From: Candidatus Thorarchaeota archaeon
Lineage (GTDB): Archaea > Asgardarchaeota > Thorarchaeia > Thorarchaeales > Thorarchaeaceae
Length of the DNA: 41,694 nt
Direction: 5' to 3'
Assembly (NCBI GenBank): GCA_016840855.1
Contig: JAEORO010000015.1
Coordinates: 1 to 41,694 of the forward strand
The position numbers and the translations under genes were made by a program. Positions 1 to 41,694 of the stretch are shown here, one piece after another. How positions within the stretch are numbered: the stretch's first letter is position 1; each line of letters opens with the position of its first letter. Under the pieces are notes generated by a model. The model did not search any database. It had not been told where the DNA came from and saw only the letters and a program-made list of their open reading frames with translations.

Positions 1-40
1 AAGGAATGTTGCCTATTGGGATGACATAGGTTTCAGCCAT
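1..40 (-). CDS. N-terminus of a gene running off the left edge
   Basis: Reading leftwards from an ATG at 40-38 gives an open frame of 13 codons (MAETYVIPIGNIP) that leaves the window. Only this fragment is visible. The VIPIGNIP stretch recalls the N-terminal strand of archaemetzincins (AmzA), but this is a resemblance from memory and far too short to assign. A TATA-like sequence at 141-150 could serve it with a leader of about 80 nt. It could also be a chance frame. Confidence 0.35.
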   Translation of the reverse strand, partial: MAETYVIPIGNIP

Positions 41-358
41 TTCTTAGAACTCCGACGGATGCGTGGTGGTGCGACAGTCTAAGAGGGATTTTCACCCTTT
101 TTTGAGGGATGCAAGACTTGAGTCTATTTTACTCAACTGAGTATATATACGAGCGCCCAATAAATCGAGTCATTCTAACGGTCAGGAAATGAATTCTATG
201 ACACTCTCACAGGAGAGTAATCTTGTCATTCGGAAAAGACGGAGGTATGGAAGTTTCGCAGTTACATAGGTGTTTTAATCGTCTTAACAAATGGCCAAAG
301 GTTTTCAGGACAGTGATAGAACGCGATAAAATCGATGGCATCAATAGGCATGATGGGA
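41..358. other. Intergenic region with TATA box and small hairpins
   Basis: No gene I can support lies here. It holds a symmetrical TATA element (GTATATATAC, 141-150) bordered by the inverted repeat ACTCA-AC-TGAGT (131-142), which could be an operator at the promoter of the leftward gene. A perfect 6-bp hairpin ACTCTC-ACAG-GAGAGT lies at 203-218, downstream of the aldolase-Fae gene that ends at 359. It could mark that transcript's 3' end. Confidence 0.4.
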
Positions 359-1837
359 TCATGGATTATATGCGAAGGGATGCCTGGCTGAATCTTTTCT
401 CGCAATGATCTCATCCACACTCTGTCGACCTTCAATAGCTCTCCTTAGTGCATGACGAACGGCGATGAAATTGTTGATGTGTACCCTCGTCTTATTCGCT
501 GCGCTTGGATGAACAAACACATTTGCTGCTATCACCAAATCAGGAACTAGTTCCTCGGGTATTATATTGTCAGTAATGGTCCGTCGTACTGCATCAGTCA
601 CTGCTCTTTGAGAGACCTCATAGACCATCTTCTTATGATTCTCAGATGTGATTGTGACTGTTGGTGCAAATATTGTTGTAAGCTCTAAGTCCTTGATAAT
701 ATTTGATTGATGCGTGTCTTCTGTAACTTTTCCTGCATTCTTTAGTGCCTCACTCATTGGGCCATCGCGCATGCCCAAGATGAGGTCAACATGAGCAACT
801 TCATTGCCTCCGCCAAACAGGGCTTCCCCATGAAGTAGAGTAAGATCTGGAATGACATCAGGCACCATTCCAACAGCTTTGGGGTAAGTTTCAGATTCAA
901 TAGAACGGTTCCCCATCTTGAATGTGACAAAGCCACGAGGAATCATCTGAAGATCCTCAAGACATGTCCGAATCTCATCATACATGTCATACCCGAGAAC
1001 ATCACCAATGAGGAGTGGAGGTCTTGAAGGACCTACTTCAACACCCATCATATTTAATGCAGCTTTGACGGCCAGACCGCCTCCATTGTTAACAAAAATA
1101 CGAACTATCTTCTGAATGCTTCTCTGTATGATTCGAGCTTCTTTCAAGTCGCCCGTTGCAAGGGCAGTCTGCATCCTGATATATCTATCAGGAAAGACAT
1201 TTGCACTTGCAAGAATCGCACCATTACAACCAGTTGCAAGTGCAGGTAAGACAACCTCATCATGACCTACCATGACTTGGAAATTCTCAGGTTTTCGCAC
1301 AAGGATAGTGGTCAGATTAATCAAATCGCCACTAGAATCCTTCATGCCTATTATTCCATCAATATCACGCAAACCATCTACGAGGGTCCAGCGCATTTGA
1401 ACTCCTGTCACTTGAGGAATATTATACACAATAATTGGTATATCACTGTTGTTAGCGATTTTTTCGAAATGCTCATAGATCTCTTTTTCTGATGGTTTGA
1501 GGAAATAAGGCGAAACGACAAGTGCTGCATCTGCTCCAAATTCTGCAGCTCTTCGTGTCAATTTAATAGCATCATTCGTGTATGCATGACCAGTGCCTGC
1601 AAGAACTGGGACTCGGCCTTTTGCGGCTTTACAAGCGATACGGATTGCTTCCTCTTTCTCTTCAAATCGCATACTGGTGAACTCCCCTGTGGTTCCACAC
1701 GGGACTATTCCAGTTGCACCACTCTTTATGGTGAAATCTATGAGGTTACGATATTGCTTTTCATTTACACCATTCTTGTCAAAAGGAGTTACAAGTGCCG
1801 GATACACACCTTTGAACCTATATTCATCTACCACCAT
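359..1837 (-). CDS. DapA-family pyruvate aldolase fused to a formaldehyde-activating enzyme (Fae) domain, paralog A
   Basis: Two-domain protein of 492 aa from the ATG at 1837. An in-frame TTG at 1849 exists, but GGAGGTGA sits just upstream of the ATG. Numbering from the TTG: residues about 10-300 are a DapA/NAL-type TIM-barrel aldolase with GTTGEF (52-57), catalytic Tyr142 in YNIPQ, and the Schiff-base Lys170 in GMKDSSG. The arginine that DHDPS uses to bind aspartate semialdehyde is not at its usual place after YNIP, so this is probably not a true DapA. Residues about 338-496 match Fae: GGGNEVAHVDL carries the catalytic His (353), PDLVIAANVFVHP follows, and the tail SVDEIIARKDSARHPF is Fae-like. 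About 11 residues around the usual VKPATLM segment are missing. Known Fae condenses formaldehyde with tetrahydromethanopterin. A joint reaction, such as capture of formaldehyde from a 4-hydroxy-2-oxo acid, is inference. The gene is translationally coupled to paralog B. Confidence 0.85.
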   Translation of the reverse strand: MVVDEYRFKGVYPALVTPFDKNGVNEKQYRNLIDFTIKSGATGIVPCGTTGEFTSMRFEEKEEAIRIACKAAKGRVPVLAGTGHAYTNDAIKLTRRAAEFGADAALVVSPYFLKPSEKEIYEHFEKIANNSDIPIIVYNIPQVTGVQMRWTLVDGLRDIDGIIGMKDSSGDLINLTTILVRKPENFQVMVGHDEVVLPALATGCNGAILASANVFPDRYIRMQTALATGDLKEARIIQRSIQKIVRIFVNNGGGLAVKAALNMMGVEVGPSRPPLLIGDVLGYDMYDEIRTCLEDLQMIPRGFVTFKMGNRSIESETYPKAVGMVPDVIPDLTLLHGEALFGGGNEVAHVDLILGMRDGPMSEALKNAGKVTEDTHQSNIIKDLELTTIFAPTVTITSENHKKMVYEVSQRAVTDAVRRTITDNIIPEELVPDLVIAANVFVHPSAANKTRVHINNFIAVRHALRRAIEGRQSVDEIIARKDSARHPFAYNP

Positions 1838-1839
1838 AT

Positions 1840-3237
1840 TCACCTCCAAATACCTGAAAGAGCGCTCTCAACAGCTTGCTGCGTTGCGTTCGTTATCTCA
1901 CGTCTATCTCTTGCATTCAAATCAATATCAAGAGCTAGAATAATTACATCTTCTGTCAAAGTCTTCTTCGGAATCATATCTGATTCCAAGAATGATGTTA
2001 TCGCCTTAGCCGTGCCTGATTGTACAGGTCCATAGAAGAGTGATGCTTGACGCATTGATTCGATTTTTCGTACTGGCATCATCAAGCTGCTAGGTTTTAC
2101 AGCTAGATTTGGTTCAAGAATAACAGTCAAGGCTTCATATCCTATTTTTGGGACAGTCAGAAGTTTAACAAAAGCATGACCGATTTGACTTGTTTTTGGA
2201 CCAGAAACAATACCTACTGATACAGTATCATTAGCAGCACTACTTGTCATAAGATTCGTTGTTTGACCGAAAGCAACTCCTTGACTATCTAGAAACTCAA
2301 GTATCTTGATGTCTTCCTGAACCGGGGCATGCTGAAGTTTTTCAATAACACCCATCTTTTCAAGCTCGATACGAATCTCCTCTTTGATTTCAGGAGTAAG
2401 AGTTCCTCCACTATCGAGAGGCATTCTAGCACGACCAGCATTAATCCCCATCATTCTCAAGGCAGCTTTCACGGGTGGTGCCGCACCATGCTTGAGGACA
2501 AGTCGAGCAAAGGTTTGCGCGGACTTCTGAAGTTCTGAAGCCTCCTCTATTCTTCCATCCTTAGCCAACTTCATGATTTCAAGCCAGACATGAGGTATAA
2601 CATTAGCAGATGCCATAATTGCTGCATTTACTCCGGCTGCAACTGCAGAGAGAAAGCACTCATCTGCACCAATTATGACCTCTATTTTGCCCTTTAGCTT
2701 CTGAATAAGTTCAAGAATATAAGGCACACTTCCGCTGCTGTCTTTTATGCCAACAATATTATCCAATTCTGCTAGATCTTCAACAACATTAGAATTGAGA
2801 ACCCCTAGGGTGCATTGAGGAATATTGTACATGATTACCGGGAGGTTTCCATTATTAGCAACTTGTGCGTAATGCTCATAGTATCCCTTGTCTGTCGGAC
2901 GTAGGTAATAGGGTGAAATGACAAGTGCCGCATCGTATCCTAAATCAGCTGCGAACTTAGTGAGAGCGACGGTTGCACGAGTACTGTGTTGACCTGTACC
3001 CGCAATAATAGGTACACGACCATCAACATATTTCACAGTGAGTTTTAACATCTTCTTGCGTTCTTCTGTTCTTAGATAGGAGAACTCACCAGTAGTGCCT
3101 AACGTTACGACTCCAGTAGCTCCTTTTTCAATAGTATAATCAATCACCTGTTTGTACCCATCTTCACCGATATCACCATCACGCGTAAAGGGGGTCACAA
3201 GAGCGGGCATTACTCCTTCGGGCTTGAACTTCCTCAA
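1840..3237 (-). CDS. DapA-family pyruvate aldolase fused to a degenerate Fae domain, paralog B
   Basis: 465 aa with a TTG start preceded by GGTGAT. The aldolase domain (about 1-300) has GTTGEF (47-52), Tyr137 in YNIPQ and Schiff-base Lys165 in GIKDSSG. As in paralog A, the DHDPS substrate arginine is absent. Residues about 325-462 align with Fae: LEPNLAVKPSSLMMP and FYGPVQSGTAKAI are clearly the family's VKPATLM and FGPAQAAVAKAV segments. In the block that normally reads NEVAHIDLLIGP, this protein has NDTVSVGIVSGP, so the catalytic His is replaced by Ser340, and the Fae C-terminal tail is missing. Its defects are complementary to those of paralog A. The stop codon lies inside the Shine-Dalgarno of paralog A, so the two are coupled. 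A TATA-like TTTATA near 3268-3277 (minus strand) gives a short leader. Confidence 0.85.
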   Translation of the reverse strand: MRKFKPEGVMPALVTPFTRDGDIGEDGYKQVIDYTIEKGATGVVTLGTTGEFSYLRTEERKKMLKLTVKYVDGRVPIIAGTGQHSTRATVALTKFAADLGYDAALVISPYYLRPTDKGYYEHYAQVANNGNLPVIMYNIPQCTLGVLNSNVVEDLAELDNIVGIKDSSGSVPYILELIQKLKGKIEVIIGADECFLSAVAAGVNAAIMASANVIPHVWLEIMKLAKDGRIEEASELQKSAQTFARLVLKHGAAPPVKAALRMMGINAGRARMPLDSGGTLTPEIKEEIRIELEKMGVIEKLQHAPVQEDIKILEFLDSQGVAFGQTTNLMTSSAANDTVSVGIVSGPKTSQIGHAFVKLLTVPKIGYEALTVILEPNLAVKPSSLMMPVRKIESMRQASLFYGPVQSGTAKAITSFLESDMIPKKTLTEDVIILALDIDLNARDRREITNATQQAVESALSGIWR

Positions 3238-3330
3238 GGAATCACCGAAACCTCCAGCTTTAAAGTGGGTATAAATGGCCTTCGATTTGTGAGAGTATGA
3301 AGAAAGAGTGTTTCAATGAATAGAAGTCGC

Positions 3331-3337
3331 TATATGA
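3331..3337 (+). promoter_or_regulatory. TATA box for a leaderless CutA transcript
   Basis: TATATGA is centred about 25 nt upstream of the CutA ATG at 3359, so transcription should start at or within a base or two of the start codon. No Shine-Dalgarno is present. This fits a leaderless archaeal mRNA. Confidence 0.5.
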
Positions 3338-3358
3338 TACTGTTGCGAGTGAAATGTT

Positions 3359-3676
3359 ATGCAGGATTATGTAGTTGCACTCACAACATGTCCAGAAAAA
3401 AGTAGTAAAGAGTTAGCTCGTATTTTAGTTGAATCACGATTGTGTGCTTGTGTTAACATCATTCATAATTTAACGAGTATCTACCACTGGAAAAATGAGA
3501 TAATTATTGATGATGAATCATTATTGATGATTAAAACAGAATCAAAGCATTCTGAGGCTCTTTGGGAGTGTGTGAAGAGTAATCACCCTTATGAGGTTCC
3601 AGAGTTTATTGTTCTTCCAATAAGATGGGGGTCTCAAGACTATTTTAACTGGATTTCACAGAGTATCAAGAATTGA
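3359..3676 (+). CDS. cutA: Divalent-cation tolerance protein CutA
   Basis: 105 aa, the normal CutA1 length. Family blocks are present in order: a TTCPEKSSKELARILVE-type N-terminal helix, RLCACVNII, SIYHWKNEI, LLMIKT, HPYEVPEFIVLPI and the closing YFNWI. CutA is a trimeric ferredoxin-like protein conserved in all domains. It was first linked to copper tolerance, but its biochemical role is not settled. It is encoded alone, divergent from the aldolase-Fae pair and convergent with the unknown gene ending at 3689. The start follows from the leaderless promoter geometry. Confidence 0.93.
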   Translation: MQDYVVALTTCPEKSSKELARILVESRLCACVNIIHNLTSIYHWKNEIIIDDESLLMIKTESKHSEALWECVKSNHPYEVPEFIVLPIRWGSQDYFNWISQSIKN

Positions 3677-3688
3677 TGTACCAGTGAA

Positions 3689-6136
3689 TTATGCGATATC
3701 AGCTCTTCGAGCTGCATAAACAAGGGATTCATTGAAGTACTTACCTACAATCGCACATATAGCAGGTCCTATAACATAGTTGATTTCACCGGGCATTAGT
3801 TCCTTTAGATTTGTCTTGGAGGTCAATTTACCTCTTCTTTTAAGTATCCCAATCTCGCGCTCAACAGTAGACTTTGCCTTATCCCAAGACATCGGTTCAA
3901 CACCACGACCCTCGCCAATTAATCCCTCTTTAATCTCGAATAGACTCCGCATTATGAATACTGAAAGATTATCCATGTCTGTAGAATCCTTCATGAAGTT
4001 CCCTCCATGTTGTGGGCATTTCACATCACTAGGCACAGATCCGCAAGCACTGCATATCTTGCGTCCTCTGCCTGTCTTAATGTAGTATGCTAATAGATTC
4101 GCACATTTTGTTGTGTCATTTGGTGTCCACTCAAGACCAGAGGTTCCAACTCTACTTATTGCTCGAAAGACTGTGCGTGCTTTGTTGTGTAAGTACATCA
4201 AAACATCAATGCCTTCTTTCTTTTCCTCAATTCTTCGTTTCTCTTTTTGCTTAGCTTCGAAGGCAAATTCTTCCTTGGCTAGTTTCTCCAAACGTTCTTG
4301 CTTCAAGAACCGTTGCATGATGTCATAGGCTATCGCATAGTTGTCGAACTCCAAATTTGACATATCTAACGAATTGTCAACAATACCCTCAAAGACGGGA
4401 CTTGTAGATATTTCAAGATCTTTTCCAGCTGCTATCATATCCTTATTTGAAAACCGAGCGTGCATCCAGCTGCATATTGTCTTCGCTTCTAACTCAGGAT
4501 AAACAACTTTCATTTCATAGATTCTCATGGAAACAAGATCTATCAGAATCTCTTCCCTGAGGAATTGCATAACGACATCAGTATCTTCGTAGATACTTTT
4601 CAAAAGCGACTTTATTCTAAGCAAGTCCTGCTTTGACCTAATATAAGATTCAACGACTCTTGTAAGATTCGTAAGCATACCAATAGTGAAGTGCCAGATT
4701 AAATCCAGTCTAAGGCTTTGAATTGTTTCTTCTTCAGTTCTTTGTTGACTAAAATCACGGGCTGATGAGATACCAAGAGAACTAAGAGCACCACTTTTCA
4801 CATCTTCGCGCGTTTTTAAAAGCCGGACGATCTCTTCAGGAGGTGGAACGCGTATTTTCTTATTTAGAGCATCAAGCACCTCGGTTTCTATGCCAACGAG
4901 TTTCGAACGATCTTTGGTGAAGAGCTCTATACCGATTTTATCAAGCTCTGTTGCTCGAAGTCCCCTGGATCTGAGCATTCCCTTAACAGGACCATCAAGA
5001 GTGTGTTCTATTTTCTCTAGCGTTTTTAACGAACGTTCGAGCATCTCAAATTCTTCTTTACTAACTCGGGGTTTCTCTGTTTCAGAGGTGTGTTCAGAGG
5101 TCAATGATTTGAGTCCTGGACCAATGATTGATTGATCGCTTATTCCCTTCCTTCGGAGCTGCGCCTTAATTTCATCAACATCAACATTAAGAAAACATGA
5201 GATTGTGTCAAGCGCATGGTTGGGTTCTACGGATAGGATTTCTGCGGCTTTTGTTGTAACAATCATACCGATTCGTGACTCATAACCATCAAGAGTAGTG
5301 GGAATGTCGAATTCATCTTCAAGAGCTTCTAGCAGGTGAATTCTCATCTCATGTGCATTCTTAAGACCCTTCAGAGTATCAACTGGTTTGCAGAATCTCT
5401 CTGTTATTGCTAATGTAATTTCATCCCAGCTCTTGACAGGAATCGATGCATCAATTAAACGTCCCTTGGCATATTCTATTCGTCCAAGAATTTTGTCTAA
5501 GCCCATTCGAAGAATTGTAATTTCAGGAACTTCTGAAGGATGTTCGCGAAGTAATTCATCTCTGAGTGATAACGCACTTTCCTTTAGTCCAGATGCTTTA
5601 ACATATAGCTCTTTTCTCCATTCATCACCCCAACCAGTCACTTCCAAGATTAAATCAATATCATGATTAGGATTGTATTCAGAATGTACTTGTTTCAGAG
5701 TGTCTTTCACCAGATTGATGATTTTTTCTTTGTGAGAAGGAGAGGGACTTGTTCCGCTTAGTTCATCTACAAATCGAATAATCAGCTTACTAGCTAGTTT
5801 TGCTACATCAATTTCTTCTCGTTGTTTGTCCGAAAAGAGTTGACGCACTTCAAGTTCAAGCTGACGTCGTTCTTCATCTCCTAATTCATCCGTCATATCG
5901 CTACCAGCGCCAGGTTCCTCAGATGGAGTGAGAAGACGAATGCCTTGATAGCTATGTAAATAGAATGCAGCAAAGAAGGAAAAAACATCCTCAAGGGGTT
6001 GAGAGTCCTTAAGAAGCTCATGGAACAACTGTCGGTCTCTAGTGCTTCGCATATGTGAGGCAAGTGCTTCTCTGAGTAGAATTTCTTTTCCGGCCTCACT
6101 CATTTGACGTGTTTTTAAAACCCAAGAACTTGCCAC
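3689..6136 (-). CDS. Large helical protein of unknown function with a C-terminal zinc site
   Basis: 815 aa, GTG start. I recognise no catalytic domain. The sequence is mainly charged helix, with several likely coiled coils including a basic/acidic KQKEKRRIEEKKEG stretch near residue 630. A candidate zinc site CSACG...CPQH lies at about 695-710 (C695, C698, C707, H710). The first 80 residues contain an aromatic segment FFAAFYLHSY that is too short to call a membrane span. It starts 6 bases after the stop of the 889-aa gene, whose last codon and stop (AGG TGA) form its Shine-Dalgarno, so the two are co-translated and probably functionally linked. There is no sign of a frameshift. Confidence 0.8.
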   Translation of the reverse strand: MASSWVLKTRQMSEAGKEILLREALASHMRSTRDRQLFHELLKDSQPLEDVFSFFAAFYLHSYQGIRLLTPSEEPGAGSDMTDELGDEERRQLELEVRQLFSDKQREEIDVAKLASKLIIRFVDELSGTSPSPSHKEKIINLVKDTLKQVHSEYNPNHDIDLILEVTGWGDEWRKELYVKASGLKESALSLRDELLREHPSEVPEITILRMGLDKILGRIEYAKGRLIDASIPVKSWDEITLAITERFCKPVDTLKGLKNAHEMRIHLLEALEDEFDIPTTLDGYESRIGMIVTTKAAEILSVEPNHALDTISCFLNVDVDEIKAQLRRKGISDQSIIGPGLKSLTSEHTSETEKPRVSKEEFEMLERSLKTLEKIEHTLDGPVKGMLRSRGLRATELDKIGIELFTKDRSKLVGIETEVLDALNKKIRVPPPEEIVRLLKTREDVKSGALSSLGISSARDFSQQRTEEETIQSLRLDLIWHFTIGMLTNLTRVVESYIRSKQDLLRIKSLLKSIYEDTDVVMQFLREEILIDLVSMRIYEMKVVYPELEAKTICSWMHARFSNKDMIAAGKDLEISTSPVFEGIVDNSLDMSNLEFDNYAIAYDIMQRFLKQERLEKLAKEEFAFEAKQKEKRRIEEKKEGIDVLMYLHNKARTVFRAISRVGTSGLEWTPNDTTKCANLLAYYIKTGRGRKICSACGSVPSDVKCPQHGGNFMKDSTDMDNLSVFIMRSLFEIKEGLIGEGRGVEPMSWDKAKSTVEREIGILKRRGKLTSKTNLKELMPGEINYVIGPAICAIVGKYFNESLVYAARRADIA

Positions 6137-6142
6137 CAGCTA

Positions 6143-8812
6143 TCACCTCAGAAATGTGTTCCCAACTGAAACTGTCAGCTCGTTTACTCCGTGTTGAAAT
6201 GTCACAAGGTATAGTAATTCATTCTCCTTAGGATCTCGCAAATACATGCGCGCAACTCGCGGAAGAAGCTTTCCAAGACCCCTCACTTTTGCCCCCATGA
6301 GGTACTCGATGAATTCATCGCCTATGTCAAGTCCAATCATCGAAGCTGCTCCAATACCTTCTGCTTGAAGTCTAAGAACTCGTTTGGCAAAGGTGGCTTC
6401 CATTTCTTTCTCCCGTTCCTTCAGTTGATTCAGCCTACTCTGGAGAAGATCTCGTAGCTCGACGAAGTATTTGAGGGAAGAATCTGGTTCAGGTTTTGGA
6501 GGTGAAGATATTTCTTCTTTGACAGGATATTGCATCCGAATTTCATGTAGCTCTGCATCTATAGGAGAAGGTTTTACGGGTTCTGTTGGTGGTAAAGGAA
6601 TAACAGCCTCAGAGGTCAATGTTTCAGGATATTCTTCTTCCATGACTTCTGGAGTCCTAGCCATTTGGGCGGCTTGCTCGGCTTCATATCGTTCTAGTTG
6701 CTCCATATGATTCCTCAGAGCAATCTCATATTCCCGCATTCTCGCCTCATATTCTTGGGTCTTCTGCATAATTAGCGCTTCACGTCTTGCATTGTGAGCA
6801 AGAATGGCTTCGTTTTCTTCTTGGATAACTTGGCATTCATGTTCCCATTCGTGTATTTTTGATAGGTAGATCTGTTCTCGCTGATCAGCTTCAAACTTAG
6901 CTCGATCAACCATAGCACTTGGAGTGACTGTTTCTCCAACAATCTCATGGATTGAGTTTAATAATTCTAGAAGCGCTTCTGAACGTGATATTGATTCATT
7001 TAAGCCAGTCTTGTAGCTATAGACCCATTCCATTGCTTCTTTTTTCCACTCATCAGGCCGTTCTCCAGCACCTTCAATAGCAGCCTCAAGTTCTGTGACA
7101 AGATTGGTTTGTTCAGATAACATCTTGTCAATGATGCGACGAATCAATGGCTTAGAGAGGAGAGTATCGGCTACATCTGGAATAGTATCAGAAACAAGCT
7201 CCTGAAAATTTTCAAGAAGAGTTAACATTGCTTTTCCGTGTTCTGTTAGTTCCTCGGAATTAGGCAGAGAATATTTCTGAATAATCTCACTCTTAGCAAT
7301 TTCAGCCACATTCTCGAAACCAATCAGCTCCCATATGTTGATTGCATTGAAAGAGTCGATTAGCTTCCTAGTAATTACATCCATGAGTTGTTTGAAATCA
7401 CTATACTTGGATCCCTCAAATTCCTCTTTTGAAAAAGCCGCGTTCAATTGTGCTTGAATTTCACTGTAGAATAAATCGAATAATGTTAAATCTGTAGAGC
7501 TGATATTGCCTTGGAGGGTTTCGTTTTTGAAATCTTGGAGAGCTGTGAAGAATGCTTTCTTTGCCGCATTTGTTACAAGATACTGATTAAGCTCCTTTGA
7601 AAAGTATTGAGAAACTCGTTTGGCATAAACAATCGCATATCTCATTGTAGCTTTGAGCTCCCAAGCTCGAATCTCACCAGAACTTGTGAACTCACGTGAA
7701 ACTGAGTTCATTATGCAATTTACAATTTCCATCGCCAAGGTGTTTTTTATACCGGAAGAAACCTCGCTCCGCGAAGAAATCCCAGAAATCAATGCATTTT
7801 TGTGATTCTCGATTGTAGAAGACTTTCCAGAGCCAAGATGTTCTTCAACTATGTACTCCAGAGAATTCACCGATTCTACAAGATATTGGATAAACTCATC
7901 AATACGAGGTTTTAAGGAATCGATATTAGCCAAAGAAATCTCTCGCTGACCAAGAAAGGTGCCTAGTGCTCCAACAACCCCATTAACAATCTCAGCTTCT
8001 TCAACAGCATAGGCATAGTAGTTAAGCTCACTTAGAAGAGCTTGACCAGTTTCAGGTACGACTTTTGTTAAGATTTCAATAGCACTAGGTGTCAAAACTC
8101 GCCGCTTGAAATGAGCTACGAGTTTTTCATCTGATTCATTTGGTAACTTGAATTCAAGACTTTTACGTCCTACTATCTTCATTCCTGGAGGTTGAAGTGT
8201 GAAATCGTCCGCTACAATCATTTTCGCAATAAAGTCAACATCAACATGATCTTGTTTGACTTGTAAAGAATCCCAAGATCCTTGAAATCTGCGATCTATC
8301 ATGTCAACAAAGAGTACACTATTCAATCGGTCTGCAAATTTATTCAAAACAGTGAGACCTTCCAAGTCATAGTTCAGCTGGTTGTTGATAACTGCACTCT
8401 CGATGTCAGAAATCTTCTTTGATACGACTTTCATATAATCGTTAATCTTGAATGGATCGACAACCCCCTTTTCCCAACTCAGTACACAAACGTGAGAACC
8501 AACTCCGCCTTCGGCACCACCAGCGACGACAAGCTGTTCCGGGAGCACACCAGGACTTGGAGTCCGATCGAGATTCCATTCTATTGAGAGAAGTTCTAAT
8601 CCTTCAGATGACATCAGTGTGTCACGGATTTTAAAAATTAATGGGATTATATTCATGGAAATAGATTCAGAGTGTTGTTCTAACATCGTTCCAGCACCAA
8701 TCGCACTACCAATTGGGTAACCAAGTCCGGATGATACTCCTAAAACAGAGGCAGATGCCATTCGAATAGCTTCAACCGTACTTGATGCTTGTTCGTTTCC
8801 ATGATTAGACAT
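6143..8812 (-). CDS. Large protein of unknown function with coiled coil and proline-rich linker
   Basis: 889 aa from the ATG at 8812, chosen because AGGAGAG lies 7 nt upstream. An in-frame TTG at 8911 would overlap the upstream gene and has no such site. A glycine/serine-rich N-terminal segment (VLGVSSGLGYPIGSAIGAG) and a long, mostly helical middle part show no motif I know. Residues about 630-716 form a strongly charged coiled coil rich in Glu, Arg and Tyr. A proline- and glutamate-rich linker follows (about 717-777), then a second short coiled coil and a compact C-terminal domain ending in LTVSVGNTFLR. The modular build suggests a scaffold or adaptor. Function unknown. It is followed at once by the 815-aa gene. 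Confidence 0.8.
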   Translation of the reverse strand: MSNHGNEQASSTVEAIRMASASVLGVSSGLGYPIGSAIGAGTMLEQHSESISMNIIPLIFKIRDTLMSSEGLELLSIEWNLDRTPSPGVLPEQLVVAGGAEGGVGSHVCVLSWEKGVVDPFKINDYMKVVSKKISDIESAVINNQLNYDLEGLTVLNKFADRLNSVLFVDMIDRRFQGSWDSLQVKQDHVDVDFIAKMIVADDFTLQPPGMKIVGRKSLEFKLPNESDEKLVAHFKRRVLTPSAIEILTKVVPETGQALLSELNYYAYAVEEAEIVNGVVGALGTFLGQREISLANIDSLKPRIDEFIQYLVESVNSLEYIVEEHLGSGKSSTIENHKNALISGISSRSEVSSGIKNTLAMEIVNCIMNSVSREFTSSGEIRAWELKATMRYAIVYAKRVSQYFSKELNQYLVTNAAKKAFFTALQDFKNETLQGNISSTDLTLFDLFYSEIQAQLNAAFSKEEFEGSKYSDFKQLMDVITRKLIDSFNAINIWELIGFENVAEIAKSEIIQKYSLPNSEELTEHGKAMLTLLENFQELVSDTIPDVADTLLSKPLIRRIIDKMLSEQTNLVTELEAAIEGAGERPDEWKKEAMEWVYSYKTGLNESISRSEALLELLNSIHEIVGETVTPSAMVDRAKFEADQREQIYLSKIHEWEHECQVIQEENEAILAHNARREALIMQKTQEYEARMREYEIALRNHMEQLERYEAEQAAQMARTPEVMEEEYPETLTSEAVIPLPPTEPVKPSPIDAELHEIRMQYPVKEEISSPPKPEPDSSLKYFVELRDLLQSRLNQLKEREKEMEATFAKRVLRLQAEGIGAASMIGLDIGDEFIEYLMGAKVRGLGKLLPRVARMYLRDPKENELLYLVTFQHGVNELTVSVGNTFLR

Positions 8813-8892
8813 ATGTAGACTCTCCTTGATGAATTGAAAGTCGAGAGATATTTCAGAACCACATCGCAATCTTTTGAATCTAGCTCGGTCAG

Positions 8893-9843
8893 CTATTCTA
8901 CTGTAGTCCAAACTCCATTTCCTAGGTTTCGTACTAATCCAGCTTCACTTAAACTGATTAATGTCACGTGCAATGTTGTCGTGAGTAATGCATCATAGCT
9001 CAATGTGATAGGTACACTTCGTGATTGTTTAATATCAAAAACAAGCTGTTCAAGGTCTGCATCCCCTCGAGCACTTAGCAATGTTAACACAGTATCTTGG
9101 AGGTGTATTACACCATCCCGTACAGCTTCAAATTGAAGTCGAGCATCAGCAAAAATGTGGGGGGAATCATGTGCAGGAAATAGATGGTCAGCTCCTAGTT
9201 TTGATAAGGCTTCCAGTGCAGTTAATTTTGCTATAATACTACCAGTCTTGTCAACATAGAATTTACGAGGGTCATTTGGGAAATTGTTTACTTCATCGCC
9301 TGAGAATAATGCTTTTCGTGTTACATCAAAGAAAGCGCAATGTCCTGCAGAATGCCCGCCAGTATGGATTACTCTGAGAACTGTTTCACCAACTGAGATT
9401 TTTTGTCCGTGAGAGATTAGCTCATCAGCATCTATACCACGATAATTAACACGAAGTGGACCTTTATCGAATTTCATTGAAAATCTTTCAGCTCGATCCA
9501 TTACAAGTCGTTTATTCAAGAAGTCTGCCGGTGTTCGAAGAAGTTCTGCATCATCCTTATGTATCATTATAGGCGCTCCAACTGACTTCTTAAGTCGTCC
9601 AGCTCCAGCGGCATGATCCGGATGACCATGTGTACAAAGAATGCCTACTAGATCATTCTTAGGTTCCAGACCAAGATCCTTTATTGCCTTTTCAAGTCGA
9701 TCCCCTGGATCTCCTGCGGTCCCCGGATCAATCACAAGAACCTCGTTCTCATCAACAATCAAGTAGCTAGCAATAAAGCCAAACTCATCAGCGAACTTTC
9801 CTCGCACAACTTGAATTCCAGGTATAATTTCAGTCGATGCCAT
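8893..9843 (-). CDS. Metallo-beta-lactamase-fold hydrolase with C-terminal winged-helix-like domain
   Basis: 316 aa. The metal-binding set of the family is complete: THGHPDH (71-77, with H72, H74, D76, H77), H164 in GGHSAGH, D183 in SGDE and H225 in FPAHDS. Residues about 245-316 look like a small winged helix, as in LACTB2-like members of the family. Typical substrates are thioesters, RNA or cyclic esters, and the sequence does not discriminate. It lies 80 nt upstream of the 889-aa unknown gene on the same strand, so the three genes may form one unit. Confidence 0.85.
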   Translation of the reverse strand: MASTEIIPGIQVVRGKFADEFGFIASYLIVDENEVLVIDPGTAGDPGDRLEKAIKDLGLEPKNDLVGILCTHGHPDHAAGAGRLKKSVGAPIMIHKDDAELLRTPADFLNKRLVMDRAERFSMKFDKGPLRVNYRGIDADELISHGQKISVGETVLRVIHTGGHSAGHCAFFDVTRKALFSGDEVNNFPNDPRKFYVDKTGSIIAKLTALEALSKLGADHLFPAHDSPHIFADARLQFEAVRDGVIHLQDTVLTLLSARGDADLEQLVFDIKQSRSVPITLSYDALLTTTLHVTLISLSEAGLVRNLGNGVWTTVE

Positions 9844-9953
9844 TTGTCTAGTTGGAGTTTCTCATTCAACACTTATGATAATATCGTCTATGGGCAAGTC
9901 TAAAAAATAAACACTAAATCCAATAGAATCTCTTGTCCTGTTGCTGAGGTTGA

Positions 9954-10418
9954 ATGTTGAAAGGTGTATACGTGCTTATTATAGAAACAAAGCGTACTGT
10001 TAGGTTTCAAAAAAGATCAGGTGATGAAACAGTTTTTGAGCCAGGAGAGTGGGTATACATCGGTTCAGCGATGGGGAGTGGTTCTACAAGTATTGAAAAT
10101 AGACTGAGAAGACATTTTCGAAAAGATAAAACAAATTACTGGCATATTGACTATCTAATTAACGCTGCTACAAAAATCAAAGAAGCAATTTGGGCTGAGA
10201 GCAAAAAGTCTGCAGAATGTGATTTGGCACTAAGTATAGCAAATCATATTGGCTTTGAGGTTGGTCCAAGGGGATTCGGAGCCTCTGATTGTCAAAGGGG
10301 ATGCTTCACTCACATCTACCTCTATATAGGAGAGGAACAGCTGCTAGAAATCATGATGACCATTTTCAGGAGATTGAATCTTCATCCACATATCACCTGG
10401 AATGGGCAGATATCATAA
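9954..10418 (+). CDS. DUF123 (GIY-YIG-like) nuclease-related protein
   Basis: 154 aa. It matches the archaeal DUF123 family, which is sometimes found fused to endonuclease III: GVYVLII at the start, WVYIGSAMG, IENRLRRHFRKDK, YWHIDYLI, a downstream ECDLA block and GFGASDC near the end. The family is thought to share the GIY-YIG fold, but its biochemical activity is not established. GAGGT lies 3 nt before the ATG. Confidence 0.88.
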   Translation: MLKGVYVLIIETKRTVRFQKRSGDETVFEPGEWVYIGSAMGSGSTSIENRLRRHFRKDKTNYWHIDYLINAATKIKEAIWAESKKSAECDLALSIANHIGFEVGPRGFGASDCQRGCFTHIYLYIGEEQLLEIMMTIFRRLNLHPHITWNGQIS

Positions 10419-10486
10419 CAAGCTCCTGAGCAGCAAGTATTAAATGGCTCTAGCATTCATCATTTTCAAACTGGAGGAAGCAAGGA

Positions 10487-10720
10487 ATGCCAGACTGGAG
10501 GAGCATTTTTCAAGATCTGAAAAATACAGGACAAACATTTACTGTCTACTTGAGATATCAACAAAAAGACACCCTTGCTAAGATACCCAACGTAAGGGTT
10601 CAAGAGGTGTATGATGACCACGTAAGGTTGGAAAATCCGAGTGGTTACGGAGTTCTCGGGTATGAAGATATTCTTTATGTATCAATTCCGAGACAGTCAA
10701 TGTCAAATCCGCTACAGTGA
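10487..10720 (+). CDS. Small hypothetical protein
   Basis: 77 aa, ATG with GGAGG and AAGGA upstream. The predicted build is a short helix, then beta strands (TFTVYLRYQQ, VRVQEVYDDHVRLENP, YGVLGYEDILYVSIP), which resembles a small SH3- or Sm-like barrel. This is a shape argument only. It lies between the DUF123 gene and the PH-like gene on the same strand and may be co-transcribed with the former. Confidence 0.7.
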   Translation: MPDWRSIFQDLKNTGQTFTVYLRYQQKDTLAKIPNVRVQEVYDDHVRLENPSGYGVLGYEDILYVSIPRQSMSNPLQ

Positions 10721-10810
10721 GTAAGAACTCAAAGACCCTACTGCTAAGGTTTAATTAGCAAATGGCATTCTTAAGCGTACAGTCCAGACAATTAGTTGGT
10801 GTAAATAGAA

Positions 10811-11770
10811 GTGTCATCACTAGTATACATCCCAATTGAAAACGAACGTGTCCTTAGTCAACATCAGGAGTATATCCTGACCAACTACAGATGGATACAG
10901 TTTGATAGAGGGTCACGGACAAGTGCAAGTCTCCCACTACACATTGTCAAAGAGTACAAATTAACTACAAACTCTGCTATGTGCAAAGTTGTAAACGGAA
11001 TTGTTAATTTTGTAGGAGCAATGCCAAGACGGGAGGAGTTACGTGCCGCTCTTGGACTTCGTGAGTTTGATAATCTCAGGGTTGGAGGGCAGAGAAAAAT
11101 CTGTGAAGTAAGTGGTGTACCATTTATACATCCTGAACACCCCTATAATCGATGGATTTCAATTGGGTTCCATAGACCATTTTCAAGACACTTCTATCAG
11201 ACATTTGCTTGGCTGAAAGGGGAAGAAGTCTTTACCTATCATCCTGGAAGTTTCATACTTACAAACTATCGACTCTATCAATACGATGCGGGATCAAAGA
11301 AGATGTTCATTTTTCCACTTCATATGGTTGAAACATTTGAAGCAAGAGGAAATGAAATTAAGCTAAAAGCAACAACGGGTAAATTCAAAATCAGAGGAAA
11401 AGTTCCACGACAGGACCATCTGCTGAGTGTATGGCAAACTCGTGCATGGAGTCCTATTTCTAAGGAACATCTAGACTGGCTCGTTCGACCATATAGCTAT
11501 ATCACGCCGCATCATCCATTATCGCAGTATTATGTCAGCGATAGTGCAACAGTCACACCGACTCCAGTGGCTCAAGAAACAACTCAAGAGATGCAGGTTT
11601 CCGCGGGGTCTGGAGGGGCAGGTACAGTATTTGTTAAACCCGCTATCAAAGACAGATGCACCAATTGCTCCGCCCCAATGTCATGGGAGCAGATAGATTG
11701 GACTGGTCCGGACCAATACGCTTGCCCGTCCTGCGGTCACACACATCGGGTAGACTATATCCGCATGTGA
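10811..11770 (+). CDS. Tandem PH/GRAM-like repeat protein with C-terminal zinc ribbon
   Basis: 319 aa, GTG start with an in-frame stop 9 bases upstream. It contains an internal duplication: residues about 10-76 and 137-203 align throughout, with paired landmarks EYILTNYRWIQFDRGS / SFILTNYRLYQYDAGS, LPLHIVKEY / FPLHMVETF and AMPRREEL / KVPRQDHL, each followed by a HP-aromatic segment. The ILTNxRL...PLxxV pattern is typical of PH-like (bPH/GRAM) domains that bind lipids or peptides. After a low-complexity linker rich in Thr, Val and Gly, a zinc ribbon closes the protein (C283, C286, C305, C308). A membrane-signalling or trafficking adaptor role is inference. Confidence 0.75.
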   Translation: MSSLVYIPIENERVLSQHQEYILTNYRWIQFDRGSRTSASLPLHIVKEYKLTTNSAMCKVVNGIVNFVGAMPRREELRAALGLREFDNLRVGGQRKICEVSGVPFIHPEHPYNRWISIGFHRPFSRHFYQTFAWLKGEEVFTYHPGSFILTNYRLYQYDAGSKKMFIFPLHMVETFEARGNEIKLKATTGKFKIRGKVPRQDHLLSVWQTRAWSPISKEHLDWLVRPYSYITPHHPLSQYYVSDSATVTPTPVAQETTQEMQVSAGSGGAGTVFVKPAIKDRCTNCSAPMSWEQIDWTGPDQYACPSCGHTHRVDYIRM

Positions 11771-11776
11771 GGATCT

Positions 11777-13651
11777 TTAGGAGTGGGCTTTAGTCCACTC
11801 CATTGAGAGTCTTTTGATTGTTTTCTCCGTCGGGAGACCTGTTTCTAAATCCCAGCCTCTAAGTTTGTAATATTCGTCAAGCATGGGATCAAGATCAACA
11901 GTCTGTCCCTTCCCTGGGCCCTCAGGCATCGGCTCTTTAGTAAACCTATCAGGAAGTCTGTCATCCTTGCGTGTGATTCCTTCGCGGTTGTTGAAAAGAC
12001 GCTTCAGTGTTATCTGACGTTCTGCAATCTCTATTAGATTCTCAACTTTTCCAAGTTTCTTCTCGCCAGTGGCAAGAGGTAACATTTCTGCGAAGTCTTC
12101 CATCCAAAATATTGGTGGCCAAGATACTGAATACCAGCACACAATCAGTGTGTCTCTGATACAATATGAATTCTCACTCTCAAAAACAGCGACTGCTTTA
12201 TACTTCTCAGTATAAGGATCGATTATCTCTGGAAGTTTATCAGCACCCCATCTCTTTGCTGCAACATCCTCGTACCCGAGTTGATCAACAACAACCAAGC
12301 TTCTGAGATGGTCAGCACCTCTTGCGGCTGTAGCATGACCTAGCCCGATGCTCCGATGAGTGCGACCATCCTGACCAGAAACCTCCATCCCTTTTACATG
12401 AATAGCATACTTTTCCGAACCTTTGCCAATGGTGTCAGCAGCTCTCTTGCTTCCTTCTGCTAGAAGATTTCCAAAATCCCTTCGTTCAGCAATCATCTCC
12501 AATAGATGGATAGCTTGTTCTCTATTACCCCATTCTAACTTGAGACCATTAGTGTCATTCTCTGTGATGATACCATTCTCAAAAGCTTCAATCGCAAAAC
12601 CAATTGTTGCTCCTGCAGATATAATATCCATTCCATATCGATTACAAATCTGATTCGCCTTTAGAGTAGTCGCATAATCGTCAATACCAAGTGAGCTACC
12701 AAAAGCCATCAAGCCTTCGTATTCAGGACCCTCCTCAAGGGTACCTGCAAATGGCCCTGTTCGGACATAATTAACCTTCTTACATCCGAGGCTACAACCA
12801 AAACACGCCCTGTCAGAAATTGTAAATCTGGGTCGGATATAATCGCCAGTTAGCTTTTCATAGCCCGGAAAAACTCCTGTACGATGATTATAGGTTGGTA
12901 ATTCGCCAATCTCTTCTTTCACTGCAGTTAAGATCCATGTACCCCATTTGCCCATCTCTCTAGCCTGTGGATTCTCACGCACTCTCAAATGCGCTTTCTT
13001 TGCTAACTCGACAAATCCTTCATGGTCATAAACGTCAATTCCACCATGACCACGGATTGCAATTGCTTTCACATTCTTGGCTCCAAGAACAGCTCCCATA
13101 CCAGTACGCCCAGCTGCTCGGGCGTGATTCACCATCACTGATGCAAACCGAACCAGACGTTCACCAGCAGGACCAATTGCTGCAACTTGAAGATCAGGAT
13201 CTTTGTGTGCTTTTTTGATATTAATGGTGGTCTTATCTGTGGTTGTGCCCCATAACTTAGTAGCATCTTGGAGCTCTAGATGGGAGTCTTCAATGTGGAG
13301 ATATACAGGACTTTCCGACTTACCTTCAATAACCAACAAGTCATATCCAGCATATTTCAATTCAGGACCCAAGAATCCACCAACATGACTTTCACCCCAA
13401 ATACCAGTGAGAGGAGCTTTCGAGATGAAAACAGTCCTGCCACTCATAGGCCACATGGTTCCAGTGATTGGTCCTGTTGCCACAATGAGTTTATTTTCCG
13501 CTCCTAACGGATCAGCACCAGGGGGTAATTCTTCAAAGAGAATCTTGGCACCAAACCCATCTCCGCCTATATAGTCCTTTATCCATTTGGTAGGAAGCGG
13601 CTCAGTGTATAGCTTATTATCAGTTAAGTTAATGCGCAGAATCTTTCCCAT
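11777..13651 (-). CDS. Tungsten-dependent aldehyde:ferredoxin oxidoreductase family protein
   Basis: 624 aa from ATG 13651, giving the family-typical beginning MGKILRINL. A longer GTG/TTG-type frame to 13708 would overlap the upstream gene. The N-terminal domain has GGDGFGAKILFEELPPG, GPITGT, the GIWGESHVGG pterin-binding region and GRTGMGAVLGAKN. The cluster ligands are C283, C286, C290 (CFGCSLGC) and C505 in RDTLIVCW. These enzymes oxidise aldehydes or related compounds and reduce ferredoxin in the cytoplasm using a tungsto-bispterin and one 4Fe-4S cluster. The four-cluster protein encoded 19 bases upstream is the likely electron-transfer partner, as for WOR5-type or AorAB-type enzymes. The substrate cannot be read from sequence. 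Confidence 0.92.
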   Translation of the reverse strand: MGKILRINLTDNKLYTEPLPTKWIKDYIGGDGFGAKILFEELPPGADPLGAENKLIVATGPITGTMWPMSGRTVFISKAPLTGIWGESHVGGFLGPELKYAGYDLLVIEGKSESPVYLHIEDSHLELQDATKLWGTTTDKTTINIKKAHKDPDLQVAAIGPAGERLVRFASVMVNHARAAGRTGMGAVLGAKNVKAIAIRGHGGIDVYDHEGFVELAKKAHLRVRENPQAREMGKWGTWILTAVKEEIGELPTYNHRTGVFPGYEKLTGDYIRPRFTISDRACFGCSLGCKKVNYVRTGPFAGTLEEGPEYEGLMAFGSSLGIDDYATTLKANQICNRYGMDIISAGATIGFAIEAFENGIITENDTNGLKLEWGNREQAIHLLEMIAERRDFGNLLAEGSKRAADTIGKGSEKYAIHVKGMEVSGQDGRTHRSIGLGHATAARGADHLRSLVVVDQLGYEDVAAKRWGADKLPEIIDPYTEKYKAVAVFESENSYCIRDTLIVCWYSVSWPPIFWMEDFAEMLPLATGEKKLGKVENLIEIAERQITLKRLFNNREGITRKDDRLPDRFTKEPMPEGPGKGQTVDLDPMLDEYYKLRGWDLETGLPTEKTIKRLSMEWTKAHS

Positions 13652-13670
13652 GTAGCCGCCTTTAGTCACC

Positions 13671-14180
13671 TTATTCCACTCCACTAGACTCTTGTGCAGT
13701 TCTTTCAATTTCTCTTAGATAACTTGAGATCTTGCTATGGCGATCGATTGAAGGGGCAACAGAAACCTCAGAGTAAGTTATTGCTCCAGTTGGACAAACA
13801 TTAGCACATTCTGGATCACCATTGCAGTGATCACACTTGATTATCTTCATTCTATGAGTGTCTAGCAGAATGACTCCATTCACACATACTCCGACACAGG
13901 ACTTACATAAAATGCATTTGTTCTCATCTAGATATGTCATCTTTGCTATCGGATCCCGGCGTATTGCATATACTGGACAGATATCTACACAAGGAGCAGT
14001 TTCGCAGGGACCACAAACATTGGGTAGGTCTATTCCAAGGTCATCATATCGGACAATCTTAAGTCTTGCAAGACTTGGCTGGAATCGACCTTCTTTTTTT
14101 GCTGAACACGCAAGTTCACAGATGCGGCAACCAGTGCATTTTGTAAAGTCAACGACAAGATGTGATGGCAATAAGTCCAC
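13671..14180 (-). CDS. Four-cluster ferredoxin-like electron-transfer subunit for the AOR
   Basis: 169 aa with sixteen cysteines in four groups, enough for four 4Fe-4S clusters: C15/18/21/25, C56/59/64/68, C89/92/95/99 and C116/119/125/129. The layout is that of HycB/FdhB-type small subunits and of the small subunit of WOR5-like tungsten enzymes. It is directly upstream of the AOR gene on the same strand, so the pair should be one operon and one complex. The C-terminal 30 residues have no cluster ligands. Confidence 0.9.
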   Translation of the reverse strand: MDLLPSHLVVDFTKCTGCRICELACSAKKEGRFQPSLARLKIVRYDDLGIDLPNVCGPCETAPCVDICPVYAIRRDPIAKMTYLDENKCILCKSCVGVCVNGVILLDTHRMKIIKCDHCNGDPECANVCPTGAITYSEVSVAPSIDRHSKISSYLREIERTAQESSGVE

Positions 14181-14280
14181 CTCGTTGCATTGTCATTCTA
14201 TCAATTCAACACTAAAATGCTTCGGAGTATCTATACGGTTTATTAGGAATGAGGTACTACAAACGAAACCGGTGAATATT

Positions 14281-14667
14281 ATGTCAGAGGAAGAAAATAT
14301 CGAGGAAGGTACAGACAAAAAGAAAGGTAAGAAAGTCGACTATTGCGAGGTTGAATTCGAAATTGGTAATATCGAGTTTGAAGCAAAAGGTCGCAGCATA
14401 GTTGTTGAACGAATGTTTAGAATGTTATTAGAGAAGATAGAAGAAGGAAAACTTGTAGCTGAATTCAGACTACAAGATATTGATGAGGAGGAGGAAGAGG
14501 AAGAAGAAGAGGAAGAACTTCCACCAATGGAATACTTTGAAGAAACAGAGGAATCAGAGTATTCTTCCGAAGATTCATCATTAGACCCGCCCCCTGCTTG
14601 GGATACCTTGGAAACTGAGGAACCAGATGTTTCTGATGCTGAACGTGAAGAACTAGGTCTCGAGTAA
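14281..14667 (+). CDS. Small acidic protein of unknown function
   Basis: 128 aa from ATG 14281 with GGTGA upstream. The frame stays open much further upstream (to 13858), but that part is antisense to the ferredoxin gene and is not supported. Residues 1-70 hold a short basic stretch KKKGKK and then an ordered segment (CEVEFEIGNIEFEAKGRSIV). From about 70 on there is a run of eleven or more glutamates and an acidic, disordered tail. The ordered part is too short to assign. A histone- or nucleic-acid-binding chaperone role would fit such charge but is a guess. Confidence 0.7.
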   Translation: MSEEENIEEGTDKKKGKKVDYCEVEFEIGNIEFEAKGRSIVVERMFRMLLEKIEEGKLVAEFRLQDIDEEEEEEEEEEELPPMEYFEETEESEYSSEDSSLDPPPAWDTLETEEPDVSDAEREELGLE

Positions 14668-14680
14668 TAGTAGCACTGAA

Positions 14681-15760
14681 CTATTCCACAGGTACAACCC
14701 AATCATGAGGGTCTTCTCGTTCACCTGACTGAATTCCAATTAGATCATCGAAGAGTTGCTGAGTCAATTTACCGGTTTTCCCATTGGCAATCTGATTTGG
14801 CTGGTTCTTGTACCATAAAGACCCAACTGGAGCTATGATTGCTGCGGTTCCACAACCAAACATCTCTAGGACTTTGCCAGTGTGGATACCTTCAATCACC
14901 TCATCAATCGATATTTGTCTCTCATTCACTGAATAGCCATAGTCCGTACATAACGTAAGTACTGAATCACGAGTGACACCGGGAAGAATAGAACCTGAGA
15001 GTGGAGGTGTGGCAACCTCATCGTCAAAGCGGACTACTATGTTCATAGTACCAATCTCTTCTAACCATCTGTGCTCCAGAGCATCTAGCCATAGAACCTG
15101 AGAACATCCAACCTTGGACGCATCTGTTCCAGCAAGTAAACCTGCAGCGTAATTTCCACTTGCCTTTGCTGCACCCGTCCCGCCCTTTACTGCACGAACA
15201 TATTTGTCACTAACAAAAATCTTCACAGGTGCGAATCCTTCCTTGAAGTAAGGACCTACTGGACTAAGTATGATATAGTAAAGATACTCGGCTGAAGGAC
15301 GAACGCCAAGCTTGGGTTCAGTTCCAATCATGGTAGGGCGAATGTAGAGAGAACTACCTGGCACTTCAGGAACCCAATCAGAGTCAATCTTCAGTAACTC
15401 CTTAAGTGAGTGTAAGGCAAAGTCAATATCTAACTTTGGCATCACCATCCGTTCTGCAGATAAATTGAGCCGCTTGAAGTTCATATCGGGTCGGAAAAGA
15501 AGAACACTCTCACCCCTACGATAAGCTTTCATCCCTTCAAAGATTCCCTGTCCATAATGGAGACATAATGCAGCAGGGCTTAGGGAGAGAGAACCGTATG
15601 GATGAATCCTTGCATTAGTCCAATGAACCCCATTATGAATCATTGAAAACATATGATCAGAAAAGATGGTACCAAATGTTACTTGCAAAACATCACTTGG
15701 CTTTTCTTTTCTTTCATCTTTTGGAACAAGGTTGATGTCGATGTTCACTCTCAAGCACAA
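14681..15760 (-). CDS. ilvE: Branched-chain-amino-acid aminotransferase
   Basis: 359 aa from a TTG. In-frame TTG at 15754 and GTG at 15748 are equally possible. It is a fold-type IV PLP enzyme: FGTIFSDHMF near the N-terminus, HYGQGIFEGMKAYR, RPTMIGTEPKLGV, the PLP lysine K199 in GGTGAAKASGNYA, and EIGTMNIV, GSILPGVTRDSV and EMFGCGTAAIIAPV toward the end. It transfers the amino group between glutamate and the keto acids of valine, leucine and isoleucine. It resembles the eukaryotic/firmicute BCAT type rather than the short IlvE common in archaea. A TATA-like TTTAAAAAAAC lies about 50 nt upstream. Confidence 0.93.
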   Translation of the reverse strand: MCLRVNIDINLVPKDERKEKPSDVLQVTFGTIFSDHMFSMIHNGVHWTNARIHPYGSLSLSPAALCLHYGQGIFEGMKAYRRGESVLLFRPDMNFKRLNLSAERMVMPKLDIDFALHSLKELLKIDSDWVPEVPGSSLYIRPTMIGTEPKLGVRPSAEYLYYIILSPVGPYFKEGFAPVKIFVSDKYVRAVKGGTGAAKASGNYAAGLLAGTDASKVGCSQVLWLDALEHRWLEEIGTMNIVVRFDDEVATPPLSGSILPGVTRDSVLTLCTDYGYSVNERQISIDEVIEGIHTGKVLEMFGCGTAAIIAPVGSLWYKNQPNQIANGKTGKLTQQLFDDLIGIQSGEREDPHDWVVPVE

Positions 15761-15897
15761 CAGTTATCGATGATACATATCTGCCTCTTAAGCGGATAGG
15801 TTTTTTTAAATTCTACAAAGATTGGTAGATATAGTGTCTTAGAAAATACCTTAAGTCAGACAATTACTGATGAACAAGATTATTGGAGTCAGATAAG

Positions 15898-16503
15898 ATG
15901 AGTCATCATGAAGGAGCTCCACCTGAAGATGTATACTATGTCGATCCAAAAGAGGTGTTATCTCAATATAGTGTGGAGTGGATTTCTCTCAGGAAATCAT
16001 ATGAAGAGATAAAGAATCAACTTCTTGATGTTCAAGCTGAACTCAGCCAAATTGACCGGCAACTGGAAAATGGTGAAATCACGGATCAAGAACACATAAC
16101 ATTGTACCGTGAGAAATGGTCTGAATCAACTCAGATTGTACAAGTGAAAAGAGAAGTGGAAAGTCGGTTATACGAGATTCAGAAAGAAATTCGTGCAGCT
16201 AATAGACAATTAAAACAAGCTGAAGAAGAACGTCAAAGAAGAGAGAGAGTGGAAGAAGAAAAGTCTCATGCAATGATTGAATGGATGTCTCTCAAGCAAG
16301 GATTTGATTTGGTAACAGCTCGACGGAACGAGATAAACGCAGAATCTGATAAACTTGAAATCTTGAGGCGAAGCGGAAAAATCTCCGAAGAAAAATATAG
16401 AGAAAACCGTATTCAGCACATTCGACAGCTGGCTGAACTTAGCACTGTTGAATCTGACGTGAAGCGAAGACTTGCTGAACTTTTAGAAATCATTAAACGA
16501 TAG
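15898..16503 (+). CDS. Internally duplicated coiled-coil protein
   Basis: 201 aa from ATG 15898. A TTG at 15883 adds five residues. It consists of two copies of a roughly 72-residue unit: copy 1 opens EWISLRKSYEEIK and contains LENGEITDQEHITLYREKW, copy 2 opens EWMSLKQGFDLVT and contains LRRSGKISEEKYRENRIQHI. The LxxGxIxxxxY element resembles the SHOCT short helical motif. The linker between the copies is a highly charged coiled coil. No membrane segment. Function unknown, possibly oligomerisation or scaffolding. Confidence 0.7.
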   Translation: MSHHEGAPPEDVYYVDPKEVLSQYSVEWISLRKSYEEIKNQLLDVQAELSQIDRQLENGEITDQEHITLYREKWSESTQIVQVKREVESRLYEIQKEIRAANRQLKQAEEERQRRERVEEEKSHAMIEWMSLKQGFDLVTARRNEINAESDKLEILRRSGKISEEKYRENRIQHIRQLAELSTVESDVKRRLAELLEIIKR

Positions 16504-16529
16504 TCACTCAATAGTTAAGAAAAGGAAAA

Positions 16530-16557
16530 TTGCAGTACCCGGAAACGGGCACTGCAA
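16530..16557 (-). terminator. GAAA-tetraloop hairpin between convergent genes
   Basis: A 7-bp perfect stem TTGCAGT/ACTGCAA (16530-16536, 16551-16557), one A-C mismatch, then CCCG/CGGG closing a GAAA loop (16542-16545). Reading on the minus strand, from the end of glutamate dehydrogenase, it is followed by TTTTCCTTTTCTTAA (16514-16528). This could end the gdhA transcript or protect its 3' end. Archaeal termination usually needs only the T-tract, so the hairpin may act in RNA stability. Confidence 0.55.
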
Positions 16558-16565
16558 ATCTCAAT

Positions 16566-18032
16566 CTATGCGCGATGACCTTGATCACTCATCGCCTCTG
16601 CAACTTTCAGGAAGCCTGCGATATTCGCACCAACGACATAATTGCCCTTCTTACCAAAAAGCTCTGATGTCTTGTATGCATTAGCATGAATGTTCTGCAT
16701 GATTTGGTGCAATTTGGCATCAACCTCTTCACGGGTCCAGAAGAAGCGCTGACTATTCTGAGCCATCTCAAGACCAGAAACTGAAACTCCACCTGCATTA
16801 GCAGCTTTCCCAGGCCCAAAGAGAATATTGTTCTCAATAAAGATTTCAACACCTTCTGGGACTGTGGGCATATTGGCACCCTCACCAACAGCTAGCACAC
16901 CATTATCGACAAGCATTTTTGCTTCCTTTGCGTCGACTTCATTTTGGGTGGCACTTGGAAGTGCAATATCACACTTGAGGCTCCATGGAGTCCCTTCTTT
17001 GGTTTCAGTGTAATCCACCTTGAAGTGCTCAGCATATTCCTTGATGCGGCCTCTTCTAACATTCTTCAAATCCATGATCCATGCTAGTTTTTCTTCATTA
17101 ATACCATCTGGATCGTGAATCCAACCGGTCGAGTCGCTCATTGCAATAACCTTTGCACCTAACTGAATACACTTCTCAGTAGCATATTGAGCAACATTAC
17201 CAGAACCAGAAACCACAGCAATCTTACCTTTCATATCTTCGCCACGAGTCTTGAGCATCTCCTGAACAAAATAGACACAACCAAAACCAGTTGCTTCAGG
17301 TCGAATCAGAGAACCACCCCAACCAGCACCCTTACCAGTTAGGACACAGGTGCCATGATTGTTCGTAATTTTTCGGTATGCACCATATAGATACCCAATC
17401 TCACGAGCTCCTACTCCAATGTCTCCAGCAGGCACATCTATGAATTGTCCAACGTGCCTGTAGAGCTCAAACATTAGACTCTCGCAGAAATTCTCAACTT
17501 CCGCATCTGTCTTGCCTTTTGGATCAAAATCAGATCCACCTTTACCACCACCCATCGGTAGTGTTGTAAGGCTGTTCTTAAAGACCTGCTCAAACCCAAG
17601 GAATTTCAAAACACCTTGTGTGACTGTAGGATGAAAACGAAGACCCCCTTTATAGGGTCCAATGGCAGAGTTGAATTGAATTCTATATCCACGGTTAACC
17701 TGTATCTTGCCATCTCTATCCTTCCAAGGAATACGGAACTGAATAATACGTTCAGGTTCAGTAATTCTCTCAAGGATAGAGTACTCTTCATACTTAGGAT
17801 ATTTTTTGATTGCAGGCTCTAGGGATTCTAGAACTTCTAAAACAGCTTGATGGAAGACCTTTTGATCAGGATCTTTCTCAACAACGCGGTTGTAAACAGA
17901 TTCAATATATTTGTCCAAAGGAACACACTCACCATTAGTTAACTTCGCATGGGGCGCGTTAGGACTTCCACATAAATCAATCGGAATCGGACCTGAGCAT
18001 GAAAAGCCTCTAAAACTATTGTTTTTATCCAT
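16566..18032 (-). CDS. gdhA: NAD(P)-dependent glutamate dehydrogenase, bacterial/fungal type
   Basis: 488 aa. Family landmarks: RGYRIQFNSAIGPYKGGLRFHP, the catalytic-lysine region LPMGGGKGGSDFDPKGKT, DVPAGDIGVGAREIGYLYG, the Rossmann glycine motif VVSGSGNVAQYA, and the family-typical GPGKAANAGGV segment. It interconverts glutamate with 2-oxoglutarate and ammonia. The length and motifs are those of the approx. 450-aa bacterial and fungal hexameric type, not the approx. 420-aa type usual in archaea, so acquisition from bacteria is likely. The first 40 residues (CSGPIPIDLCGSPNAPH) are an extension not usual in the family. There is no obvious Shine-Dalgarno. Confidence 0.95.
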   Translation of the reverse strand: MDKNNSFRGFSCSGPIPIDLCGSPNAPHAKLTNGECVPLDKYIESVYNRVVEKDPDQKVFHQAVLEVLESLEPAIKKYPKYEEYSILERITEPERIIQFRIPWKDRDGKIQVNRGYRIQFNSAIGPYKGGLRFHPTVTQGVLKFLGFEQVFKNSLTTLPMGGGKGGSDFDPKGKTDAEVENFCESLMFELYRHVGQFIDVPAGDIGVGAREIGYLYGAYRKITNNHGTCVLTGKGAGWGGSLIRPEATGFGCVYFVQEMLKTRGEDMKGKIAVVSGSGNVAQYATEKCIQLGAKVIAMSDSTGWIHDPDGINEEKLAWIMDLKNVRRGRIKEYAEHFKVDYTETKEGTPWSLKCDIALPSATQNEVDAKEAKMLVDNGVLAVGEGANMPTVPEGVEIFIENNILFGPGKAANAGGVSVSGLEMAQNSQRFFWTREEVDAKLHQIMQNIHANAYKTSELFGKKGNYVVGANIAGFLKVAEAMSDQGHRA

Positions 18033-18078
18033 CCAACAAATTCTTTGTAAGACAAACAGTCATTAGTCCTCTTAGTCT

Positions 18079-18741
18079 ATGAAAACTGGGCAGACAGAGA
18101 TGCCAACATTTGAGCAGGAATGGATTAGTCCAATCTTAGAAGTTTACAAAAAGAGAAAAATCACAGAGAGTTATTCTGTAATTTTAGGTCTCAATCCTAT
18201 AGGACAGGCACTTTGTAGAAGATTGTACGAGAATAATGAGTTTGAAACCGTACTTCTTTTCAACTCTCCTGCATTTTCATCATGGAATAGGTATCCAATA
18301 GATCTGAAACCTCCAGTTGTTCCAGTTCACGGTATGATAGCTGAAGACCTGATGATAATATTTGGAGATGTAATGATAAAGGAATATGATTGGATGACGG
18401 ATTTGTTATTCTACCTCCGGGGGAATGTGCCAACAAGATTTGTAATTTCATTAATGACACATGATGGTCCTACCTGTGGGCAAGTGCTTTCGAAAAAAGG
18501 AGACCGCTTGTTGAAGAGAATGGATGTTCCACTTGGCAGGTCTGATTTCTATGATGCAATAACAGCACCTCTCATTAGTGCTGGAAGTGCCGCGGGCTTG
18601 GATCCTGTGGTTCTTTTCCTTGAAGAAACGAAAGATCGTGAGATACTACTTCAAATCGATGATATAACTGTCACACAGGCAGATGTTGATGAAGCACATA
18701 TGCTCCTCCAGAGAGGATTAGATTTTCAACTAGTCGGATAA
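18079..18741 (+). CDS. PAC2-like (proteasome assembly chaperone family) protein
   Basis: 220 aa. The layout fits the archaeal PAC2 family: an opening strand plus SVILGLNPIGQALCRRLYE, LLFNSP, PPVVPVHGMIAEDLMIIFGD, a middle RFVISLMTHDGP, and the late glycine-rich ITAPLISAGSAAGLDPVVLFLEE. In eukaryotes this fold is found in proteasome assembly chaperones, while the archaeal members are poorly characterised. Assignment is by pattern, so moderate. Its 3' end overlaps the convergent zinc-ribbon gene by 16 bases. Confidence 0.55.
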   Translation: MKTGQTEMPTFEQEWISPILEVYKKRKITESYSVILGLNPIGQALCRRLYENNEFETVLLFNSPAFSSWNRYPIDLKPPVVPVHGMIAEDLMIIFGDVMIKEYDWMTDLLFYLRGNVPTRFVISLMTHDGPTCGQVLSKKGDRLLKRMDVPLGRSDFYDAITAPLISAGSAAGLDPVVLFLEETKDREILLQIDDITVTQADVDEAHMLLQRGLDFQLVG

Positions 18742-19463
18742 TCGTTTTCTTCATCTTTGCTCGTTTGTCCATATCCTGTTCGCCTGCGTCCACTCATTTG
18801 ATCAAATCGTTCGTGTATGTCGCTACGTGAGAGCCTACTATCGCAACTTGTGCACATGAGTGCTCTTGTTTCCTTGATGTTCACTATTTCGCCACATGAG
18901 ATACATGTCCATAAGCCGCCTTGCAGAAGCTTCGTCTTTCGGAATACGACTTTTGCCATATCCCTAAGAGATTCAGGACAGTCATCAGCGACTCCTATGA
19001 TTCCCTTCTCTGACCACTCACAAAGAACAGACACGAGGGTGGTCATAAGTTCAATAATCCTGGTCGCTCGATCTTCAATCTCACTAGAAGTTTCAGATCT
19101 TGTGTCTCGGGGGGCATCAGAAATTTTCTGTAGCACCTCAATGAATGCGAAGAATGCAGGAGCTGGGAATCGGTCTCTACCTCGAGCTTCAACCATTTGA
19201 CCAAGGACAGCTGAAATCATCAATGTCTGAGTATAATCTTCACGTAGAATCTGTTCTGCTTCCTTTACAATTTTTGTAGCATCAATCTTGTAGTTTGTTT
19301 CTTTCAGCCCATGTTCTTCAGCAATTGACTTTACAGAGTCTAAAAGTCCTTTCCCCTTGGACATCAATCGATTGACCTTTTTGGCAATAGTTTGATAGGG
19401 CAATCCAGCATCATTAGCTAGCTCTTGTAAGAGGTCTCGGGCTGTTAAACTCAATCGAAGCAC
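18726..19463 (-). CDS. Helical protein with N-terminal HTH-like and C-terminal zinc ribbon
   Basis: 245 aa, GTG start with AGGT close upstream. Residues 1-40 look like a helix-turn-helix (LTARDLLQELANDAGLPYQTIAKKVNRL). A helical middle part follows, then a zinc ribbon CISCGEI...CTSCD at about 188-208. The last 30 residues are charged and disordered. The build suggests a nucleic-acid-binding regulator. It diverges from the PRPP-synthetase-like gene across 73 bp that must hold both promoters. I do not recognise a named family. Confidence 0.7.
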   Translation of the reverse strand: MLRLSLTARDLLQELANDAGLPYQTIAKKVNRLMSKGKGLLDSVKSIAEEHGLKETNYKIDATKIVKEAEQILREDYTQTLMISAVLGQMVEARGRDRFPAPAFFAFIEVLQKISDAPRDTRSETSSEIEDRATRIIELMTTLVSVLCEWSEKGIIGVADDCPESLRDMAKVVFRKTKLLQGGLWTCISCGEIVNIKETRALMCTSCDSRLSRSDIHERFDQMSGRRRTGYGQTSKDEENDYPTS

Positions 19464-19536
19464 GTACCTGTGACGACTTGATTTAATGACACTACGACCA
19501 TTTTAGGTTACCGAAGTATTCTTAGAGGATACATGG

Positions 19537-20577
19537 ATGCGGGACAAATCTCATAAAGGGAAAATTGACGCCAACAGATGGTGGTTCCTGATGAAAGATT
19601 ATGATGTTGTTCTGGCAAGTGGAGCAGAACACTTGAAGGAGAGTTTTCAGGAAGATGGATTCCGTGTGTTCACATCAGGTCTGAATTATGATAGAAGGAG
19701 ATTATTCCCGAATGCAGACATTTATGCAAAGCTAGAAGATATATCGGAACTTTCAGACAGAAGAGTCATCATCATCCAGAGTTGCACTGGTTCAGGCCCC
19801 GCTGAAAATGAACAGTACACAACATCAGATCGTGTTGTTGAACTCCTTCTTCTGCTTGATCTTCTATCAAGACCCGTAGCTGTCAGAGAAGTGAATCACA
19901 AATGCTACGAGTGCGAACCTATTGCTCCACCATCTCGAGTTGAGGTGGTTTTAACATTCCAACCGTTTGCATTACAAGATAAAGCATTTAGAACGGGAGA
20001 AGCAATATCAGCCAGATGGGCAATTGAAACCATTGTTAAAGCATGTAACAAAATCTGGGTTGTAAATCCTCATGCTCCAGATAGTCTTGATTGGGTCAGA
20101 GCATTGAGAGAAAGGAATCTCTATGAAACAATTGATGTGATTCCTGATTTAGTACAATATGCAGAAAAGCAGTTTAGTTTTAATGATGCAATTCTAGTGT
20201 CTCCAGATGAAGGGGCTCAGGAGAGGTACAAAATTAGGGGTTTTGGAAAATCTAGGGAGAATTCTTTCAAAGTAGATCTTCATGGAAACATCGAAGTGAG
20301 AGACAAGCAAGTCATTATCGTAGATGACTTAACAAAGAGTGGAAGTACTCTACTGAAAGCTGCAGATAGACTAAGGAACCAAGGAGCGTCTGATGTAGGA
20401 ATGGCTGTTGCACACGTGTTACCTTTAATCGAGAGAGGTGAAGAACTCCTCGAAGAACTTTTGGAGAACGCTCGTGGCATGATTGTGACAACAAACACAA
20501 TACATACTGATATCTTTGGAGGAAAGAACCCAGAATTAACCTACAATATCGTTCAAACTTTGGTCAAACATTTATAG
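19537..20577 (+). CDS. Divergent ribose-phosphate pyrophosphokinase (PRPP synthetase) homolog
   Basis: 346 aa, ATG with AGAGG 8 nt upstream. The two-lobed phosphoribosyltransferase-like plan of Prs is visible: an N-terminal half with LASGAEHLKE, QSCTGSG and the GEAISAR segment (about 154-160), then VSPDEGAQER (221-230) and the PRPP loop VIIVDDLTKSGST (259-271). Prs makes 5-phosphoribosyl diphosphate from ribose 5-phosphate and ATP. The loop and the flexible region differ from standard Prs, and a 20-residue extension precedes the usual start, so a related function is possible. The nucleoside phosphorylase and SurE genes nearby fit nucleotide salvage. Confidence 0.75.
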   Translation: MRDKSHKGKIDANRWWFLMKDYDVVLASGAEHLKESFQEDGFRVFTSGLNYDRRRLFPNADIYAKLEDISELSDRRVIIIQSCTGSGPAENEQYTTSDRVVELLLLLDLLSRPVAVREVNHKCYECEPIAPPSRVEVVLTFQPFALQDKAFRTGEAISARWAIETIVKACNKIWVVNPHAPDSLDWVRALRERNLYETIDVIPDLVQYAEKQFSFNDAILVSPDEGAQERYKIRGFGKSRENSFKVDLHGNIEVRDKQVIIVDDLTKSGSTLLKAADRLRNQGASDVGMAVAHVLPLIERGEELLEELLENARGMIVTTNTIHTDIFGGKNPELTYNIVQTLVKHL

Positions 20578-20591
20578 AACTCAAGATAGCT

Positions 20592-20816
20592 CTAATCAAT
20601 GAGTTCTTCCGCTTTCCCTTTTGCAGTCCAAGATTTCGTACTAAGTTTCTCAACAAGATTTCTCTTTTCAAGATCAAGAAGGGCTTGTACAACATCATTT
20701 TGGTTGCACTCAATGTTTCGTCGCTTCAAGAATGAAGCGATTGCATTTGGTCTGCGATTATCAGCTAAGATGATTTTTAGAATATTCTTTTGGAGCTCAG
20801 TAATTTCCTCGGACAT
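20592..20816 (-). CDS. Small winged-helix protein
   Basis: 74 aa from ATG 20816. An in-frame TTG at 20825 is less likely. The whole protein is one winged helix: LQKNILKIILADNRRP, then a recognition-type helix QNDVVQALLDLEKRNLVEKL and a short wing. It may bind DNA as a local regulator or be a general factor. An AT-rich TATA-like AAGAAAAAC is about 26 nt upstream, suggesting a leaderless message. It is convergent with the Prs-like gene. Confidence 0.7.
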   Translation of the reverse strand: MSEEITELQKNILKIILADNRRPNAIASFLKRRNIECNQNDVVQALLDLEKRNLVEKLSTKSWTAKGKAEELID

Positions 20817-20927
20817 TATAACCAAGCAGTTGGGTTTTTCTTGGTTCTTAAGGCTATCTCTGAGTCAAGACTAGCTGATGACGAAACCCTTTTGTTACCA
20901 GAGTCAACTGCGCGAGAGGGAAAATGA

Positions 20928-21683
20928 ATGACAGACAACAGAGAATATCACATTGGAATTGCGCCTGGAGAGATACCTGAACTTGTCCTATTACCTGGAG
21001 ATCCTGACCGATCGCGAGATATTGCGATGAATTTCTTTGATGAGCCAATTGAGATAGCTAAGAAGAGAGAGTATTGGAGTTTCAAAGGAAAATGGAAAGG
21101 AATACCAGTTGCAGTTTGTTCGACCGGGATAGGTTGTCCTTCCGCAGCAATAGCGTTAGAGGAACTAGTCAAAGTCGGATGCACGACATTTCTCCGAGTA
21201 GGAACATCTGGTGCAATTAGTCGTTCTATTGCAGCAGGGGACTTGGTAATCTTCACGGGTTCAGTTAGAGATGATGGAACCTCACGCCAGTATGTACCAA
21301 TCCAATTCCCTGCTGTAGCAGATCCAGAGATGGTATTAGCGCTTATGGAAGCCGCGGAGGAAAATAAAGCAAAGTTCCATGTTGGAATTGGTCACTCAAA
21401 AGATGCTTTCTATAGTGAACACCCCGAATATGTTGCAGATCCCGATAGCACACGACGCAAATGGGAGTCCCTAAGGAACGCTCGAGTCTTAGCAACCGAA
21501 ATGGAATCAGCAGCTCTTTTTGTCATTGGACATCTTAGGGGTGTCAAAGTAGGGACAATATGTGTAGTCATAGGTGAGAATATTGAGAAAGAAGCTAAAA
21601 TTGTTGGTAAACCACCAATTGATTTGTTAATACCTGTAGCATTGGATGCGATGACCTCGTTCAAGCGATTGAAAGAATCTTAG
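20928..21683 (+). CDS. Nucleoside phosphorylase (uridine phosphorylase type)
   Basis: 251 aa, GAGAGGG 7 nt before ATG. PNP_UDP_1 family: HIGIAPGEIPELVLLPGDPDR at the start, STGIGCPSAAIALEELV, RVGTSGAIS, DDGTSRQYVP, FHVGIGHSKDAFY and the ribose-binding TEMESAAL. It splits nucleosides with phosphate into base and (deoxy)ribose 1-phosphate. The GTSRQYVPIQFPA block points to the uridine phosphorylase branch, but the base preference is not certain. It belongs with the Prs-like protein and SurE in nucleotide turnover. Confidence 0.9.
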   Translation: MTDNREYHIGIAPGEIPELVLLPGDPDRSRDIAMNFFDEPIEIAKKREYWSFKGKWKGIPVAVCSTGIGCPSAAIALEELVKVGCTTFLRVGTSGAISRSIAAGDLVIFTGSVRDDGTSRQYVPIQFPAVADPEMVLALMEAAEENKAKFHVGIGHSKDAFYSEHPEYVADPDSTRRKWESLRNARVLATEMESAALFVIGHLRGVKVGTICVVIGENIEKEAKIVGKPPIDLLIPVALDAMTSFKRLKES

Positions 21684-22477
21684 ATTCCACCAAACCATAC
21701 TCTCTTTTGAACAGCCATATGCAAATCTTCTGCAGTTCTCTTATCGATGCCAGTGATACTTGCTAGCTGCTCAGGACTTGTCGCTACAAGCTCAGTTGTG
21801 GTCGCAATTCCAGAATTGAATATCAAATTGATAGTTGGTTCGGGTGTACCGAGTTCAGTGAGAAGGCCTCTAAGGTCAGCCATTGCGTCAGCGGTTGCTA
21901 ACGGTGGTGTAACTTCTGGCATCTCTTTTTCAATCGGATCTTCCTCACTCTCTTCACCTTCTTCGAGAGCTTGGGGTTTAGTTTTTACTTCAGGCTCAGC
22001 AGATTTCTTCAATTCACGAAACTCAGCCATCTCACCTCTAACACCATGCTTTGCAATAAATGAGGGTCGCAAGAATATGATTCCGATTATCACACATAAA
22101 ATTAGAATTGGAAGAACAAAGTCACTTCTGATATCGATTGGTACAATTGAGGGTCCAATTCCTGGTCCAATAAGACCGCCGATAATACCATCACGAAATA
22201 GTGTTGTCCAGGAGTCGCCCGAAAGGTCAGTGAAAAGAATTAACCAAAGCGGGGAAAATAATCCGAAACCTCCGGTTTCATAGATTAGAAATTCTCTCAC
22301 GATTCTCCTTCTTGCGATGTAGATGAGAATAGGGGGAACAATCGCTATCAATATTGAAATGAAGAACCAAGTGACGTAGATATCCCATGATAAGGCAAGT
22401 ATCTTGATTATTGCAGCGCCTAGAAATATAACAAGCGTAAGAAGTGCACTTATAGTAACACCATGAGCATATCTCAT
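21680..22477 (-). CDS. Membrane protein with C-terminal helix-hairpin-helix domain
   Basis: 265 aa. Three or four membrane spans lie in the first 140 residues (about 8-30, 33-55, 75-95, 120-138). A charged, glutamate-rich linker (about 150-185) leads to a helix-hairpin-helix-like domain at about 195-260, with EQLASITGIDKRTAEDL in the place of the usual LxxIxGIGxxxAxxL. Such domains bind DNA or mediate protein contacts, so this could tie DNA or a repair factor to the membrane. That is inference. Its stop overlaps the convergent phosphorylase gene by 4 bases. Confidence 0.75.
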   Translation of the reverse strand: MRYAHGVTISALLTLVIFLGAAIIKILALSWDIYVTWFFISILIAIVPPILIYIARRRIVREFLIYETGGFGLFSPLWLILFTDLSGDSWTTLFRDGIIGGLIGPGIGPSIVPIDIRSDFVLPILILCVIIGIIFLRPSFIAKHGVRGEMAEFRELKKSAEPEVKTKPQALEEGEESEEDPIEKEMPEVTPPLATADAMADLRGLLTELGTPEPTINLIFNSGIATTTELVATSPEQLASITGIDKRTAEDLHMAVQKRVWFGGI

Positions 22478-22676
22478 ATTTTCAACTCACCTCAACGGGA
22501 TTAATCAATTCGATATTGCGAGAGAATCTTTTAGGTGTTTGTAGGATTTCATCCCGGAAGTGCTTGCCATGTATATTGAAACCACAGGGAGTGAAAACAC
22601 ATAAGTTGGACTATGAATTGCGCAAATGGCTCAAAATAGGGGGAAGCGCGCTCTAGAGTGCATTTCTAAGATAAGT

Positions 22677-22685
22677 CTTATAAGG
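22677..22685 (+). promoter_or_regulatory. TATA box of the histone-fold gene
   Basis: CTTATAAGG lies about 50 nt upstream of the ATG at 22732. Transcription from about 22706 would give a 26-nt leader with the strong GGAGGA site at 22715-22720. The rest of the 254-bp divergent region holds two copies of TCTAGAGTG (one near 22653, one at 22687-22695) and no gene. Confidence 0.5.
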
Positions 22686-22731
22686 GTCTAGAGTGACTTT
22701 AAACGCACCCTTTTGGAGGAGAAATGAAAAA

Positions 22732-22902
22732 ATGACATTTATCGTTAAGAAGGCAGTGCAAGATTATGCAAAGAAGAAGAATCTACAAGTTAGTGGAGAC
22801 TTCTACGATGCTCTTGACAAGAAGATTGGAACAATTTTAGATCACGCTGCCAAAAGGACTGGCGAAAATAAGCGTAAGACCCTCAAGGCTTACGACTTAT
22901 AA
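22732..22902 (+). CDS. Single histone-fold protein (DUF1931-like)
   Basis: 56 aa from ATG 22732. An upstream GTG at 22693 is in frame but lies over the Shine-Dalgarno. The sequence FIVKKAVQDYAKKK...SGDFYDALDKKIGTIL...RKTLKAYDL matches the archaeal DUF1931/histone-superfamily pattern, with basic residues suited to DNA binding and the RKT-x-DL end typical of histone folds. It is one of the smallest such proteins and should dimerise. Its strong promoter, strong ribosome site and its own terminator suggest high expression. Confidence 0.8.
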   Translation: MTFIVKKAVQDYAKKKNLQVSGDFYDALDKKIGTILDHAAKRTGENKRKTLKAYDL

Positions 22903-22926
22903 TTAAGGCCGATGATGCCGGGAGTG

Positions 22927-22961
22927 GGAGCACACTAGAAAGTGCTTCCACAACCTTTTTT
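22927..22961 (+). terminator. Hairpin plus T-run after the histone-fold gene
   Basis: GGGAGCAC pairs with GTGCTTCC (one mismatch) across the loop ACTAGAAA. It is followed by a run of six T at 22956-22961 and further T-rich DNA. It lies 25 nt after the stop codon. Confidence 0.6.
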
Positions 22962-23034
22962 CTTCTCTAAAACGTCATCCTTATCAACTCGTATTTTAGT
23001 GGCTGGCTGTTTCATTGTTAAGGAGTAATGATAT

Positions 23035-23814
23035 TTGTACAAGGTATGCCTCACTAATGATGATGGCCCGCGGAGTGAAGGATTGTTAAGACTTGCAGAT
23101 TTTCTAAGTAAGGAAGTAGAGCTGATAGTAGTAGTGCCAGATGCTCAGCGCAGCGCGTCAGGGAAATCATTGACTTTGAAGAGACCAATAAGGATTACTG
23201 AGAAACATGAGAATAATGGATACAAGTTCATCTCACATGATGGTGCACCAGCAGATTCAGTAATACTCGCTCAAGCATTCTATCAGGATATCGACCTTGT
23301 AATCTCAGGTATAAACTCTGGTGCGAATGTAGGATATCAAAGTATTTTGACAAGTGGGACTGTAGGTGCAGCTTTTGAGGCGGCCATTAGAGACCTACCT
23401 GCGATTGCAGCATCTCGTGAAGCTTCACCAAGTGATTGGTTTGAAGCAAAGGGCACGAATGGAGATTGCGAAAAAGCGTGCATCATCATAAGGGACCTTG
23501 CAATGAAGGTCCTAGAAAAAGGATTACCCCAAGGTATCGATATGTTGAATCTGAATTTCCCGCGTAATATTACAGAAAACTCAATGATCATAGTCACCAA
23601 ACCAACCAAAGTTCGGATGCATAATGAAGTAGAAAAAAGAACAGACCCAAATGGTCGTCCATACTACTGGTACCTCGGAATCGAAAAAGATCCCCAACCA
23701 AAATCTGATGCATACGAGGTAATCGTTAATGGAAACATCTCAATTTCTCCGATAATTCTTAATTGGATAGGAGATGCTGAACTTAAGAGCTTAGAAGAGT
23801 TCATGAAGATGTGA
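23035..23814 (+). CDS. surE: 5'-nucleotidase SurE
   Basis: 259 aa, TTG start, with AAGGAG about 9 nt upstream. The active-site pieces are complete: TNDDGPRSEG (D9, D10), PDAQRSASGKSLT, the SGINSGANVGYQSILTSGTV loop and the AAFEAA helix. SurE is a metal-dependent phosphatase acting on nucleoside 5'-monophosphates and sometimes polyphosphate, in the cytoplasm. With the nearby nucleoside phosphorylase it could degrade NMPs to base and ribose phosphate. The end overlaps the convergent AIR-synthase-like gene by 14 bases. Confidence 0.94.
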   Translation: MYKVCLTNDDGPRSEGLLRLADFLSKEVELIVVVPDAQRSASGKSLTLKRPIRITEKHENNGYKFISHDGAPADSVILAQAFYQDIDLVISGINSGANVGYQSILTSGTVGAAFEAAIRDLPAIAASREASPSDWFEAKGTNGDCEKACIIIRDLAMKVLEKGLPQGIDMLNLNFPRNITENSMIIVTKPTKVRMHNEVEKRTDPNGRPYYWYLGIEKDPQPKSDAYEVIVNGNISISPIILNWIGDAELKSLEEFMKM

Positions 23815-24811
23815 TCTTCTCCAGCGCACGCCATAATGCATCCACTTTAGGTCGCTGAAGTGAATATCCATCAGAATCAGTTACTATTATCCTATGATCC
23901 GGATTTGCCATAATCCTACCAATAACTCTTGCAGATATTCCTCTTGATTGAACCGTATTCACAACCTCAGTTGAATATTCTTCATCGCAACAGATGATCA
24001 TACAACCACTACTAATTAGCTCTAGCGGATCAATTTTCAACAAGTCACAAATCAGTCTAGTAGTTACATCAATTGGTATAGCATCTCTGTATATCTCAAA
24101 TCCAACATTACTGGCGTCACAGATTTCATGGATTCCTCCTGAGAAACCGCCTTCGGTAGGATCATGCATGGCAGTGACATGACCTGTTTCGAATGCTGCA
24201 AGGCCTTCTGCAACCACGCTAATCTTGTTTCTCAGAGCCTTTGCTTGCGTAATTACTGACATGTCAACCTTCGATTTAAGATAATCTTCACCCTCAGTTG
24301 CGAGAATTGCGGTACCCTCATATGCAATTGATTTAGTGATGATTATCGAGTTACCTGGTTTTGCACCTGATGATGTAACATAGTTTCCTTGATCAGCAAG
24401 TCCCACCATAAACCCGACTATTATTGGTCTATCAATACCATCAGTAATTTCTGAATGACCTCCAGCAACAGCTATTCCAAGCATTGATGTAGCTGCATCA
24501 ATTTGGCTCATTATTCTCTCAAGTTGATCAGCAGTGGTTTTGGTGGGCAACATTATCGTTGCAAGAAACCATCGAGGGGACACGCCAAAAGTTGCAATGT
24601 CATTAGCATTTACATGAACCGCAAGCCATCCTATATCAGATATTGACCCAGTTATTGGATCCGTTGCTGCAATTATGACCTTATCACCAATACGAATTAC
24701 TGATGCATCCTCTCCAAGGCGAGGCCCAAGTAGGACATCTGGATCAGTCATACCCAGTTTTGCAAAGACAATCCTTTGAAGGACTTCAGGTGGAACCTTT
24801 CCAACAAGCAT
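23801..24811 (-). CDS. AIR synthase-related (HypE/ThiL-like) ATP-binding protein
   Basis: 336 aa. The PurM-like N-terminal ATP domain is seen in GEDASVIRIGDKVIIAATDPITG, VNANDIATFGVSP and GIAVAGGHSEIT. The C-terminal domain has MHDPTEGGFSGGIHEICDASNVG and the ELISSGCMIICC strand. HypE, which makes the cyanide ligand of NiFe hydrogenase, ends in a conserved cysteine (typically PRIC). This protein ends in KITSS, so it is not a functional HypE. It belongs to the AIR synthase-related group of archaea whose substrate is unknown. A hairpin covers its ribosome site. Confidence 0.85.
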   Translation of the reverse strand: MLVGKVPPEVLQRIVFAKLGMTDPDVLLGPRLGEDASVIRIGDKVIIAATDPITGSISDIGWLAVHVNANDIATFGVSPRWFLATIMLPTKTTADQLERIMSQIDAATSMLGIAVAGGHSEITDGIDRPIIVGFMVGLADQGNYVTSSGAKPGNSIIITKSIAYEGTAILATEGEDYLKSKVDMSVITQAKALRNKISVVAEGLAAFETGHVTAMHDPTEGGFSGGIHEICDASNVGFEIYRDAIPIDVTTRLICDLLKIDPLELISSGCMIICCDEEYSTEVVNTVQSRGISARVIGRIMANPDHRIIVTDSDGYSLQRPKVDALWRALEKITSS

Positions 24812-24819
24812 CTAATATA

Positions 24820-24836
24820 CACCTCTATAGGAGGTG
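24820..24836 (-). promoter_or_regulatory. Hairpin that can sequester the Shine-Dalgarno of the AIR-synthase-like gene
   Basis: On the minus strand CACCTC (24836-24831), loop CTATA, GAGGTG (24825-24820) forms a perfect 6-bp hairpin. The 3' arm is the gene's Shine-Dalgarno, 8 nt before ATG 24811. A second short palindrome GTGCGCAC (24834-24841) adjoins it, and a near copy lies around 24935. This could be translational control, though the 5' arm may be coincidental. Confidence 0.4.
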
Positions 24837-24998
24837 CGCACAGATCATGTGCCTGATGCATGAAAAGCAGATTCATAGCAACCCAATTTTGGGCTCTCCT
24901 CGCTCACTATGACACCAGGCATCACTCTGACCTTGTGCGCATCTTAGAAACCGATTTCGTGCTAATAACATAATCGAGAATGGCACTGTTATAGATTA

Positions 24999-26477
24999 TT
25001 ATCGAGGAAGATAGGTTTCTACTTGACGGAGGTCTTGTTCTCGTAAGCGAGTCCTAGATAGACTAGCACTAAGAAGTGTTCGTAGGATTGATTTTTCCTT
25101 GAGTAGGTCACGAGAAAGGTAAGCACGACCACCTGCAGCTCTAGCGACAAGGTATGCGCCAAATGTCTTTCTGAATTCATCAACCATAAGGATGGTTTCG
25201 ATAGTATCATGCAAACCCTCCTTCTTCATTCTCAATGTGGCGGCTAGCTCGAGAGCTTCATGGTATGGACGCTTCAGAAAACGAGGCCATTTAGATTGCT
25301 CAGAATCGACATTGACAGCTGCAAGCCGAACTTTTGCTTTCCTAACCAATCGTGCAGTACGAACAAGGTCTTGAACAGGTGTATATTGCTCATGACCAGG
25401 ACCAGCGGATTGAGCAAGAGGAATATTGGGAGAGAAATCTGAAACTAGTATCAAAAGGGGTTCGATGTCGTTGTTACGCATGCGTTCTCTCCGAATTGTA
25501 TCAAGGGACTTCTTGAGAGCCTCAGCTAAAGGTGTAAGCCCTGAAATCTTAAGACGCCCCAAAGCTCGATAGATTTTGTTCCAATTAGTTGTTGGTGCTT
25601 GAATCTCAACAGCTCCACTATCTTTGAAAGCAATAATCCCAGTACGATCCTTTGATCCTCTTGTTTCACTCTCTATTCTTTCAAGAAATTCTCTGACCTC
25701 TTCCATACTACCTTTCATTGAGAGACTTACATCAATTACAAGAATGATTGTGAGTGGTGTGCGTCCTGTAAAAACACTCTCACGGAGATCTGCTTTCTTA
25801 ATCTTGAGTGAACCATCGGATTTCTTCCCAGTTCGTGCGATTGCGGCCATTATGGTGGATGGGACATGTATACTTCCTACTTCTCCAGTCGGAATTCTTG
25901 AACGAACAGGTCTACCATATTTTATTGTGTCGGAGGACTTTAGAGACCCTACTGCTCTTGAGCTAATTCGTTTCTTGATCCAACCACCTGATGAAACCCG
26001 TGCTCGGATCATCGCCCTTTTTCTCAACATATCCAAATCGAATAGTTCTTCGCCTGTGTCAATGTCTGGCATCTTCACAAAGAATAAATCATCCAATCCA
26101 AAAGGTGCTTCTCTAATTTCAGATTTGGGACCTGATACCATATCCGGCGTTTGAGGGGTATATGGTCTCGTTGCTAGACCCCACTCATCACCTGGTTCTG
26201 GCTTCCCTCCACCAGGTTCTACAGTATCGATGCCTGCAGCAGGTCCACTGCTTCTACGGGTCATAACATCCAACCATTTCCTGACTACATACCACAAAAT
26301 AGGAGCAATAACAATACTATCAATAATCAAAGCCGGCGCTGAGGGGAACTGAAAAATCGGAACTCCAAGAATCCAGTTGATAGGACTTACATAGAGCCAT
26401 GCAAGATAGATGAAGAAAACCACCATCATTACTGCAATGATAGTTCCTTTAATGGGATCACCCTGAGGACTCCTCAC
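24999..26477 (-). CDS. Membrane-anchored VWA-domain protein (chelatase D-like subunit)
   Basis: 492 aa. Two membrane spans (about 11-30 and 47-66) are followed by a proline/glycine-rich linker and a cytoplasmic region. A VWA domain begins near 243 with a complete MIDAS: DVSLS (249-253), a threonine in SGLTPLAEAL and an aspartate in LVSDFSPN. This resembles the VWA half of Mg-chelatase D subunits, here without the AAA half and with a membrane anchor, which is not usual for chelatases. It overlaps the AAA+ gene by 4 bases (ATGA), so the two should act as an ATPase/adaptor pair. No tetrapyrrole gene is nearby, so the client is unknown. Confidence 0.88.
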   Translation of the reverse strand: MRSPQGDPIKGTIIAVMMVVFFIYLAWLYVSPINWILGVPIFQFPSAPALIIDSIVIAPILWYVVRKWLDVMTRRSSGPAAGIDTVEPGGGKPEPGDEWGLATRPYTPQTPDMVSGPKSEIREAPFGLDDLFFVKMPDIDTGEELFDLDMLRKRAMIRARVSSGGWIKKRISSRAVGSLKSSDTIKYGRPVRSRIPTGEVGSIHVPSTIMAAIARTGKKSDGSLKIKKADLRESVFTGRTPLTIILVIDVSLSMKGSMEEVREFLERIESETRGSKDRTGIIAFKDSGAVEIQAPTTNWNKIYRALGRLKISGLTPLAEALKKSLDTIRRERMRNNDIEPLLILVSDFSPNIPLAQSAGPGHEQYTPVQDLVRTARLVRKAKVRLAAVNVDSEQSKWPRFLKRPYHEALELAATLRMKKEGLHDTIETILMVDEFRKTFGAYLVARAAGGRAYLSRDLLKEKSILRTLLSASLSRTRLREQDLRQVETYLPR

Positions 26478-27667
26478 TCCTTCCGGAGTTTTTTTTTGCC
26501 TTCTTGTTTTCCAGAAGTTGCAAATCTGGATCCTCGACCAAAGCGACCTCCACTGATTCGAGCACCAGATTTATCGTCATCCTCTTCTGGAACCTCGGTA
26601 GGAGATTTTCGTCGCTCTGTTTTCTGAGCTACATCTACAGCTTTTGTTATCGCTTGATCTACATCTTCTGGAGAGGGAGGTTCTAACAGTCCACCACGAC
26701 GAGTCCTATGACTAAGTACAAGTTGTGATGCAAGCTTCATATCATCAAGTGTAACCTGCTTGCGTCCCTCGAGTGCAGCATTTGTGATTGCAGCTTTACT
26801 AATGATGATATCTGGTCTAACACCATCTACTTCGAGAGCATCGCAAGCCATTGCAATTGCTCTCAAATTTACATCAGGCAGAACTACTTCTCGGAGTATT
26901 TCTTTAGCTTGGATTATTCTATCACGAAGCTCTGCTTGTTGAGCTGCCCAGCATTCTCTGAATTTGTCAGGATCTTCTTCGAACGCAAGATTTCTCCTAA
27001 CGAGTTCCATTCTTTCTTCAATTGAATGATGACTTCCAACAGCGACATGAAGTGGAAATCGATCTAATAGCTGTGGTCTTAGCTCACCTTCTTCTGGATT
27101 CATAGTGCCGATTAAGACAAAATCTGATGGATGAGCTATTGAGATGCCTTCACGTTCAATCACATTGATCTTTGTTGCTGCTGCATCAAGGAGGTCATCA
27201 ACAAGATGATCTGGAAGTAGGTTCACTTCATCTACATAAAGGACATTCTGATGAGCCTCAGCGAGTATTCCAGGCCGAAGAGCTTGAATTCCATCTTGTA
27301 ATACTCTTTCAATATCAAGTGCTCCAATCAATCGATCTTCAGTTGTTGAGAGCGGGAGATTCACAACCCTCATTTTTCTTGATTCAGATTGTATCTTTTT
27401 TCCAGATTCAAGATTAGTTCTACATTCTTCACATAAGAAATCATGATTGTTGGGGTTACAACCAAACCTGCATCCTACCACAACTTCTACTTCAGGTAAG
27501 AGGTCTGCTAACGCTCGCACTACGGTCGTTTTCCCAGTGCCTTTTGGACCAGATACAAGGACACCACCAATTTGTGGGTTAATACCATTAAGAATGAGGG
27601 CAAGCTTTAATCGCTCAAGACCGACTAGAGATGTGAAAGGTAATGTTGTCCGTCTTAGCTCGCCCAT
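26474..27667 (-). CDS. AAA+ ATPase of the Mg-chelatase I (BchI/ChlI) family
   Basis: 397 aa from ATG 27667. A GTG at 27676 is in frame. Walker A GPKGTGKTT at 40-48, a cysteine insertion C66-x3-C70...C79-x2-C82 that could bind zinc, Walker B VLYVDEVNLL, a sensor region LIGTMNPEEGELRPQLLDRF and a C-terminal lid. The tail (about 340-397) is basic and disordered. Such ATPases remodel or load metal into partners through a VWA protein, here the membrane-anchored gene that follows. A TATA-like AAATATA gives a near-leaderless transcript. Substrate unknown. Confidence 0.9.
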   Translation of the reverse strand: MGELRRTTLPFTSLVGLERLKLALILNGINPQIGGVLVSGPKGTGKTTVVRALADLLPEVEVVVGCRFGCNPNNHDFLCEECRTNLESGKKIQSESRKMRVVNLPLSTTEDRLIGALDIERVLQDGIQALRPGILAEAHQNVLYVDEVNLLPDHLVDDLLDAAATKINVIEREGISIAHPSDFVLIGTMNPEEGELRPQLLDRFPLHVAVGSHHSIEERMELVRRNLAFEEDPDKFRECWAAQQAELRDRIIQAKEILREVVLPDVNLRAIAMACDALEVDGVRPDIIISKAAITNAALEGRKQVTLDDMKLASQLVLSHRTRRGGLLEPPSPEDVDQAITKAVDVAQKTERRKSPTEVPEEDDDKSGARISGGRFGRGSRFATSGKQEGKKKLRKE

Positions 27668-27670
27668 CAG

Positions 27671-27709
27671 TATCACTTTTAGCTATATTTCCGCGGAAAT
27701 AGAGTGATA
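27671..27709. promoter_or_regulatory. Nested palindromic operator candidate between the AAA+ ATPase and threonine synthase genes
   Basis: A perfect 16-bp palindrome TATTTCCGCGGAAATA (27686-27701) lies in the divergent promoter region. Outside it, TATCACT (27671-27677) and AGTGATA (27703-27709) form a second inverted pair, asymmetrically spaced. The palindrome abuts TATA-like sequence for both directions, so a dimeric repressor bound there could control both genes. Confidence 0.5.
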
Positions 27710-27742
27710 GTTACAAATAAGGCTAAGTGTTCATGTAATATA

Positions 27743-28906
27743 GTGAGTGTTTTGATATCGTACATCTCACACCTGGAATGTCCGCAATGCAGAAGAAAGC
27801 ATTCACCTGAAACTATGGCGACATATTGTATTTGCGGATCTCCCCTCTTCGCCATATACAACCTAGATGGTGTACAAGATGCTCTTACAAATAGTGAGTT
27901 TCCCTCAGAAATGAATTCCATGTGGAGATATTCACAACTTCTGCCAGTGAAATCTCCTTCTTGTGTGATTAGTCTTGGTGAAGGATGGACACCTCTAATT
28001 CTATCAAGGCGGCTTGGAAAGCACATTGGTCTCCAGATGCTTCGTATTAAAGATGAAGCCCAAAATCCAACTGCAAGCTTCAAGGACAGAGGTCTCTCTG
28101 CAGCTGTTTCAAGGCATTTCGAACTGGGAGCAAAAGCCTTTGCCCTACCTTCAGCCGGAAATGCTGCAGTTTCTGCAAGTGCATATGCGGCAGCAGCAGG
28201 GCTAGAAGCACATATCTTCATGCCTGATGATACTCCAGAGCCATTCTTTCAGCAATGCGAACTTTTTGGCGCGAAAACAACCAGAGTGAAGGGAACCATA
28301 TCAGAAGCAAGTAAAGTCATGAACGAGCAAAACGGGAACTGGACTGATTTATCGACAACAAAAGAACCCTATCGCGTAGAGGGTAAGAAAACTCTTGGCT
28401 TTGAAATATGTGAACAACTAGGGTGGTCAGTACCGGATGCCATCATCTGTCCAACAGGTGGTGGTACTGCGATTATAGGTATTTGGAAAGCCTTTGATGA
28501 ACTTGAAGCGATTGGATTAATTGGTTCTGAGAGACCTAGAATGTACGCTGCGCAAAGTGGGGGATGTGCTCCTATAGTTCGAGCTATAGAGAAGGGGACT
28601 GATGATATTGAGCCATGGGTAAACGGTGAAACAGAGGCTTTTGGGCTGAGAGTGCCCAATCCATTTGCTGGTAGACTCATACTCAATGTAATAAGGAATT
28701 CAAAAGGAAGTGCAGTGGCTGTAGCTGACCAAGAAATTGGACCCGCTAGGAGGACTGCAGCAAAACTAGAGGGACTCGATTTTTGTCCCGAATCAGCTGT
28801 TGGTATATGCGGACTTTGGAACTTGATTGAGTCTGGTAAGATAGATTATGACGAAGATGTTGTTCTACTTAATACTGGAAGTGGAGCTAAATATACAAAC
28901 CAGTAG
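27743..28906 (+). CDS. thrC: Threonine synthase
   Basis: About 387 aa from GTG 27743. The frame is open from 27704, and TTG 27752 is also possible. The family usually begins just before the zinc ribbon, which here is HLECPQCRRKH...CICGSPL. PLP-fold II enzyme: SLGEGWTPLI, RIKDEAQNPTASFKDRG with the PLP lysine (K127 counted from 27704), SAGNAAVSASAYAAAAG, PTGGGTAIIGIWKAF, and NTGSGAKY near the end. It converts O-phosphohomoserine to threonine. It is divergent from the chelatase-like pair across the palindrome at 27686. Confidence 0.93.
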   Translation: MSVLISYISHLECPQCRRKHSPETMATYCICGSPLFAIYNLDGVQDALTNSEFPSEMNSMWRYSQLLPVKSPSCVISLGEGWTPLILSRRLGKHIGLQMLRIKDEAQNPTASFKDRGLSAAVSRHFELGAKAFALPSAGNAAVSASAYAAAAGLEAHIFMPDDTPEPFFQQCELFGAKTTRVKGTISEASKVMNEQNGNWTDLSTTKEPYRVEGKKTLGFEICEQLGWSVPDAIICPTGGGTAIIGIWKAFDELEAIGLIGSERPRMYAAQSGGCAPIVRAIEKGTDDIEPWVNGETEAFGLRVPNPFAGRLILNVIRNSKGSAVAVADQEIGPARRTAAKLEGLDFCPESAVGICGLWNLIESGKIDYDEDVVLLNTGSGAKYTNQ

Positions 28907-28977
28907 TAACCTGTGCGTAAAAAACCATTATTATTAATAATCGGGTTAGGAACATACTAGGATACTCAAGATGACTC

Positions 28978-30144
28978 ATGGAGGAAATTCAAATCGAAGA
29001 GTCTACTGACAATCAAGACCAGTACCATGGGGTAAAGGATTCACTTGTTGCAGGCAGAAAGGAGCTCGCCTTTTTCATCGGTCTTCTGATATTCTATTTC
29101 TATCTGAGATTTACAGGGATTGAACCAACACTCGTTGTCATTCTCGGATTAATTGGGGGTACTTGGCTTGCCTTTAGACCATCTGAATGGGCTGTTGAAG
29201 GGATGGAGAGCGCAGCTGGTCATCTCGGATATACAGCATATGTTGCGGGAATGCTGTCAAGTCTGGCAAGCAATATGCCTGAAGCAGTCATTAGTGGGAT
29301 AGCAGCTTTCGATGGTTGGAGAACTGGAAGTCAAGACTTACTTGACATTGCTGTTCTTTCAATTCTCATTGCTGCAGGATTCAATATGTTGCTTCTTGGA
29401 ATAACAATTATCATATCCACAAAAGGCAAAGACGACATGGCAGTTCCTGAGGAAGCCATTAAGAAAGATTCTGTATTAATAAGATGGACATTTGTTGCGT
29501 TATTGAGTATGTTTGCTCTTGGCATCTTGGATATGGTAGCTCCTGATGCTCCAGTAGATCCAAGATTTCCACCAGTTGCATCATTCGTGTTGTTCCTCTC
29601 ATATGTCATCTACGCAGCTGCATTGACTACTGGTGATGTCGTTAATGAGAAAGAAAAAGCCGAAGCAAGTCATTCTAAAAGATCTGCAGCAATTTTAGCT
29701 GTTATGGGTTTCATAGGCATCTTTTTTGCAGGCGAGATTCTCACACACTCCATTGAGATTCTTCTCTCAGACTATCATAGTGTCATTGGTCTCCTTGGTA
29801 ACCAAGTAGCAATTGCAGCATTAATCCTAGGTGCAGCTGGAGCACTACCTGAACATGGCATCGCATTGATTGCAGCAACAAAAGGCAAAGTCGGTCTTGC
29901 AGTGGGTAATCTTATTGGAGGGGTTCTACAGATTGTACTACTTGTCATGGGAGGAATAGGAATGTTTGTACCAATCCCCTTGGACAGATATGTTTTGTTT
30001 CAAATCATGGTTATTGCTGGAAGTCTATGGTTCCTGAAAAGAGCAATAACAGATGATCACAAGCTAGATTTCTTTGAAGGGGCAATGATCATTTTACTTC
30101 AAGCGTATGTCTTTGTCTTACTTATTGCAGGTACTCCGGTATGA
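28978..30144 (+). CDS. Cation/Ca2+ exchanger (CaCA superfamily) homolog
   Basis: 388 aa with about ten membrane spans. The two inverted alpha-repeats of the superfamily can be recognised: SSLASNMPEAVISGIAA (E102) with the following LDIAVLSILIAAGFNMLLLG, and GALPEHGIALIAA (E292) with VGLAVGNLIGGVLQI. These acidic residues carry the cation. The first repeat lacks the usual GSN and has GFN instead, so selectivity may differ from Na/Ca exchangers. The N-terminal 25 residues are acidic and cytoplasmic. Confidence 0.82.
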   Translation: MEEIQIEESTDNQDQYHGVKDSLVAGRKELAFFIGLLIFYFYLRFTGIEPTLVVILGLIGGTWLAFRPSEWAVEGMESAAGHLGYTAYVAGMLSSLASNMPEAVISGIAAFDGWRTGSQDLLDIAVLSILIAAGFNMLLLGITIIISTKGKDDMAVPEEAIKKDSVLIRWTFVALLSMFALGILDMVAPDAPVDPRFPPVASFVLFLSYVIYAAALTTGDVVNEKEKAEASHSKRSAAILAVMGFIGIFFAGEILTHSIEILLSDYHSVIGLLGNQVAIAALILGAAGALPEHGIALIAATKGKVGLAVGNLIGGVLQIVLLVMGGIGMFVPIPLDRYVLFQIMVIAGSLWFLKRAITDDHKLDFFEGAMIILLQAYVFVLLIAGTPV

Positions 30145-30769
30145 AATAAGGTAGAATAACTCGAAGGTCATTTTCTCTAATGACAACATTAGCAGCATCA
30201 GCTACATCTTGGTCTTCAGGATTATAAGCAATTGAGAGGCCTACAACACTGAACACACTAACGTCATTGCGGCCATCTCCTACAAACGCAGTCCTCTCCA
30301 ATGGAATTTGGAAATGTTCACATATCTGAGAAATCACATCGGATTTATTGCCCCACGCTACTTGGTTTTTAACAGCCCCTGTAAGAATGCCATCTTGATG
30401 GTGGAGTATGTTAGTAAGAACATAATCTATACCCACCCTTCGACCAATGTCATCAGCCATGATATCTAGACCACCTGAAAGTATTGCAGTCTTCAAGCCA
30501 TGTTTTTTTAAAATTGAGATTGCTTCTTCTGCACCAGGTGAGAGTTGTGTCGAATGAACAACTTTCATGACTTCTGAGAGTGCTTTTCCCTTCCACAAAC
30601 TAGCATCAAGTTCAGCCCATTGATCATAAGTGATTTCACCAGCAAAATACTTGTCATAGTAAAGCTTTCCTTCTTCTGTTGTACCAAAGTGCTCATGAAG
30701 CCTCCACCAAACACTACTGTGTTTTGTAAGAGTCCCATCCACGTCAAAGACGACTAATTGTATTTTCAA
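30122..30769 (-). CDS. HAD phosphatase, phosphoserine-phosphatase-like
   Basis: 215 aa. HAD motifs: DVDGT (D9, D11), the SGG in ILSGGLDIMADDIG, a lysine in WGNKSDVI and VGDGRNDVSVF. The helical cap of the SerB type lies at about 15-85. The likely reaction is hydrolysis of phosphoserine or a similar small phosphomonoester, though related archaeal enzymes act on other substrates. It is convergent with the exchanger, overlapping by 23 bases. Confidence 0.85.
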   Translation of the reverse strand: MKIQLVVFDVDGTLTKHSSVWWRLHEHFGTTEEGKLYYDKYFAGEITYDQWAELDASLWKGKALSEVMKVVHSTQLSPGAEEAISILKKHGLKTAILSGGLDIMADDIGRRVGIDYVLTNILHHQDGILTGAVKNQVAWGNKSDVISQICEHFQIPLERTAFVGDGRNDVSVFSVVGLSIAYNPEDQDVADAANVVIRENDLRVILPYFIPEYLQ

Positions 30770-30808
30770 TCTGAACTACTCCTGAAAATCTGTAGAATGA
30801 GATGGGTC

Positions 30809-31474
30809 CTAACTCTCTTTTTCTCTCGCTCTCTCTTCACGTGCTTCTTTTTCAAGATCTGCTAGTAACTCATCAATACGTTTCTCATCTGAAGCTTCAC
30901 CTTTACTAGTCTTTGAAGGCATAGCACTTTCAGTTTCAAGAGGGGGGAGGACACCTTCTTTCTCAAGCAATACTTCCGCTTCCATTGCTTCCAACTGTCT
31001 GTCTATTCTCTCCTCATCTTCAATAGTCGAATCTGCTCCAGACAGATCCTCAGAGAGTAACTCACCAGCAATGGAGATATGTTCAAAGGATTCGGACAGC
31101 TTATCTAACTGAGTCTGAATTTCTTCTGGTCGTAGCATTGACCGTGCCTCAGTCAGAGCATCGTTTGCTATAGTAAAGGCTCGTAGAACTTCAGCTTGGG
31201 TTTTAGCTTCTTCCAAGTTTAGTAATGCAGTTTCCAATGTAAGAAACTGCTGCTGATAACGAGACTTTCGATTTTCAAGATCCACAACAATTGTAAGATG
31301 AGACCTTGCCATTGAGCGATTACCCTGAGCCATAGCTTCCTTTGCAGACTTTTGTTCCTCTATCATTCTAGTTTCAAGTCTGCGCATCCTCAAGGTCAGA
31401 GCGTTCATTGTGCCCTTCATCTCAAGGATTCCTCGTTCTGCATCTACTTTTTTCTTACCACTAAGAAAGCCCAT
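30809..31474 (-). CDS. ESCRT-III (Snf7/Vps20-like) protein
   Basis: 221 aa from ATG 31474, with GGTGG 5 nt upstream. A TTG at 31486 is in frame. The start MGFLSGKKK resembles the N-termini of eukaryotic Vps20/CHMP6 and CHMP4. The Snf7 core follows: a long basic alpha1-alpha2 hairpin (about 18-95, with GNRSMARSHL at the turn), then an acidic half with MLRPEEIQTQLDKL, LLSEDL and DEERIDRQLEAMEAE. The last helix DEKRIDELLADLEKE is placed like a MIM1-type Vps4-binding motif. ESCRT-III proteins polymerise on membranes to cut or bend them and are disassembled by Vps4. No Vps4 or ESCRT-II gene is in this window, so this is either a dispersed or an additional paralog. Confidence 0.82.
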   Translation of the reverse strand: MGFLSGKKKVDAERGILEMKGTMNALTLRMRRLETRMIEEQKSAKEAMAQGNRSMARSHLTIVVDLENRKSRYQQQFLTLETALLNLEEAKTQAEVLRAFTIANDALTEARSMLRPEEIQTQLDKLSESFEHISIAGELLSEDLSGADSTIEDEERIDRQLEAMEAEVLLEKEGVLPPLETESAMPSKTSKGEASDEKRIDELLADLEKEAREERAREKES

Positions 31475-31539
31475 TTGTTCCACCAAGTTTGCCTTACGAT
31501 TCTATCTCCTTACTTGACGCATTTAAGGTATTGTAATCA

Positions 31540-31559
31540 CTACCCAACAAGTGATATAG
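31540..31559 (+). repeat. Duplicated promoter element, copy 1
   Basis: A 20-bp sequence (ACCCAACAAGTGATATAG at its core) occurs exactly here and at 32411-32430, each about 31 nt before the ATG of one of the two inositol-monophosphatase paralogs. GATATAG acts as TATA at the same spacing. The promoter was carried along in the gene duplication or is kept by selection. Confidence 0.8.
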
Positions 31560-31590
31560 TGATTCCAAATAGCACGAGATTGGTTGTATA

Positions 31591-32403
31591 ATGACAATAC
31601 TCAGGATAGTCCAAGATGCAATAGCAGCGGCTAAGACAGTCATCATTGAGAATCTTGACAAAGCAGCACAAAGAACAGGTGATATGAATCCATTTGGTGA
31701 ACAGACTCTTCTTCTTGATAGAAAAGCGGAGGACACAATTATCGAAGTCTTTTCTGGTTCTAGTACTGATTTTGATATTTTGACTGAGGAAAAAGGTTTC
31801 ATTAAGATTAGAAAAAAACCAGAATACCTAGCAATTATTGACCCAATTGATGGATCAATTAACTTGGAAAGAGGAATCCCGCTTTCTTCTATTGGTGTTT
31901 CAGTAGTCCCCTACAAAGATGCCATGACATCAGATGATATTGAAATTAGCATGATAGATTCACTGTTTACAAATGAAACTTTCACAGCAATTACAGGAAA
32001 AGGCGTGACTAGAAATGGTATTCGAATTCGTCCATCAGCTACTGTTAAACTCCAAGATGCGATAATCTCATGCAACACAAAAAAGACTTGGGACCAAGAC
32101 TATTTGAAGCGGACGATGAGTACTATTAGTGCAGTTCAGGATTTGAGAAGAACTGCGAGTCCACTTTTAGACCTCTGCTGGACAGCTGCAGGATTCATTG
32201 ATGGAATGGTGGACCTAAGAGATATGCTCCCAATAATTCATCTCTGTGGCACACATATGGTTTTTGAAGCTGGTGGTTTTGTATTCGATAAGAATGACAA
32301 TCGATTTTGTGAACCAATAGAACCAAACAAGATGATGAATTTCGTGGCTGCATCCAATGAAGCATTAGCTAGACAAATCTTAGCTAAATTCAAGGGTGAC
32401 TAG
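31591..32403 (+). CDS. Inositol-monophosphatase-family protein, paralog 1
   Basis: 270 aa. FIG/IMPase fold motifs: AED at 46-48, LTEEKGF (E66, E67) and IDPIDGSINLERGIP (D84, D87). The block that in archaeal IMPase/FBPase reads VVDIAAA is here PIIHLCG, so the third metal-site aspartate is His217. The first two metal sites are intact. Normal members hydrolyse inositol 1-phosphate or fructose 1,6-bisphosphate with Mg2+. The change may alter metal use or activity. It is paired with a near-identical gene downstream, apparently from a tandem duplication. Confidence 0.88.
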   Translation: MTILRIVQDAIAAAKTVIIENLDKAAQRTGDMNPFGEQTLLLDRKAEDTIIEVFSGSSTDFDILTEEKGFIKIRKKPEYLAIIDPIDGSINLERGIPLSSIGVSVVPYKDAMTSDDIEISMIDSLFTNETFTAITGKGVTRNGIRIRPSATVKLQDAIISCNTKKTWDQDYLKRTMSTISAVQDLRRTASPLLDLCWTAAGFIDGMVDLRDMLPIIHLCGTHMVFEAGGFVFDKNDNRFCEPIEPNKMMNFVAASNEALARQILAKFKGD

Positions 32404-32410
32404 TTAAACC

Positions 32411-32430
32411 CTACCCAACAAGTGATATAG
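32411..32430 (+). repeat. Duplicated promoter element, copy 2
   Basis: Exact 20-bp copy of 31540-31559, in the 57-bp gap between the two paralogs, at the same distance from the ATG. It implies that the second gene has its own transcription start. Confidence 0.8.
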
Positions 32431-32460
32431 AGCCATCAAATACAAACAATATGATGGCAG

Positions 32461-33273
32461 ATGACTCTTCATAGGACCATTCAGGATGCGGTTCAAGGTG
32501 CAAAGCAGGAAATAATTGAGAATCTTGACATTGCTAGAGAACTCACAGGTAAACTAAATCCCTACGGAGACAAAACTCTCACGCTAGATGCTAAAGCGGA
32601 GGATGCCATAATCGATGTACTCACTAGTTCTGGAACTTCTTTTCAGATTCTGACAGAAGAGAGTGGATTCATCAAGAGCGAGCGCAAGCCCGAGTATCTT
32701 GCGCTGATTGATCCAATTGATGGGTCAGCCAATCTCGAACGAGGAATTCCTTTGGTTTCAATTGGCATATCAGTGGTTCCTTTCAATGACCTCATGACAT
32801 CTGACGATGCTGAAATCAGTGTCATTGAATCAGTTTTTACAGATGAAACATATATTGCAGTCACAGATAGAGGTGTGACAAGAAACGGTTTAACCGTTAA
32901 GACATCAGCTCCAATCGATGTCAATAATGCAATAATATCGTATGATACAAAGAAGACTTGGGATATGGATTTCATGAAAAGGTCACTGAGAGCTATTGGT
33001 TCAGTTCATGATATTAGAAGAACTGCAAGTAATCTTCTTGACCTCTGTTGGACAGCAGCTGGTTTCATTGATGGAATGGTAGACCTCAGGAATATGCTGC
33101 CTATCATTCATCTTTGTGGAACACACATGGTATTTACAGCTGGAGGTTTTGTATTGGACGTAAACGGAACTCGCTTTTCAGCTGTCCTTGAACCGAAAAC
33201 TATGATGAATTTTGTTGCAGCATCCAACGAAACACTTGCTCGCCAAATCTTAGATAAATTCAAAGAAAGCTAA
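32461..33273 (+). CDS. Inositol-monophosphatase-family protein, paralog 2
   Basis: 270 aa, the same length as paralog 1 and aligned without gaps, with roughly two thirds identity by eye. It has LTEESGF, IDPIDGSANLERGIP and the same PIIHLCGTHMVF block with His217 in place of the third metal-site Asp. Differences cluster at the surface and in the loop after residue 105. Conservation of the His in both copies argues that it is functional rather than decay. The next gene (Mrp/NBP35) follows after 53 bp. Confidence 0.88.
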   Translation: MTLHRTIQDAVQGAKQEIIENLDIARELTGKLNPYGDKTLTLDAKAEDAIIDVLTSSGTSFQILTEESGFIKSERKPEYLALIDPIDGSANLERGIPLVSIGISVVPFNDLMTSDDAEISVIESVFTDETYIAVTDRGVTRNGLTVKTSAPIDVNNAIISYDTKKTWDMDFMKRSLRAIGSVHDIRRTASNLLDLCWTAAGFIDGMVDLRNMLPIIHLCGTHMVFTAGGFVLDVNGTRFSAVLEPKTMMNFVAASNETLARQILDKFKES

Positions 33274-33326
33274 CATTTCAGACATATGCGATATTTTATT
33301 AGAATCTCACAGGCGCGGCTGCTTGG

Positions 33327-34139
33327 ATGACAATGTCGAAAATTCAAGTACCACCTGAAATTGTTGAGAATATGAAAGACATCAAACATAAAATCGTCGT
33401 TCTTTCAGGTAAAGGTGGTGTTGGAAAGACAACCGTCGCCACCAATTTAGCAGTATCATTTGCTAAACAAGGAAAATCCACTGGCATTGTGGACGTAGAT
33501 ATCTATGGTCCAAATGTGCCTAAACTTCTTGGACTAGAAGGACTACATCCTACCGGAGATGGAGAATTCATCGAACCAATAGTAGGTCCTGAAGGAGTAA
33601 AGGTCATGAGCATGGGATTCCTTCTGAGAAAGGACGATGATGCAGTTGCATGGCGAGGACCATTAGTAGCTAGGGCAATTAGTCAATTTCTTGCTAATGT
33701 TAGATGGGGAGAGCTAGACATGCTTGTTGTTGACCTCCCACCTGGAACAGGCGATGAGATACTTAGTATATTGCAATCAATTCCTAAAATTGATGGGGTT
33801 GTCATCGTTTCAACACCTCAAGAAGTAGCTGTACTTGATGCACGAAGAGCAATCCAATTGGTTAGGAAAATGAATGTGCCGGTTCTTGGAATCATAGAGA
33901 ACATGTCCGAATTTGTATGTCCAAAATGTGGTGAGTCATATAAGATATTTGGAGAAGGTGCTGCGAAGAGAGCAACAGAAGAGTATGGTGTTGACCACCT
34001 TGGGAAATTACCCCTTGACCCCCGAATCATCACGCTTAGTGATGAAGGGACTCCTTTTGTTATGCAGGAACCAGATTCAAAAGCTGCTCATGCTTTTTCT
34101 GTACTTGTTGATAAACTAGCCACAAAGATTCAGATGTAA
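33327..34139 (+). CDS. Mrp/NBP35-family iron-sulfur cluster carrier ATPase
   Basis: 270 aa. Deviant Walker A GKGGVGKTT at 28-36, DVDIYGPNVPKLLG, VDLPPGTGDE and the cluster-binding CPKC (C198, C201) in ENMSEFVCPKCG. These P-loop proteins form dimers that bridge a 4Fe-4S cluster and pass it to apo-proteins in the cytosol. The many Fe-S proteins of such an archaeon would be the clients. No partner gene is adjacent. Confidence 0.94.
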   Translation: MTMSKIQVPPEIVENMKDIKHKIVVLSGKGGVGKTTVATNLAVSFAKQGKSTGIVDVDIYGPNVPKLLGLEGLHPTGDGEFIEPIVGPEGVKVMSMGFLLRKDDDAVAWRGPLVARAISQFLANVRWGELDMLVVDLPPGTGDEILSILQSIPKIDGVVIVSTPQEVAVLDARRAIQLVRKMNVPVLGIIENMSEFVCPKCGESYKIFGEGAAKRATEEYGVDHLGKLPLDPRIITLSDEGTPFVMQEPDSKAAHAFSVLVDKLATKIQM

Positions 34140-34167
34140 TAGTCATTCAAATTAGAAAAGGGACAGA

Positions 34168-34659
34168 TTATTCTTCTTCAACAATATCATCACCGATGTC
34201 TTCGAAAGGTTCTTCATCTGATTCAGATTCAGTAACTTCTTCGACTTCTTGATCTTCGGCCTCTTCTCTATCCTCTACTACTTCCTCTCGCTCTTCAGTA
34301 TCCAGCTCCTCGACTTCTTCCTCATCAGCATCCTCTAATTGAGGTTCCTGATCTACGACTTCAGTAGTGATGCCTGGTTTCAATCTGAGGATAAACACAT
34401 AGCCAAGAACGAAGCTGACTAGACCAAGCAGAATTGTTAACCATATAGCACCATCCAGACCAAACCATCTGACAGGATCAAGAGCAAGTTGAGTCCTTGG
34501 CCGGCCTAAAAGAAATGCCTGCAACCACATCGGAACTACAAACCCTAATGGAATACAGATTATCACTAGAAGAATGATGGATAATATGATCTCTGCGGTA
34601 TATTTGAGAATTCTTCTTATTGTGCTGTCAACAGCTTTCTTTGCCACAGACAATTTCAC
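34168..34659 (-). CDS. Two-span membrane protein with acidic tail
   Basis: 163 aa, GTG start. Two hydrophobic segments (about 20-45 and 70-93) are followed by a cytoplasmic tail in which about half of residues 100-163 are Glu or Asp. A basic N-terminus (KKAVDSTIRRILKY) suggests the start is inside. I do not recognise a family. The tail may bind basic partners or metal. Confidence 0.7.
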   Translation of the reverse strand: MKLSVAKKAVDSTIRRILKYTAEIILSIILLVIICIPLGFVVPMWLQAFLLGRPRTQLALDPVRWFGLDGAIWLTILLGLVSFVLGYVFILRLKPGITTEVVDQEPQLEDADEEEVEELDTEEREEVVEDREEAEDQEVEEVTESESDEEPFEDIGDDIVEEE

Positions 34660-34773
34660 TCGCCTTGCCTTGGCACTCTACGAACTCCATTAAAACCTTC
34701 TGGCTGAGAAACAGTTGCACCAAAAAACGAAGACCTTAATGGTGTTCAATATCTGTTAATTTGAGGAACACTT

Positions 34774-35262
34774 GTGACTGACAAGTACTGCCTTAGATGT
34801 GGGAGCACAAAACTTCAACCTGGTGTCATTTACGACCATTTTCAAGTTTCTAAAAACCCATTAATGGTTTATTGGAAATCCGACTCTATATTCGGTGGAG
34901 ATGCAGTCATACTTAATGCGATTGTCTGTATGTCATGTGGTCATACAGAGTTGGTTGCTGATCTCGGCATATACGCCCCATCAACACGATATGAATGTCC
35001 ACAATGTAAGGCGGTCTATGCTTATTATGAGGAGGATGAAATTTCTCCAAATGTTGTCAAGTGTCAAAATTGCAATAAAACCTTCAATATACCTACACCA
35101 AGGAAGTGTCCCTTGTGCGAAGCAGTGTATCGCTATAGTCAGGAAAAAATCAAAGAAGGTGCAATTATTTGTCAGAATTGCGGGAATCTTTTCTTAATAC
35201 AAGACTCAGGAGAGTCTGATCAACTAATTGATGATATCGAAGCTGGCTTGAAAGAAGAATAA
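34774..35262 (+). CDS. Triple zinc-ribbon protein
   Basis: 162 aa, GTG start with GAGGA upstream. There are three CxxC...CxxC ribbons: C6/C9 with C52/C55, C75/C78 with C97/C100, and C112/C115 with C133/C136. The second and third are repeats of each other (YECPQCKAVYAYYEED / KCPLCEAVYRYSQEK). Proteins of this build are often nucleic-acid or protein binders. Function unknown. Its 3' end meets the end of candidate RNA 1, transcribed toward it. Confidence 0.78.
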   Translation: MTDKYCLRCGSTKLQPGVIYDHFQVSKNPLMVYWKSDSIFGGDAVILNAIVCMSCGHTELVADLGIYAPSTRYECPQCKAVYAYYEEDEISPNVVKCQNCNKTFNIPTPRKCPLCEAVYRYSQEKIKEGAIICQNCGNLFLIQDSGESDQLIDDIEAGLKEE

Positions 35263-35380
35263 AGAGAGGAGGAGGGGGCCCGTGAAAACGAGCGAGTAGT
35301 TCGCCAGTCGGGTCGGACGTTTTTTGAGAGAGGGAGGGAGTGACAGTATTCATGATGGTCGCGATTCGGACCCCCTGTCC
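35262..35380 (-). ncRNA. Candidate small structured RNA 1
   Basis: A GC-rich island in AT-rich DNA. On the minus strand a 9-bp closing helix AGGGGGUCC / GGGCCCCCU joins 35376-35368 to 35281-35273. The same site on the plus strand would contain an A-C mismatch, so the minus strand is preferred. Inside is a small GCGA-loop-UCGC hairpin (35304-35292). A TATA box (CTTATATGC) is centred near 35406, 26 nt before GGACAGGGGG, the likely start. The 3' end runs into CUCCUCCUCUCUUUAUUCUUCUUU-like pyrimidine sequence, a suitable terminator. No convincing ORF. Not a tRNA or a known family that I recognise. Confidence 0.5.
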
Positions 35381-35402
35381 AAAATATAATATGAATTATT
35401 AG

Positions 35403-35409
35403 CATATAA
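35403..35409 (-). promoter_or_regulatory. TATA box of candidate RNA 1
   Basis: TTATATG on the minus strand, 30 nt from the closing helix of candidate RNA 1. Candidate RNA 2 has the same spacing. A second AT-rich element (35381-35390) is too close to serve the same start. Confidence 0.45.
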
Positions 35410-35474
35410 GGGTTATTCATATCCTGTTAGGGGTCTGAGGTGGAGAATTTTTCAACCATTGAACAGTTTGCGTT

Positions 35475-36431
35475 TCATGCTAACTTCTTTAGATCGATCT
35501 CAACTGCACTCAATTCTTTGTTCTTAATCTTATATTCCAAGGAGGTCAAGTTTCTCATCAGGGATTTCTCATAAACAACATAAACAACAGAAATGGGACC
35601 TAAAGCGAGTATTGGCGAAACAATTACTGCAGCCACAGGAATGAGGAAGATAAGCATAGTAAAACCACCAGGGGGAGGAGATGTCAGCATAAACTGGTAC
35701 CATTCAACGGTCTGGAAGATTGTAAAAACGTAGGCGACAACCGTTGAAATTCCAGCAAAACCTTTCAACATTTTAAGATACCAATTTCCCACGCCTTCAA
35801 TATCTGCGGTCGTCCTTGGTCTAGTTTTGAACTCACAGACTAGTCCTTTGTCTTGCATAAGCCACATAGGAGTAAATAGCAATACGATGAAACAAGAGAG
35901 TAGTAGAAGTATAAACAAAATAGCTAGACTGGTGACGATTGTTTCAGCCTCAGAAGCTATTTCACCGAAACTCTCGGACACAAAGATAGCATTTGCGAAA
36001 CTCCTGATATTTGAGATTGAATAGGAGATGCCAAGAGCAGCGAAAGCAGGCAGAATCATTCGTTTTGGTTGAGGAACAGAGATTTCGCGTTTATCAAAAT
36101 CCTGAATGTAGTAATTGTAGTTATTGTTTGTAAGATAACGGTGTAGCTTCCACAAGAACATGGATAATGATGGTGAAGCCACATAAACCAAGATTCCAAT
36201 CAATAATGAGAGAACATAAAGCCAAATGAAATCAAACAGAATGTTTCCGGGCAAAATCCGATATATACCAAGATTGGTATCAAATGGGAAGGCACCCATG
36301 AAGGTGAATACAACTGTCACAAATATTGTGATGAACACCAGTATTTGTATAGGAATCACAACTCTCCAGGAAACCTTTGGTCGTATTTCATCAACTGTGG
36401 ATAGAGTGCCATTGTTAGTCAGTAGATTCAA
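35475..36431 (-). CDS. Polytopic membrane protein of unknown function
   Basis: 318 aa with about six membrane spans (near 22-46, 62-88, 126-146, 165-192, 222-242 and 252-286). The C-terminal 30 residues are charged and cytoplasmic. The TTG at 36431 directly follows GGAG, an unusual spacing, so the true start may lie a few codons downstream. No transport signature is recognised. It is flanked on both sides by similar candidate small RNAs. Confidence 0.65.
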   Translation of the reverse strand: MNLLTNNGTLSTVDEIRPKVSWRVVIPIQILVFITIFVTVVFTFMGAFPFDTNLGIYRILPGNILFDFIWLYVLSLLIGILVYVASPSLSMFLWKLHRYLTNNNYNYYIQDFDKREISVPQPKRMILPAFAALGISYSISNIRSFANAIFVSESFGEIASEAETIVTSLAILFILLLLSCFIVLLFTPMWLMQDKGLVCEFKTRPRTTADIEGVGNWYLKMLKGFAGISTVVAYVFTIFQTVEWYQFMLTSPPPGGFTMLIFLIPVAAVIVSPILALGPISVVYVVYEKSLMRNLTSLEYKIKNKELSAVEIDLKKLA

Positions 36432-36656
36432 CTCCTATGTTATTCTACGCGAAGGTACTGGTAGAATTTATGCTCATCTCGTATAGGTTTACTAGTGGAC
36501 GGTTCCATTAACTAATTCCTCCATTATCTCTTGAGATCCTTATCCTAACATAGTAAATGGTACTTTTCTTGCTAGTTTGTCAGCAATCTACGGCTGCGAA
36601 AGATTACACGGACCATAAATTCGAGATATCGAAAAATCATGAAGTCATGATTAAGG

Positions 36657-36738
36657 GAAAAATGAGGAGGGAGAGAAGGGGGCCGTAGAGAACATGGAAG
36701 GAGGAGAGAACTTCTGAGAGAGAAAGGCCCCCTGGCCC
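36657..36738 (-). ncRNA. Candidate small structured RNA 2
   Basis: Transcribed leftward from about 36738 (GGGCCAGGGGGCC). A perfect 8-bp closing helix AGGGGGCC / GGCCCCCU joins 36733-36726 to 36684-36677. The 41-nt loop is almost all pyrimidine and contains CUCUCCUCCUUCC, which is complementary to Shine-Dalgarno sequence. After the helix comes UUCUCUCCCUCCUCA and a T6 run at 36657-36662, a good archaeal terminator. Start, helix and TATA have the same spacing as in candidate RNA 1. Alternatively it could be a leader/attenuator of the membrane protein gene at 35475-36431. Confidence 0.5.
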
Positions 36739-36755
36739 TATTGATATTAATGTTT

Positions 36756-36770
36756 AGAATATATTTAAGC
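36756..36770 (-). promoter_or_regulatory. Strong TATA box of candidate RNA 2
   Basis: GCTTAAATATATTCT on the minus strand, centred near 36763, about 25 nt before the expected start at 36738. It is the best TATA match in this part of the window and no protein gene on that strand starts near it. Confidence 0.5.
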
Positions 36771-36907
36771 AAATGTAAGATTGTGGAGATTTTTACTATA
36801 AATTTTCGTCAGTTTGGCACTTTATCATCAGTGAAAATGTACGACTCAATTGTCTGAACAATGATATTCGGGAATGAATAGCAACCCCAGTTACATTGAG
36901 CTAAGAA

Positions 36908-36915
36908 TTTTAAAT
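36908..36915 (+). promoter_or_regulatory. TATA box for a leaderless FKBP transcript
   Basis: TTTTAAAT is centred 25 nt before ATG 36937, and there is no ribosome-binding sequence between them. Confidence 0.5.
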
Positions 36916-36936
36916 CAGGAAGACTCGGGATAAGAC

Positions 36937-37266
36937 ATGTCAGGATTACAGATAGAAGACATTGTTGTGGGTTCCGGAAGTTCACCCAAGCAAGGACAAA
37001 CAGTTGTTGTCCATTACACTGGATGGCTGACGGATGGAAAGAAATTCGATAGTTCCGTTGATCGAGGACAACCTTTCGAGTTCAAGATTGGTATTGGTCA
37101 AGTCATCGAGGGATGGGATCAAGGTGTTTTAACCATGAAGGTAGGAGGCAAACGAAAATTGGTCATTCCTCCTGAACTCGCCTATGGAAACCGTGACGTG
37201 GGTGATGGGCTAATCCCTGCAAATTCTACACTTGTATTTGAGGTTGAACTACTGAAGCTAAAATGA
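36937..37266 (+). CDS. FKBP-type peptidyl-prolyl cis-trans isomerase
   Basis: 109 aa, a single FKBP domain: VVHYTGWLTDGKKFDSS, PFEFKIGIGQVIEGWDQGV, RKLVIPPELAYG and STLVFEVELL. It has the short form common in eukaryotes and bacteria, without the IF insert-in-flap domain that most archaeal FKBPs carry. This hints at transfer or an Asgard-specific form. It catalyses prolyl isomerisation in the cytoplasm. The start follows from the leaderless promoter. Confidence 0.95.
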   Translation: MSGLQIEDIVVGSGSSPKQGQTVVVHYTGWLTDGKKFDSSVDRGQPFEFKIGIGQVIEGWDQGVLTMKVGGKRKLVIPPELAYGNRDVGDGLIPANSTLVFEVELLKLK

Positions 37267-37335
37267 ATATTATTTGTCAGCAGACAAAAGACCCTATATT
37301 TTTTCAAATAAAAAATCCATCAAGAGGCTTGAATT

Positions 37336-37686
37336 TTGCGAACCCTAGCATTCGACGGTCAGTATACAAATAAAGTGATTAATTATCTATCTCATAATTA
37401 TGCAGCAGTAACAAGGAAAGTGCTTAACACCGACCAAGGAGTGATGGCAATCTTCATCCATGAAGAGTATGTCTTCAGGACTGGTTCATATCAGACCCTT
37501 ACATCTATTGTCGAGGCGAGTGGGAAATTTGGCCGTGCAACATTGACCGTTATTGGGAGTGGAGGTGGCGGAGGAATCTGCAATTTTAATTGGGGCTCTC
37601 ACTCTGCAGGCGAGGATACAGTAATCAGGAATGTTGAGAATCTAATTAACCATGAAACAAGAATGTACGCTGGAGATAGCTGGTAG
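37336..37686 (+). CDS. Hypothetical protein with glycine-rich loop
   Basis: 116 aa, TTG start. It looks like an alpha/beta protein: an N-terminal helix, strands VMAIFIHEEYVFRTGS and ATLTVIGSGGGGGICNF, then a C-terminal helix. The IGSGGGGGICNFNWGS stretch resembles a motif seen in small uncharacterised bacterial and archaeal proteins (DUF6054-like), from memory and not certain. A TATA-like CTATATTTTTT (37291-37301) lies about 40 nt upstream. Confidence 0.65.
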   Translation: MRTLAFDGQYTNKVINYLSHNYAAVTRKVLNTDQGVMAIFIHEEYVFRTGSYQTLTSIVEASGKFGRATLTVIGSGGGGGICNFNWGSHSAGEDTVIRNVENLINHETRMYAGDSW

Positions 37687-38042
37687 ACTTGTAATGTCTT
37701 GCATTTTCAGTTAATATTCAAAGCAGAGGTGGAACACCCTCAGATATTTTACTTTCCAAAATGGAACGAGAATTTCGGGGACACAGGAGGAAAATTGAGA
37801 TTCGCATGGTTGCTTGAGGAGGAGAGAAATATTGGTATTTCAGGAGAGAACCTCCCGCGCCCCATATTGAAATTTTTTAAAATATCTACTTAAATATTGT
37901 GTTAAATACAAATAAATTTGGATAAATTCAGATAATCACAATGATCTACCACGTATCAGAAAATACAATGAATTTGAAATATCTTCTCCGGATAACGAGT
38001 TTCTCCCTTCGATGACAAAGAAGATGATAGAAAATCAGGAAA
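37687..38042. other. 356-bp region without a supported protein gene
   Basis: It lies between the hypothetical gene ending at 37686 and the minus-strand gene ending at 38043. A 64-codon plus-strand frame (37699-37893) lacks a ribosome site and family features. The left half holds candidate RNA 3 on the minus strand. The right half (37880-38042) is very AT-rich without recognised signals. Confidence 0.5.
37770..37865 (-). ncRNA. Possible small RNA 3, related to candidates 1 and 2
   Basis: On the minus strand, GGGGCGCGGGAGG begins near 37863, about 30 nt from a TATA-like TATTTAAGTA (around 37893). GGGAG-GUUCU-CUCCU forms a short hairpin, and the decamer GUUCUCUCCU also occurs in candidate RNA 2. 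A pyrimidine stretch UUUCUCUCCUCCUC follows. The closing helix is only UGGGG/CCCCG (near 37776-37780), much weaker than in the other two. The 3' end is not defined. Confidence 0.3.
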
Positions 38043-38492
38043 CTACATCTGTGGTATCATGTTCATAACGATTGGCGCATAACCATGGGAAAAAACCTCG
38101 ACGACAAATGGATCACTTGCTTCTGCGACTTTGGTCCACGCACCATTATCCCGGCGATAATAAGCATATTGTGAAGAGCTACTACGAATCTCGATGATGG
38201 ACTTTGAAGGGATTTTATCAAGATCAGCAACTTCGAGCTTTCGATTACTTTTATGCTCATTATCTTCGGGTTTTGATAGAAAGACAGGAAATATACTACC
38301 AGCGTTGGGCAAGAGCAAAGCTACATGAGGCCGGTCAAGAGAGTTCCATCTCTTTGGAATAGGTGGATAACGGCATGTGAACGCACCTGTCGCAGAGCGA
38401 AGAACCAGATATGTACCCTCATCTATTGTCATCGAGTCAGTTACCTCTAGCGTGCTTTGCGAATGTTGGGATATTCCTGTACTGATTGTCAC
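38043..38492 (-). CDS. Hypothetical protein
   Basis: 149 aa, GTG start. Mostly predicted beta strands and turns, with strands such as TYLVLRSATGAFTCRYPP, HVALLLPNAGSIFPVFL and FVVEVFSHGYAPIVMNM. No signal peptide or membrane span. No family is recognised. TATA (minus, 38512-38523) is centred 25 nt before the GTG, so the mRNA is probably leaderless. Confidence 0.6.
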   Translation of the reverse strand: MTISTGISQHSQSTLEVTDSMTIDEGTYLVLRSATGAFTCRYPPIPKRWNSLDRPHVALLLPNAGSIFPVFLSKPEDNEHKSNRKLEVADLDKIPSKSIIEIRSSSSQYAYYRRDNGAWTKVAEASDPFVVEVFSHGYAPIVMNMIPQM

Positions 38493-38511
38493 ATAGAATA
38501 TTTACCCGAAA

Positions 38512-38523
38512 ATGTATATAACC
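38512..38523 (-). promoter_or_regulatory. TATA box for a leaderless GTG-start gene
   Basis: GGTTATATACAT on the minus strand, with spacing of about 25 nt to the GTG at 38492 and no Shine-Dalgarno between. Confidence 0.45.
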
Positions 38524-38546
38524 TTCAGTTGAGCACCTATCAAATT

Positions 38547-38565
38547 TCATCTCCCTTAGAGATGA
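38547..38565. other. Perfect 7-bp hairpin in an intergenic region
   Basis: TCATCTC, loop CCTTA, GAGATGA. It lies upstream of the promoter of the gene at 38043-38492 and downstream of the HAD gene ending at 38719. It could be the 3' structure of the HAD transcript or an operator. No T-run follows on the minus strand. Confidence 0.4.
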
Positions 38566-38718
38566 GATAGAGCTAAGCTAGACGCCATTTCAAAAGGATG
38601 ATCCTAAATAATACATTTGAATAATGCAAGGCGAAGAAACCTACTAGAATCAAAAATTGTGACAGGTCAATGATTTTTCTGGTTCCTTAACAATTGGCCA
38701 CGATGTTTGTATCTTATT

Positions 38719-39393
38719 TCATCCAAGAGCTGAGAGAACTGTTTCATAAACACCCTGCAATGATGAGAATACTCTAGATGCTCCTGCATCATATAGAACG
38801 TCAGCGGCAGTTTCACCAGTGCATACACCCCAGAACTCAATTCCAGCTCGTTTTGCCGCAGTAGCGTCAATAAGTGCATCACCAACGTATACAATCTCGC
38901 TTGGGAATACTCCTAAATCAGATGCAACTTTCAAAAGACCATCAGGATAGGGTTTTGGTTTTGGTGATTCGTGTCGAGTTTGAATTATATCAAAATTCTC
39001 TCTTAGTGGTATCTGTCTCATGATCATATCAAGAGCAGGTCTACCATTGTTAGTGAGGATTGCAAGCCCCAATCCTAAGTTTCGGAGTTTCATGACTATC
39101 TCTAGAGCCCCTTTGATTGGAGTTGCTGTTGCAGCAGCAAATCCTTCATGCCGACTTAGGATCTCATCAACCTCAGATTCCATTTGGTCCCATTCCTCTA
39201 TGGAGACCCCATTGTTCAAAAAATAATCTCTAGCCTTCCCAGTAGTACTGGATATTCCATCTGCAGGTTCTAAAAGCTCAAGAGGCAGGCCTTTGGTAAT
39301 GTAGTATTCCTTGGTATCTGTTCTCATATCCTCGAGAGGGAGCGTCAGATGGGTTATTGTACCATCCATATCAAACACCAAAGCTTTCAACAT
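38719..39393 (-). CDS. HAD-superfamily hydrolase, phosphoglycolate-phosphatase-like
   Basis: 224 aa. Motif I DMDGT near the start, motif II LTNNGRP, motif III lysine in ESPKPKPYPD, and motif IV VGDALIDATAAKRAG. An alpha-helical cap lies at about 20-90. The PGP/beta-phosphoglucomutase branch acts on small phosphomonoesters, but the substrate is not evident. It is separated from the alpha/beta hydrolase upstream by 62 bp on the same strand. Confidence 0.85.
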   Translation of the reverse strand: MLKALVFDMDGTITHLTLPLEDMRTDTKEYYITKGLPLELLEPADGISSTTGKARDYFLNNGVSIEEWDQMESEVDEILSRHEGFAAATATPIKGALEIVMKLRNLGLGLAILTNNGRPALDMIMRQIPLRENFDIIQTRHESPKPKPYPDGLLKVASDLGVFPSEIVYVGDALIDATAAKRAGIEFWGVCTGETAADVLYDAGASRVFSSLQGVYETVLSALG

Positions 39394-39455
39394 GAGCAGT
39401 CTACCAGCTCGATTGCAAAAAGACCGCTACTTAAGGATACCCTTAACCTCATCGA

Positions 39456-40100
39456 CTATTCAAGATAGAGCGTTCTAATGAAGTTGCGAATTGTTGAGAC
39501 CACAAGAGGGAGTGTTCTCTGGTAGAAATGGTCTTCATTCTCTAATGATACACAATTACTTGGATCAATTTTGATTGCTTCTGCTATTTCTCGTAGGTCA
39601 TCAAAGGGAATCATTTGATCAGACACTCCATGGAATAGGAGTACCGGACAATCAATGTTGGAGAGTTGTTCAACATTAAATCCACTTTCTGAAATAATCG
39701 CTCTTGACGCACTAAGTGAAATAAGAAAAGGAGGAGGTTTAATCAAAGCAGATCTCAATGCAGTAGATGCACCAAAAGAGTAACCGACTATTCCAACATC
39801 ATTGACCTTGATGTACGATTCAAGGAATTTGATTGCATTTAGAGTGTCCATTACTGCGCTCTTAATTCCGGAATATCCTTGAGGTGATGATGAAGTACCT
39901 CGGAAGTTAAATCGGAGTGTGGCAAAGTTCAGCTCACAAAAAACTTGTTCTAGTTTTATTACCACGTGGTTTTCCATGTCCCCCCCATAGAGTGGATGTG
40001 GATGCAACAAGACGACCCCTGTTTTGTTCATAGACCCTTTGTGTGTAATTATTCCATGAAGCTTGAAACCCTCAGAGAAGAATTCTACATGCTCAGACAT
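39456..40100 (-). CDS. Alpha/beta hydrolase
   Basis: 214 aa from ATG 40100. A GTG at 40112 would overlap the upstream gene by 4 bases. Oxyanion region LLHPHPLYGGDMENHV, RFNFRGTSSS, the nucleophile elbow GYSFGAS, an acid in GVSDQMIPFDDL and the His in EDHFY complete the triad. It resembles the COG2945-type hydrolases, small esterase-like enzymes of unknown substrate. It is 8 bases after the cysteine-rich gene, so the two are probably one operon. Confidence 0.88.
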   Translation of the reverse strand: MSEHVEFFSEGFKLHGIITHKGSMNKTGVVLLHPHPLYGGDMENHVVIKLEQVFCELNFATLRFNFRGTSSSPQGYSGIKSAVMDTLNAIKFLESYIKVNDVGIVGYSFGASTALRSALIKPPPFLISLSASRAIISESGFNVEQLSNIDCPVLLFHGVSDQMIPFDDLREIAEAIKIDPSNCVSLENEDHFYQRTLPLVVSTIRNFIRTLYLE

Positions 40101-40108
40101 CAGACAAT

Positions 40109-40615
40109 TCACTCATTTTTAGAAGGCTTGAAAACCAAAGCTTTGGTACAAGACCTGTTCATATCTGCTGGTCTCACAATTTCCATTTTGACTCCTGGAG
40201 CTATCGTTTCCCCTATTGTGCTGACGTATGGCCAACACGCAGACTCACAGTAAAGCTTGCCCTTCTTTTTGAATTCCTCATATTGAGGGCAATACGGATG
40301 GTCAGTAACTGCTCGGTTTTCACCGTCCCATGTCACATCCAACTTTGAGCCCATAATATGACCAATTAGAATCCAGGCATCGACTGCATCTCTAAGTGTT
40401 TCACCTAATCCTAGTTGATTTTTGATTGTCGCTGCATCCTGCTCTCCAAGATGTTGAAATATCTCAGACGTGGTTTCAAGTCCTTCTGCGCCAAATCTTC
40501 TTTCCAAGACATAAGACATTTCGGTTATCAGACGGAATAAGTTACTTCGGAGCTCGTTAACCTTGTTTCCAGATGGAATAATACCTTTCACAGCCATGGT
40601 TTTTAGTAAACCCAT
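40109..40615 (-). CDS. Cysteine-containing protein, possibly L-2-amino-thiazoline-4-carboxylate-hydrolase-like
   Basis: 168 aa from ATG 40615. A TTG at 40627 directly follows AAGGAG and is also possible. The N-terminal half is helical. The C-terminal half has a conserved-looking pattern CPQYEEFKKKGKLYCESACWPYV and a final RSCTKALVF strand. This recalls the ATC-hydrolase/DUF-type small proteins with a CP...C...C signature, assigned from memory at low certainty. It could bind a metal through the cysteines. Confidence 0.55.
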   Translation of the reverse strand: MGLLKTMAVKGIIPSGNKVNELRSNLFRLITEMSYVLERRFGAEGLETTSEIFQHLGEQDAATIKNQLGLGETLRDAVDAWILIGHIMGSKLDVTWDGENRAVTDHPYCPQYEEFKKKGKLYCESACWPYVSTIGETIAPGVKMEIVRPADMNRSCTKALVFKPSKNE

Positions 40616-40739
40616 TTCAAATTTCAACTCCTTGAGATTTTTCTTTTAAGACAAAAATCATGTAAATTAGTTTTATCCCTAATTACTTGAGCTGTAGGGA
40701 AATTACCATATAGGCAAAAGGTACAATAGTTTCATAATC

Positions 40740-41694
40740 ATGGGCAATGTAGCTGAGATTGATATGTCTGATATGTATAGTATTGTGAAAGAATTCCCGA
40801 ATCTTCTGGCACAATTCAAGATAGATTCTGAAATCCAAGAAGGTTGTATTCGGCTAGGAGATGAAGGCATCAATGGTATTATAATCATAGGAATGGGTGG
40901 AAGTGCCATCGCAGGGCGTTATGTTCAAGAAATCACAAGAAATTCCGCATCAGTTCCACTTTTAGTGATTCAGGAATATTTACTTCCAGCATATATTGAT
41001 TCAAGTTGGGCTGCACTTGTAATTAGCTATAGTGGAAATACAGAAGAAACCTTGACTGCATATGATCAGGCAATAAAACGTGGTTGTCCCACCTTCACAA
41101 TAACCTCTGGGGGAGAGCTCCATACAAAAGGAAACAGCTTAAGGGAAATCCATCTTAAAGGAGGATATCAACCAAGGGCAGCGTTTCCAATTATTTTTCC
41201 GCCAGTGTTGAATCTTGTTGAATGTCTTTTGGGATTGAAACCGACAGACCTGACCAATATTGCAAATTCGCTTTTAGGGAAGATATCAGAATGGGAAAAA
41301 TCGTCAGTAGCGCCTAAGGTTTTTGCTCAAGACCTGTTCGGAAATGTACCAGTTTTCATTGGGTCTAGACACTTAGTTCCTGTAGCTTATAGAGCAAAAT
41401 GCCAGATGAACGAAAATGCCAAGACTATGGCATTCTACTCAGTGATACCAGAAGCAAATCATAACGAGATAGAGAGTTTCATTGCTAAAAATGATTTCCA
41501 GATGCTACCAGTGTTCCTTAGAAGCAAATTCGAGGATGAAAGAATCAAAAAGAGGATTGACATCACGACAACCCTATATGAGGAGGAAGGATATTCACCA
41601 GTTCGTCTCAGTATTAATAGCTCAAGCGAATTGGAGGAAATGCTGGCTCATACTCTATTCCTAGATCTTGTTTCGGTAGAGCTTGCTCAAATTC
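40740..41694 (+). CDS. Bifunctional phosphoglucose/phosphomannose isomerase, truncated by the window end
   Basis: 318 codons are visible from ATG 40740, open to the last base. The family runs to about 330, so only the last 15-20 residues are missing. Key parts: GMGGSAIAGRYVQEI, ISYSGNTEETLTAY, SGGELH, PRAAFPIIFPPVLN and NENAKTMAFYSVIPEANHNEI with the catalytic Glu and His. The type interconverts fructose 6-phosphate with glucose 6-phosphate and mannose 6-phosphate. A TATA-like CATATAGG (40707-40714) about 30 nt upstream suggests a leaderless or near-leaderless mRNA. Confidence 0.9.
   Translation, partial: MGNVAEIDMSDMYSIVKEFPNLLAQFKIDSEIQEGCIRLGDEGINGIIIIGMGGSAIAGRYVQEITRNSASVPLLVIQEYLLPAYIDSSWAALVISYSGNTEETLTAYDQAIKRGCPTFTITSGGELHTKGNSLREIHLKGGYQPRAAFPIIFPPVLNLVECLLGLKPTDLTNIANSLLGKISEWEKSSVAPKVFAQDLFGNVPVFIGSRHLVPVAYRAKCQMNENAKTMAFYSVIPEANHNEIESFIAKNDFQMLPVFLRSKFEDERIKKRIDITTTLYEEEGYSPVRLSINSSSELEEMLAHTLFLDLVSVELAQI

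Follow-up and report, generated by a model that had tools for sequence, protein, structure and literature searches.

Comparative analysis of a 41,694-nt stretch of a Candidatus Thorarchaeota archaeon genome (contig JAEORO010000015.1; hereafter, the window) indicates that it almost certainly carries three conserved genes for small noncoding RNAs, denoted c1, c2, and c3, which are probably regulators. The genes, their helices and promoters, the synteny, and the palindrome described below emerge from sequence analysis, the expression and transcript ends of c1–c3 are predictions, and the genomes compared are metagenome assemblies. Taken as a whole, the best explanation, which we consider likely, is a trio of RNA genes with their own promoters in one locus, with clamped CU-rich loops and a decoy mechanism. 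Thorarchaeota belong to the Asgard archaea, which are related to the ancestor of eukaryotes. Given the strong covariation evidence, the defined locus, the promoters, and a candidate operator, the trio provides a concrete entry to RNA-based regulation in eukaryote-related archaea.

Two conserved RNA genes on the minus strand

A sequence-only reading of the window had proposed two GC-rich RNA candidates of the same layout on the minus strand, c2 and c1, on either side of a membrane-protein gene. Both candidates are real: a BLASTN search of 59 related genomes detected both in most genomes of the genus, conserved far beyond chance, with E-values as low as 1e-60 for congeneric species; at this sensitivity, neither was detected in other genera of the family. 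Their components are as follows.

35254..35381, minus strand: RNA c1, ~105–128 nt, from GGACAGGGGGUCC to a pyrimidine/T-rich tail; kept in 15 of 16 genus genomes and 10 further genera
35404..35410, minus strand: c1 TATA box, CTTATAT; invariant in the genus alignment, 34 nt before the first helix base
35367..35376, minus strand: 5' arm of the c1 closing helix, AGGGGGUCCG (A35376 to G35367); arm-swap test
35273..35282, minus strand: 3' arm of the c1 closing helix, CGGGCCCCCU (C35282 to U35273); arm-swap test
36657..36740, minus strand: RNA c2, ~70–85 nt; kept in 13 of the 16 genomes of the genus and in another 11 genera
36762..36769, minus strand: c2 TATA box, CTTAAATA; conserved, 36 nt before the first helix base
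36726..36733, minus strand: 5' arm of the c2 closing helix, AGGGGGCC (A36733 to C36726); pair changes, see below
36677..36684, minus strand: 3' arm of the c2 closing helix, GGCCCCCU (G36684 to U36677); pair-change count and arm-swap test
36687..36711, minus strand: c2 loop core, GUUCUCUCCUCCUUCCAUGUUCUCU (UUCUCUCUCCUCCUUCCnGCGUUCU in other genera); almost invariant from genus to genus, unlike the helix sequence

The TATA-to-helix distance, previously given as 30 nt for both RNAs, was roughly right, as the spacings of 34 and 36 nt indicate. Among the homologues, all 35 c1 sequences and 29 of 34 c2 sequences have a TATA-like hexamer that precedes the helix by 26–34 nt; in most of the remaining c2 sequences, it is slightly farther away. 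The genus alignment keeps the TATA box, its spacing to the helix, both helix arms, the CU-rich loop, and the pyrimidine tail. By contrast, no conserved reading frame was found, the spacing between the conserved elements differing by frame-breaking lengths among close relatives. Together with the compensatory helix changes and the synteny described below, these features strongly support the proposal that c1 and c2 are functional noncoding RNAs on the minus strand.

Helices that change in sequence but remain paired

The arms of both closing helices were found to be paired on the minus strand, as proposed, with one G-U pair in c1. A simple scan of the 41.7-kb window for GC-rich 7-base arms that pair perfectly and are no more than 160 nt apart matched c2 alone, c1 being missed because of its G-U pair. 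Single-sequence folding yielded modest z-scores on the minus strand (−2.45 for c1 and −2.57 for c2) and a stronger one, −3.76, for c2 on the plus strand, so that such folding would prove neither the existence of the RNAs nor their direction.

The evidence comes instead from relatives. Whole helices have been exchanged for other sequences yet are still paired, as exemplified by the c2 arms of G021 (ACUCAAGAGUC/GGCUCUUGAGU) and the c1 arms of G016 (GAGCUCGCAGG/CCUGUGAGCUC). Six of the 8 c2 pairs have changed on both sides, a value reached by 0 of 500 shuffles. In an alignment-free test, the 5' arm of each RNA was paired with the 3' arm of every other RNA; mean energies of own versus foreign arms were −22.8 versus −16.0 kcal/mol for c1, −22.0 versus −18.3 kcal/mol for c2, and −29.9 versus −20.8 kcal/mol for c3 (see below). 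For each of the three RNAs, own arms were better than 20,000 of 20,000 permutations, a count that is not an exact probability, as related sequences share arms. Relatedness, however, cannot explain why paired arms are exchanged as a whole from one genus to another.

The single G-U pair of c1 had been taken to support the direction of the RNAs, and the argument holds in aggregate. Across 92 homologous RNAs, the predicted strand has 69 G-U helix pairs versus 35 on the other strand, and it is the strand with the stronger helix in 65 cases versus 26.

A third RNA and a palindrome between divergent promoters

The third RNA, the divergent promoter with its palindrome, and the absence of the membrane-protein gene from several relatives all go beyond the initial reading. 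RNA c3 was first revealed by unexpected opposite-strand matches of the c1 covariance model and comprises the following elements.

37777..37863, minus strand: RNA c3, of the same build as c1 and c2; covariance model (E 1.7e-14 in the window) and family-wide search
37889..37894, minus strand: c3 TATA-like TTTAAG, 31 nt before the helix; adjoins a conserved CACAAT element
37851..37863, minus strand: 5' arm of the c3 closing helix, GGGGCGCGGGAGG; covariance model and arm-swap test
37777..37790, minus strand: 3' arm of the c3 closing helix, CCUCCUGUGUCCCC, with a bulged U; covariance model and arm-swap test

The c3 model matches in 27 of 47 family genomes. The helix is 12–19 bp long, and c3 has a TATA of its own, with a TATA-like hexamer 26–34 nt before the helix in 21 of 24 homologues. 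In other genomes, c3 points away from c2, which is followed by c1 in the same direction, the whole being upstream of F2, a gene for a small membrane protein. The window departs from this layout in that its c3 is inverted; of 22 loci, 21 have the divergent arrangement of c3 and c2.

The stretch separating the c3 promoter from that of c2 contains a palindrome, TTGCGANNNTCGCAA, either exact or slightly mismatched. It recurs ~68 bp from where c3 starts, and a further copy, at ~37 bp and beside the c3 TATA, is frequent. A search of 47 genomes gave 13 places with the perfect palindrome, 5 of them in the c1–c3 locus, versus 1 place for the reversed control; the other sites are mostly within genes. 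Not every member of the window's genus has it in clear form: in some species, and in the window itself, the palindrome is weak or absent. Judged by its position and recurrence, it is a candidate operator and points to one regulator. The palindrome is also found before a membrane-protein gene without a Pfam match in two related species (L205 and L206, ~1501 in both), a gene that may thus be controlled by this regulator too.

One locus across the family

Covariance models built from the genus, for which E-values are rough given their short calibration, recover c2 and c1 in other genera, again in tandem before F2. By inspection and models combined, c1 is found in 11, c2 in 12, and c3 in 10 of the 13 sampled genera of the family; all 13 have at least 1 member of the trio and most have all three. 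There is one c1/c2/c3 locus per genome. Gene maps were compared for 15 genomes: wherever both RNAs are on one contig, c2 and c1 keep their order and strand and are flanked by the same two genes, F3 (38043–38492 in the window) and F2. Two neighboring genes bear on the interpretation.

34168..34659, minus strand: F2, small membrane protein with an acidic tail; constant downstream neighbor of c1; in most relatives, it has a TATA to itself, GTTTTAAAGG
35475..36431, minus strand: F17, membrane protein without a Pfam match; found in the c2–c1 interval of some species only, outside the RNA system

The implied tie between the RNAs and F17 did not withstand this comparison. The c2–c1 interval is empty in G001, G004, G007, and G010, where the two RNAs are directly adjacent, holds a membrane protein in the window, G002, G003, and G006, and holds an opposite-strand 510-aa protein in G005, G008 (split), G012, and G013. 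As the content of the interval varies among genomes, F17 is incidental, an insertion rather than a partner of the RNA system.

The c2 covariance model gave no convincing match outside the Thorarchaeota family. When GTDB genomes were searched with the pattern of the c2 core, matches outside Thorarchaeota (Archaeoglobaceae, Thermofilum, and bacteria) lacked the helix in those inspected and look like chance, and covariance matches in two genomes of other Asgard families (G183 and G192) fall inside long open frames and are likewise attributed to chance. The sole candidate outside Thorarchaeota is an intergenic c3-like element in another Asgard family (L238, 1219–1329, minus strand; G052:C21), with an 11-bp helix, a CCUCC loop, and an E-value of 5e-5, adjoining an eL22-like ribosomal protein gene.

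Loops and possible modes of action

In the proposed architecture, a GC-rich helix of free sequence would clamp the ends of the RNA and expose a CU-rich loop, with a pyrimidine, often T-rich, tail after it. Open CUCC/UCUC repeats are present in the loops of all three RNAs; the CUCC tetramers are predicted to be ~85–88% unpaired, and the CUCC/UCUC motifs are ~threefold more frequent than in loops shuffled at equal base content, a control that leaves dinucleotide bias. In addition, each RNA has a longer core specific to it, e.g., CUCCUCAAGCAACCAAGCGAACC in c3. Because the sequence of the helix is free and that of the loop is fixed, we infer that the loop serves as a recognition surface and would be the conserved working part of the molecule.

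We propose that c1–c3 are probably co-regulated, the palindrome that separates the divergent promoters of c3 and c2 serving as operator, and that, through their repeated CUCC/UCUC motifs, they may bind a pyrimidine-tract RNA-binding protein as decoys or scaffolds. Induction of the trio would then free the mRNA targets of that protein, as CsrB and RsmZ do for CsrA and RsmA. CsrB/CsrC and RsmX/Y/Z are protein-sequestering sister RNAs with a repeated loop motif, GGA, and are co-regulated through a palindromic upstream element. The Thorarchaeal RNAs resemble them in the repeated short motif in exposed loops (relative to the composition-shuffled control) and in the palindromic upstream element, but differ in the motif, CUCC/UCUC rather than GGA, in their archaeal promoters, and in that the partner protein is putative. 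We rank a decoy or scaffold first because of the motif repeated in three apparently co-regulated sister RNAs, and offer such protein binding as a tentative, if plausible, mechanism; one point against it is that a pure repeated-motif decoy does not need the long RNA-specific cores. That the trio is an archaeal counterpart of Csr/Rsm, co-regulated class-wide and titrating an Asgard pyrimidine-tract RNA-binding protein, is a bolder and unlikely proposition.

The main rival of the decoy model is that c1–c3 are trans-acting antisense RNAs, whose CU-rich loops would use short seeds to pair with purine-rich sites on mRNAs, in the manner of LhrC of Listeria, RsaE of S. aureus, and sRNA162 and sRNA41 of M. 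mazei at ribosome-binding sites. The open loops do carry CCUCC and UCUC, and a precedent for a multi-copy, co-regulated family is LhrC of Listeria monocytogenes, several sister sRNAs under one regulator, each transcribed from its own promoter and bearing redundant CU-rich motifs in its loops and single-stranded stretches (PMC4132741). The likeness extends to the sister RNAs, their own promoters, and the CU-rich loop motifs, with co-regulation of c1–c3 being presumed, whereas sequence and structure are unrelated, c1–c3 having one long closing helix. Archaeal precedents are sRNA162 and sRNA41 of M. mazei, which mask ribosome-binding sites (PMC3510493, PMC5867862); they are intergenic sRNAs with exposed single-stranded regions, likened to c1–c3 by behavior.

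What weighs against antisense action is the nature of the available targets. Upstream of 271 Thorarchaeal genes, the translation-start consensus is AGGTGA; GGTG occurs 40 times versus 8 expected, whereas GGAGG, with 5 occurrences versus 3.75 expected, is not enriched. The loops are complementary to GGAGG-type sites, so that CCUCC would not mask the Shine–Dalgarno (SD) sites of these genomes, and a simple anti-SD role, of the LhrC/RsaE kind, is contradicted. LhrC differs on the same count, its UCCC motif being of the kind that binds the bacterial SD. Neither were long antisense targets found: the c2 core has about as many complementary sites as its reversed control, and for the c3 core the long complements are c3 itself, besides one candidate site in G023. 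These results leave protein binding, as a decoy or within a ribonucleoprotein (RNP), or short-seed pairing at non-SD sites; antisense action by short seeds is possible, if somewhat doubtful.

Y RNAs, which associate with Ro60, consist of a closing stem, a pyrimidine-rich loop, and a T-rich end, a layout shared by c1–c3. As Y-RNA-like housekeeping RNP components with a dedicated protein, the three RNAs would be expected to be retained class-wide at one locus per genome, as they are. However, no TROVE/Ro60 protein was detected in any of the 47 genomes by a search that recovers the control Deinobacterium, on which Y RNA identity fails, and three RNAs under operator-like control look regulatory, making a housekeeping role of this kind quite unlikely.

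It is highly improbable that c2 and c1 are cis-acting leaders of F17 and F2, respectively. Although F2 follows c1 in the same direction in nearly all loci, it has its own TATA near its start, and an oppositely directed gene separates the two in the window, G011, G012, and G015; c3 is divergent, and F17 is so often missing that a leader role for it is rejected. Finally, inverted repeats do surround purine/pyrimidine-rich DNA here, but an origin in mobile-element repeats or low-complexity purine tracts is refuted, its probability being negligible, by the single copy per genome at one syntenic place, the compensatory arm replacement, and the TATA at fixed spacing.

Relation to known RNA families

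Under gathering and E-value thresholds, Rfam 15 returned no family for these RNAs, Y RNAs included, and only two lncRNA matches, far below gathering scores. Papers on Asgard and archaeal RNAs, a literature covered incompletely, describe nothing similar, and we found no conserved regulatory RNA family of Thorarchaeota in either source. The box C (RUGAUGA) to box D (CUGA) arrangement of C/D box guide RNAs is present in 0 of the 92 RNAs. The nearest systems by behavior are LhrC, sRNA162, and CsrB/RsmZ.

Other genes of the window

A zinc-ribbon protein is encoded on the plus strand at 34774–35262, its stop codon abutting the c1 tail on the opposite strand; members of this family are located between c1 and F2 in only some species. 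Farther away, tandem duplicated inositol-monophosphatase-like genes, named from sequence, occupy 31591–32403 and 32461–33273 on the plus strand, where the mapped relatives have one such gene. Two adjacent proteins encoded on the minus strand (359–1849 and 1840–3237) each consist of a dihydrodipicolinate-synthase domain fused to a formaldehyde-activating-enzyme (Fae) domain, an unusual fusion that occurs here in tandem.
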